DNA from: a bacterium
GTDB lineage: Bacteria; SZUA-182; DTGQ01
DNA length: 42,981 nt
Reading direction: 5' to 3'
Assembly (NCBI GenBank): GCA_023512255.1
Contig: JAILZY010000024.1
Location: 1-42,981, forward strand
Of this stretch, positions 1 through 42,981 are shown piece by piece. The notes below the pieces were generated by a model. That model did not search any database, was not told where the DNA came from, and saw nothing but the letters and a program-made list of their open reading frames with translations. Numbering within the stretch: position 1 is the stretch's first letter; the number at the start of each line of letters is the position of its first letter. The translations under genes and the position numbers were made by a program.

Positions 1-217
1 TAACTTTCTTCTCTCTTTATTTTCTCTCCTCCCCTTTATATTTTCAACATTATTTTTTCAACATGGGGAACATCTGTTGGTTGGCATGAATATTGATAAT
101 CACGTCAATAAACATATTTTTATGGTAAACTGAACACAATATCGAAATAAACCATAAATTTTCGCCAAAATAGCTAATCAAAAATCATGCCTGGAAAAAC
201 CAAACTTGAAGCACTAT

Positions 218-257
218 AGTTCTCTTTATTTTCTTTTAGTTCTCTTTATTTTCTTTT
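218..257. repeat. 20-bp tandem duplication at rlmD 3' end
   Basis: Two exact adjacent copies of a 20-base AT-rich unit (218-237 and 238-257). The second copy contains the stop codon and last codons of the minus-strand methyltransferase gene, so the duplication probably copied the gene's 3' end. The flanking 1-217 is AT-rich and shows no gene. Confidence 0.85.
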
Positions 258-1574
258 CATCCTGACTACACTTTCCACATGGTGGGTTTGAGGAAACATG
301 TCAATCGGCTGAACCTCCTCAACCCGATACCCTAGGGTAGTCAAAATTCCTATATCTCTGGCCAGGGTCGAAGGGTTACAGGAAACATAGATAATGTGCT
401 GAACGCCGAGTTGGGGAATGTATTCCAGAATCTCCTGACAGCCGCAGCGGGGAGGGTCCATTAGAATGAGATCAAAGGATCGGCTGGCGCGGAGCAAAAA
501 TTTTATCCCTTTCAAATCGCTTTTGCTGAACAGTTGAATATTATTGAGGCCATGAGTCCAGACACTTTTGCGGGCAAGATCGACACTGGCTGGACAACTT
601 TCAATGCCGATTACCTCCCTGGCCACTCGTGAGATAGGCAAAGTAAAATTGCCTGCCCCGCAGTGCAATTCAAGAATATTAACTCTCTTTCCTCCGGTTG
701 CCTGAGCAATCTTATCAAGCACTGTCTGAACCAATACCTTGTTTCCTTCGCAATTGACCTGAATGAAGGTTTCAGGGCCAATAAATAAATTATAGCCAAC
801 TGTTGGATATAGAAGTTGTTGTCCGCCTAAAACCAAGGTCTTCGCCTTTTTATACTCCTCGGTCCTCAAGAGAGCGCCGACTATCTCCTCTGGCATCATC
901 GCCTTAATCTGCTCATAGAGCCTCTTTTGATCCGGCTCATCACCCCGCTTGAAGTGAAATACCAGAAGGAGCCTCTCTCCCTGGCCATCTACGGTGAGAT
1001 CGATCCCCTGAATAAATCGGTTATCGAAGTGGGAAAATAGCTCCCTCATCCGGCCCAGGAAGACATTGATCAGAGGGTGGGCCAGATGACAGGTTTTCAT
1101 CTCGATCAACTCATGGGTTCTTTCCCGATAGAGCCCGATATGTGGGGTGCGGTCCCGATGATTCACGCTGAACTGCATGCGGTGTCGATAGTAAAACTCA
1201 GAAGGAGAGGGGATGATCGGCTGTAGAATCTGATCCAGGTGATGCTCGCTCAGCTTCCCTTCCCTCACCAGAGCCTGTTGCACAATTCGCATTTTAGCCT
1301 GCAGTTGCTCGCTATAGCTGATATGCTGCCATTGGCAGCCTCCGCATCTTCCGAACACTTCGCACACCGGTTGAACCCGTGAGGGTGAGGGCTCAACGAT
1401 ATCAACGAGTTCAGCCCTAGCATAGTCGTGGTTCACCGAGCTGATTCGAACCTGCAAACGATCTTGTGGAGCAGACAGGGGCACAAAAACAACTTGGCCA
1501 TCAATCCGACCAAGTCCATCTCCACCATAAACCAGGGTGTCAATAGTCAGTTCTTTGATTTCTCCAACGTTCAT
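246..1574 (-). CDS. rlmD: 23S rRNA (uracil-5-)-methyltransferase, RlmD/RumA family
   Basis: SAM-dependent 5-methylation of a uracil in 23S rRNA (family knowledge). 442 aa, the usual length. An N-terminal TRAM-type RNA-binding domain (about residues 1-60) is followed by a cysteine cluster (C71, C77, C80, with a fourth Cys near 162 in KTCHLAHP) that binds [4Fe-4S] in RumA. The C-terminal half is a Rossmann methyltransferase with LELHCGAGNFTLP (SAM motif), MDPPRCG and the catalytic YVSCNPSTLARD, in which C399 is the nucleophile. All key residues are present. Which uracil is modified (U1939, U747 or both, as in RlmCD) cannot be told from sequence. The gene stands alone on the minus strand. The ATG start fits the family N-terminus, although the ribosome binding site is weak. 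Confidence 0.93.
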   Translation of the reverse strand: MNVGEIKELTIDTLVYGGDGLGRIDGQVVFVPLSAPQDRLQVRISSVNHDYARAELVDIVEPSPSRVQPVCEVFGRCGGCQWQHISYSEQLQAKMRIVQQALVREGKLSEHHLDQILQPIIPSPSEFYYRHRMQFSVNHRDRTPHIGLYRERTHELIEMKTCHLAHPLINVFLGRMRELFSHFDNRFIQGIDLTVDGQGERLLLVFHFKRGDEPDQKRLYEQIKAMMPEEIVGALLRTEEYKKAKTLVLGGQQLLYPTVGYNLFIGPETFIQVNCEGNKVLVQTVLDKIAQATGGKRVNILELHCGAGNFTLPISRVAREVIGIESCPASVDLARKSVWTHGLNNIQLFSKSDLKGIKFLLRASRSFDLILMDPPRCGCQEILEYIPQLGVQHIIYVSCNPSTLARDIGILTTLGYRVEEVQPIDMFPQTHHVESVVRMKRK

Positions 1575-1598
1575 AAAAATAAAAACCTGCTCGTCTTA

Positions 1599-1713
1599 GT
1601 GGTCTTTTCGCCAAGCGCGAGAGCAGATCCAATTACCCGATCAATTGTAGGGGCTGTAGGAGTGTGGACCTTGTGTTTGCCCAAATTGCGCACTTTGTTA
1701 GCGAAAAAACCAC
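1599..1713 (-). mobile_element. Inverted-repeat element family A, copy 1 (MITE-like)
   Basis: A 115-bp non-coding element with 13-base terminal inverted repeats (left GTGGTCTTTTCGC, right end complementary with one mismatch). Its reverse complement aligns along its length with copies at 7531-7647 and 41204-41315, sharing AAAGTGCGCAA, CACAAGGTC and CCTACAATTGAT. It has no room for a transposase, so it would be a non-autonomous element. The rest of the gap 1575-1923 is AT-rich with nothing recognisable. Confidence 0.75.
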
Positions 1714-1923
1714 ATTTAAGTGCTCAAAGGGTATAAGTAGCTTAAAACTCTATCATAATATAAAAATTCGATTTCGGCAACCCTATTTCAAGCGAAAAAA
1801 CAACAGGCTAACAAGCCACTGAATCAAGATAGGGGATAGAGATAAAAGGATAAAATCAAGGAGAGAAAAGCTTGTGGGGTAGAAATTTGCGGAGTAGAAA
1901 TTGAGAAAAATAATCGAGGCTGA

Positions 1924-2517
1924 TCAGTCATCAAATACCTCACTCAGGGGAACTTTCAGGCCTTCGATCTGTCGGGATTCTAGGCTGTCTTGTTCCAGGT
2001 ATGTACCTTGGTGTTTATACCCACCGCCCTGCATGATGTATACTTCCACCTTCTTTATCTCCGGATTCACAATCCAGTACTCTCTAACGGCAAAGTGCTC
2101 ATAGAGCTGTTTCTTTTTCTTAATATCCACCTCAGCATTATGAGGAGAGAGAATCTCGACAATCAGATCAGGGACGCCAAAGATCCCATTTTCCTTGATG
2201 ATCTCACACCTTTTTCGAGCAACATAAACCAGATCGGGCTGGACGACATTCAGGCGGTCAAGGATCAGATCGATGGGAGCGTAGTAGACTTCTCCAAGCT
2301 TATTTTTGCGCACATAATTCCAGATATAAAGAGCAAGGTTTCTGGATATCTTCTGATGTTTTGGTGAAGGGGCAGGAGACATAACTAATCCACCTCCTAT
2401 GATCTCATAGATTTTGCCGTCGCTTGGAAGGTTAAGGTAGTCCTCATAGGTCCAGATATCATCTTCATAGAGAGGCTCACTTTTGTTGGGAATAGTAGCC
2501 ATGCTTTTCTCCTTCAT
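1924..2517 (-). CDS. Uma2-family (DUF820) restriction-endonuclease-fold protein
   Basis: 197 aa, the normal size for Uma2/DUF820 proteins, which have a PD-(D/E)XK nuclease fold and no settled physiological role. Visible family features: the N-terminal YEDYLNLPSDGKIYEIIGG block, PDLVYVARKR, and the core PDLIVEILSP followed by KKKQLYEHFAVREYWIVNP. The Asp and Glu of PDLIVEI and the following lysines match the predicted metal/catalytic set. Two starts are possible, 2517 and the internal ATG at 2502 (MATIPNKSEP); both have an upstream aaggag within about 6 bases. It stands alone between long non-coding gaps. Such genes often occur in multiple copies in genomes of complex lifestyle. DNA cleavage is not demonstrated by sequence alone. 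Confidence 0.88.
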   Translation of the reverse strand: MKEKSMATIPNKSEPLYEDDIWTYEDYLNLPSDGKIYEIIGGGLVMSPAPSPKHQKISRNLALYIWNYVRKNKLGEVYYAPIDLILDRLNVVQPDLVYVARKRCEIIKENGIFGVPDLIVEILSPHNAEVDIKKKKQLYEHFAVREYWIVNPEIKKVEVYIMQGGGYKHQGTYLEQDSLESRQIEGLKVPLSEVFDD

Positions 2518-2664
2518 GATATCTCCTTAAAGATATTAACTTTTTAACTCTCTTGTTCAGCTGCTTTTTCATTCTCATTCAACCTCTTTTATGCTCCATG
2601 CCCATTTCCATGATCGCCTATTCCATGATCTATGATAGATGACCATTAGGAGATTGTCAAAAGG

Positions 2665-2757
2665 AAATTGATTCTGGCCCGCATGGCTTTAGAGGAGAGC
2701 CGCACCTGGCTAGTTTATGAGGTCAAAATTGATCCCGGCCCGCATGGCTGTAGAAAG
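2665..2757. repeat. Two ~30-bp repeats spaced 61 bp (possible CRISPR relic)
   Basis: A unit beginning AAATTGAT and containing GGCCCGCATGGCT then TAGA occurs at 2665-2694 and 2726-2755 with only a few differences. Start-to-start distance is 61 bp, leaving about 31-32 unique bases between. The core GCC-CGCAT-GGC can form a short hairpin. The geometry resembles a two-repeat type I-E-like mini-array, but two units are weak evidence and no cas gene is in the window. Confidence 0.35.
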
Positions 2758-2844
2758 ATATGGGGCTTTCAGGAAGGATATAGGAAGAAAGATAGGCAAG
2801 ATAGGAACCTAATTAGTGGCCTTGTGTGTTTTGATTAAGGGGCT

Positions 2845-2890
2845 AGGCCATCAGGGAGGCTGGTGCTCTCGCCCAATCCCCTGATGGCCT
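2845..2890. terminator. 12-bp perfect hairpin between the FKBP and Uma2 genes
   Basis: AGGCCATCAGGG (2845-2856) pairs perfectly with CCCTGATGGCCT (2879-2890), with a 22-base loop. On the plus strand a T-rich stretch lies about 14 bases beyond. On the minus strand, the direction of the FKBP gene, there is no immediate T run, so its role as terminator is unsure. Confidence 0.5.
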
Positions 2891-2954
2891 ATTGAGTCAG
2901 GCTTTGTTTTTGCCACTTCGTAAGGGATGAGTCTTTTTTTCAGATCAGGAAGAA

Positions 2955-3413
2955 CTATTCAATCTCAATTAGTTGAATATCAAAGATTAGGTCTTTTCCT
3001 GCCAGCGGATGATTTGCATCCAGGGTTACTCGGGAGTCGTGGATCTCGGTTACCGTCACATCAGTTATCAGTCCATTAGCCTGACGGATTTGGAGCTGCT
3101 GGCCAATTTCCGGTTCTAATCCCGGCGGAAACTGGCTTCGATCAACATCAAGTACCATATCATCCCGGTGAGGGCCGTAGGCTTGTTCTGCCGAAATCTG
3201 TTCGGTTTTCGACTCTCCGGGGTGCATACCGATAACTGCCTTTTCAAAGCCTGGGATGAGCAGCCCTTCACCGATGGTAAATTCCAAAGGCTCACGCATG
3301 ATCGAGGAATCAAACACCGTACCGTCCACAAATCTAGCTGTATAATGGACCTTTACGGTATCGCCCTCTTTAGCCTGTAATTGCGGGTTCATATTTTGAT
3401 TGGCGCGTGCCAT
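2955..3413 (-). CDS. FKBP-type peptidyl-prolyl isomerase, SlyD/SlpA-like
   Basis: Prolyl cis-trans isomerase and folding helper, expected in the cytoplasm because there is no signal peptide. 152 aa. The FKBP core begins at about residue 17 (GDTVKVHYTARFVDGTVFDSS) and continues LEFTIGEGLLIPGFEKAVIGMHPGESK. The typical SlyD/SlpA flap (IF) insertion follows (about residues 75-130, AYGPHRDDMVLDVDRSQFP to DANHPLAGKDLIFDI), and the FKBP strand closes at the C terminus. There is no His-rich metal-binding tail as in E. coli SlyD. The ATG has a strong aaggaggtg site seven bases upstream. A single-gene unit is likely, with a hairpin downstream. Confidence 0.92.
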   Translation of the reverse strand: MARANQNMNPQLQAKEGDTVKVHYTARFVDGTVFDSSIMREPLEFTIGEGLLIPGFEKAVIGMHPGESKTEQISAEQAYGPHRDDMVLDVDRSQFPPGLEPEIGQQLQIRQANGLITDVTVTEIHDSRVTLDANHPLAGKDLIFDIQLIEIE

Positions 3414-3667
3414 AATTTACACCTCCTTAGGGTTAAACGGCTCGTCCAAGAGCCGCAAAGGGTGTGTCTTTCATCCGGCAAGAAGCGTTTTCTTTGCCTC
3501 TCCAAGCCGGCTATACTTTCTCACCCTCATCAGCTTCTCCATCGGACATCTTGTCCGAAGATCGCCATTCTCTGTGGAGAATTTTTAGCCATAATTTTTT
3601 GAGATTCAATATGTTTCAAAAAGACATAATGTAGCCCCCCGATCTTTCAAAATGTTCCTGACTAGTG

Positions 3668-3746
3668 TGATCCTGACTCACAGCCTCTTTATTTGATCCT
3701 GACTCAACTCCTCTTTTGTATGATCCTGACTCGCTGCCTCTCAAGG
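3668..3746. repeat. Three tandem 26-27 bp repeats downstream of recD2
   Basis: TGATCCTGACTC recurs at 3668, 3694 and 3721, each followed by a related CCTCT-containing stretch; a partial fourth copy (TTCCTGACTA) starts at 3655. The last unit runs into the recD2 stop codon at 3741-3743. It fills the end of the 3414-3740 gap, whose other end holds the FKBP ribosome binding site. Function unknown; no terminator shape is obvious. Confidence 0.75.
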
Positions 3747-5930
3747 TATGGCACTGATTCGCTCGGCTAGCCTCGTATAGCGCCGCTGAACCTTATTGTT
3801 TTTGACCGCTATGGCCAGAGCCTTCGGGGTGCCGATCAGCACAACGAGTTTTCTGGCCCGGGTTACAGCCGTATAGAGGAGATTTCGCTGCAAGAGCATG
3901 TAGTGCTGAGTTACAATTGGCATGACGATGGCTGGATATTCACTCCCTTGGGCCTTGTGAACAGAAACCGCATAGGCCAAAGCCAGCTCATCAACCTCAA
4001 GAAAATCATAGGCCACCTCCCGACCATCAAAATTAACCCTCACCTGCTGGTTTTCTAGATCTAGGCCGCAGATGCGGCCAATATCCCCGTTGAAGACCTC
4101 TTTGTCATAATTGTTGCGAATCTGCATCACCTTATCGTTTAGCTTGAAGACTCGCCCCCCTCTAGCCACCTCCCGTTGGCTACTATTAAGCTCTCTTTGC
4201 AGCTCGGCGTTTAGATTGGCTGCACCCAGAATCCCCTTATGCATCGGCGTAAGCACCTGAACCTCTGAGATAGGATCAAAGCCAAACCGTTTGGGAATCC
4301 GCTCCTTGACTAGCTCAAGGATTCGAGTCAAAATATCTTGTGGCTCCTCATCCTGAATAAAGTAAAAATCAAGCAACTTTCCTGCCCGCGACTGCCCATT
4401 CTTTGGCATTTGCCCCTGGTTGATAAGGTGGGCATTGACTACGATCAGGCTCTCACGGGCCTGCCTGAATATTTCATTGAGCTCGACCACCTTTATTCTG
4501 CCTGAGGCGATCAGATCTTTGAGGACATTGCCAGCACCGACCGAGGGAAGCTGGTGGATATCACCGACCAGAATCAGGGTAGCAGACAGGGGAGTGGCCT
4601 TCAGGAGATGATACATCAGAACAGTATCGATCATCGATACCTCATCCACAATCAACACATCGGTTTTAAGCGGGGTTTCATCGTCTTTTTTAAACCTGCC
4701 GCTCGTGGGCTGAAATTCCAGGAGCCGGTGAATGGTCTTGGCTTCACGACCAGTGGTCTCAGCCAACCGTTTAGCGGCCCGGCCAGTCGGGGCAGTGAGT
4801 ATAACCTGTCGACCGAGCTTTTCATAGAGGCTGATAATGGCCTTGACGATGGTGGTCTTGCCAGTGCCGGGGCCGCCAGTGAGGATCATGACCTTTTCTT
4901 CAATCGCCGCCCTGATGGCCTCGATCTGCTTTTCAGCCATGGTTATCCCAAGCTGATCCTGAACCCACAAAATGGCCTTAGTGAGATCAATTGGCCGCAG
5001 ATACTTTGGCATTCTGAGCAAACTGTGAAACCTCTTGGCAATGCCCTGCTCACAGGTGTGGAACTTGGTCAGATAGACGGCTTTATTATTCTCGCGGAAA
5101 GTTTCCACATCGGGGTTGAGATCTTCAATCACGATCCGGTTTTGAAGAGCAATAGAGGCTAGGGCTCGGCTGATCCCCTCCCGGTCGATATTGAGCATTT
5201 CTGCACACTTTTCGATCAGCGGCTCATAAGGGTAGTAGACATGTCCCTCATCGGCTAGCTCGTTCAGAACGTACAAGATTCCGGCCTCGGCCCGCAAGGG
5301 CGAATCTTTCGGTATACCCACAGATTCGGCGATTCGGTCAGCGGTCAGAAAGCCAATGCCGAAGATATCAGTCGCCAGCCGATAGGGGTTGTTCTTGACC
5401 ACGCTGATCGACTCCTGACCATACTGCTTATAGATCTTAGCCGCATAGGTAGGACTTACGCCCTTGTCCTGGAGGAAAATCATGACCTGCCTGATTTCTT
5501 TTTGCTCAGCCCAGGCCGTGCGGATCATTTCCAGGCGAGCAGAGCCAATGCCAGAAACCTCAGTCAGCCTGCCGATCTGGTGTTCAATAATCTCAAGCGT
5601 CTCGGCTCCGAACTTGGCCACGATGCGCCTGGCCATCATTGGACCTATCCCTTTGATAAGACCTGAGCCAAGATATTTTTCAATCCCATGAGCAGTAGCC
5701 GGAGTAATGGTTTCGTATTTGACCACCCTAAACTGCGGCCCAAATTTGGGGTGGTTTATCCACTCGCCGAGGAGCTTAACCATCTCACCAGGATACAGGG
5801 CGGGGAAATTGCCAACTACGGTTACCACATCCCGCTTGCCCGGTATGGAGAGCCTGGCCACAGTATAATGGTTTTCCTCATTGACATAGGTTATACGCTC
5901 GATCTGTCCTTTAATCTCCACCAGGGGCAT
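3741..5930 (-). CDS. recD2: RecD2 ATP-dependent DNA helicase
   Basis: 5'-3' superfamily 1B DNA helicase of the RecD2 type, found in organisms where it acts without RecBC. 729 aa, normal for the family. Residues 1-75 form the N-terminal OB-like region. Residues 85-205 hold helix-hairpin-helix elements (KGIGPMMARRIVAKFG, VSGIGSARLEMIR, FGIGFLTADRIA). The motor follows: Walker A TGGPGTGKTT near 351-360, TAPTGRAAKRL (motif Ia), Walker B VLIVDEVSMID near 425-435, LVGDIHQLPSVGAGNVL (motif III), and the C-terminal AYAVSVHKAQGSEYP and LYTAVTRARKLV motifs. All motor motifs are intact. It is transcribed alone; the start sits behind aaggtg about 10 bases upstream. Confidence 0.96.
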   Translation of the reverse strand: MPLVEIKGQIERITYVNEENHYTVARLSIPGKRDVVTVVGNFPALYPGEMVKLLGEWINHPKFGPQFRVVKYETITPATAHGIEKYLGSGLIKGIGPMMARRIVAKFGAETLEIIEHQIGRLTEVSGIGSARLEMIRTAWAEQKEIRQVMIFLQDKGVSPTYAAKIYKQYGQESISVVKNNPYRLATDIFGIGFLTADRIAESVGIPKDSPLRAEAGILYVLNELADEGHVYYPYEPLIEKCAEMLNIDREGISRALASIALQNRIVIEDLNPDVETFRENNKAVYLTKFHTCEQGIAKRFHSLLRMPKYLRPIDLTKAILWVQDQLGITMAEKQIEAIRAAIEEKVMILTGGPGTGKTTIVKAIISLYEKLGRQVILTAPTGRAAKRLAETTGREAKTIHRLLEFQPTSGRFKKDDETPLKTDVLIVDEVSMIDTVLMYHLLKATPLSATLILVGDIHQLPSVGAGNVLKDLIASGRIKVVELNEIFRQARESLIVVNAHLINQGQMPKNGQSRAGKLLDFYFIQDEEPQDILTRILELVKERIPKRFGFDPISEVQVLTPMHKGILGAANLNAELQRELNSSQREVARGGRVFKLNDKVMQIRNNYDKEVFNGDIGRICGLDLENQQVRVNFDGREVAYDFLEVDELALAYAVSVHKAQGSEYPAIVMPIVTQHYMLLQRNLLYTAVTRARKLVVLIGTPKALAIAVKNNKVQRRYTRLAERISAIP

Positions 5931-5996
5931 TGACCTTGCACCTTAATCCTTAATCATAGCCTTTTATCATCATAAATGAAGACAGCAACCCTCATA

Positions 5997-6028
5997 ATAA
6001 AGACAGCACACTATAAAGACAGCACACT
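5997..6028. repeat. 16-bp exact tandem duplication
   Basis: ATAAAGACAGCACACT occurs twice head to tail (5997-6012, 6013-6028), with a partial earlier copy near 5975. It lies upstream of recD2 in a non-coding stretch. Confidence 0.85.
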
Positions 6029-6154
6029 CTAATAATAAAAACAAGTACACTGCCGCTCCTCAGGACTCTCCCATAGTATACGCTTTTGGAATATTTTTCA
6101 ATAGGATATTCAGCGAAAACTTGCCGACCAGGTAAACAAAGGGATGAGCGGATG

Positions 6155-6500
6155 TTTCCCAACGGCCACCCGATGAGGCAGGGTGATGAAAAAAAGCGAA
6201 TCGAGCTGGCCGCAGCCGACAACATCCCCTCCGATGGGAGAGGGTTGATTATGGGCAATTAGGCCTCTGGTAAAACATCCCCTAACCATCGCCCCCACCC
6301 CCCGATGGAGGGGCAAGCAGACAACAGGAGCGACAAGGTGAGAATGGCAGCCTCCTAGATAGGGTTGGCAAGCGGCAGGCGCTGGCGCAGTGGCTGGCTG
6401 GCGCAAGGCAGCCCCCTAGATGGGGAGGGCAAGCACGGCAAGCTCTTAATCGCTGGGGATTGCTGTGCACCACATCCTCGATTGATGAGCAAGCAAGGGG
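6155..6500 (+). CRISPR. Degenerate array, period about 61 bp (CRISPR-like, uncertain)
   Basis: Five to six diverged units with a C-run, then GAT, then a G-run and often GGCAAGCA. The GAT anchors lie at 6172, 6234, 6304, 6358, 6419 and 6480, an average step of 61.6 bp. The best pair (about 6347-6376 and 6408-6437) shares CCTAGAT, GGCAAGC and a leading GGCAGC. The C-run/G-run core would form a hairpin around TAGA, and the stretches between are unrelated. This is the geometry of 29-bp repeats with 32-bp spacers. No cas gene is present and repeats are far less conserved than in an active array, so a relic or another hairpin repeat family is possible. Most of the non-coding gap 5931-6557 is taken by this array. 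Confidence 0.35.
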
Positions 6501-6557
6501 AGAGTGAGGCAGCTTATCTAGTTGATTTTTTAAAAAAATCACAGGAGGTATTTCATT

Positions 6558-7226
6558 ATGGAAAATTTAGCCAGAAAGAGCTTATTGTTATTTTCTTTTT
6601 TCTTGATATTGATTTGCAGTCTGACCGCGGCCCAGGCCAATAATCTGCCTTATCAGGCTGCAGCAGATGGCTCCCCACCAGCCAAGAGTCAGAAGATCAT
6701 CCACGGGAAGCTTAACGACGGCAGCGATAGTTCCCCACCAGTCAAGATTCAGGACAGGATAAAAAAGACGCCTTCATCGATCATCGCCGCTGATTTTGAT
6801 CGGGATAGAAATATTGATCTTGCGGCCACTGCTGAAGAATATGCCAGTGTTGCTATTCTTCTTGGCCGAGGCGATGGCACCTTCAATGAGGCGGTCTACT
6901 ATCCAGTTGGGAATGAGCCCTCCTCGATTATTTCGGCTGATTTTAACCGGGATGCCAGGGTAGATTTAGCCGTAGCCAATGAGGACTCAGGCACGGTCTC
7001 TATTCTTCTTGGCCGAGGCGATGGCACCTTCAATGAGGCGCTCCACTATCCAGTTGGGAATGAGCCCTCCTCGATTATCTTGGCTGATTTTAACCGGGAT
7101 GCCAGGGTAGATCTAGCCGTAGCCAATGAGGACTCAGGCATGGTCTCTATTCTCCTTGGCCGAGGCGATGGCACCTTCGATAGCCCCAAAAACCATGATT
7201 CTGATTTCCGACCCCACAAGCCTTAA
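6558..7226 (+). CDS. Secreted FG-GAP/VCBS repeat protein, probably truncated
   Basis: 222 aa with a clear signal peptide (residues 1-28, hydrophobic LLLFSFFLILICSLTAAQA). Three FG-GAP/VCBS beta-propeller repeats follow, with calcium-binding-like DFDRDRNIDLA and DFNRDARVDLA loops and ILLGRGDGTF strands (about 70-115, 115-160, 160-210). Repeats two and three are nearly identical in DNA, about 141 bp each, so they duplicated recently. Families of this type need about seven blades for a propeller, so three suggests loss of sequence. The reading frame ends in an unrelated tail (NHDSDFRPHKP) just after a CCCCAAAAA run, while another frame continues in a sensible way (see 7195-7284). The ATG has a strong aggagg site 10 bases upstream. 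Function is unknown; such domains usually mediate surface adhesion or ligand binding. Confidence 0.65.
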   Translation: MENLARKSLLLFSFFLILICSLTAAQANNLPYQAAADGSPPAKSQKIIHGKLNDGSDSSPPVKIQDRIKKTPSSIIAADFDRDRNIDLAATAEEYASVAILLGRGDGTFNEAVYYPVGNEPSSIISADFNRDARVDLAVANEDSGTVSILLGRGDGTFNEALHYPVGNEPSSIILADFNRDARVDLAVANEDSGMVSILLGRGDGTFDSPKNHDSDFRPHKP

Positions 7227-7284
7227 GACCTATCCCAAGGCACAGGCTGCCAGGGAGCGGCTAAATCTGATTATCCGGCAATAG
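7195..7284 (+). pseudogene. Out-of-frame C-terminal remnant of the FG-GAP gene
   Basis: In the frame one base off from the FG-GAP gene, 29 codons read through SDPTSLKTYPKAQAARERL to LIIRQ and a TAG stop, a plausible helical C terminus. Removing one A from the CCCCAAAAA run at 7184-7192 would join both parts (DSPKTMILISD). It may be a real frameshift, a read error in a homopolymer, or chance. Confidence 0.4.
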
Positions 7285-7291
7285 GGTTTAA

Positions 7292-7524
7292 GTGGTTCTT
7301 TCGCTAACAAAATGCACCGCTTGGGCGGACACTCCTTGTGTCCGCCCCTACAATTGATTGGGCAATTGTATCTGCTTTTGCACTCGCTCTTATTTATTAG
7401 CTACCATTAAAAGACATAATCCTAATAAGAGTTAAGCCCCTTCGAGGGTTTATGGTTGTTCTGATATAGGGTTTATGGTGTCTGATCTGATATATAAGAG
7501 CTTTTGCACTTAGTGATAGAATCA
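7292..7524 (+). mobile_element. Inverted-repeat element family A, copy 2, split by element B
   Basis: It begins GTGGTTCTTTCGCTAACAAA and carries the family-A middle block CCTACAATTGAT. Its decayed right end (TAGTGATAGAATCA, compare TTAGCGAAAGAACCA) lies beyond a 117-bp insertion. Removing 7385-7501 plus one copy of the duplicated target restores a normal length of about 110 bp. Confidence 0.7.
7385..7501 (+). mobile_element. Inverted-repeat element family B, copy 1, nested in element A
   Basis: It begins CGCTCTTATTTATTAGCTAC and ends with the complementary ATAAGAGC. A 9-base direct repeat, TTTTGCACT, flanks it (7376-7384 and 7502-7510; the match extends to 11 bases if the terminal GC is counted), as expected for a target-site duplication. 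It shares its left half and the block GAGGGTTTATGG with the copy at 13446-13568. It has no coding capacity. Confidence 0.75.
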
Positions 7525-7530
7525 TCTAAT

Positions 7531-7647
7531 TGGTCTTTTCGCTAATAAAGTGCGCAAGCTGCGGCGGGCACAAGGTCTGTCGTCCCTACAATTGATAGCG
7601 TAATTGATCCGCTGTGCAGTTGTGTTCCGTACTTAGCGAAAGAACCA
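7531..7647 (+). mobile_element. Inverted-repeat element family A, copy 3
   Basis: A 117-bp element with ends TGGTCTTTTCGCTAA and TTAGCGAAAGAACCA (inverted repeats with one mismatch). It is nearly collinear with the copy at 41204-41315; both are preceded by CTAAT. Confidence 0.8.
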
Positions 7648-7657
7648 TTTAAATCTA

Positions 7658-7760
7658 TCGGGCTAGTTGTGCATGGGGAGCTTGCACTTAGGCAAGCATC
7701 CATGGCGCTTTCGCTTTAATCAGGCTGGTTGTGCGTGTCGTTGAGGCTTGCGAAAAGGGC
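7658..7760. repeat. Two diverged repeats 62 bp apart
   Basis: GGCTAGTTGTGCATG at 7661 and GGCTGGTTGTGCGTG at 7723 share flanking ATC and a following GCTTGC; start-to-start spacing is 62 bp. A hairpin GCTTGC-ACTTAG-GCAAGC lies within the first unit at about 7680-7697. The spacing matches the CRISPR-like remnant just downstream, but the sequence differs. Confidence 0.3.
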
Positions 7761-7811
7761 AGCCATGAATTCAAAACCCCGGTGCAGACTCGGTGCAGAG
7801 AGGATGTTAAG

Positions 7812-8074
7812 TATTTACCCACGCAGGGGAAAACTCTATGAGGACTGAGGACTCAGGACTGCGTAATGAGGACTATTTATCCATGCAGTGGAAGACTCTA
7901 TAAAATCAGCGAATACTTCCTATTCTACACTTTTGCAGAAATTTCTTAACGCCTTGAAATCTTTAAAAATTACTCTAATAGAAAATCCAGTAAAATCAAG
8001 GGGTCGGAAAAAAGTGCAAAAGCATAGTTCCTATTCTGCTTATAATATTTACCCACGCAGGGGAAAACTCTATG
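7812..8074 (+). CRISPR. Three-repeat CRISPR-like remnant, one spacer interrupted
   Basis: A 29-bp repeat (starts TATTTACCCACGCAGGGG, ends ACTCTATG) occurs at 7812-7840 and 8046-8074 identically and at 7874-7902 with five differences. The first spacer is 33 bp. The second gap is 143 bp, but it contains a 101-bp inserted element and a 10-bp duplicated target. Subtracting these leaves 32 bp, so the original starts were 62 and 61 bp apart. The core CCC-ACGCA-GGG can form a hairpin, and repeat length, spacer length and core resemble type I-E arrays. The reverse complement (GTTTTCCCCTGCGTGGG core) also resembles I-E repeats. No cas genes or clear leader are seen in the window, so it is most likely an orphan relic. 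Confidence 0.65.
7927..8027 (+). mobile_element. Inverted-repeat element C inserted in a CRISPR spacer
   Basis: A 101-bp AT-rich segment flanked by exact 10-base direct repeats TTCCTATTCT (7917-7926 and 8028-8037). Its ends are inverted repeats around CTTTTGCA (left ACACTTTTGCAG, right GTGCAAAAGCAT). It has no coding capacity, so it is MITE-like. A similar right end (AAAAAGTGCAAAAGTATAG) occurs near 15826-15844. Confidence 0.7.
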
Positions 8075-8531
8075 CCACGTATGAGTAGTGATTTGCGGGG
8101 CCATGAGGCACACTTTGAGCCTTTTTTTGGCTTTTTCATTGCGCTCCATGAGGGCGATGTGTGAGGTTTAGTTTACAGTCTGGCGCTTACTTTGGAGAGT
8201 TAGCTTACAGTCAAACCTGGATAGAAAATAACATAATAAACTGGGGATTACTCTATATAACTCTTTGATATCTAATTAAATAATTTTTTAGTTACCCTAA
8301 TCGGCATAATTTTTGCTCCATCCAGTTACCCGTCAGAATGATCATTCCTCGAGTATTTTTTTGATTTATGCTTTTTGGGAGGATGTCGCCTTATGTAACA
8401 GCCCAGCTTCTCATTCTGTAGAATCTTGTCATTATGTAGAATCTTGCTTTCGGTTAGCGGAAGACCGAAAGGGCATTAATCAACAAGATCAACATCATAG
8501 GGTATATATTATTTTGAGGAGGGTCTAGGTA

Positions 8532-8561
8532 ATGGAAAATACAATGAGTATAAAACAGTAG
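8532..8561 (+). other. Nine-codon in-frame leader ending in TAG before the carbamoyltransferase
   Basis: A strong gaggaggg site at 8516-8523 is followed by ATG at 8532 and nine codons (MENTMSIKQ), then TAG at 8559-8561. The carbamoyltransferase ATG at 8571 is in the same frame and has no ribosome binding site of its own. Either translation is coupled from the leader, or the TAG is a nonsense mutation or recoded codon near the true N terminus. The rest of 8075-8531 is AT-rich, with a short imperfect repeat AGTTTACAGTC/AGCTTACAGTC near 8170-8205. Confidence 0.5.
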
Positions 8562-8570
8562 CAGTATCAT

Positions 8571-10721
8571 ATGGGCATTAATATGGGCCACGATCGCTCG
8601 GTGGCCATAGTCAAAAATGGTGAGATCGTTGTGGCCATCGAGCAGGAGCGGCTTGATCGCAACAAACACAGCGTCGGCTATATGCTCCAGTCACAGGCGG
8701 CCTCTCAGGTTCAGGTTCCGATGGAATCGATCCGATACTGTCTTGAGGCCTGCGGCATCACCTGGAAGGATATCGCCTCGGTTACTGCCAATATGCCTGG
8801 TCGTGATTTTGCTCCTAATATTCTCCGGGCCCAATTTCCAGGTGAGGATATTGTCGCCAAAGTGAAGAAGATTCCAAGCCATCACTTGGCTCACGCTTAC
8901 TCAGCCTACTGGCCGTCAGGCTTTGATAAGGCTCTAATTTTAGTTGTTGACGCCACTGGTAGTACGGATGATAACCATCTTACAGAATCCTACACGCTTT
9001 ATATCGGCGAGGGAGATAAGATTTCCACTCTCCATGCCGAGAAGGTCATCTCACACCTTGCTCCCTTGTCCACCCTAGGTTTTATTTATGAATATATTAC
9101 CCGCAAAGCTGGCTTTTGCACCAAGGTCGGCCCATCTTTGCAGATTGCCGAAGCTGGCAAACTGATGGGGCTTGCTCCCTATGGAGGTGAGCAGAGCAAT
9201 TTCAATCGCTGGATTGGCACCAGGGAAGGCTCCTATAGTCTTGACATCTCAGCTTATGATATCTTTCTGGAAGTTGCCGCTCTTGAGAAACGCTATGATA
9301 CTGGTGAGGGGAAACCCTACCTTCGGCCATATCTGGTTGACCTTGCTTACAAGGTTCAGAAAGAGCTCGAGGAGGCCCTCCTCCATGTGGTTGGGCTGGC
9401 CATGGAGCGCACCGGACTTCGCAAGCTCTGCATAGCCGGTGGAGTTGGGTTAAATTCCGTGGCCAACTATAAGCTCCTGCGCCAGCTCAACCTAGATGAT
9501 ATTTTCATTTTCCCCGCGGCTGGAGACAGCGGCATAGCCGCAGGCTGTGCCCTATGGGCTTATCATACCATTGAGGGCGGCCGAGAGCGCCACCGCTTGC
9601 GCCGAGCAACCCTTGGCCGAACCTACAGCCTCGATGAGGTCAAGGAGGCACTCAAGAAATTCGATCCCCTAATTGAGGTTGAAGAGCTCACCGACTCCGA
9701 AATGCTCGAGCGCAGCGCCGAGGCTCTAGCCAATGGGCACATTGTCTGCCGGTTTGAGGGTGGCTCAGAATACGGCCCCCGCGCCCTTGGACATCGCTCA
9801 ATTATGGTTGATCCTACCTTTAAGAGAATGAAGGATATTCTAAATGCTCGGGTCAAACACCGCGAGGCCTTCAGACCCTTTGCTCCGGTTATTCCGGTGG
9901 AAGACATCGACAAGGTCTTTGAGCAGAATGTGGCTTCACCATTCATGCTGCTCGTTCCTCAGATCCGAAAGGAATACCATGAGATCATTCCCGCGGTAAC
10001 TCACTACGATGGCACGGGTCGAATCCAGACAGCTACCAAGGAAGATAACCCTTACTTCTATCATCTCTGCCATAAGTTGGTTGAGAAGCGACAAGGCCCG
10101 CCAGTACTGCTAAATACCAGTTTCAACGTGGCTGGCCAGCCGATTGTGGAAACACCGCAGGAGGCGATCGAGACCTTCCTGTCAACCGACATTGATTATC
10201 TGTCAATCGAAAACTTCTGGGTTTCAAAGCGGAATGTGCCGGTGTTGTCATATGAGGAAAATGAAAAACGGGTAGCTCCATCTGCCCTGCCTCATGGCCT
10301 TCCCCCTGATCAGCCAAGTGTCAACGATATGATGAGAAAACTTGACCGGGCCTTGTTTTTCGGAGAAACCGAGGGCTGTCCCTGGTCATTTGAGGAATTG
10401 CAAAAGCTATCTTCTCAGGGTGGGTTGTTTAAGGAGACAAGCCGTCTCTTTCCCGAAACTCCATTTTACGGCCCCTTGCGCACCCAGCTTTCACCTAATG
10501 TTGTTCTCCTCCTCGATCCTCTGGGCAAGTCCACAATCGTCGATCTCTCTCGGCCTTCCCTAAAGCCCTTCTCATATACCTTTGATGAGATAAAATTGCT
10601 GCTAACGGTTCTCAATGCACCAAGGGAAGAGTGGGACAAGCTGAGAATCGATCTGCACATGACTACCTTCGAATTTGACCAGCGCGTTAAGTGGGCCATG
10701 CAGCAGCTCGATTTTCTATAA
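8571..10721 (+). CDS. O-carbamoyltransferase, NodU/CmcH/TobZ family
   Basis: Transfers a carbamoyl group from carbamoyl phosphate, via a carbamoyl-adenylate, to a hydroxyl of a small molecule (family knowledge). 716 aa, longer than the usual 550-620. The N-terminal ASKHA/Kae1-like domain starts GINMGHDRSVAIV and contains the metal-binding SHHLAHAYSAYWPSGF (H104, H105, H108), VVDATGS and CIAGGVGLNSVAN. The YrdC-like C-terminal domain has CRFEGGSEYGPRALGHRSI, KHREAFRPFAPVIP and LNTSFNVAGQPIVETPQEAI. Residues about 575-716 are an extra module with hydrophobic strands (NVVLLLDPLGKSTIVDLSRP) and helices, possibly a PqqD/RRE-like or winged-helix domain (inference). The start lacks a ribosome binding site; an in-frame TAG separates it from a leader with a strong one. 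The next gene, a methyltransferase, follows 13 bases downstream, so they are likely co-transcribed. The substrate is unknown. Confidence 0.9.
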   Translation: MGINMGHDRSVAIVKNGEIVVAIEQERLDRNKHSVGYMLQSQAASQVQVPMESIRYCLEACGITWKDIASVTANMPGRDFAPNILRAQFPGEDIVAKVKKIPSHHLAHAYSAYWPSGFDKALILVVDATGSTDDNHLTESYTLYIGEGDKISTLHAEKVISHLAPLSTLGFIYEYITRKAGFCTKVGPSLQIAEAGKLMGLAPYGGEQSNFNRWIGTREGSYSLDISAYDIFLEVAALEKRYDTGEGKPYLRPYLVDLAYKVQKELEEALLHVVGLAMERTGLRKLCIAGGVGLNSVANYKLLRQLNLDDIFIFPAAGDSGIAAGCALWAYHTIEGGRERHRLRRATLGRTYSLDEVKEALKKFDPLIEVEELTDSEMLERSAEALANGHIVCRFEGGSEYGPRALGHRSIMVDPTFKRMKDILNARVKHREAFRPFAPVIPVEDIDKVFEQNVASPFMLLVPQIRKEYHEIIPAVTHYDGTGRIQTATKEDNPYFYHLCHKLVEKRQGPPVLLNTSFNVAGQPIVETPQEAIETFLSTDIDYLSIENFWVSKRNVPVLSYEENEKRVAPSALPHGLPPDQPSVNDMMRKLDRALFFGETEGCPWSFEELQKLSSQGGLFKETSRLFPETPFYGPLRTQLSPNVVLLLDPLGKSTIVDLSRPSLKPFSYTFDEIKLLLTVLNAPREEWDKLRIDLHMTTFEFDQRVKWAMQQLDFL

Positions 10722-10734
10722 CCTCAAACCCGCT

Positions 10735-12354
10735 ATGGTCACAGTTCAGAAGGAGAGCAAGGAGATTAAACCGCAGCCGGCTAGCCCAGACCTAACCCTG
10801 GCTGATTTTGAGGATGAAAGCTTTACCTCAGCAACTTCAATCCTGATGGATTTTAACCAGATTTTGAGCCGGGCGGAGTATACCGAGAGCAAGATTTGTT
10901 CCCTGCTCAAGATTAACTCACTCCAAGAGATCGAGCCGACCTACATGACTTATTATGACAAATACCTTCTCCCCCAGTCTGATCTGGCAGATCTGATTCG
11001 AATCTTTCTGCTTCGCTCATCACTTTCAGAGCATAGGCTCAGGGAGCTTCTGGGCGATAAGGTTTTCTCAACCTTGACCGAGCTTGGAATCCTGATCCGC
11101 CGGGGTGAGGCTTGGGCATCGCGGGTAGACATTTTCTGTGCCGATGGGCTGTATCTGGCTACTGATCATCGGTTTATGTTTTTGCCGGAAGACCGAATCG
11201 GCGAAAGTCCGGTCATGTACATCGGCATGGACAGTATGGGTTTGGTCCATACCGCGCCCCGCTATCGAGCCGAGCAACTTCTGGATCTTTGCTGCGGCAG
11301 CGGCATTCAGGGGCTGGTCGCCAGCCGTTATGCCAGACATGTTACCGGAGTGGATATCAATCCGCGCAGTATCCGCTTCTCAAGGTTTAACGCCCAGTTG
11401 AACGGCATTCGCAACATCCGCTTCTATCTTGGAGACCTATATGAGCCGGTCAAGGGGAGAAAGTTTGATACCATTCTGGCCAACCCTCCCTTTGTACCAA
11501 GTCCCAAAAGTGAGTACCGGTTCCGGGACGGCGGAAAGAGCGGTGAAGAGATCCTGCGTCGAATAATCAGGGAAAGTGCCGATCATCTTGCTCCAGAAGG
11601 CAGGCTGTTCATCGTTACCGACCTGGTCGATGTTCACAACTATGAGGCGAAACTGAATAACTGGTGGACAGACGGTCCAGCTCATAAGCTGGTTCTGCAA
11701 ACCGCTGACCGCAATGATATTCTCTTTTCAGAACCTCACAGTCATCGACCTTTTGGCCAGAGCTTCGAGGAATACGTGGCCGAGCTCGAGCAGTGGATCC
11801 GCAACTTCCATGAAGTGGGCATCTCTAGTGTCAATTTCGGCTATGTCATGATTTGTCGCCTCCTGCCAGGCAAGAGAGGCTCATACTACAACCGCACCAT
11901 TCATAATCCATCCACTCCAATTCATCAGCAGGTGAAGGAATATTTCAGACAGCGGGAGCTGCTTGAAAACCCACAGGCAAACGGCGATAAATTCCTGGTT
12001 CTCTCACGGGATATCTACTTCAGAACCGAGGTCAATCACGATATCTCCAGTCGCAAGATCGAGCTTTTCGCACCGAATAATCCCTACTACACTACCTACA
12101 GGATTACAGATGCGGTTTATCGGATGCTTCAGGATATTGACACCATTCAACCGCGGCTGAGCGAATTTCTGACTCCGGTTAATCAGAAGTGGGTATACGA
12201 TCTGATCTATAAGGGGATTCTCACCCTGCGCGATGAGCGGATAGTTAATGATAATTTCCGACCAAAGGCTGTGGCTAATACTGATATGGCTATCTTGGAA
12301 TTACAGAGCAAGACCACGCCAACCTGCCTCTCTTCCTATCTGGTAGCAGGATGA
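10735..12354 (+). CDS. SAM-dependent methyltransferase with N- and C-terminal extensions
   Basis: 539 aa from the ATG at 10735. An upstream in-frame TTG at 10675 overlaps the previous gene and is less likely. Neither start has a clear ribosome binding site, so translation is probably coupled to the carbamoyltransferase. Residues about 30-165 form a helical N-terminal domain (FEDESFTSATSILMDFNQILSR; ELGILIRRGEAW). A class I methyltransferase core follows: LLDLCCGSGIQGLVASRYA near 181-200 (SAM binding), GVDINPRSIRFSRFNAQLNG, and TILANPPFVPSP near 246-256, an NPPF motif as in PrmC/RsmC/small-MTS enzymes that methylate N atoms. The C terminus (about 415-500, KFLVLSRDIYFRTEV to YDLIYKGILTLRDER) resembles a PqqD-like module (inference). 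It pairs with the carbamoyltransferase, suggesting joint tailoring of one product. A strong terminator follows. Confidence 0.8.
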   Translation: MVTVQKESKEIKPQPASPDLTLADFEDESFTSATSILMDFNQILSRAEYTESKICSLLKINSLQEIEPTYMTYYDKYLLPQSDLADLIRIFLLRSSLSEHRLRELLGDKVFSTLTELGILIRRGEAWASRVDIFCADGLYLATDHRFMFLPEDRIGESPVMYIGMDSMGLVHTAPRYRAEQLLDLCCGSGIQGLVASRYARHVTGVDINPRSIRFSRFNAQLNGIRNIRFYLGDLYEPVKGRKFDTILANPPFVPSPKSEYRFRDGGKSGEEILRRIIRESADHLAPEGRLFIVTDLVDVHNYEAKLNNWWTDGPAHKLVLQTADRNDILFSEPHSHRPFGQSFEEYVAELEQWIRNFHEVGISSVNFGYVMICRLLPGKRGSYYNRTIHNPSTPIHQQVKEYFRQRELLENPQANGDKFLVLSRDIYFRTEVNHDISSRKIELFAPNNPYYTTYRITDAVYRMLQDIDTIQPRLSEFLTPVNQKWVYDLIYKGILTLRDERIVNDNFRPKAVANTDMAILELQSKTTPTCLSSYLVAG

Positions 12355-12442
12355 TAAGGTAGGCGGAGCAATCGGTGGCTAGATTTGATTTGGCCACCGG
12401 TTTAAGAAGTGTGTTTTACCTAATCTGCTAATCATCAACTTA

Positions 12443-12484
12443 AGGGCACCCCTAATCTCTCAATCAGATGGGGGTGCCCTTTTT
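12443..12484 (+). terminator. Rho-independent terminator
   Basis: AGGGCACCCC (12443-12452) pairs perfectly with GGGGTGCCCT (12471-12480) and TTTT follows. It ends the carbamoyltransferase-methyltransferase unit. Confidence 0.9.
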
Positions 12485-12647
12485 GTCTTCATGGCCGTCT
12501 TCATGGCCTTGTGATTTTTTTTATTTTGAACTGATAATTTTCTTACCAAGCTGACGATTTTTTTTATATAATTACGTAAATCAAAGGCCAATCAATACCA
12601 CCAAATTCTGATTCTCAAATGGAGAAGGAAAAAAGGAGAAACACAGC

Positions 12648-13082
12648 ATGGAGAAATTTGCAAGAGCTTTTGAGAGAAAAAAAACGAATCATATGATGGC
12701 TATGTTTCTGACGGGGGCTCTGATCTTTTTCCCAGCGGCAGGTTCAACTCAAAGCCAGAGTACGGGGACCAAGATCCCCACAGAAGTTGTTATGAAGGTT
12801 CCGTCAGGGGTGAAGAACCGAAAGGCGCCTGTCTATTTTCCCCACGCACCCCATAGAGATTTTGATTGTACCCTTTGCCATCACAACGCTTATGAAACTT
12901 TGGTCATGAATAAATGTTCGACAGAGGGCTGCCATTCTAATACTCAAAAGAGAGAGGGGACCGACTCCTTCTATGCTGCCTTCCACGGTATGTTTGAAGA
13001 GCACAACCGCAGCTGTCTCGACTGCCACAAAAGCGGGGGTAGGGGGCCAATTGCCTGCAAGGGATGTCATCAGCAGCGGTGA
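12648..13082 (+). CDS. Tetraheme cytochrome c3 (class III)
   Basis: Periplasmic electron carrier, in sulfate and metal reducers typically between periplasmic hydrogenase or formate dehydrogenase and membrane complexes (family knowledge). 144 aa with a signal-peptide-like segment (hydrophobic MMAMFLTGALIFFPAAG at 16-32 after a basic stretch). Four heme sites: C74-T-L-C77-H78, a CX4CH site C90-STEG-C95-H96, C123-LD-C126-H127 and C137-KG-C140-H141. One CX4CH among CXXCH sites is characteristic of cytochrome c3. Candidate axial ligands are H66, H69, H79, H113 and H119. The order FPHAPHRDFDCTLCHH matches the c3 start. ATG has aaaggagaa eight bases upstream. A single gene with an AT-rich upstream region. 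Confidence 0.92.
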   Translation: MEKFARAFERKKTNHMMAMFLTGALIFFPAAGSTQSQSTGTKIPTEVVMKVPSGVKNRKAPVYFPHAPHRDFDCTLCHHNAYETLVMNKCSTEGCHSNTQKREGTDSFYAAFHGMFEEHNRSCLDCHKSGGRGPIACKGCHQQR

Positions 13083-13445
13083 AAAATCACCTGATAAGTA
13101 GGTTCTCTCCTCATCAAGTCTACTGAATTGATAATTTTTTAGCACTGCACCTACACCAGATGTGTTGATGAGAAGGACTTTGGCTGTTTTTTAGAGCAGG
13201 CGATAATTAAGTAGAGAAAATTTTCCATAAGTATTGGCCTGATATCACGCCTAGTAAGGATGATGATGAGGGATAAGGGAAGATACATTTTGCCCTCTCC
13301 TCCTGATAAGGAAACCAAAGACCTTTGGCGACTATAAGAATCTAAAACCTGAGCTCGGATCTTGGTGAGCCGCTTTCCTTCACTTTAAAAGCTCTCGTCA
13401 GTCAATTTTATTTTCATAAAATACTCACTATTTATAAAATTTCAA

Positions 13446-13568
13446 CGCTCTTATTTATTAGCTACCATTAAGAGACATAACCTTATAAGAGACATAACCC
13501 TAAAGCCCCGTGATGAGGGTTTATGGTGTGTACTATTTAAGTAAGAGCGAGTTTCAAAAATAAGAGCG
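13446..13568 (+). mobile_element. Inverted-repeat element family B, copy 2
   Basis: A 123-bp element with perfect 11-base inverted ends (CGCTCTTATTT and AAATAAGAGCG), flanked by the direct repeat AATTTCAA (13438-13445 and 13569-13576). The right junction looks duplicated: taagagcga plus a TTTCAAAAA tail occurs twice (13542-13560 and 13561-13579), so the true end could be 13549. It lies in the 13083-13623 gap; the rest of that gap shows nothing recognisable. Confidence 0.75.
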
Positions 13569-13623
13569 AATTTCAAAAAAGATAAAAGATCCGATCATAA
13601 GTGGGCCAGAAGGGGGAAAAATT

Positions 13624-14550
13624 ATGTGTGAATTCTTCACCGCCATAATCACCAAAGATGGCATTATCTATGATGCCGACACTGATAGCCACGAGGATTT
13701 GCTAGAGAAATCAGGAATGCGAGACAGTAGCCTGAATCCGAATTTTGTGAGGATCGAACTCTTGCCTAAAGATAAAAATATCTTTAATCAAAAATCCAGC
13801 AATTGGTATTTGAAGGTTGATCAGGATCTCATTCCTAAGTGGTTTGACAAAAAAACAGCGGAAAAAAGAGCAAAAGAGGCGCTCGCTAAACTTTGGCAGG
13901 AGAGATTCATTATTGATAATCCTAATTGGCAGATAAGAAGAGACCAGCGGCTGTTTGTTAATAACTCAAAGGTTAAGATTTTCGATAGCCGACAGCAGAG
14001 CTTTTCAGGGCCACCCTTTAGGCTGCTGAAATTAAGAGCAACACTTGCGGCTCTGTCATCAATGGCTTGGCCACACTCCTGGCAGCTAATCCCTTTATAT
14101 AGGAACCGCAGCATCTTCTCTGGCAACTCATTCATAGTGCTGTATGGTAACTCATCAGGTCTATTTCGTGGCAGTGCCTCAGGTGAGCTCTACGATAACT
14201 CATCAGCTATTCTGTGCGATAATTCCTTGGCTATATTGTATGATCAGGCAAAAGCCGTTCTGTTCGACAACTCATCAGCCGTAATCCTCAGCAAGTATGC
14301 TCAGGTGGAAGACAACAGTCATGGCCGCGCCTATGTTAAAGATTTAACGGACAATCCCGGCTGGGCGGAAAACTTAAGCTGGAATCTTGATCCGATCGGC
14401 GTGCAGAGAATCGTCTACCGATTGAGTATGATCCTTCGTGAAAAGGAAAGAGAGATGAGGGAGATTATCAATTATTATGAAGGCCAGTTAAGTGATGAGC
14501 GGAAAATTTTAGCTTATTATGAAAATCAGCTCAACCAAAAACCAGCTTAA
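13624..14550 (+). CDS. Unrecognised protein with an octapeptide-repeat region
   Basis: 308 aa, no signal peptide or membrane segment. The N-terminal ~110 residues (MCEFFTAIITKDGIIYD, DSHEDLLEKSG, LNPNFVRIELLPKD, WYLKVDQDLIPKWFDK) look like a distinct conserved domain I cannot name with confidence. Residues about 162-235 form at least seven copies of an 8-residue motif of type hydrophobic-L-(Y/F)-D-N-S-S-A (VLYGNSSG, ELYDNSSA, ILCDNSLA, ILYDQAKA, VLFDNSSA), suggestive of a beta-solenoid. The C terminus (265-305) is charged and probably helical. ATG has aaggggg about 9 bases upstream. It is followed by a convergent small gene. Similar N-terminal domain plus repeat proteins occur, to my memory, in phage-like contexts, but no other phage gene is near. 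Confidence 0.7.
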   Translation: MCEFFTAIITKDGIIYDADTDSHEDLLEKSGMRDSSLNPNFVRIELLPKDKNIFNQKSSNWYLKVDQDLIPKWFDKKTAEKRAKEALAKLWQERFIIDNPNWQIRRDQRLFVNNSKVKIFDSRQQSFSGPPFRLLKLRATLAALSSMAWPHSWQLIPLYRNRSIFSGNSFIVLYGNSSGLFRGSASGELYDNSSAILCDNSLAILYDQAKAVLFDNSSAVILSKYAQVEDNSHGRAYVKDLTDNPGWAENLSWNLDPIGVQRIVYRLSMILREKEREMREIINYYEGQLSDERKILAYYENQLNQKPA

Positions 14551-14607
14551 GAAAGCGAAAGTCTAAATTGAAAGTCCAATTTGAGAGCATGGTTTGAGCG
14601 GGCTACC

Positions 14608-14949
14608 TTAAGCAGCCCGCGACAGACGTTTGATTTTTCGTTTTAGATGCTTGATTCTTTTTCGTAGCTGTCTTACCTTTGTTTTATCTTTGGCCTTGAG
14701 AGCCTCGTCTTTATCTCTTTTACTAGCTCTAATTTTTTGTTTCAGCGAGGTTTTGTCCTCAACTATCTTTATCTTTTTAACTTTCTCCGCCGGAGGCTCT
14801 TCCTCTTTGATTCCTAGAACTTCCATCATGGCCTTAACTAACTGAGGCTTATCCATTTCATGGATGGTGCCGGAAATCTGATCCTTATACTTCATTGCCT
14901 CGTCTCTTAACTTAGATATGGGCATTTTTTCTAAGTCTTTCTTTTCCAT
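14608..14949 (-). CDS. Small basic protein with an N-terminal Rho_N/SAP-like segment
   Basis: 113 aa. Residues 1-50 (LEKMPISKLRDEAMKYKD, then HEMDKPQLVKAMMEVLGIKE) look like a Rho-N/SAP-like helical nucleic-acid-binding motif. The rest is a very Lys/Arg-rich helix (SLKQKIRASKRDKDEALKAKDKTKVRQL onwards in shorter blocks) ending RLSRAA, probably coiled coil. Role unknown, plausibly nucleic acid binding. The minus-strand ATG has ggaggg about 12 bases upstream. Its last codons overlap a GCGGGCT/AGCCCGC hairpin (14598-14620) that could terminate the convergent gene. Confidence 0.65.
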   Translation of the reverse strand: MEKKDLEKMPISKLRDEAMKYKDQISGTIHEMDKPQLVKAMMEVLGIKEEEPPAEKVKKIKIVEDKTSLKQKIRASKRDKDEALKAKDKTKVRQLRKRIKHLKRKIKRLSRAA

Positions 14950-15289
14950 GCCTATTGACCCTCCATAATAAAAAGATTTAAAGAGAGTAAAGCCAATAAA
15001 GAGAGTAAAGCAAAAGAATCAGAAGAGAAACCCATAATATCATCTTTTTCCTACCACGTAAAGGGGCGGAGTTATCCAAAAAATTTGAGTTAATTAATTC
15101 CACTAATTTTGCACCATTTTGATTCAATTTTCATTAGATACTTTCTCCATTCACTCAAGGTAATTTTTCGATTCAGCTATCTAAACTATAGATTATTTTT
15201 ATCATTTTAGCCGAATAAGAGAAATCTCATGCGCTGGCATATTATATGCTGATTGTATTTTGGTGGCTGGAAGGAGGAGGATGACGACT
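14950..15289. other. AT-rich intergenic region
   Basis: Between divergent genes. It contains an 18-bp period duplication (aaagagagtaaagc near 14980 and 14998) and AT-rich DNA that probably holds the promoters of both flanking genes. No individual promoter is convincing. Confidence 0.4.
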
Positions 15290-15532
15290 ATGTACAATTC
15301 CGATACCCGAAAGATGCGGGAAGTTTTTATCGCTGAATTGATTAATGCCCTAGAGGAGGAGTTAGAATTTGAACATCCCTTTATCCCTGAAGATGAAAAA
15401 AAACTCTTAGTACAATATATGCTCCAGGATATTTTCCAGCGGGAAGGGTACCTATTTGATTTATCGGCTACGGATTGTTACAGTAGAATAAAATTGCTAA
15501 CCCAAGAAAACACAAAAGTCGTATTTCATTGA
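15290..15532 (+). CDS. Small hypothetical protein
   Basis: 80 aa from the ATG at 15290 (MYNSDTRKMREVFIAELINA), which sits nine bases after aaggaggagg (15271-15280). An in-frame TTG at 15260 lies upstream of this site and is unlikely. The protein is mostly helical and acidic (LEEELEFEHPFIPEDEKKLLVQYMLQDIF), with no motif I recognise. It stands alone. Confidence 0.6.
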   Translation: MYNSDTRKMREVFIAELINALEEELEFEHPFIPEDEKKLLVQYMLQDIFQREGYLFDLSATDCYSRIKLLTQENTKVVFH

Positions 15533-15792
15533 AAAATTGAACTTAACGTATTAAAAATTGAACTAAAGTAAAAAGAGTACAAGGAGGCCGGGTCTTGTAA
15601 GAATGGGGGGGAGGCCCGGCAGCCGATAATTTAAAACTACAGGAGATGCCAAGTGAAATCATGGGAGTGGCAGATGTGCCCAATTCTGATTCAGAGACAA
15701 AAGCTGACAGTAGGGAGAGAGCATGTAACTTAAAGCTATACAAACAGGCAACTTAAAGCTATACGTTTAAGGTTTAATGTAAAGTTTTAATA

Positions 15793-15808
15793 TTTCAAGC
15801 GCTTGAAA
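15793..15808. promoter_or_regulatory. Perfect 16-bp palindrome upstream of the hydrogenase-like gene
   Basis: TTTCAAGCGCTTGAAA lies 75 bases upstream of the start at 15884. A perfect palindrome here suits a dimeric repressor operator. It may instead be the centre of a larger imperfect inverted repeat (TGTAACTT...CTATAC near 15724-15743 with GTATAG...AAGTTACA near 15839-15852). The remaining 15533-15883 holds a GC-rich hairpin (about 15587-15620) and duplicated CAACTTAAAGCTATAC-type segments, no convincing gene. Confidence 0.45.
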
Positions 15809-15883
15809 GAAGTGCATACTTTGAGAAAAAGTGCAAAAGTATAGTAAGTTACAGAAGAGAGAATTACAGGAGAGAGAGAAAGA

Positions 15884-16798
15884 ATGCAGATGACTCAGGT
15901 GGAGCTATCATCGGTCAATGTCGCCACCACTTGGCTCCGAAGCTGTTCTGGCTGCCATATAAAAATGTTTGACCTGCAGGAGGAATTCTTCAATCTAAAG
16001 CGAAGAGGAGCAAAGGTCAACTTTTTTACCACAGTTGATGAGAAGAGTATTCCACAGGTGGATATCGGAATCATCGAGGGGGCAGTAGCCAATACAGAAA
16101 ATGAAAGAATGCTGAAAAGATTTCGGGAGCGGGCCAAAATATTGGTAGCGGTTGGAACATGTGCTTGTTTTGGTGAGCAGTTAGGGATAAGGGGAATGTT
16201 TAAGGAAGAAGAAAATAGCCTGGGGCAAAGTGTAGCTCAAGATCGGCTCAGTCAAAGAGAAGGCTGCTATCCTCAAGGCAGGCCGCTGTGTCAGTTTGTG
16301 AGCGTGGATTATGCAATCGCGGGATGTCCACCCCTTTTTAAAACAATTAAAGAGGCGATCATGAGCCTGGCGAAGGGCCAAAAACCAAAACTAAAGTCAA
16401 ATCACAATCTTTGTGTCGAATGTAAAAGAAAAAAGAATGCGCTCTTCGCCTACCCTGACCTGCCGAATTCTCTTGAGACCTTCCATAAGGCTATCCAAAA
16501 TCAAAGGCTCGATCCGGCAATCTGCTTCCTTGATCAGGGCGTATTATGCAAAGGGAAAACAACGGTTGAGGGGTGCGGAGCACGATGTTTAAAAGAAAAT
16601 ATACCCTGCTGGGGATGTATGGGACCTGTATTCGAGCTGCCTCATGAAGGTGAGAGAGAAAATTCCGATCTGTCACCTCCCCTGTCCCTTGATTTAGGAT
16701 CATTGCCAGAGCAAAAGCCAGCTGACGATTATTCCTTCATCCCCGCTAGTGGGCCAGACCTTCTTCAGGGGACCAAAGGACCTTCCCTTGACCAGTGA
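15884..16798 (+). CDS. [NiFe]-hydrogenase small-subunit-like iron-sulfur protein, orphan
   Basis: 304 aa, related to MvhG/HoxY/sulfhydrogenase delta subunits (NADH:ubiquinone oxidoreductase 20-kDa family). The proximal-cluster ligands are present: WLRSCSGCH (C21, C24), GTCACFG (C93) and AGCPP (C148). The C-terminal part carries further clusters as in group 3 hydrogenases: CVECKRKKN, then CFLDQGVLCKGKTTVEGCG, ARCLKENIPCWGCMGP. Between residues 98 and 136 there is an extra loop (EENSLGQSVAQDRLSQREGC). A 45-residue tail after the last cluster has no motif. There is no Tat signal, so it is cytoplasmic. No large catalytic subunit, diaphorase or maturation gene is next to it; the next gene is convergent. 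The start has aggaga about 10 bases upstream. Confidence 0.85.
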   Translation: MQMTQVELSSVNVATTWLRSCSGCHIKMFDLQEEFFNLKRRGAKVNFFTTVDEKSIPQVDIGIIEGAVANTENERMLKRFRERAKILVAVGTCACFGEQLGIRGMFKEEENSLGQSVAQDRLSQREGCYPQGRPLCQFVSVDYAIAGCPPLFKTIKEAIMSLAKGQKPKLKSNHNLCVECKRKKNALFAYPDLPNSLETFHKAIQNQRLDPAICFLDQGVLCKGKTTVEGCGARCLKENIPCWGCMGPVFELPHEGERENSDLSPPLSLDLGSLPEQKPADDYSFIPASGPDLLQGTKGPSLDQ

Positions 16799-16818
16799 GG
16801 GGAAAGCCTATCTGACAA

Positions 16819-16852
16819 AGCCTATCTAAATCGCGAAACTCGCAGGTAGGCT
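16819..16852. terminator. Hairpin between convergent genes
   Basis: AGCCTATCT (16819-16827) pairs with AGGTAGGCT (16844-16852) with one G-T wobble; an extra AGCCTATCT copy lies at 16805-16813. On the plus strand ATTTTT follows about 12 bases later. It could serve the hydrogenase-like gene, the convergent membrane protein gene, or both. Confidence 0.45.
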
Positions 16853-16904
16853 CAGACAGCAAGATTTTTCCCGATTTACCATTTCCGCACAAGGATATCA
16901 TCTC

Positions 16905-17960
16905 TCACCACCACAAGGCGATCAGGGCAAGAGCTAGGCAGGAGGCGATCAGCCAGGGCAGGGGCAAGAGGAGAGAAGAAGAGGGAAGGGGAGGGAAATG
17001 ATCCCTGGCCACCTCCTTGATCGGGCAGATAGTCTGATCTTGAGGCTCCTCATCAGGAGGCTGCCCATTCTCCTTAGCGAGAGTGGAGCGCCCTTGCGGC
17101 AGTCTTGGGTATCCTCCGGCTGTCGGTTTGCTGCCTGCCGTCTTTAGCAGTGCGGCCAGGGTGGTCAGGGCATAAATAGCTATGATCCAGGGCAAAAGGG
17201 GCCGAGGCTCAAGTCTTTTTCTGATTTTTTCTCTAATTTTTTCAATTTCTTTTGGCGATACGGCTTCAATTTTTATTTTTTTTGCTTCGCTCTCAGCCCA
17301 AAGCCTCGCCTGTCTGATCGCAGCCGTAGAGCCAAGGGGAGTAGTCGAGCAGTGGTATAGAGCCGCATAGATAATGACCGGAATGCCTAGAATGAAAAAA
17401 GTAGTGAAAGCTCGCTTGGCTGGATGATCGGTTGGAAAACTAGCTTCCTGGAATCGGAAAAAGAGGCTCATAATCAGAAAGGAAAAACCAGCCAGGGCTA
17501 TCAATCCTCCAGTCCAGGCCAGAAATAGGATCAGGGGATGACAGCCTGCCAGACAGGCTGGATCGCCGAAGCGATAGTAGGCTCCAAGAGCTAGGTATTG
17601 TAGCTGGCTCAGGATGCTCACTCCAGCCACAAGGAGGCTAAAGAGCCGGACAGAGAACGACAACCCGCGTCTTTGAGCCAGCCACAGAGCGATCAGACCG
17701 CTCAGGAGATTGACCAAAATCCCCCCCAGCTGAATGGCGATCGTGGCCGCCTGTCCCAACTGGCCGCTAAATTCTGCTTCCCCTCCAGCAAAAAGGGTTA
17801 GTCTGAAGGATTTGAAATCTCCGCCAAGGAGCATGGCCAAGGCTCCGTGGCCGACAACCTCATGAAGAAAAGCCCCCAATCGGGTGCTGAGAATGAGCAT
17901 AGATTCGATCAAGAGAATCCAGATCAGAATTTTTTTGAATTTGACAAGCTGCCTGCTCAT
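16905..17960 (-). CDS. Multi-spanning membrane protein, M50-like with HEVVGHG motif
   Basis: 351 aa with about seven hydrophobic segments (near 10-30, 75-95, 100-125, 140-165, 185-203, 255-272, 328-350). After the first one lies FLHEVVGHGALAMLLGGDF (H33, E34, H38), close to the HExxH zinc motif of M50/site-2-protease families but with one extra residue between E and the second His. The following GG and the position in a membrane helix fit M50-like proteins. A soluble loop (about 210-250) is Lys/Glu-rich and a second (275-325) Pro-rich. No PDZ domain is visible. Whether it is an active protease is unclear. The start has gagagagg immediately upstream in a weak context. It is monocistronic on the minus strand, downstream of a methyltransferase gene 125 bases away. 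Confidence 0.75.
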   Translation of the reverse strand: MSRQLVKFKKILIWILLIESMLILSTRLGAFLHEVVGHGALAMLLGGDFKSFRLTLFAGGEAEFSGQLGQAATIAIQLGGILVNLLSGLIALWLAQRRGLSFSVRLFSLLVAGVSILSQLQYLALGAYYRFGDPACLAGCHPLILFLAWTGGLIALAGFSFLIMSLFFRFQEASFPTDHPAKRAFTTFFILGIPVIIYAALYHCSTTPLGSTAAIRQARLWAESEAKKIKIEAVSPKEIEKIREKIRKRLEPRPLLPWIIAIYALTTLAALLKTAGSKPTAGGYPRLPQGRSTLAKENGQPPDEEPQDQTICPIKEVARDHFPPLPSSSLLLPLPWLIASCLALALIALWW

Positions 17961-18085
17961 GCCTCTCTCACGACCCTTTTAATATGCCTTTTAATATGCA
18001 CTGGAGAAAAGTTTCCGCAAAAAGCATGGCCACTATACAAATTGCTACTATTGGCGCCTCATATAGAGACCTATGGTCCCTCATA

Positions 18086-18751
18086 TTATGGTCCCTCATA
18101 TACGCCGGAGAGAATAACGATCAGTCCTCCATGATGGCTAGTTACCCTAAGCGAGGCCAAGCGGCTTTTGAGAAGGTTGAGGCCAGGCAGAGCGCAATTG
18201 AAATAGCCAGATTGGATAAGCTCGCCGATAGCTCGAAGCGGCGAGGCAAACCATCCTGAGGGGAGCAGATCATCGGCAAAAACCATCCTAGCCCCAGGGC
18301 GGCTTACCCGGAAAACCTCCTCAACCGCCCTAATCGCAGGCAGTGTACTGAGCAGATAATCACAAAAAATCGCATCAAAGCTGCCACTCCTGAAGGGGAG
18401 ATCTAGGGCATTGCCAAGAACTAACGAGACATTGGAACAATTTTTCTTCCTGATGCGCTGCTCGGCCAGACTTAGCATCCCGGGACTAAGATCTAAGCCC
18501 ACTACCTGCCCCCTTGGGCCAACTGCCTGGGAGAGCAGCGGAAGATCAAGCCCAGTGCCGCACCCAAGATCAAGTACCCTATCCCCTGCCTGAAGGTCAA
18601 GTCTTCGCACGGCCACTTTCCGATAACGCACATCAAACCCCAGCGACAGGGCATGAACCAGGGCATCATATCCCCTGGCCCGGCGATCATAGAATGAAGC
18701 AATAAGCCGGCTTTCCGTGGACAGTATCTCTTGCCAGTTTTTAGAGCTCAT
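18086..18751 (-). CDS. Class I SAM methyltransferase, UbiE/COQ5-like
   Basis: 221 aa from the ATG at 18751 (MSSKNWQEILSTESRL), which has aaagggg eight bases upstream. A longer reading from 18832 has no ribosome binding site and a non-conserved leader. It has FYDRRARGYDALVHALSLGFDVRYRK at the N terminus, typical for UbiE-like enzymes. Motif I is VLDLGCGTGLDLPLLSQAVG, then VVGLDLSPGMLSLAEQR, FDAIFCDYLLSTLP and VSRPGARMVFADDLLP. Expected to methylate a quinone precursor or other small lipid-like molecule, but the substrate is not set by sequence. The last residues are coded across a small direct repeat (TATGGTCCCTCATAT, 18070-18101). Confidence 0.88.
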   Translation of the reverse strand: MSSKNWQEILSTESRLIASFYDRRARGYDALVHALSLGFDVRYRKVAVRRLDLQAGDRVLDLGCGTGLDLPLLSQAVGPRGQVVGLDLSPGMLSLAEQRIRKKNCSNVSLVLGNALDLPFRSGSFDAIFCDYLLSTLPAIRAVEEVFRVSRPGARMVFADDLLPSGWFASPLRAIGELIQSGYFNCALPGLNLLKSRLASLRVTSHHGGLIVILSGVYEGP

Positions 18752-19031
18752 GTTAAAAGCCCCTTTCTCATCAATCCAAAGTAGCCTAATTTTAACCTGC
18801 AATTGGCCATACAGCATAATATTATACATCAATTTTCATCAACTTTGCTTATTCCCCTACCATGTTTTTCGGATGAGGGAGATTTTTTTATCCTGGCTTT
18901 TAGGAGGCAAGAGGTGATAAAATTTTCTAAAACGTACAAAAAGGGGCAAACAAATGTGATCAGCTTGATAAGCCAGGGATTGCCACTTAGAGCCTGGCAA
19001 AGTATAGAATAAACGAAGTATGGAGGTTAGG

Positions 19032-19682
19032 ATGGGATTTATTTCAAATTCATCAAGCTTCACCCGCTATTGGGTGAAAGATCAACTGCCTGCCGACTAC
19101 CGGCAGCGATACGCCGAGCAGATCCGACGCTATGCCTTTCGGGAAATCGAAGAGGACTCAGACCTTGAGCGCTCCGTAGGCTGGGTAAATATCATGAATG
19201 TCATGGACAATGAATTTCGTGGGGAAGAGTTTTTCAAAGGCGAGTTCATTGCCCTGAGCTTGCGAATCGACACCCGTCGGGTGCCCGGCCAGGTATTGAA
19301 AAATTTCTGCCGCAAGGCTGAAGAGGAGATCAAAGCCGAACAGGGTAAGGATTTTCTTTCCAAGGCTCAGCGCCAGGAAATTCGCGACTTGGTAAGATAC
19401 AAACTGCTCAAGCGGGCTATTCCGAATACCAGAACCTTTGATATGGTCTGGGATCTTACTTGCGGCAAGCTTTTATTCTCTTCGACCACCGAGAGTGTAT
19501 GCCTTGAATTTCTGGAACTTTACAAAAAAACCTTCGATCTTACCCTCGAGCAGCTCTTTCCCTACAACCTGGCTCAAAGCTTCCTGACTGATAGTCAGAA
19601 GGCTTTGCTTGAGCGGGCTCTTCCGACAAGCTTTGGGCCACCCCCAGAAGAGGCCACAGTGGGCCAGGAAGGAGGGCGATAA
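19032..19682 (+). CDS. RdgC-like protein, N-terminal half
   Basis: 216 aa from the ATG at 19032 (MGFISNSSSFTRYWV), five bases after ggagg; the ATG at 19020 lies within that site. The start SSSFTRYWV, then GWVNIMNVMDN, FFKGEFIALSLRIDTRRVPGQVLKNFC, KAQRQEIRDLVRYKLLKRAIPNTRTFDMVWDLTCGKLLFSS and the Thr/Leu-rich block that follows match the first two thirds of RdgC. RdgC is a DNA-binding ring protein that modulates RecA-dependent recombination and replication restart. E. coli RdgC is about 300 aa; this protein ends where the C-terminal part would start, and that part seems to be the next gene, six bases downstream. Annotation rests on motif order, not on a search. Confidence 0.7.
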   Translation: MGFISNSSSFTRYWVKDQLPADYRQRYAEQIRRYAFREIEEDSDLERSVGWVNIMNVMDNEFRGEEFFKGEFIALSLRIDTRRVPGQVLKNFCRKAEEEIKAEQGKDFLSKAQRQEIRDLVRYKLLKRAIPNTRTFDMVWDLTCGKLLFSSTTESVCLEFLELYKKTFDLTLEQLFPYNLAQSFLTDSQKALLERALPTSFGPPPEEATVGQEGGR

Positions 19683-19688
19683 AGCCTT

Positions 19689-20243
19689 ATGGACATGGTT
19701 AGCTTGGTTAGGGAAAAGAGGTTCTTAGGCCGAGAGTTTCTAACCTGGTTGTGGTTTCAGAGCGATTGCCGGATGGGCGTCTTTACGCCTGAGCATGGCC
19801 AGCCGGTGGAAATCTGGCTGGATAATAAAATTACCCTAGAGACGGATGATCAGGAAAATGTGGAGCGGGTAATCTGCCACGGAGAACATTCCGAGATGCT
19901 AGAGGCCCGTCAGGCTCTGAGCCAGGGGAAAAAAGTTACTCAGGCTAGCTTTAAGATGTGTCTGAATGATGCTGAGTGGTATTTTACTCTGGATGACTGC
20001 TGGCTGAATTTTCGGGCCTGTAAGACCCCAAAGGTCATGCTGGATAGCAGAGAGGATCCGGATGGCCTCTTTTTCGAAAAGGTCTTCCTAATCCAGGAAG
20101 TAGTTCGGGTGATTGAAGAGCTATTTTCTGAATTTATCAAAGCCCGCCTCTCGCCAGAGTGGATGACGGTACATCTTCCAGCTATTGGCAATTGGATTCA
20201 GAGTGGAGGAGAGGCAGCGGCGGAAGGGGAGGGGCGGGTTTGA
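19689..20243 (+). CDS. RdgC-like protein, C-terminal half (putative partner)
   Basis: 184 aa. GREFLTWLWFQSD at the start, VEIWLDNKITLETDDQENV, ARQALSQGKKVTQASFKMCLNDAEWYF, CWLNFRACKTPKV, then GLFFEKVFLIQEVVRVIEELFSEFIKAR follow the order of the C-terminal third of RdgC (LTEWV..., AGKVVTKLALDW...I.FV...LKRLKF, ...ELAALIQNLIEGLGG in E. coli). It starts seven bases after the stop of the N-terminal half with a ggaggg site about 11-16 bases upstream inside that gene, so the pair is co-translated. The different frame and a proper start argue for a true gene split rather than a simple frameshift. The last codons run into a terminator hairpin. Confidence 0.6.
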   Translation: MDMVSLVREKRFLGREFLTWLWFQSDCRMGVFTPEHGQPVEIWLDNKITLETDDQENVERVICHGEHSEMLEARQALSQGKKVTQASFKMCLNDAEWYFTLDDCWLNFRACKTPKVMLDSREDPDGLFFEKVFLIQEVVRVIEELFSEFIKARLSPEWMTVHLPAIGNWIQSGGEAAAEGEGRV

Positions 20244-20252
20244 AACCCGCCC
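20232..20252 (+). terminator. GC-rich hairpin overlapping the stop codon
   Basis: GGGCGGGTT pairs perfectly with AACCCGCCC around TGA, the stop codon of the preceding gene; TTTT follows 7 bases later. Likely terminator of the RdgC-like pair. Confidence 0.6.
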
Positions 20253-20398
20253 TAGCAGTTTTCTCCATATAGCATGTCATTTTTACTCGCATTTAACATA
20301 AAAATAGTGTATAATCCTTTTTGCCTTTTAGTAGTAAATTCTCCATCCTTTGTTTTTTCACTTCTGCTTAAAAGGTATAATCACATCTTATACCAAAA

Positions 20399-20443
20399 TA
20401 GATAATTTAACCTAGATAATTTAACCTAATAGATAATTTATGC
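20399..20443. repeat. Tandem TAGATAATTTAACC repeats
   Basis: The 14-base unit occurs twice directly and a third time as TAGATAATTTATGCC. It sits in the 20244-20552 gap, which is AT-rich and probably carries the promoter of the following MFS gene; TATAAT occurs near 20310 without a good -35. Confidence 0.7.
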
Positions 20444-20552
20444 CTAATTGAAGTAGTAAATAAATCTAAAAATACAATAAATTAAATATTTTTTGCTTAA
20501 AAATAGCCTCCGAATAAACATAGAATACCACCTTCACTGAGGAGCTCGAGCC

Positions 20553-22025
20553 ATGGGACTAAAGATTGGAGCTGCTGTCAAAGATACCTTGACTGAAGAA
20601 GAAATTCGGATCGGACTAAAAGCAGTTATTCTTGAAGGATTAGCCAGTCAGGCTATGGGCACGTTAACCGGTGGCGTCTTTCTGATCGCCTTTGCCCTAA
20701 AGCTCGGAGCCTCTAACCTGATGGTTGGAGTTTTGGCCGCGGTTCTTCCCCTGGCACAACTACTTCAAGTTCCTTCAGTATATCTGGTTGAAAAGTATCG
20801 GGCTAGACGAGCAATTACTATATATACCCTTATCTTAAACAGGATATCCTTACTGTTTATAGCCTTCATCCCTTTCCTCTTTCCTCCTAAAATAGGATTG
20901 ATCTCTCTTGTGGCCGCCCTGGCCGTCAATTCATCCTTTGCTGCGGTTTCGGTATGTAGCTGGAATCCCTGGATGCGGGATCTTGTGCCTCAGAGCCAAT
21001 TGGGAAGCTTTTTCTCAAAGCGACTAAGCTTGGCTATGGCGGTAAGTGTCCCCTTGAGTCTGGCCGCGGGGGCTTATCTTGATTTCTGGAAGAGGTTTTT
21101 TCCAAAGTATGAGCTTCAGGGCTATTCGCTGCTTTTTTTCTTTGCCTTCCTGATAGGTATAGTCAGTATCTATTTTCTGGCCATAACTCCTGAGCCTCGG
21201 ATGGCCGCGGTCAAAGAAAAATCAAGGTTTTGCGGATTAATCTTAGAACCATTTAGGGATTTTAATTATAAAAATCTGATCCTATTCCTTGGGCTATGGC
21301 ATTTTGCCATCAATCTAGCTATTCCCTTTTTTACGGTTTACATGTTGAAAATACTACACCTGAATATGTCGCTGGTAATTGCTCTCAATGCCCTTAGCCA
21401 GGTGATGAACATTGCCTTTTTGAGAATCTGGGGAAGGTTGTCAGATCTTTTCAGTTATAAATCGGTCCTGATCACCAATGGCCTTTTGTTCACAGCCTGT
21501 ACCCTGGCCTGGACCTTTACTACTATGCCTGAAAAACACCTGCTAACACTGCCGCTTCTGATTGTCATCCATATATTGACTGGTATTTCTATGGCCGGAT
21601 ATGTTCTGGCTGCGGATAATATCGCCCTGAAGCTGGCTCCGGCAGAAAAAGCCACTGCTTATCTGGCCGCCAAGAACCTGGTCAATTCCCTGGCCTCTGC
21701 TTTGGCTCCCATTATTGGCGGCAGATTTATAGACTTTTTTGCCCAATATGAATTTTCATGGAGTCTGAGATCCATCGGTTCAGGCAACAGCCATATCATC
21801 CAGATTATGAATTTTCAACATTTGGATTTTTTCTTTTTCTTTAGCTTTCTGATCGGTCTCTATTCTATCCATAGGCTGACCCTGGTCAAGGAGGCTGGAG
21901 AAGCTGAAATAATGGTTTTGCTCCGTAAGCTGAGATTGGAGATAGAAGATACTCTCAGGGGAGTGGCTAGGTTTATCTCACTCATCCCACAATCTCTATT
22001 TTCTTCTCCTGAGACTGAAGAGTAG
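20553..22025 (+). CDS. MFS transporter, tandem paralogue 1
   Basis: 490 aa, about 12 transmembrane segments, inner membrane. The N terminus has a short cytoplasmic TEEEIRIGLKAVILEG block before the first helix. GASNLMVGVLAAVLPLAQLLQVPSV and VEKYRARRAITIY (loop 2-3 motif of the major facilitator superfamily, variant) are visible, and a long middle loop separates the two six-helix halves. A further motif ISMAGYVLAADNIALKLAPAEKATAYLAAKN lies in the second half. The downstream gene is a paralogue over its full length. ATG has gaggag eight bases upstream. Substrate unknown. Confidence 0.85.
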   Translation: MGLKIGAAVKDTLTEEEIRIGLKAVILEGLASQAMGTLTGGVFLIAFALKLGASNLMVGVLAAVLPLAQLLQVPSVYLVEKYRARRAITIYTLILNRISLLFIAFIPFLFPPKIGLISLVAALAVNSSFAAVSVCSWNPWMRDLVPQSQLGSFFSKRLSLAMAVSVPLSLAAGAYLDFWKRFFPKYELQGYSLLFFFAFLIGIVSIYFLAITPEPRMAAVKEKSRFCGLILEPFRDFNYKNLILFLGLWHFAINLAIPFFTVYMLKILHLNMSLVIALNALSQVMNIAFLRIWGRLSDLFSYKSVLITNGLLFTACTLAWTFTTMPEKHLLTLPLLIVIHILTGISMAGYVLAADNIALKLAPAEKATAYLAAKNLVNSLASALAPIIGGRFIDFFAQYEFSWSLRSIGSGNSHIIQIMNFQHLDFFFFFSFLIGLYSIHRLTLVKEAGEAEIMVLLRKLRLEIEDTLRGVARFISLIPQSLFSSPETEE

Positions 22026-22032
22026 AGGCGTG

Positions 22033-22161
22033 TTGGAAGGAACCCTTTTGAAAAAGGGTTCCTTCCAAACCATCCTCCTAAAACTTTAATAGCTATTGTT
22101 ATTAAAGTTTTAGGAAAGGGGATTTAAGGGGAAAACCCTTTTTCAAAAGGGTTTTCCCCTT
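22033..22161. repeat. Triple-hairpin intergenic repeat, copy 1
   Basis: Three consecutive near-perfect hairpins: TTGGAAGGAACCCTT with its complement (22033-22068), CCTAAAACTTTAAT with its complement (22077-22114), and AAGGGGAAAACCC with its complement (22127-22161). The same three-part unit recurs at 38063-38193. It starts 7 bases after the MFS stop and may also end transcription. Confidence 0.85.
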
Positions 22162-22190
22162 ACTAAGGCTTCAAACCTCATGGCCTTTCT

Positions 22191-23666
22191 GTGAAAATGC
22201 CGAAAATTTATGCTGATTTATACACGGAGAGGCTGATTTTGTTCACTGTCAAAGACAGCTTGACCGAAAAGGAAATTCAAGATGGGCTCAGAGCGGTTAT
22301 CAATGATGGTCTAGCCACTCAGGCCGTTACTACCCTAACCAGCGGCGCCTTCCTAGTTGCTTTTGCCTTAAAGCTTGGCGCCTCTAACGCCATGATTGGC
22401 CTGGTAATGGCTATTCTCCCCTTGGCGCAACTCATCCAGATTCCGGCCATTTATCTGGTCGAAAAATATCGGGCCAGGCAGCCGATCACTGTCTACTCTA
22501 CAGCAGCAGCCATTATATTCTGGCTCTCTGTGGCTCTGATTCCATTTCTGTTTTCTCCCCAGATAGGGCTAAAGGTTCTAGTAGTAGCCCTGACGCTAAA
22601 TGCGGTCTTTAATGCCATCTCGGGGTGTAGTTGGAACTCCTGGATGCGAGATCTTGTTCCTCAGAATCAATTGGGATCGTTCTTTGGGAGGCGATTGAGT
22701 CTGGCCACGGCTCTCAGTATTATTCTAAGCCTTATAGCCGGACTATTCATTGACTACTGGAAGAGGCTCTTTCCCCGGCATGAAATATACGGCTACTCGT
22801 TTCTCTTCTTTGGTGCCTTTCTGGCGGGTCTGGCTGCCATTTATTATCTGGCCAATACGCCAGAGCCCAGGATGAGTTCAACCTCTGAGCGGGTTGAATT
22901 TTCTCATCTGGTTTTTCTGCCATTCAGGGACGAGAATTTCAAAAATCTGCTAATATTTTTAGGTTTTTGGAACTTTGCCATCAATCTGGTTATGCCCTTC
23001 TTTACCGTGTACATGCTGGAGAGGCTACAGTTGGATATGTCATTTATCATTGCCCTTACCATCTTGAGTCAGATTGTAAATCTAGCTTTTCTCAGAATCT
23101 GGGGCAAATTCTCTGACCTTTTCAGCAATAAGTCGGTCCTCCACCTGAGTAGTATTTTCTTTGCGGCTAGTATCCTGGCCTGGGCCTTTACCAGCCTACC
23201 TGACCGGCACTTTTTGACCATCCCCCTGCTGGTCATCATCCATGTGGTCATGGGGATTGGAGTAGCCGGAATCAATCTTGGGACGGGCAATATCGCTCTG
23301 AAACTTGCCCCAAGCGGGCATGCGACCGCTTATCTTGCGGCCAGCAATCTGGTTATCTCTGTGGCTATGGGCCTTGGCCCGATTGTTGGGGGCAATTTTA
23401 TTGATTTCTTTGCTCGACATGAGATTTCCTGGATAATAAACTGGTCTAGTGAGGATAGTGAGCTTATTGTGCGAAATGTGCACTTCCAGTACTGGAACTT
23501 TTTCTTCCTTCTCGCCTTTCTCATAGCCTTGTACTCCGCCCACCGACTCATTGCGGTCAAGGAAGTAGGGGAGGTCGAAGAGAGGGTTGTTTTCAATGAG
23601 CTTATGGCTGAGCTTAACAGGAGAATCCGAAGCCTTTGGCCAATGCTGGTCAAGCGCAAGGAGTAG
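22191..23666 (+). CDS. MFS transporter, tandem paralogue 2
   Basis: 491 aa from GTG at 22191 or 489 aa from ATG at 22197; neither has a clear ribosome binding site. It aligns with the previous gene throughout, for example DSLTEKEIQDGLRAV versus DTLTEEEIRIGLKAV and YLVEKYRARQPITVY versus YLVEKYRARRAITIY. About 12 transmembrane helices. It is separated from its paralogue by the 130-bp triple-hairpin repeat and ends 12 bases from a convergent gene. The pair could be a homologous duplication with diverged substrates. Confidence 0.85.
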   Translation: MKMPKIYADLYTERLILFTVKDSLTEKEIQDGLRAVINDGLATQAVTTLTSGAFLVAFALKLGASNAMIGLVMAILPLAQLIQIPAIYLVEKYRARQPITVYSTAAAIIFWLSVALIPFLFSPQIGLKVLVVALTLNAVFNAISGCSWNSWMRDLVPQNQLGSFFGRRLSLATALSIILSLIAGLFIDYWKRLFPRHEIYGYSFLFFGAFLAGLAAIYYLANTPEPRMSSTSERVEFSHLVFLPFRDENFKNLLIFLGFWNFAINLVMPFFTVYMLERLQLDMSFIIALTILSQIVNLAFLRIWGKFSDLFSNKSVLHLSSIFFAASILAWAFTSLPDRHFLTIPLLVIIHVVMGIGVAGINLGTGNIALKLAPSGHATAYLAASNLVISVAMGLGPIVGGNFIDFFARHEISWIINWSSEDSELIVRNVHFQYWNFFFLLAFLIALYSAHRLIAVKEVGEVEERVVFNELMAELNRRIRSLWPMLVKRKE

Positions 23667-23678
23667 GATGGCGGATGT

Positions 23679-25061
23679 TCAATAGCGGACTACGCCGACT
23701 ACATAATCCTGGTCATTGACGGCCAGTTTGGCATTGCTAGCCACAAACCTGATCTCTATCAGCTTGCCGTCGCAGTAGAAGGCACTGAGCTTGATCCTGG
23801 CGCCATGCTGGGTGATAAGCCGATCATCATAGGGGTCAAGGGCGGTGAAGCTAATTCTGGGCGAGTCTACAATCTCTTGAATGATGTAGGATACCCTGCT
23901 GCTTAGCAGTCGCTCGATTAGATCACGGACCTCTCGTCCGCTCATCTCAGGGAGTACCAGCAGAGACTGAGCGCCTGATGCTGTGGTTGAGGTGCCGCTT
24001 TCCTTAATGACGAATTGTCGCTCATCGGCTGGGATATCTCCCAGCTTAAGAATCGGCACCCTCTCCCCGCCGGGCAGCTCAACTTTTTGCTCCCTTGAAA
24101 TTGAAAAGGTCTTGGGGATAAGGTCGCGCAGCATCTGCTCATACTCTTCTCCGAGCTCCCGACGCCAGCAATCCCGCATATCTTCCTCCCAAAAGAGAGC
24201 CATCCAGTCCTTTTCATCCAGAAATTGCTTGCAGGTATTCACATCGACCAGGACTCCAGCCAGGTAGGCATCTAAAATGGCGGCCAGACCTGCGTGCTGT
24301 AGCTCGGCTATTTCATAGATATCGATAAATCGATCAATAAGATGAATGGGCAGACCTTGGGTCGCTCTCTGCTGCCGACAAAGGAGTAGTCTCTGGCCGT
24401 CAAACCGAAGATAGGGCAGGTTCTCACTGCCCAGGACCACTACCGAAAGGCCCTCCCGGCGAAGCATAGAGGCAAAGGCTTTAGCATCATCGGGAAGATC
24501 CTGAAAAAAGGGGTGAGGGGCAGTAACTAGAGCCAGGTTTTTGCCTGGCCAGTGTGTTTTGATAAACTCAGCGTAGGATTTGACCAGGCCGGCGCGGCGG
24601 TTGTGGGCTAGCCCGTACTCTTCGGCCATAATAGCCGTATCAGCCCTTGATCCGACGGTAATTTCAAGCTCAACGAATTTTGGCTGCCACCTGCGGTCAA
24701 GGATCACATCGGGCCGGGGCATTATGGGGATAGCCTCTATTTGGGCCAGGTTGAGCAGCCGGTAGTGAGGAGAAAATTTTTTCTCAAGGCGTTTTTGAAT
24801 CCACGAATGGCGATAGAAGAGCGTATTAGCCGCCTGGAAAAAGCGCTTTAAGGCTCCCCCGGCCAAAGAAAGCTTGCTGATTGTCTCATCCGGCAGTTCA
24901 AAGGCATCCTCAGCTATCCACCAGCTCAGGAGTTCGCCCGGATTATAACGGCCCAGCTTTTCATCAAGCCCCTGCTTTATCTTAATTAGCCGATCACGTA
25001 GGGGAGAGGGCTCGGTTGAAACCGTGGTTTTTACCTCTGACGATTCGGCCACAATCTTCAT
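23679..25061 (-). CDS. ATP-grasp-like protein of unknown specificity
   Basis: 460 aa, cytoplasmic. The C-terminal half reads like an ATP-grasp ligase: FVIKESGTSTTASGAQSLLV near 349-370 (ATP-binding Lys and glycine-rich loop), SYIIQEIVDSPRISFTALD (hinge and metal region), then KLSAFYCDGKLIEIRFVASNAKLAVNDQDYV near the end. The N-terminal half (RPDVILDRRWQPKFVELEITVGSRADTAIMAEEYGL) resembles a preceding alpha/beta domain of circularly permuted ATP-grasp proteins. ATP-grasp enzymes join a carboxylate to an amine or thiol via an acyl phosphate. This assignment is by motif only. The ATG has gaggagg five bases upstream and overlaps the MFS gene's stop by four bases (ATGA), so the two are co-translated. 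Confidence 0.5.
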   Translation of the reverse strand: MKIVAESSEVKTTVSTEPSPLRDRLIKIKQGLDEKLGRYNPGELLSWWIAEDAFELPDETISKLSLAGGALKRFFQAANTLFYRHSWIQKRLEKKFSPHYRLLNLAQIEAIPIMPRPDVILDRRWQPKFVELEITVGSRADTAIMAEEYGLAHNRRAGLVKSYAEFIKTHWPGKNLALVTAPHPFFQDLPDDAKAFASMLRREGLSVVVLGSENLPYLRFDGQRLLLCRQQRATQGLPIHLIDRFIDIYEIAELQHAGLAAILDAYLAGVLVDVNTCKQFLDEKDWMALFWEEDMRDCWRRELGEEYEQMLRDLIPKTFSISREQKVELPGGERVPILKLGDIPADERQFVIKESGTSTTASGAQSLLVLPEMSGREVRDLIERLLSSRVSYIIQEIVDSPRISFTALDPYDDRLITQHGARIKLSAFYCDGKLIEIRFVASNAKLAVNDQDYVVGVVRY

Positions 25062-26503
25062 ATTTCCTCCTCTTGACAGGCGCTTTTGTGCCTCTCGTCA
25101 GGATGAGCTCTGCTTTCATCCAACACCCGATAACTGCCTCTTTGACTATGTATAAGGAGTGGAATAGCCACCAGGCCAACGAAAGTGAAGAGCACCAGGG
25201 CAAGGTCTGGAATTGGAAGCCCAAATAGCCCCTTGGGCACCTGTGGCATGGTCGATACCCCACCAGAGAAAGCCTCTATAAGGTCGGGTGTTGCCTGACG
25301 CAGCTCCTCACTGTGCCTGCCAAGCAGCAGGGCAAAGGCTCCGATGCCTGCTGAGTTGGCAAGTTCCTTTGCCTGATTGATAATTGATGCGGCTGTAGCT
25401 CGGCATGAGGAGGGAATCAAGGATTGAAGCCGAGCATCAGCAATCGGATCCCACAGGTCATCAATGATATTGAATACCAGGCAGATAACAACTGCTAGCC
25501 AAAGCCCTGGCCGAGTGAAAAAAAGCGATACCACCGCGGCTGAGATCAGGCTAAAGAGTATCAGGCTAGCGGTTGCCCCAAGCCATTGGGAAATAGCTAC
25601 TGCCAAGAGCGGGACAACCATACCGGTAAGATCGCTGATAATGTCAAGGGGAGCCAGCCCCCGAGCATCAAGCCCCTTGGTTAGGAGCGAAATTTCAAAG
25701 GCCTCACCGGTTATCGAGCCAGCAAATGAAGATACAACTAAAGCTAGAAAGAAAGAAAAAAGAGGCTGGAAGTGAAAAATGGCGGAAAACCCCTGCCTGG
25801 CCTGATCAAAAAAAGGAACGCAGCAGTCAGGCTCATCGATCTTGGGTCGAGTAGCGGCCTGATCTTCCTCATCGGCCGGGGGCTGGTGTTCAGGTATGGT
25901 CAGGGAAATGCCAACTGAGGTGAGCTGGCCACAAGCGGCCAGATACCATAAAAGGTTCAGTATATGCTGATCTACCCTGCTGAGCAAAAGCAGCAGCAGG
26001 GAAAAACCTCCAGCAAAAGCTCCCCCCAGAGAGCCGAAAGAGCGTATTCTGGCAAAGTAGCGCTCGACCATATCTTCCCTGCCGGCGCTAGCCAGATTAT
26101 CCACTACCCAAGCCTCTTCGGCGCCAGAGACCAGAGTCTGCCCGATCCCCTCCAGAAAAAAGCAGACACAGACCGCATACAACTGTAGCAGCCCGCGAAA
26201 TGAGACAGCCATAGGAATGGCCAGCCAAGAGAGGCCACTCAAAAAGTCGCCGCTAATCACCGAAAGCTTTCTCCCCCAGCGGTCAGCCACCATGCCGGTC
26301 GGCACCTCCATAAGCCAGACAGCTATCGTCTCCACCAGAGTCGGAATAACTGCCCATTCCGGCCGCTCCATAACCAGATACAGATAGATGAACTGGAAGG
26401 GAAAAACGACATTCATCGCTTCGCTCAGGCTGCTGGCTAGGTAAAAGCGACCAAGCAAGCTCCGCTCCTCTTGCCCTGGCCAGAAAAATTGGCTATTGGC
26501 CAC
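25058..26503 (-). CDS. MFS transporter in the biosynthesis-like cluster
   Basis: 481 aa from GTG at 26503, which lies seven bases after aaggagg; a longer reading from 26569 overlaps the upstream gene by 77 bases and lacks such a site. About 12 membrane helices with FYLASSLSEAMNVVFPFQF first and VPTGMVADRWGRKLSVISGDFLSG, the loop 2-3 motif of the superfamily, near residue 75. A charged loop (about 215-235) separates the halves. It overlaps the upstream CocE-type gene by 11 bases and the downstream ATP-grasp gene by four, so the three form a tight operon. A likely job is exporting the product of the cluster (inference). It is not close to the two tandem MFS genes on the other strand. Confidence 0.85.
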   Translation of the reverse strand: MANSQFFWPGQEERSLLGRFYLASSLSEAMNVVFPFQFIYLYLVMERPEWAVIPTLVETIAVWLMEVPTGMVADRWGRKLSVISGDFLSGLSWLAIPMAVSFRGLLQLYAVCVCFFLEGIGQTLVSGAEEAWVVDNLASAGREDMVERYFARIRSFGSLGGAFAGGFSLLLLLLSRVDQHILNLLWYLAACGQLTSVGISLTIPEHQPPADEEDQAATRPKIDEPDCCVPFFDQARQGFSAIFHFQPLFSFFLALVVSSFAGSITGEAFEISLLTKGLDARGLAPLDIISDLTGMVVPLLAVAISQWLGATASLILFSLISAAVVSLFFTRPGLWLAVVICLVFNIIDDLWDPIADARLQSLIPSSCRATAASIINQAKELANSAGIGAFALLLGRHSEELRQATPDLIEAFSGGVSTMPQVPKGLFGLPIPDLALVLFTFVGLVAIPLLIHSQRGSYRVLDESRAHPDERHKSACQEEEI

Positions 26504-28382
26504 AATGCTTCCTCCTTGTTGAGAAATTAAGCCGCCTAAGCCCATACTCCTCAAGGAGGCGGGGATCATGACAGATAGGCAGGATGAGCCGTGAGGGATA
26601 TCTTGAGCTGTGCAGGATACTTACCCTGACCTGACGGCATCTAGTCTCATCAGCCAGATTGCCCCCTGTACAGGGATTGATATCAAATCGCAAGAAAGCA
26701 GCCGAGGAAACCTCAAGCCTTAGAGCATGGCCGACGGTTAAAATGTGTCCAATATGCCATAAGTCAATGATATATTCGGCTATCTCAGAGGGTGAGACTA
26801 GCTGCGGCTTATCCCATCCCTTCCTAAAGCGGGCCCTAATGATGCCATCGGTCAGGTAGATTGCTCTGCCGTCGGGATAGACATCGAGAAGCTTGGCATA
26901 GAGATCAAAATCAGGAGCATCGGCCCGAGCATAAAGAATAAGGGACAGATCGCCGATCAGGGCCAGAGGCTCTTTCTGCGGTTCAGTATCGAACAGGAGC
27001 ATATCGGTGCGCTCTGCCTCGATCTGAGCATTATCAAAAGGAATTCGCTCGCCATCCACATCAGGATGAGCAAAGGGGGTGGGATCGTTAGGATCAAAGA
27101 GATAGCTAGATTCCAAGGGCCCGGTGGCTGAAATCGATCTTTGAAGACGGCCAAAGCGCCGGCCAGCCATCGCGGCAGCAGCCAGATAATAGTTAACTGG
27201 CTGGGTATCTGGAGGAGGCCAATCCTCAAAGTCCAGCCAGCGGTGTTGGCCAGTTAGATAGATAGTTACTCTCGAGCGGGTCGATGGCCCAGGCTCAATA
27301 CCCATAAGGTGCTGATCGAACCAGGCTAGCTCATCATTGAGAGCGTTTCGAAGGGCCGCCCGCTGAATCATGGCCGCCTCCTCTGCGGGTAAATCATCAC
27401 AGTCGGGAGCTAAAAGATCATGGTCCCAGGCTCCGATCAGAAGCCTTTGCGCTTCTCTGGCCTCGGCTGTGGCTGCCTGCTGACGCATCCCTTTGAAGAA
27501 AACTGTCGAGCCACGGCCATTGCCATCCCACCAGCCCGAAATGTGGAGGGTGGCAACCGCGGTGCGATTCAAACGATGCCCAACCGAGCGGGCTTTCCAA
27601 AAATCATCAAGCTGCCAGTGGCTGATCCACTCCCGAAAGGTTTCCTGCCGAATGCCAAAGCGAAGGTCAAGGTCCCGAAAGGGACGGGCAGAAAGAGCCT
27701 GATCAAAAAGAAGGTCAAATTCATTCTCTCCTTGCTCATCTTCCAGGCTACTGTTGGCTTTTGCCTCAAGTGGGAGGCTGTCTTCGGTCTCGTCCTCCAA
27801 GAGGCTTAGCCTGCTTTCGCCACTGTCTTCCTCTTCTTCAATTCCATTAGAGGTTCGTCCGCTCATGCTCATAAGCCAAAAAAAATCGTTCAGGTCATAA
27901 GCTCCACCCTGAAAGGGTACATTTTCAAATGGATCTGCCGGAGCCACCCCAACTACCATAGCCTTGAGCTCGGCAGGCGCATCAATAGCCGCCAACAGTT
28001 GATTGTAGCCACAGTAGGAATGGCCTCGGGTCCCAATCCGGCCATTGCAAAGCTCATGCTTGGCCATCCATCGGATAGCAGCCTGGCCATCAATCTGGTC
28101 ATAGGTCAGCGGAGACCAGAGGCCAGAGGAGCGGTACCGGCCACGGCTGTCGACAGCCAGGAAGAGATAGCCTCTGGCTGCATAAATTTCACCGATTCTG
28201 CGCAGAGTTTGAGCGCAGTAAGGAGTGATTTCGATTACTGCTGGAAAGGGTGGGGTACCTGAAGGAAGATAAAGATCTGCCACCAGTTCAATTCCGTCAG
28301 GGGTAACGATAACCTGATTGGTCCTGACATTCTCAGATGAAGGAGGAACGAGGAGCAGGTGGCTGCCGATTGGTTTAATCAT
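26493..28382 (-). CDS. CocE/NonD-family serine hydrolase
   Basis: 629 aa alpha/beta hydrolase of the CocE/X-prolyl-dipeptidyl-peptidase type (esterase, amidase or acylase). The N-terminal domain has PDGIELVADLYLP, ARGYLFLAVDSRGRYRSSG and the nucleophile motif RGHSYCGYNQL (S122). The Asp is probably in HISGWWDGNGRGS and the His in LIGAWDHDLL, so the triad is complete. A highly acidic insertion (about 179-232) is unusual. The C-terminal jelly-roll domain (LIGDLSLILYARADAPDFDLYAKLLDV, GHALRLEVSSAAF) is present. No signal peptide, so cytoplasmic. The ATG has no clear ribosome binding site. It starts the three-gene overlapping operon; 206 AT-rich bases separate it from the fusion gene upstream. 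Confidence 0.88.
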   Translation of the reverse strand: MIKPIGSHLLLVPPSSENVRTNQVIVTPDGIELVADLYLPSGTPPFPAVIEITPYCAQTLRRIGEIYAARGYLFLAVDSRGRYRSSGLWSPLTYDQIDGQAAIRWMAKHELCNGRIGTRGHSYCGYNQLLAAIDAPAELKAMVVGVAPADPFENVPFQGGAYDLNDFFWLMSMSGRTSNGIEEEEDSGESRLSLLEDETEDSLPLEAKANSSLEDEQGENEFDLLFDQALSARPFRDLDLRFGIRQETFREWISHWQLDDFWKARSVGHRLNRTAVATLHISGWWDGNGRGSTVFFKGMRQQAATAEAREAQRLLIGAWDHDLLAPDCDDLPAEEAAMIQRAALRNALNDELAWFDQHLMGIEPGPSTRSRVTIYLTGQHRWLDFEDWPPPDTQPVNYYLAAAAMAGRRFGRLQRSISATGPLESSYLFDPNDPTPFAHPDVDGERIPFDNAQIEAERTDMLLFDTEPQKEPLALIGDLSLILYARADAPDFDLYAKLLDVYPDGRAIYLTDGIIRARFRKGWDKPQLVSPSEIAEYIIDLWHIGHILTVGHALRLEVSSAAFLRFDINPCTGGNLADETRCRQVRVSILHSSRYPSRLILPICHDPRLLEEYGLRRLNFSTRRKHCGQ

Positions 28383-28588
28383 ATTTTATACTTATTTTCC
28401 CCATACATAAGATATTATTTATGTATGTTTTCAATCGGCAGATTTTATAAATAGAGCTAATTATAAGTAAAAATTCAGTAATTCATCATAAGAAATAGCA
28501 TCTAAGCAATTCTATCCATTTCTTAATTTCTCCAAAAATCAATACATTAAGCCCATCTTGACAGGGCGCTCCTCGACCCTTTTAGCAG

Positions 28589-30295
28589 CTACTCTTTCTC
28601 TTTCCCCAGCTCTTTGATCAATCTAGCAAGAAGCTGCGGAAGGGGGGCAAGCTCATCTTTTGAATACTCACTCATAAGGCAGATTTGTATCCAATTTCGC
28701 TCAAGGAGGTAATCACTTCCATAGCTCAAAAGATACCTCTCCTCCTCAAGTCTTTGCCCCATCAGCTCTGAGTCAATATGCCCTGGCAGGGCAATGGAGA
28801 TTACAGCCGGGGCAGACTCCTCATCCGCAGCCACAATCTTAAGACCACAGGCCCGAAGCTCATTTCGCAGCCAGCCGCCGAGCTCTCTTATCCTGCAAAG
28901 GCGCTCCTTGGGCTCAAGGCGCTTTACGGCAGCTTCAAGTGCGGCCAAGAGATTCGATGAGCTAGTGAAAGGAAGGCCATTTTTTAGGGCATAGTAGCCA
29001 AGATCAAGATAGCGGGGAAGTTTTGATGGGGCTGGGGGCTCCTTCTGGTTGCTGAAAACGATAGAAAGACCTGGCAAGGCCCCTAGTCCCTTGCCGCTTA
29101 CGCCTGAAGCTAGGTAAATATTTCGCAAATCTACCTCTACTGTGCCGATCGAGCTGATGCAGTCTGCACAAACCAGGAGGTTGTGCAGCTGGCCGAGGCT
29201 GCTTATCCGGACAAGGTCATTTAAGACGCCGGTTGAGGTTTCGCAGTGAACGCACCAAAGCCAGGTGATTTGGCTCTCCTTCCGCAAAAGTTCCTCAAGT
29301 AGCTCATAGTCTAGTGGGCTACCCCACTCAGCCCGCAGCACACTAAACCGCAACCCAAAGCGAATAGCGTGATCCACCAGCCGCTCGCCGAATTCTCCAT
29401 TGCTCAGGATAACTCCTGAGCCAGGTTGCAGGGAAAGCTGAGCTCCGATAACATCATTGGCCAAGGTGCCGCTTCCCAGAAAAATCTCAGCCCGCTTTGC
29501 TTTGACTAACTCGCACAGCCTCTGCTTTGTCTCCGCTAGCTGTTTGGCAAAGCGCCGGGAGCGGTGGGATATAGGAGGGCGGCAGAAGGCTTTTTGTACC
29601 TCAGGATGAATATCGACCGGGCCAGGCAGTAGATTAACAGCTCCTTTGGCTGCCTGAGAGCGAGCTGTCTGGCCTTGGGTCGGGGGGGCAGTTTGAGCTG
29701 ATTGGCTGGTTTGGCCCAAGTCTAGGGTTTTAGTTTTAGGTAAGCGAATGTAAGGGGAAGGGGTTAAAATCCAGGGAATTTTTTTGCGAAAATCCTCTAG
29801 GGTTAGGCTCATGGGCTGATAGAGAGCCTGGGCAGATCCAACCAGGGGGCCAAAGGGAACAAAGCCAAGATGTCGGTAGAGCTTAAGCTGTCTGACCGTA
29901 CCTGAGATAATCGCCAGATCATAGCCGCGGGCTAGGCAATATTCGACCACCTTCTCGAGCAGGCCGCGAAAAACCATCCCTTTACGGTAGTTTGGCTTGA
30001 TAGCCAGCAGCCGGATTTCGCACACCGACCTTCCCTTGGGCAGATAGTCATCCAGGTTTGGCAGTTTGGCATCGAGTGAAAATGGTCGCTCCCCGCGAAC
30101 AGCGATCATACCGATCAGTTGCTGATCACAGAGGCATATTATATAGGTATTTTGCTCATGAAATTTGTCTACGAGCCGCAGGTCAGGGTTAGGCTGATGT
30201 TGTGGAATCTCCTCAACAAAGGTATGGTAATTCAATTGATAAATCTGGTCAAACTCTTGTTGTTCAGTAGCTATCTTAAACGTGAGTGGAAGCAC
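28589..30295 (-). CDS. Fusion of GNAT/acyl-transferase and class V PLP aminotransferase
   Basis: 568 aa starting at GTG 30295, five bases after gaggaggagg. Residues about 1-175 are a GNAT-fold acyltransferase (YQLNYHTFVEEIPQHQ, LIGMIAVRGE, VCEIRLLAIKPNYRKGMVF, AIISGTVRQLKLYRHLGF), close to the acyl-homoserine lactone synthase/FeeM type. A Gln/Thr/Ala-rich linker (about 185-220) follows. Residues about 220-565 are a fold-type I class V aminotransferase (alanine-glyoxylate aminotransferase/phosphoserine transaminase-like): NLLPGPVDIHPEVQ, FLGSGTLANDVIGAQL, CVHCETSTGVLND, VCADCISSIGTVEVD, and GVSGKGLGALPGLS carrying the PLP lysine near 402. Both domains look intact. It is the first gene of the minus-strand run; the fusion suggests two coupled steps on one amine or amino-acid product. 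Confidence 0.85.
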   Translation of the reverse strand: MLPLTFKIATEQQEFDQIYQLNYHTFVEEIPQHQPNPDLRLVDKFHEQNTYIICLCDQQLIGMIAVRGERPFSLDAKLPNLDDYLPKGRSVCEIRLLAIKPNYRKGMVFRGLLEKVVEYCLARGYDLAIISGTVRQLKLYRHLGFVPFGPLVGSAQALYQPMSLTLEDFRKKIPWILTPSPYIRLPKTKTLDLGQTSQSAQTAPPTQGQTARSQAAKGAVNLLPGPVDIHPEVQKAFCRPPISHRSRRFAKQLAETKQRLCELVKAKRAEIFLGSGTLANDVIGAQLSLQPGSGVILSNGEFGERLVDHAIRFGLRFSVLRAEWGSPLDYELLEELLRKESQITWLWCVHCETSTGVLNDLVRISSLGQLHNLLVCADCISSIGTVEVDLRNIYLASGVSGKGLGALPGLSIVFSNQKEPPAPSKLPRYLDLGYYALKNGLPFTSSSNLLAALEAAVKRLEPKERLCRIRELGGWLRNELRACGLKIVAADEESAPAVISIALPGHIDSELMGQRLEEERYLLSYGSDYLLERNWIQICLMSEYSKDELAPLPQLLARLIKELGKEKE

Positions 30296-30543
30296 AGCAT
30301 CCTCCTCCTCGCCTATAGTTTAGGAAAAATTTCCTTAATTATCATGCTAATCTGAATCCTATAATCTGAGATGATCTGATAATTTAATTTTTGAAAATAT
30401 TACTCCTTAGGCAGAGAATACTATTTTACCGATTATTTTCAAAAAAGGGAATGGGTTTTTTTGAAGAAATCGGAAAATTACCAAGTAGATTCGATTAGAT
30501 CCATCAAAACCAGGCTCGAAAGCTTCTGATTATGCAAAATCGC

Positions 30544-30572
30544 TTGATGAAAATACTTTTTGGCTATATAAT
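30544..30572 (+). promoter_or_regulatory. Sigma-70-like promoter
   Basis: TTGATG (30544-30549), a 17-base spacer and TATAAT (30567-30572), about 75 bases before the next plus-strand gene. The rest of 30296-30645 is AT-rich and includes the region upstream of the fusion gene. Confidence 0.6.
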
Positions 30573-30645
30573 GAACTCAAAGCCTTTAAGTTCCCTTTGG
30601 ATAATCAGGAGTTAGACAGAAGGTGGTCTTTTTGACCTCACATCT

Positions 30646-31746
30646 GTGCTGACCCCTAAAGAGCACCCACAAATAATATGGTTTATGGCCATCAAGAGAC
30701 TGAATTTAAGCCTAAATGAGAAGGTATGCAGATCTCTCTATGAAGTTTTACGGGATGAGTTAGATCGAGAGCTGATCGAATATTCACTCATTGACTCATT
30801 CAGGAATTATCAAAGCCAAAGCCAGCCCTATCCCTTTGTTGATTTAAGAGAATTAAAGCCTGGAGGCCGAATTCCCGAATGTGAACACAAGTATCAGAAT
30901 ACTCTGTTGGTTTTATTCTATGAAGGCACATTGCCCAATGAGTATAAAAAGTATATCCGATTTTTCGATTCTAACCAGTTAACCAGAGAGAATCTCTCCT
31001 CTCATTTAGTAGATCTTAAAATTTATGATGAATTTTATCCCAATATAAAATATTTTGAAAGTTATCAGTTCAGCCACCTTCTCCGTTCCCTGCTGCCGGT
31101 TGACTACGCTCTCTTGATCCAGAAAGATTCAGCCTCAGGGGCGAAAAATCGATACCTGCTTTCTCATTTTCATGTTAAAATTGACTGGCCGATAGCCACT
31201 GCGGCCGAAGATCTGGGCAGGGAGCTTAGCTATCTCAGAGGCTCTCTCTATGAGAGAGGAGAAGAATATGCCGAATACATGCAGCAGAAATTTTTTGAAT
31301 GTTACGGGTTTCACCATTCTGTAGGAGGCCGCAGAGCTGCGGCTGCGGTTGCAGCTCAATTCAGTCGGAGGCTAGATTTTCTGTCAACTATATATGTGGC
31401 TTCATGCAGCAGCCGCTCACTGATCAAGATAGCTGAAGGCAAGGTTTTTCGTTACCTGCTGATCAGATTGAGCCCTGAACAAGTAGCTCAAGTAGCCAAA
31501 GTAAATCGCATGGAGTCTGAGGCCATTCAGAATGGATTCTTTATTCACCAGGAGAGGGACTATGGAGTGGTGATTTTTCTTGTAATCTATGAGCGCACTA
31601 TCCATGCCAAGCCTCTGGAAAATAATCAGGTTAGGATATTGAATCCCAACGACCACTGGTTAACCATCTCTTATCAACTGCTGATTCCAAAGCCCTCGGT
31701 CGTAGATCTTCGCCCCTTAAGCTTTTCGGCAGTTTGTCCAAAATAG
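30646..31746 (+). CDS. Unrecognised protein
   Basis: 366 aa from GTG at 30646; ATG at 30685 (MAIKRLNLSLNEKVC) gives 353 aa. Neither has a clear ribosome binding site. It has no signal peptide or membrane segment. Many charged and aromatic residues appear: VCRSLYEVLRDELDRELIEYS near the N terminus, YFESYQFSHLLRSLLPVDYALL, and a region FYECYGFHHS-like (FFECYGFHHSVGGRRAAAAV). I cannot assign a family. It lies 35 bases before dnaN on the same strand, behind a good promoter, so it may be co-transcribed with it. Confidence 0.6.
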   Translation: MLTPKEHPQIIWFMAIKRLNLSLNEKVCRSLYEVLRDELDRELIEYSLIDSFRNYQSQSQPYPFVDLRELKPGGRIPECEHKYQNTLLVLFYEGTLPNEYKKYIRFFDSNQLTRENLSSHLVDLKIYDEFYPNIKYFESYQFSHLLRSLLPVDYALLIQKDSASGAKNRYLLSHFHVKIDWPIATAAEDLGRELSYLRGSLYERGEEYAEYMQQKFFECYGFHHSVGGRRAAAAVAAQFSRRLDFLSTIYVASCSSRSLIKIAEGKVFRYLLIRLSPEQVAQVAKVNRMESEAIQNGFFIHQERDYGVVIFLVIYERTIHAKPLENNQVRILNPNDHWLTISYQLLIPKPSVVDLRPLSFSAVCPK

Positions 31747-31799
31747 TGGTTTAGGGATAATGAATTTACTGTTTTTAGAGTGTGTGCAGGGAGAATAGT

Positions 31800-32939
31800 A
31801 TGGAATTTAGTATATCTAGGGATGAATTTTTACGAGGTGTCAATATTGTTGATAATGTGGCTGTTATTAGGGGTGCTATGCCCATTCTCTCCCATCTTTT
31901 GATTCAGACGCAGGGTGATAAACAGATTTACCTGTATGGAACGGATCTAGAGCTAGGGATCAAGGGAGGAGCAGAGGCGCAGGTTGAAAGTGAGGGAAGT
32001 ATCTGTCTGCCGGCCAAAATTATGGCTGATATACTTCGGGAGCTGCCGGAAGGCTCCCTCGTACATATGTGCCTTGAGGAAAACAGCCAGGTTAAAATTT
32101 CCTACGGTAAAAAGTGCTGTCACCTAGCTGGCCTGCCGGCAGAGGAGTTTCCTCCTTTTCCGACTTACGAATATGAAAATTTGATCCCTATTCCGCGCAA
32201 GTCCTTGCGGGATATGATTACGAAAATTAATATTACCGTACCTCTACTAGAGCAAAAGCATCTGGGCGCGCCCAATGGAGCCCTGCTGGAGATTGATCAG
32301 CAGACTATGGAGATGATGGGGACAGACGGACATCGGCTTTCGTACATTAAAAAGCCCCTAGAGCTTGAGCTTAGCCAAAAAATCAAGGTGATTTTGCCGA
32401 AAAAATCATTGGTCGAGTTAAAGCGCCTCCTCGATGAAGCACCAAACAGCAATGATCCTGTTCTGGTCGGTTTTTTCGAAAACCAGGCAGTATTTAAAAT
32501 TGGTTCGATCGAACTCTTCTCCCGCCTGCTCGAGACCTACTTTCCCAATACACGGCCAAGAATTGCCAAGGTAAATGACAAGATTGTTCAGATCAGGCGC
32601 CAAGAATTTCGGCAAGCGGTCAAGATGGTTTCAATCTTTACCGAGGGTAGGGAAAAATATATTCGACTGAAGCTCGATAAAGACACTCTCACCATCAACT
32701 CCCAGAGCTTTGGGGTAGGGGATGCTGAAGACCAGGTGGCCGTCGTCTATGATGGGGATCCACTGGAAATTGGATTTAACGCTGGTTTTATTCTGGACGT
32801 CTTAAATATCTTAGATGAAGAGCAGATAATTATGGAAATGAGCGACCAAAATTCTCCCGGAGTCATCCGCTCACCTGACAGTCGTGATTACCTATATTTT
32901 ATGATGCCTATCAAGCTGTACGAAACGGACGAATTTTAA
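31800..32939 (+). CDS. dnaN: DNA polymerase III beta sliding clamp
   Basis: Ring-shaped processivity clamp that tethers DNA polymerase III to DNA. 379 aa from the ATG at 31800 (MEFSISRDEFLRGVNIVDNVA), which follows agggag by six bases; a GTG at 31782 lies upstream of that site. The three clamp domains are visible: domain I to about 120 with RGAMPILSHLLIQT and TDLELGI, domain II about 125-250 with GALLEIDQQTMEMMGTDGHRLSY, domain III from about 255 with RRQEFRQAVKMVSIF to the C-terminal YLYFMMPIKL. The full length is normal. Its neighbours are surE and unknown genes, not dnaA or recF, so it is out of its classical place. It could also be a second clamp copy. Confidence 0.95.
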   Translation: MEFSISRDEFLRGVNIVDNVAVIRGAMPILSHLLIQTQGDKQIYLYGTDLELGIKGGAEAQVESEGSICLPAKIMADILRELPEGSLVHMCLEENSQVKISYGKKCCHLAGLPAEEFPPFPTYEYENLIPIPRKSLRDMITKINITVPLLEQKHLGAPNGALLEIDQQTMEMMGTDGHRLSYIKKPLELELSQKIKVILPKKSLVELKRLLDEAPNSNDPVLVGFFENQAVFKIGSIELFSRLLETYFPNTRPRIAKVNDKIVQIRRQEFRQAVKMVSIFTEGREKYIRLKLDKDTLTINSQSFGVGDAEDQVAVVYDGDPLEIGFNAGFILDVLNILDEEQIIMEMSDQNSPGVIRSPDSRDYLYFMMPIKLYETDEF

Positions 32940-33021
32940 GTGTTAAAGTTTTCTCAAAGTTGGCAATAAGAACAAGAAGCAGATAATGATATGATGAGCT
33001 GCCACGAGGGAGAGAAAAAAA

Positions 33022-33792
33022 GTGCGAATATTGTTGACTAACGATGATGGGATCCAGGCCGAGGGTTTGTATGCCCTATATCAGGGGCTGCGGGATGTGG
33101 CTGAGCTGATAGTCGTGGCTCCACGGGGGGAGCGAAGCGCCTGCAGCCACTCTATTACCCTGTCTGATCCCTTGAAAATCGAGACCATCAACCGCGATGG
33201 TCAGTTTTATGGATATGGGATAAGCGGAACTCCGGTTGACTGTGTAAAACTGGCCGTTAGCGCCATTCTTGAGTCTGGGCCGGATATGGTCATTTCGGGA
33301 ATAAACTGGGGATTGAACACTGGGGTGCATATCCTGTATTCTGGTACGGTTTCCGCGGCTGCTGAGGCCGCGATGCTCGGCATCCCAGCGATGGCGGTTT
33401 CACTGGCTCCGGTTGATCCGGCACTTTTTACCCCTTGTGCCCAATTTGTTCGCAAGCTGGCCCTGACTGTTCTTGATCAGGGGTTGCCGTCTGGCACGCT
33501 TTTAAATATTAATGTGCCCTCATTTAAAGGGGATCAAGTGCCTGAGGTAGCCATTACCAAGCAAGCCCGCTGTTCCCTGAGGGATTGTTTTCACAGGAGA
33601 ACCGATCCGAGGAATAATGTCTACTACTGGCTAGCTAATGAAGAGATGATTCCAGAGGAAGAAGAAGGGGGGGATGTTGAGACTGTTCTCCAGGGGAAGA
33701 TTTCCATAACGCCGATTCGCCTTGATTTAACGGATCATCAATTTATGGATGAGCTCAGAGCATGGCCTATTTTAGACCTCGGCAAAAAGTAA
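33022..33792 (+). CDS. surE: 5'/3'-nucleotidase SurE
   Basis: Metal-dependent phosphatase of nucleoside 5'- and 3'-monophosphates. 256 aa. The N terminus MRILLTNDDGIQAEG has D8 and D9 of the metal site; VAPRGERSACSHSIT, GTPVDCVKLAV, DMVISGINWGLNTG with the metal Asn, and YSGTVSAAAEAAMLGIPAMAVS follow in the normal order. GTG start with gagggagag about 10 bases upstream. The C-terminal VETVLQGKISITPIRLDLTDH is typical. It is 82 bases after dnaN on the same strand. Confidence 0.96.
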   Translation: MRILLTNDDGIQAEGLYALYQGLRDVAELIVVAPRGERSACSHSITLSDPLKIETINRDGQFYGYGISGTPVDCVKLAVSAILESGPDMVISGINWGLNTGVHILYSGTVSAAAEAAMLGIPAMAVSLAPVDPALFTPCAQFVRKLALTVLDQGLPSGTLLNINVPSFKGDQVPEVAITKQARCSLRDCFHRRTDPRNNVYYWLANEEMIPEEEEGGDVETVLQGKISITPIRLDLTDHQFMDELRAWPILDLGKK

Positions 33793-33845
33793 AACCGCCT
33801 ACTGCCTATGGGAAAATATTCTTGACACCTTAACAATCTTTTAGC

Positions 33846-33898
33846 AAAGAATAATTGATTGCTGGTTATGTAAAAGAATAACTGATCGCTGACTATAT
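33846..33898. repeat. Two imperfect 26-27 bp tandem repeats
   Basis: AAAGAATAATTGATTGCTGG (33846) recurs as AAAGAATAACTGATCGCTGA (33873) between surE and the next gene. TTGACA at 33824 upstream could be a -35 element, without a good -10. Confidence 0.6.
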
Positions 33899-33921
33899 AA
33901 TAATTAAAACCTTAAATCTAT

Positions 33922-34977
33922 ATGGTGAAATGGGAAATGGATGGGTTAACAGACGACAAGGCGACTGATTTAGCCGCAGAGTTGCAGGAGTCGGAAAAAA
34001 CAAAAGCAAAATTAATCGAGCGAAGCAAGTTTCAGTACCGTGAAAATAAAAGATTTAAGAAGACGATCGAAAAGCTTGTCCTGGAAAAGAATGATCTTAA
34101 AAGAGAGTTGAATCGGGTTATCCAGGAAAATCAGAAACTCAAAAAGAGGATGAAATCGATTCAGGAAAAACTTGATAAGATGCAGCAACTGGATAAGGAA
34201 AACAAAGAATTGAAAGAAGAGTTGGCCAGGGAGAGGGAGAAGCTGAAGGAAATAGCCACTCTCAAAGCGGAGAAAAACCAGTTGCTTGCCAAGTGTGAAG
34301 AATCGAAAAAGCAGATCTCCTATATCATGGAGATGATCCTGGCTGAACGCTACGAGCTGATTAGCCGCCTAAAGGGGCTGATTCGTGATATTCCCGTTGA
34401 TTATAAAGAGATTGAAAAAAAGATGAAACTGAACAATAAGGTCAAGCATAGAACCGGGAAAAATTCGCAGGTGGCTCTGTTTGTGGATGTTCAGAACATG
34501 TTTTATTCGGCCAAGAATCTGTATAATGGTCGGCTAGATTATGAAAAATTCCTGGAAATCACTGTCGGTGACCGCACCCTGGTCCAAGCAACCGCCTATA
34601 TTGTCCAGACACCGGACATTGATCAGACTAAATTTATCTCTCTCCTCAGGAGCATTGGCTATGTAGTTCGGACAATGGATTTAAAGACCGGCACTGGAGG
34701 TTTTGCCAAGGGAAACTGGGATGTGGGCATGACTATTGACATCCTGAACATGATTGACAAGATCGATACCCTGATCTTGGCAACTGGAGATGGGGATTTC
34801 GTGCCCATTGTTAAACTCTTCCAAAAGAGAGGAATTCGGGTGGAAATCGTCTCATTTGCCTATAATACAGCCATTGATCTTAAGGAAATTGCGGATCGGT
34901 TTTATCCGATAACCGAAGAGTTGCTGATTCAGGATCCATCGAATAGCTACTCAAAGAATCTGCCTGAAAGATCATGA
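33922..34977 (+). CDS. Coiled-coil protein with C-terminal NYN (PIN-like) domain
   Basis: 351 aa. Residues about 10-150 are a long Lys/Glu-rich coiled coil (LQESEKTKAKLIERSKF, QLDKENKELKEELARER). The C-terminal NYN domain of the LabA type starts near 180: SQVALFVDVQNMFYSAKN (Asp 187 expected in the active site), KGNWDVGMTIDILNMIDKIDTLILATGDGDFVPIVKLF (Asp pair near 289-291), and VEIVSFAYNTAIDLKEIADRF. NYN proteins are predicted metal-dependent RNases related to PIN domains. The ATG has only a weak site. It is followed 25 bases later by the PilM-like gene, suggesting co-transcription. The substrate is unknown. Confidence 0.85.
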   Translation: MVKWEMDGLTDDKATDLAAELQESEKTKAKLIERSKFQYRENKRFKKTIEKLVLEKNDLKRELNRVIQENQKLKKRMKSIQEKLDKMQQLDKENKELKEELAREREKLKEIATLKAEKNQLLAKCEESKKQISYIMEMILAERYELISRLKGLIRDIPVDYKEIEKKMKLNNKVKHRTGKNSQVALFVDVQNMFYSAKNLYNGRLDYEKFLEITVGDRTLVQATAYIVQTPDIDQTKFISLLRSIGYVVRTMDLKTGTGGFAKGNWDVGMTIDILNMIDKIDTLILATGDGDFVPIVKLFQKRGIRVEIVSFAYNTAIDLKEIADRFYPITEELLIQDPSNSYSKNLPERS

Positions 34978-35002
34978 ACAAAACTTAGGAGATTATCTCA
35001 CC

Positions 35003-36640
35003 ATGCACTCCTCTGTACTGGCAGTAGATATTGGCTTGGCTGAAATCAGAATTATCCAGGTCAACAAGAGGGCCAATTCCATAGAGCTGGTTAACTGTTG
35101 TCGACATCAGCTCTCGGGTGGAGAAGATGATATATCTTCTGCTATCAAACAAATTATAACCGAAAACAAAATCAGGACAGATGCGGTCATTGCCGGGATA
35201 TCAAGCCAAAGGGCTATTTTCCGAGATCTCAGTCTGCCGTTTCAGGATTTAGCCAAAATTGCCAAGGTGGTCAAGTATGAGGTGGAACCATCCCTGCCAT
35301 ATTCGGCAGAGGAGGCGGTGTTTGCTTTTCAGGTACATCAGGGCAAGAGCAATGGATCCTCTGACCTTTTTATTGCCTCGGTCAGCAAAGAAGTGGTTGC
35401 CTCCTGCTGCCGCTCATTGAATGAGGCCGGAGTCGATCCCCACTACATCCTGCTAGATTGCATAGCCCTATACAATCTGGCGGTGCAAAGCTTCCCATCT
35501 TGTCAGGACATTATCGCCCTGATCGATATCAATGAAGAAAGAATCCTGCTGACTATTGTGCAGGGAGATCAGCTTCTCTTTGTCCGCAATATCTCTCATC
35601 CAAATAGGCGGCTTTGGCCGGAGGAATCGGACCAGAAAGAGGCTGCTGGTGTCGAATATGGAGCTGAGGTCGGATATATAGGGAGCATCGCTCAAGGAGA
35701 TAAGGGGGAGCAGACGATGACTTGTGATGAGGCCCAGCCAGAGAATGGAGCCGACAATCTCCCTGCCCAGTCTGCTGAGGCTTCGGGATTTTCCAAACAG
35801 GTTCTGGATCAGATTCTGGACCAGATTGACCTTACCTTATATGCCTTCTCCTCTCAGCATGGGGTGGATGATTCGATTTCCCGTATTCTTCTGACCGGAT
35901 CGATAGCCACTGTGGAAGGAATAAGCGAATATTTTACTGACAGGCTCCAGATTGAAACCTCGATCTTTGATCCTCTGCTGGGGATGACAGGAGAAGAGAA
36001 TCCCTCTTTTCAGAATCAGGGCTTTTTGTGGGCCGTTCCCCTGGGACTGGCCCTTGGAGTTAGGAAGGACAGAAGGAGTCGGTTCAATCTCAGACAGGAA
36101 GAGCTAGCCTTTCAGAAGAAATATAGCCAGTATAAGGAAATGGCTCTCGTTCTGGCAGGATTGTTGATTTTGGCTATTTCTTTGCTGACGCTAAATATTT
36201 ACTATCGGACCACGGTTCAGCAGGCAAAGCTCAATCAGATTAATCAGGAAATTAGGCAGGTTTACCAGCAGATGTTTCCTTCAGCCAAGAGCTCATCAGG
36301 GGATGAGCTTGCGCAGGCCAAGAGAGCCATTGAGGTTGAAAGAGAAAAGTATAAGATATATAAGGCCTTCGCCCATAAATCATTAACCCATCTTGAAATT
36401 CTTCGGGATTTGAGCATTTATATACCTGAGGAAATCAAGGTTGAATTATTTGACTTATCAATTGATAAAAATCAGGTCAAGATTAAAGGTGTTGCCGACT
36501 CCTTTGAGGCGGTGGATCGGCTAAAAAGCAGCCTCCAGAAAACCAGGCAGTACGCTCAATCGGTGGTCGAGAGTGCCAAAGTCAAGGGAGCTGATAACAA
36601 GGTAGATTTTCGGCTTAGCATAACGATATCCGATTCTTGA
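35003..36640 (+). CDS. PilM/GspL-like ATPase-fold protein fused to a PilN-like part
   Basis: Type IV pilus or type II secretion inner-membrane assembly protein. 545 aa. Residues 1-350 are an actin/ASKHA-like PilM domain (VLAVDIGLAEIRIIQ, FRDLSLPFQDLAKIAKVVKYEVEPSLPY, ASVSKEVVASCCRSLNEAG, ILLTGSIATVEGISEYF). A charged, low-similarity loop (about 205-262) interrupts it. A single transmembrane helix lies near 378-398 (MALVLAGLLILAISLLTLNIYY), then a coiled coil and a ferredoxin-like PilN/GspL domain (LEILRDLSIYIPEEIKVELFDLSIDKNQVKIKG) to the end. PilM and PilN are usually separate genes in pilus operons, while GspL has this fused order, so GspL-like is a fair alternative. No other pilus gene is near. 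ATG has aggaga about 10 bases upstream. Confidence 0.8.
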   Translation: MHSSVLAVDIGLAEIRIIQVNKRANSIELVNCCRHQLSGGEDDISSAIKQIITENKIRTDAVIAGISSQRAIFRDLSLPFQDLAKIAKVVKYEVEPSLPYSAEEAVFAFQVHQGKSNGSSDLFIASVSKEVVASCCRSLNEAGVDPHYILLDCIALYNLAVQSFPSCQDIIALIDINEERILLTIVQGDQLLFVRNISHPNRRLWPEESDQKEAAGVEYGAEVGYIGSIAQGDKGEQTMTCDEAQPENGADNLPAQSAEASGFSKQVLDQILDQIDLTLYAFSSQHGVDDSISRILLTGSIATVEGISEYFTDRLQIETSIFDPLLGMTGEENPSFQNQGFLWAVPLGLALGVRKDRRSRFNLRQEELAFQKKYSQYKEMALVLAGLLILAISLLTLNIYYRTTVQQAKLNQINQEIRQVYQQMFPSAKSSSGDELAQAKRAIEVEREKYKIYKAFAHKSLTHLEILRDLSIYIPEEIKVELFDLSIDKNQVKIKGVADSFEAVDRLKSSLQKTRQYAQSVVESAKVKGADNKVDFRLSITISDS

Positions 36641-36691
36641 GATTTCCACCCAAAAAGACCTATAACTAACTAAAAAGGGGAAGGGAGAGCA

Positions 36692-38053
36692 ATGATCAAT
36701 CCACAAATATTTCGGGAATATGACATCCGGGGTGTAGTTAATCAAGACCTGACCGAGGAGATCGTTACTACGCTGGGAAAGGCATATGGTAGTTACCTGA
36801 GACAGCAGGGGAAGCGGATCCTCACTGTGGGCAGGGATAATCGTCTAAGCTCTGGCGGCTTCCGCAACGCCCTGGTGGAAGGGCTTCTATCGACCGGCTG
36901 TAGCGTAATCGACCTTGGAATCTGTCCGACACCGGCCTTTTATTATTCTCTGCATCATCTTAATCCTGATGCCGGAATGATGATTACAGCCAGTCATAAT
37001 CCTCCTGAATTTAACGGCTTTAAGCTCTGCGACGGAAAAGAGAGTCTCTATGGAGAGCAGATTCAGAATATCCGAAAGATTGCCGAGCGAGGAGAATTCG
37101 TGCAGGGTAGGGGAGGGACGGTAAGCACTTACCAAATTATCGAGCCTTATATAGCCATGATCCAACAGAGGATTAAACTCAAAAAGAAGCTGAAGATCAC
37201 CGTGGATGCAGGCAATGGCACAGCCAGCCCGATTGTGCCTGCTCTGCTTGAGAGTCTCGGCTGTGAGGTAGAGCCGCTCTTTTGCGAAATGGATGGCAAT
37301 TTCCCTAACCACTTCCCCGACCCTACGGTGCCCGAAAACCTAACTACCTTGATTCAAAGGGTTAAGGAAAGCGGAGCTGATTTTGGAGTAGCCTATGACG
37401 GAGATGCAGACCGGATCGGAGTGGTGGATGATCAGGGAAGCATAATCTGGGGAGATCAGCTCATGGTTATCTTCAGTCGGGATATCCTGAGTCGTCATCC
37501 GGGAGCCAAGATCATCTTTGAAGTGAAGTGCTCGCAAAATCTTGAGCAGGACATTGCCAAACATGGCGGGAAGCCGATCATGTGGAAGACCGGACACTCC
37601 CTGATCAAAAAGAAAATGAAAGAAGAAAATGCCCTGTTGGCCGGAGAGATGAGCGGTCATATCTTTTTTGCCGATGAGTACTTCGGCTATGATGACGCCA
37701 TTTACGCCTCATGTCGGCTGGCCAGAGTTGTGTCCGAATCCTCACGTAAGATTTCAGATTTGATTTCCGATTTACCCAAAACCTTTACCACTCCAGAGAT
37801 CAGGGTTGAGTGCGCGGATGAGAAGAAGTTTCATATCATCGAGGTCTTGAAAGACTACTTCAAGCGCCGCTATAAGCTTGTGGATATTGACGGCATCCGT
37901 ATCCTGTTCGATCATGGATGGGCTCTTATTCGGGCCTCAAACACTCAGCCAGCACTGGTTCTGCGGTTTGAATCAACCTCAAAAGAGGGACTTGAGGAAA
38001 TCAAGAGCCTGGTCATGGGAAGACTTCAACAGGAGACAGGAGTAGGGCACTGA
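36692..38053 (+). CDS. Phosphomannomutase/phosphoglucomutase
   Basis: Moves the phosphate between C1 and C6 of mannose or glucose phosphate for nucleotide-sugar and polysaccharide synthesis. 453 aa, the AlgC/ManB-type length. The start FREYDIRGVVNQDLTEE, the phosphoserine loop GMMITASHNPPEFNGFK (S101), the metal-binding VAYDGDADRIGVVDD (D236, D238, D240), LAGEMSGHIFFAD for sugar specificity (GEMSGH, phosphomanno/glucomutase) and a C-terminal WALIRASNTQPALVLRFES phosphate-binding motif are all present. ATG has aagggag six bases upstream. It follows the PilM-like gene by 51 bases and is probably the last gene of the unit; a triple-hairpin repeat and a terminator follow. Confidence 0.94.
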   Translation: MINPQIFREYDIRGVVNQDLTEEIVTTLGKAYGSYLRQQGKRILTVGRDNRLSSGGFRNALVEGLLSTGCSVIDLGICPTPAFYYSLHHLNPDAGMMITASHNPPEFNGFKLCDGKESLYGEQIQNIRKIAERGEFVQGRGGTVSTYQIIEPYIAMIQQRIKLKKKLKITVDAGNGTASPIVPALLESLGCEVEPLFCEMDGNFPNHFPDPTVPENLTTLIQRVKESGADFGVAYDGDADRIGVVDDQGSIIWGDQLMVIFSRDILSRHPGAKIIFEVKCSQNLEQDIAKHGGKPIMWKTGHSLIKKKMKEENALLAGEMSGHIFFADEYFGYDDAIYASCRLARVVSESSRKISDLISDLPKTFTTPEIRVECADEKKFHIIEVLKDYFKRRYKLVDIDGIRILFDHGWALIRASNTQPALVLRFESTSKEGLEEIKSLVMGRLQQETGVGH

Positions 38054-38062
38054 GCCCCTTTT

Positions 38063-38193
38063 TTGGAAGGAACCCTTATTGAATAAGGGTTCCTTCCAAC
38101 CCATCCTCCTAAAACTTTAACAGCTATTGTTATCAAAATCTTAGGAAAAAGGTTGCAAGGGGAAAACCCTTACTCGATAAGGGCTTTCCCCTT
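38063..38193. repeat. Triple-hairpin intergenic repeat, copy 2
   Basis: Same layout as 22033-22161: TTGGAAGGAACCCTT hairpin, CCTAAAACTTTAA hairpin with CAGCTATTGTTAT loop region, AAGGGGAAAACCC hairpin. The loops differ (ATTGA, CTCGAT) and hairpins two and three carry compensated or single mismatches. It starts 10 bases after the mutase stop. Confidence 0.85.
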
Positions 38194-38200
38194 GGCCACA

Positions 38201-38243
38201 ATCAGGGGAATAAGGGGGGGATGGGAAAATTCCCCTGATTTTT
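38201..38243 (+). terminator. Rho-independent terminator of the mutase unit
   Basis: ATCAGGGGAA (38201-38210) pairs perfectly with TTCCCCTGAT (38230-38239), followed by TTTT. Confidence 0.8.
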
Positions 38244-38284
38244 CAAATCCTAAAAGCCCCCCTTTACTTAGCAGCTCTTGCAGG

Positions 38285-39265
38285 CTAAATTATTCCTAAC
38301 CCCAGTAATGACAGACTAGATAAACCTGCACCAGCCAATCCCATACTGCCTAGGCCGCCTATGGACATCCCGAGAAGACCGCTAGTCAGGGGGTCTAATC
38401 CATAAAGTCCGCCTCCTAATCCGCCCAATCCGTAAAGTCCAGCGCCGTAAAGCCCGCCTAGACCTAATCCGTACAGTCCAGCGCCATATAGCCCTCCTAG
38501 GCCTAACCCAGCACCATACAGCCCACCTAGCCCTAATCCGTACATTCCAGCGCCATACAGCCCGCCTATGCCTAATCCAGCGCCGTACAGCCCGCCATAG
38601 AGTCCACCATAGCCGTACATTCCGCCATAGAGTCCACCATAGACGCCTAACCCGCCTCCATAACCAGCATATCCACCGCTCATGTAGCTGGCACCATAAG
38701 GTGAGTAGCCGTACGAGCCGTAGGGAGAATAACCATAAGAGCCATAGCTGGAGCCGTAGGGGGAGTAGCCATAGGAGCCATAGCTGCTGCCATAAGGTGA
38801 GTAGCCATAGGAGCCATAGCTGGCGCCATAGGGTGAGTAGCCGTAAGAACTATATGGTGAGTAGCCATAAGAGCCGTAGCCGTAGCTAGCGCCATAGGGT
38901 GAGTAGCCGTAAGAACCATATGGAGAGTAGCCATAAGAGCCGTAGCCATAGCTGGCGCCATAAGGTGAGTAGCCGTAAGAACCATATGGAGAGTAGCCAT
39001 ACGAGCCATAGCTAGCGCCATAGGGTGAGTAGCCATAGGAGCCATAGCTGGCGCCATAGGGAGAGTAGCCGTAGCTGCCGTAGAGAGATGAACCATATGT
39101 ACCATAACTACTTGAGCTTGAGTCATAGCTGCTGTAGTATGGATAACTACTATAGCTTGAGTAGTCGTACTGGGCCCAAGAAGGGGTAATAAAAATCATG
39201 AAATTCAGGATAAAAACCGATGTCCAAAAACCTGGAAAAGCTAAATAGCAATATTTTCTCTTCAT
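38285..39265 (-). CDS. Secreted Tyr/Ser/Gly-rich repeat protein
   Basis: 326 aa. Residues 1-31 are a signal peptide (hydrophobic FWTSVFILNFMIFITPSWA, cleavage likely before QYDYSS). Then about 160 residues built from SYGYSPYGA and SYGS units, encoded by 36- and 60-66-bp tandem repeats, are almost only Tyr, Gly, Ser, Pro and Ala. Next come Gly/Leu/Tyr repeats (GGLYGAGLYGLGL) and a hydrophobic Gly/Leu end (LGMSIGGLGSMGLAGAGLSS). No known domain; the composition is like silk, adhesive or prion-like structural proteins. The minus-strand ATG has aaggagc nine bases upstream. The GGLYGGLYG motif is shared with the protein at 40260-40985, which lies divergently across a long gap, suggesting a common origin. 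Confidence 0.8.
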   Translation of the reverse strand: MKRKYCYLAFPGFWTSVFILNFMIFITPSWAQYDYSSYSSYPYYSSYDSSSSSYGTYGSSLYGSYGYSPYGASYGSYGYSPYGASYGSYGYSPYGSYGYSPYGASYGYGSYGYSPYGSYGYSPYGASYGYGSYGYSPYSSYGYSPYGASYGSYGYSPYGSSYGSYGYSPYGSSYGSYGYSPYGSYGYSPYGASYMSGGYAGYGGGLGVYGGLYGGMYGYGGLYGGLYGAGLGIGGLYGAGMYGLGLGGLYGAGLGLGGLYGAGLYGLGLGGLYGAGLYGLGGLGGGLYGLDPLTSGLLGMSIGGLGSMGLAGAGLSSLSLLGLGII

Positions 39266-40259
39266 TATTTTTATGCTCCTTCAATTAATTAAGCGAATAG
39301 CCTTTATAGTTTCATTAACCGGAATTCTCTTATCACCAGACACGCTATGTATTCATTCACCCCCCTTTGTTTTCCCTCCCCTGCAAAGATCCGCTCATCT
39401 TGTTCTTATGTCTCATCTTGTTCTTATATATTTATTCTTAAATTTATCCTAAACCCATCACCTTACCACAATGAAGTCTGCTTGGACTGTGGCTTCTACC
39501 TGTTGGGAAGTCTCCATCAACACCCCTATCAACAGGGGAAATGGAGAGTCGGGACACCTTGCTTCAAATCGTCAAAGAGAGCATCCTGGGCCGATTTTCG
39601 GATAGGCTTTCAAGACTCCCCCCTAAGGCTTTGCTTCTGGTCTAATATTCTTTCTAATAACTCGATCTAAAACTCGATATTGGTGGAAGAGAGCAAAAAG
39701 AATGCCATATGAGTCTTGGGAACAGTTCATGAAGAGCTTGTGCTCAAGGTCGATCTTTCTTTTTGAAGGCATAGCCGCAAAAGGAGGTGATAGAACAAAA
39801 TTTTTCTACTCCCCGCTTGACAGCTTGGGTTGAAAATTCTTCCCCGAGGCGAATCGGGAAAAATCATACAAAATATACCTTATAATCATAAACCCTATGC
39901 CGTTATCCTCCTTCTTTATGGCAGTTTTGCCCCCTCGACTCAGTGGATAGATTTTCTCTTGAGCAGGGAATTTTCTTTATATAAAAGGTGGCTCAAGCCA
40001 GAAGAAAAATTTTTTAGTTAGACTTGGTGAAATATTTGCATAAAACTCTAGGGTAGAGTGGAGAGGCCTTTTTTAGGCGAGGATAGTCTGGCTATATAGT
40101 TACAAGCCTCTGGTGAGTTTTGACGCCATCAGAGATATTTTACTAGTAAAAGGAGGTGCATAAGGCCATTATTTTATCTTAGTATTTCAGGTTTTAGGGA
40201 TAGGGATTGTTTTTAGGGACCAATGTGTGGATTAATTTGTTCTTTTTGAGGTAGAGATT
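39266..40259. other. Long gap between two divergent Gly/Tyr-rich genes
   Basis: 994 bases without a convincing gene. Two plus-strand open frames (39347-39670, 39830-40021) have no ribosome binding site or recognisable content. There are duplicated CTCATCTTGTTCTTAT segments near 39384-39420, aaggaggtg-like sites at 39781 and 40151 with no matching open frame, and a TTGACA at 39817. It probably contains regulatory DNA for both divergent genes or an unrecognised non-coding RNA. Confidence 0.4.
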
Positions 40260-40985
40260 ATGAAGAGGAAGTTCTTGAATCTTTGTAAGGTGAGTTTGGT
40301 TATTATCTTTTCGGTAATGCTGGTTTCGGTTATAGGTGTCAGGCAGGCTGATAGCTACTATGGCGGGCTCTATGGTGGTCTCTATGGTCTATATGGTGGT
40401 GGACTTTATGGCGGCCTGTATGGCGGGCTATACGGCGGGCTCTATGGTGGACTTTATGGATTATATGGCGGCCTGTATGGCGGGCTATACGGCGGGCTCT
40501 ATGGCGGACTTTATGGATTAATGAGCCCATTTGGATTGCAAAATATGTATTATCCCATTCAAACCGGAACTGGCTTGACCTATCAGGTACCTTTCCTACA
40601 GATTGCTCCGCTTCTTGGAATAGCGGGATTGTATAACAGCCTGTTCCCCAACCTGTTTAATGCATCATCTAATTATGGAAGAGCCGCCCAGCAGGTTATC
40701 ACTGCTCTGTACAACGCTTTGGTTGCCGATCCTCTTCTGGGACCGGTTCTTTTGGCTGATACAGTTACTCTGAATATTCTGGCCTCTGATGCTATCCTGG
40801 CTGCGGTTGTGGCTAAGGATCCGCTGTGGCTGGCTAACCATGGCTGGCAGGTTTTGCCTCCGACTATCGTTCCTGCTCAGCCTCTGTTACTTTCAAAGAT
40901 GGCTGTCTCCTGCACTCAGTGTCATGCTAATGTGGCCACTGGCACTCTGTTGCCTGTTGTTCCGCTGCCGACTCAGCTAATATAA
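40260..40985 (+). CDS. Secreted Gly/Leu/Tyr-repeat protein with one c-type heme motif
   Basis: 241 aa. Signal peptide (residues 1-32, SLVIIFSVMLVSVIGVRQADS). Residues about 33-88 are GGLYGGLYGLYGG repeats with a 57-bp DNA tandem duplication (40408 and 40465). The middle is hydrophobic with no known domain (QVPFLQIAPLLGIAGLYNSLFPNLF; AAQQVITALYNALVADPLLG). Near the C terminus VSCTQCHANVATG carries a single CXXCH heme-attachment motif, so it may be a monoheme periplasmic or outer-surface cytochrome; the lack of other heme-binding features makes this uncertain. ATG has gaggt eight bases upstream. It shares the GGLYGG motif with the divergent 38285-39265 protein. Confidence 0.8.
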   Translation: MKRKFLNLCKVSLVIIFSVMLVSVIGVRQADSYYGGLYGGLYGLYGGGLYGGLYGGLYGGLYGGLYGLYGGLYGGLYGGLYGGLYGLMSPFGLQNMYYPIQTGTGLTYQVPFLQIAPLLGIAGLYNSLFPNLFNASSNYGRAAQQVITALYNALVADPLLGPVLLADTVTLNILASDAILAAVVAKDPLWLANHGWQVLPPTIVPAQPLLLSKMAVSCTQCHANVATGTLLPVVPLPTQLI

Positions 40986-41004
40986 CTTAGCATAAATAAG
41001 ATCT

Positions 41005-41045
41005 AGGGAGGAATCCGCAAAAAGAGAAAAGGCGGATTCCTCCCT
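41005..41045 (+). terminator. Strong hairpin after the heme repeat protein
   Basis: AGGGAGGAATCCGC (41005-41018) pairs perfectly with GCGGATTCCTCCCT (41032-41045). Only a weak T stretch follows. Confidence 0.65.
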
Positions 41046-41120
41046 TGCGGTTTCAAAGCCTTTCTCACCCAGCCCTCTTATCCCTTACCTCCTTTTCTTT
41101 TCTATGAAAGTGGGCCAGCT

Positions 41121-41160
41121 CCCTTAAAATTCAAGTAAAACCCTTAAAATTCAAGTAAAA
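41121..41160. repeat. 20-bp exact tandem duplication
   Basis: CCCTTAAAATTCAAGTAAAA occurs twice head to tail (41121-41140, 41141-41160). Confidence 0.9.
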
Positions 41161-41203
41161 AATAGAAATTATGTACAGCCGCTATTGCTACCATGACACT
41201 AAT

Positions 41204-41315
41204 TGGTCTTTTCGCTAATAAAGTACGCAAGCTGCTGCGGCACAAGGTCCGCACTTACAATTGATAGCGTAATTGATCTGCTGCGTGCTTGTGTTACGCA
41301 CTTAGCGAAAGAACT
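41204..41315 (+). mobile_element. Inverted-repeat element family A, copy 4
   Basis: 112 bp, ends TGGTCTTTTCGCTAA and TTAGCGAAAGAACTA, almost collinear with 7531-7647; both are preceded by CTAAT. Non-coding. Confidence 0.8.
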
Positions 41316-41425
41316 ATAATATCTATAAATATAAAGAACCACTAATATTTATTGCCGCCATGATAGGATAACAAGATTTTTGCCGAACGGTAAAATATCG
41401 AACTGAACAATAAGGAGACACTGGT

Positions 41426-41644
41426 ATGGATGAACACGTCTATAAGAAGATCGAAATAACCGGCTCTTCCAAAACGAGCATTGAAGATGCTATTCAGCAG
41501 GCGGTCATGAGGGCTTCAAAAACCATCCGGAATATGAGATGGTTTGAACTTGTTGAAACAAGAGGCCATATTGAAAATAATCAAATTCAGCACTGGCAAG
41601 CTACCATTAAAATTGGCTTTACAATCGAAGACAAGGAGGACTAA
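41426..41644 (+). CDS. Dodecin, flavin-binding storage protein
   Basis: 72 aa, the normal dodecin length. Dodecins form hollow dodecamers that bind flavins or related ligands in bacteria. The family features are HVYKKIEITGSSKTSIEDAIQQAVMRASKTIRNMRWFELVETRGHIENN and the C-terminal HWQATIKIGFTIE. W39 (of RWFEL) is the stacking residue and Q60 (of HWQAT) the expected flavin contact. ATG follows aaggaga by seven bases. It is a single gene with a hairpin behind it. Confidence 0.93.
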   Translation: MDEHVYKKIEITGSSKTSIEDAIQQAVMRASKTIRNMRWFELVETRGHIENNQIQHWQATIKIGFTIEDKED

Positions 41645-41650
41645 GGGGAA

Positions 41651-41689
41651 GGATGAGGAGCAAACATGATTTTTGTTTGCTCCTCATCC
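41651..41689. terminator. 15-bp perfect hairpin after dodecin
   Basis: GGATGAGGAGCAAAC (41651-41665) pairs with GTTTGCTCCTCATCC (41675-41689). It lies between the dodecin and the convergent Pro/Ala-rich gene and could terminate both. Confidence 0.7.
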
Positions 41690-41739
41690 GCGTTAATGAA
41701 GACTTGCCAGGAGTCTATGGTTATGTATTACCACCACGG

Positions 41740-42546
41740 TTATGTATTACCACCACCAGGATATGGGGACAGAAATGGTGTTGGAAAGGTATACATCATT
41801 AGCGGGGGGATGAATGCAGGATACGGGGACAGAAATGGTGTTGGAAAGGTATACATCATTAGCGGGGGGATGAATGGCGAAAAAAACGGAGAGGCAAGGA
41901 TAGACAGCAGTGGTGAAATAAGCATAGAAGAGGCCAAGGGAGAAACAAGGGGCGGCCTAAATGGTGTCAGAAAGCCGGAGACCGCAGCCGGAGCCGCGGC
42001 CGTAGTTGTCGGGGCGATCGCCGTAGGGGAGAGAATTGTTGGGGCGACAGCCGTGGCAGGAGCGGCAGCTATAGGAAGCACAGCGGTCGGGGAAACAACT
42101 GTAGGAACAATCACGGCTGGGACAGCAGAGGTCAGCGGCACAGTTGTCGGAATCAATACCGGCGAAGGGGCAGGAGCTGTTGGAATTATCGGAGTCAAAG
42201 GAGCAGGGGGCGTCGGAACCACCGGAGTCGGAGGAATTATAACTGTTGGAACCACCGGTAGTGGAGCGGCAACAGATGGCGCAGCCACTGGTGCCGGAGG
42301 CACATAGCCGACAGGATATATAAAAATCGTAGCTGGAGGAATTATGCTGGTCAGCTTGGCCACTGAGCCAACTCCAGGAGCAGAAATACTGATATTGAGA
42401 CTGGTTGAGGGAGGAACATAGATCGGAGCCAATTGAGCTTGAGCAGCTATCGGTGCCAGCAGGTAAAAGCCAGTCAGCAGGATGATGATATGGATGATGA
42501 TATTAATCCGTTGAAGAGGTCTAATCCGGTTTGGTCTGATAATCAT
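41740..42546 (-). CDS. Secreted Pro/Ala/Val/Thr-rich low-complexity protein
   Basis: 268 aa. Signal peptide (residues about 14-38, INIIIHIIILLTGFYLLAPIAAQAQ). The middle is built of PP-, AP- and TxVxP-type stretches (VVPTPPAPLTPIIPTAPAPS, ILSPTAIAPTTTAAAPA). The end carries a 60-bp (20-residue) exact-type tandem repeat (41757-41816, 41817-41876) of LMMYTFPTPFLSPYP. No known domain; such proteins are usually cell-surface or envelope. The opposite strand also has an open frame over this region, but it lacks a signal peptide and a good start. The minus-strand ATG has gaggtg six bases upstream. Confidence 0.65.
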   Translation of the reverse strand: MIIRPNRIRPLQRINIIIHIIILLTGFYLLAPIAAQAQLAPIYVPPSTSLNISISAPGVGSVAKLTSIIPPATIFIYPVGYVPPAPVAAPSVAAPLPVVPTVIIPPTPVVPTPPAPLTPIIPTAPAPSPVLIPTTVPLTSAVPAVIVPTVVSPTAVLPIAAAPATAVAPTILSPTAIAPTTTAAAPAAVSGFLTPFRPPLVSPLASSMLISPLLSILASPFFSPFIPPLMMYTFPTPFLSPYPAFIPPLMMYTFPTPFLSPYPGGGNT

Positions 42547-42981
42547 TTTTACACCTCGCTAATCGCATGAACCCTTGAGCAGCTAATCGCATGAACCCTT
42601 AGAGCAACAGCAACCTTAAACAGTAACCTTAAAAGCGATTTGGACCTTTAGCTTTTGAATCTTAGATCATAGAATCTGTACTTTTTCTCTCCTCAACTCT
42701 GAAAAGCTCTCTCCTCAACCCTAAAAGTGTAAAATAGTGTAAAATCCACATCTCACAACAAGCCACACAAAGAGTATGGATTCCTTCAAAACTTCGATCA
42801 ACTTTCACCCCCTTCAAATTGAAAAGATTGATTCTAAAAAGACTGATTCTAACGTCAACTATTTCTCAAAAAGCAAGCTTTGTGCCAAAAATACGAAGGA
42901 TAGCTCGCAGATGTTCCCCATATTTAAAATTAGGAGAAGTAGATAAGCTGCAGGGGAAGGGTATTGAGGTAAAAGACAATA
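42547..42981. other. Intergenic end of window with tandem duplications
   Basis: It has a 19-base segment GCTAATCGCATGAACCCTT repeated with period 24 (42558 and 42582), a CTCTCCTCAAC repeat near 42700-42730 and GATTCTAA repeats near 42831-42851. No gene is evident. Confidence 0.6.

Follow-up and report, generated by a model that had tools for sequence, protein, structure and literature searches.

Introduction

A ruler of 28 + 33 bp that is blind to sequence, together with the capture of fragments of about 33 bp from other places, is the signature of integration by the type I-E Cas1-Cas2 proteins. Integration by Cas1 should require Cas2. The neo-CRISPR loci of Nivala, Shipman and Church from 2018 reportedly have repeat-like targets, a duplication of about 28 bp and an insert of about 33 bp, and a few natural cases are reported as well. 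How a CRISPR array first comes into being is still unsettled. For E. coli, integration at chromosomal sites outside arrays by overexpressed Cas1-Cas2 goes back to Nivala et al. 2018 (doi 10.1038/s41564-017-0097-z), in the form in which this work is cited in PMC9456107 and PMC11788318. The mini-arrays reported here are comparable to these loci in their non-array chromosomal sites, repeat-like targets, duplication of about 28 bp and insert of about 33 bp; they differ in that dozens of old, decaying and often multi-unit loci are found in one wild genome and that inserts are self-derived.

Three other kinds of element invite comparison. The I-E arrays of the Cas1e relatives (L121-L123) share with the mini-arrays a pitch of about 29 + 32 bp and the CCCC...GGGG layout of the repeat. 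Their repeat of the GTCCCCACACGCGTGGGGGTGAACCG type is, however, absent here, where the repeats are locus-specific and the three-repeat site lacks an adjoining cas operon. The Neisseria NIME/dRS3 elements and REP-type palindromes are, like the mini-arrays, short palindromes with semi-regular spacing in intergenic DNA, but use one repeat family throughout the genome and carry no 33 bp self-copied inserts. Finally, MITEs are non-autonomous DNA elements which, like the element that we find inside the array, measure about 105 bp, have terminal inverted repeats and a target site duplication (TSD) of 6-9 bp, are multicopy and contain no long open reading frame.

Results

The stretch of DNA analyzed, which we call the window, is contig C157 with its full length of 42,981 nucleotides and belongs to the host genome G000 (3.83 Mb in 172 contigs, one MAG). 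The original prediction described three repeats, one of them diverged, at spacings of 62 and 172 bp, and exactly these are found at positions 7812-7840, 7874-7902 and 8046-8074. Repeat 1 (TATTTACCCACGCAGGGGAAAACTCTATG) agrees without gaps in 14 of 29 positions with the I-E repeat of the Cas1e relatives. Repeat 3 is identical to repeat 1, and the middle repeat matches both in 24 of 29 positions (83%). Spacer 1 (7841-7873, 33 bp) is of low complexity (AGGACTGAGGACTCAGGACTGC...). Spacer 2 is interrupted: its left part (7903-7924) ends in the first copy of the TSD TTCCTATT (7917-7924), and its right part (8028-8045) begins with the second copy (8028-8035). The empty spacer 2 has 32 bp.

The interrupting element occupies 7925-8027 (CTACACTTTTGCAG...GTGCAAAAGCATAG) and has imperfect terminal inverted repeats CTAYRCTTTTGCA. 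An inserted inverted-repeat element of 101 bp between exact 10 bp direct repeats had been predicted. The element is indeed a real multicopy MITE, but its length is 103 bp. Likewise an exact duplication exists, which is 8 bp long, as the additional CT is the start of the element on one side and flanking sequence on the other. An alignment of 19 copies places the ends at CTA...TAG. The genome contains at least 40 matches at 87-98% identity, the copy in the array among them, and in the sampled sequence we count 26 elements of 100-121 bp, most of them with a TSD of 6-9 bp. The element is thus short and multicopy, is bordered by terminal inverted repeats and a TSD, and encodes no transposase. Pairs of its terminal inverted repeats lying 0.9-3.3 kb apart were also listed. 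The nearest relative of the inserted copy lies on C37 and is 98% identical, as compared to the 83% identity of the middle repeat to its neighbors. Thus, the insertion into spacer 2 looks younger than the array.

When the MITE and one TSD are excised in silico, the repeats start at 7812, 7874 and 7935, with spacings of 62 and 61 bp, and the two spacers measure 33 and 32 bp. The array then has the geometry of a type I-E array, that is, repeats of about 28-29 bp, a pitch of 60-62 bp and unique spacers of 32-33 bp. The predicted 61 bp spacing after excision, the I-E geometry and a MITE landing in a pre-existing spacer of a decaying array are therefore all borne out. The prediction had also named a 29 bp unit scattered singly through the genome as the observation that would speak against it. 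With up to three mismatches we found no further copy of the unit in the 3.83 Mb genome nor in 39 other genomes; it is unique to its site and thus not an ordinary dispersed repeat. A search of the GTDB r220 contigs and of IMG/VR with the repeat pattern gave no match.

No cas gene was seen among the 10 window proteins scanned with Pfam, in agreement with the prediction. In the rest of the genome, where cas genes were to be sought, contig C118 carries a type I-E operon (L030:764-7479) with the gene order cas8e-cse2-cas7-cas5(HNH)-cas6e-cas1e. The HNH domain is fused to the C-terminus of cas5, and there is no cas3 in the operon. A variant of type I-E in which cas5 is fused to HNH and the operon lacks cas3 has been described (PMC10910872); this variant concerns interference and not arrays. 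The C118 operon is a new member of it and is alike in both the fusion and the missing cas3; in addition it has cas1e, without an I-E cas2. The fusion also occurs in the relative L122, and L121 has a plain cas5 and a cas3. An I-E cas2 was not detected in the genome, and beside cas1e there is no degenerate cas2; the gene may have been lost or may be unassembled. Equally absent from the genome is the canonical I-E repeat of the Cas1e relatives. Further cas1 genes lie on C11 and C130; the one on C11 adjoins a gene for a Card1-like CARF nuclease (L029:1310-4497) and represents another CRISPR-linked locus of this genome.

The search for the array of the I-E operon turned up repeats about 60 bp apart other than those of the three-repeat array, and we therefore scanned for isolated ungapped direct-repeat pairs at every spacing. 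The survey covered 1.16 Mb (30%) of the host genome, at first 0.856 Mb and then a further 306 kb. In the first part 15 pairs have a spacing of 61 bp, five of 60 bp and two of 62 bp; at the remaining spacings, multiples of three left aside, there are about 0.1 pairs each. Pooled over both parts there are 18 pairs at 61 bp where about 0.12 are expected (P ~4e-33). The range of 58-64 bp and some units were picked after the peak had been seen; the 306 kb served as an independent check and contain three pairs within this range, all at exactly 61 bp. Direct-repeat pairs at multiples of three inside open reading frames were dropped as coding repeats (e.g., most of L064:3860-4190).

The surveyed DNA holds about 25-27 such loci, which by scaling from the surveyed 30% leads to an estimate of about 80-90 loci for the whole genome. 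The repeats measure 26-30 bp, the spacers 31-37 bp with a mode of 33 bp, and the pitch is 61 bp. Throughout the class a duplication of about 28 bp surrounds an insert of about 33 bp of any sequence. The repeats differ from locus to locus, and none of them was recovered at a second one. The majority of the arrays are intergenic. Several loci have three to seven units; a few of these units, picked with a loose profile, are doubtful. Two more mini-arrays lie in the window. One is an intergenic pair at 2665-2753 (AAATTGATYCYGGCCCGCATGGCTKTAG, two copies, spacing 61 bp). The other consists of about six diverged units at 6160-6500 with cores at 6169, 6228, 6298, 6351, 6412 and 6476, the best pair being GGCAGCCCCCTAGATGGGGAGGGCAAGC at 61 bp. 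A possible further pair at 6668-6755 (spacing 60 bp) is located at the 5′ end of an FG-GAP open reading frame and may be a coding repeat. On C71 a seven-unit array (L069:459-883) has the REP-like repeat CATTKCCGCGCAAGCGGGAATCCAG and is duplicated in part at about 96% identity on C87 (L277, around 2780-2920). Being the most REP-like array and partly duplicated, it is not one on which we rest our case. The genome also has many short two-copy tandem duplications with periods of 10-27 bp, which are intergenic and occur genome-wide (e.g., L030:5378-5413 and L031:18359-18403). An integration model does not explain these.

The complete host genome was searched with 37 spacers. The matches outside the arrays are 32/33, 31/32, 33/34, 28/28, 28/28, 29/31 and 28/30, in addition to weaker ones. 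With the flanks aligned, the match of about 11 out of 38 class spacers to another place in the chromosome extends over 25-36 bp and breaks off approximately where the spacer does; such a bounded insert is not seen for the two spacers of the three-repeat array. In some arrays the limits of the match place the repeat boundary a few bases away from where it had been assumed. The count of 11 includes donors that were fetched because of their match, and these were left out of the significance test, in which bounded low-copy matches in the sampled DNA were found for 5 of 38 spacers and for 9 of 908 random 33 bp segments near arrays (p=1.2e-4). An all-versus-all search for a general peak of 33 bp duplications returned too few matches to show one; three of the nine low-copy matches of 30-38 bp are array spacers. 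The donor sites are inside open reading frames of 95-1141 aa, and 3 of 11 donor regions have homologues in G001, a genome of the same genus. The direction of copying is thus from gene to array. One such donor site lies in the window on the minus strand (17942-17975) and is identical in 33 of 34 positions to a spacer of the C71 mini-array (L069:556-589). Inspection of the aligned donor sites revealed no consensus for a PAM.

A phage origin of these spacers is not apparent: class spacers match genes of the own genome, and the core of spacer 2 has no exact match among the viral sequences of IMG/VR. For spacer 1 we saw no second match in the sampled 1.19 Mb of the host, and with the whole-genome spacer search included a source was found for neither spacer of the three-repeat array. 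Synteny with G001 breaks within 7176-8562 of the window, and the sequence to the left of the array corresponds to G001 contig C78, that to the right to C65. As neither spacer is traced and synteny is broken here, the membership of this array in the mini-array class is likely rather than proven, and is judged by geometry, repeat layout and company.

The class repeats are closer to the I-E repeat of the Cas1e relatives than shuffled sequences (13.96 versus 12.27 of 29, p=8e-7), a modest effect, and closer than nearby sequence, too. They also fold better than nearby DNA; against their own shuffles the strength of the dyads shows no clear excess (p=0.09). Two loci can be recognized as insertions in comparison with G001. 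In the window the anchors at 6094-6555 enclose 461 bp versus 107 bp in G001, which corresponds to an insertion of about 354 bp with some six diverged units. In the cas4 gene on C130, 262 bp face 100 bp in G001, and the array within the 162 bp insertion is read in frame. The repeat pair is CRISPR-like, lies in the part encoding the N-terminus of Cas4 (gene at L031:17590-18357) and both its copies read ILPEHKGNS in translation; the homologue in G001 is without the pair. Neither global alignment of intergenic array sites nor the two insertion loci yielded an exact single-copy site preceding integration in G001, where the sequences are too diverged.

We compared three control genomes. In G001, which has no cas1e, 0.587 Mb contain one pair, at 62 bp, where 15-18 would be expected. 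G041 and G043 encode a Cas1e which is 71-72% identical and have an intact cas2; 331 kb of these genomes contain no pairs in the peak as compared to 8-10 expected, and at the array-side contig end both carry the canonical repeat of the GTCCCCACACGCGTGGGGGTGAACCG type. As the peak is missing from all three, the pattern is peculiar to G000 among the compared genomes, and Cas1e alone is not enough to produce it.

Discussion

We suggest that the three-repeat array is quite probably a small neo-CRISPR locus that arose by off-target activity of the I-E Cas1-Cas2 proteins, one among the estimated 80-90 arrays seeded from self DNA, which is now decaying and whose spacer 2 later received a MITE. Such loci could arise as follows. 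Cas1-Cas2 would capture a DNA fragment of about 33 bp, often from the own chromosome, and would insert it into a chromosomal site that loosely resembles the I-E repeat. About 28 bp of the target would be duplicated during integration, giving repeat-spacer-repeat with a pitch of 61 bp. Some sites might have been used again, leading to three to seven units. In this way an estimated 80-90 places in the genome might have been hit, and the arrays would since have been drifting. The jump of the MITE into spacer 2 would have come later.

We infer that Cas1-Cas2 was the agent and that an I-E cas2 was once present in the lineage. The absence of a cognate native array presumably favored off-target use. 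Since the canonical repeat is missing and an I-E cas2 is not detectable, spacer adaptation in the lineage may have halted in the meantime. If interference drew on the arrays, spacers derived from self would do harm; the mini-arrays are thus likely to be silent or to have no matching PAM.

Alternatively, the array could be what is left of an immune array that was formerly canonical I-E and belonged to a system since lost, the MITE having split it. Its 62/61 geometry, the two identical repeats, the unrelated spacers and the I-E cas operon in the genome agree with such an origin. One decaying system would, however, leave behind one repeat family, and the 61 bp pitch is seen again at some 25 further loci of the sample, whose repeats are unrelated; the canonical I-E repeat is absent from the genome, and the core of spacer 2 has no exact viral match in IMG/VR. 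An ordinary decayed immune array is therefore in our view unlikely. Decay as such, which had been predicted, is retained, but the array is not the solitary leftover of a lost system, as it stands in a genome with many mini-arrays of unrelated repeats, 61 bp pitch and several spacers from own genes. Off-target integration fits these observations better than the decay of a normal anti-phage array.

We regard it as very unlikely that a duplication process unrelated to CRISPR, be it templated insertion, slippage or the spread of REP-like palindromes, merely mimics CRISPR here. The many short tandem duplications in the genome, the likeness of the seven-unit C71 array to common REP-type palindromes, its second copy on C87 and the better folding of the units compared to nearby DNA would be in line with such a process. 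We know, however, of no duplication process with a fixed 61 bp ruler that operates regardless of sequence, nor of one that takes inserts of about 33 bp from distant genes, and both are found here. Chance or a dispersed-repeat artefact, to which the mere three units and the low complexity of one spacer might point, is hardly credible given that the unit is absent elsewhere, that the peak is far above background and that the G001 control is nearly empty; the genome survey refutes it for the class and leaves a small residual doubt for the three-repeat site alone.

Off-target integration of this kind may well have taken place naturally on the scale of a whole genome: an I-E adaptation module without a cognate array would have seeded the estimated 80-90 arrays from the DNA of its own host, one of them in frame in cas4, and left a fossil series in all stages of decay. 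To our knowledge, off-target integration at such a natural scale has not been reported. If this is true, a single genome records dozens of independent natural births of CRISPR arrays, for which donor site, target site and age are readable from the sequence. Target preference, self-capture and array decay would become measurable outside the laboratory, and the scattered "orphan arrays" of two to four units would not necessarily descend from immune arrays.
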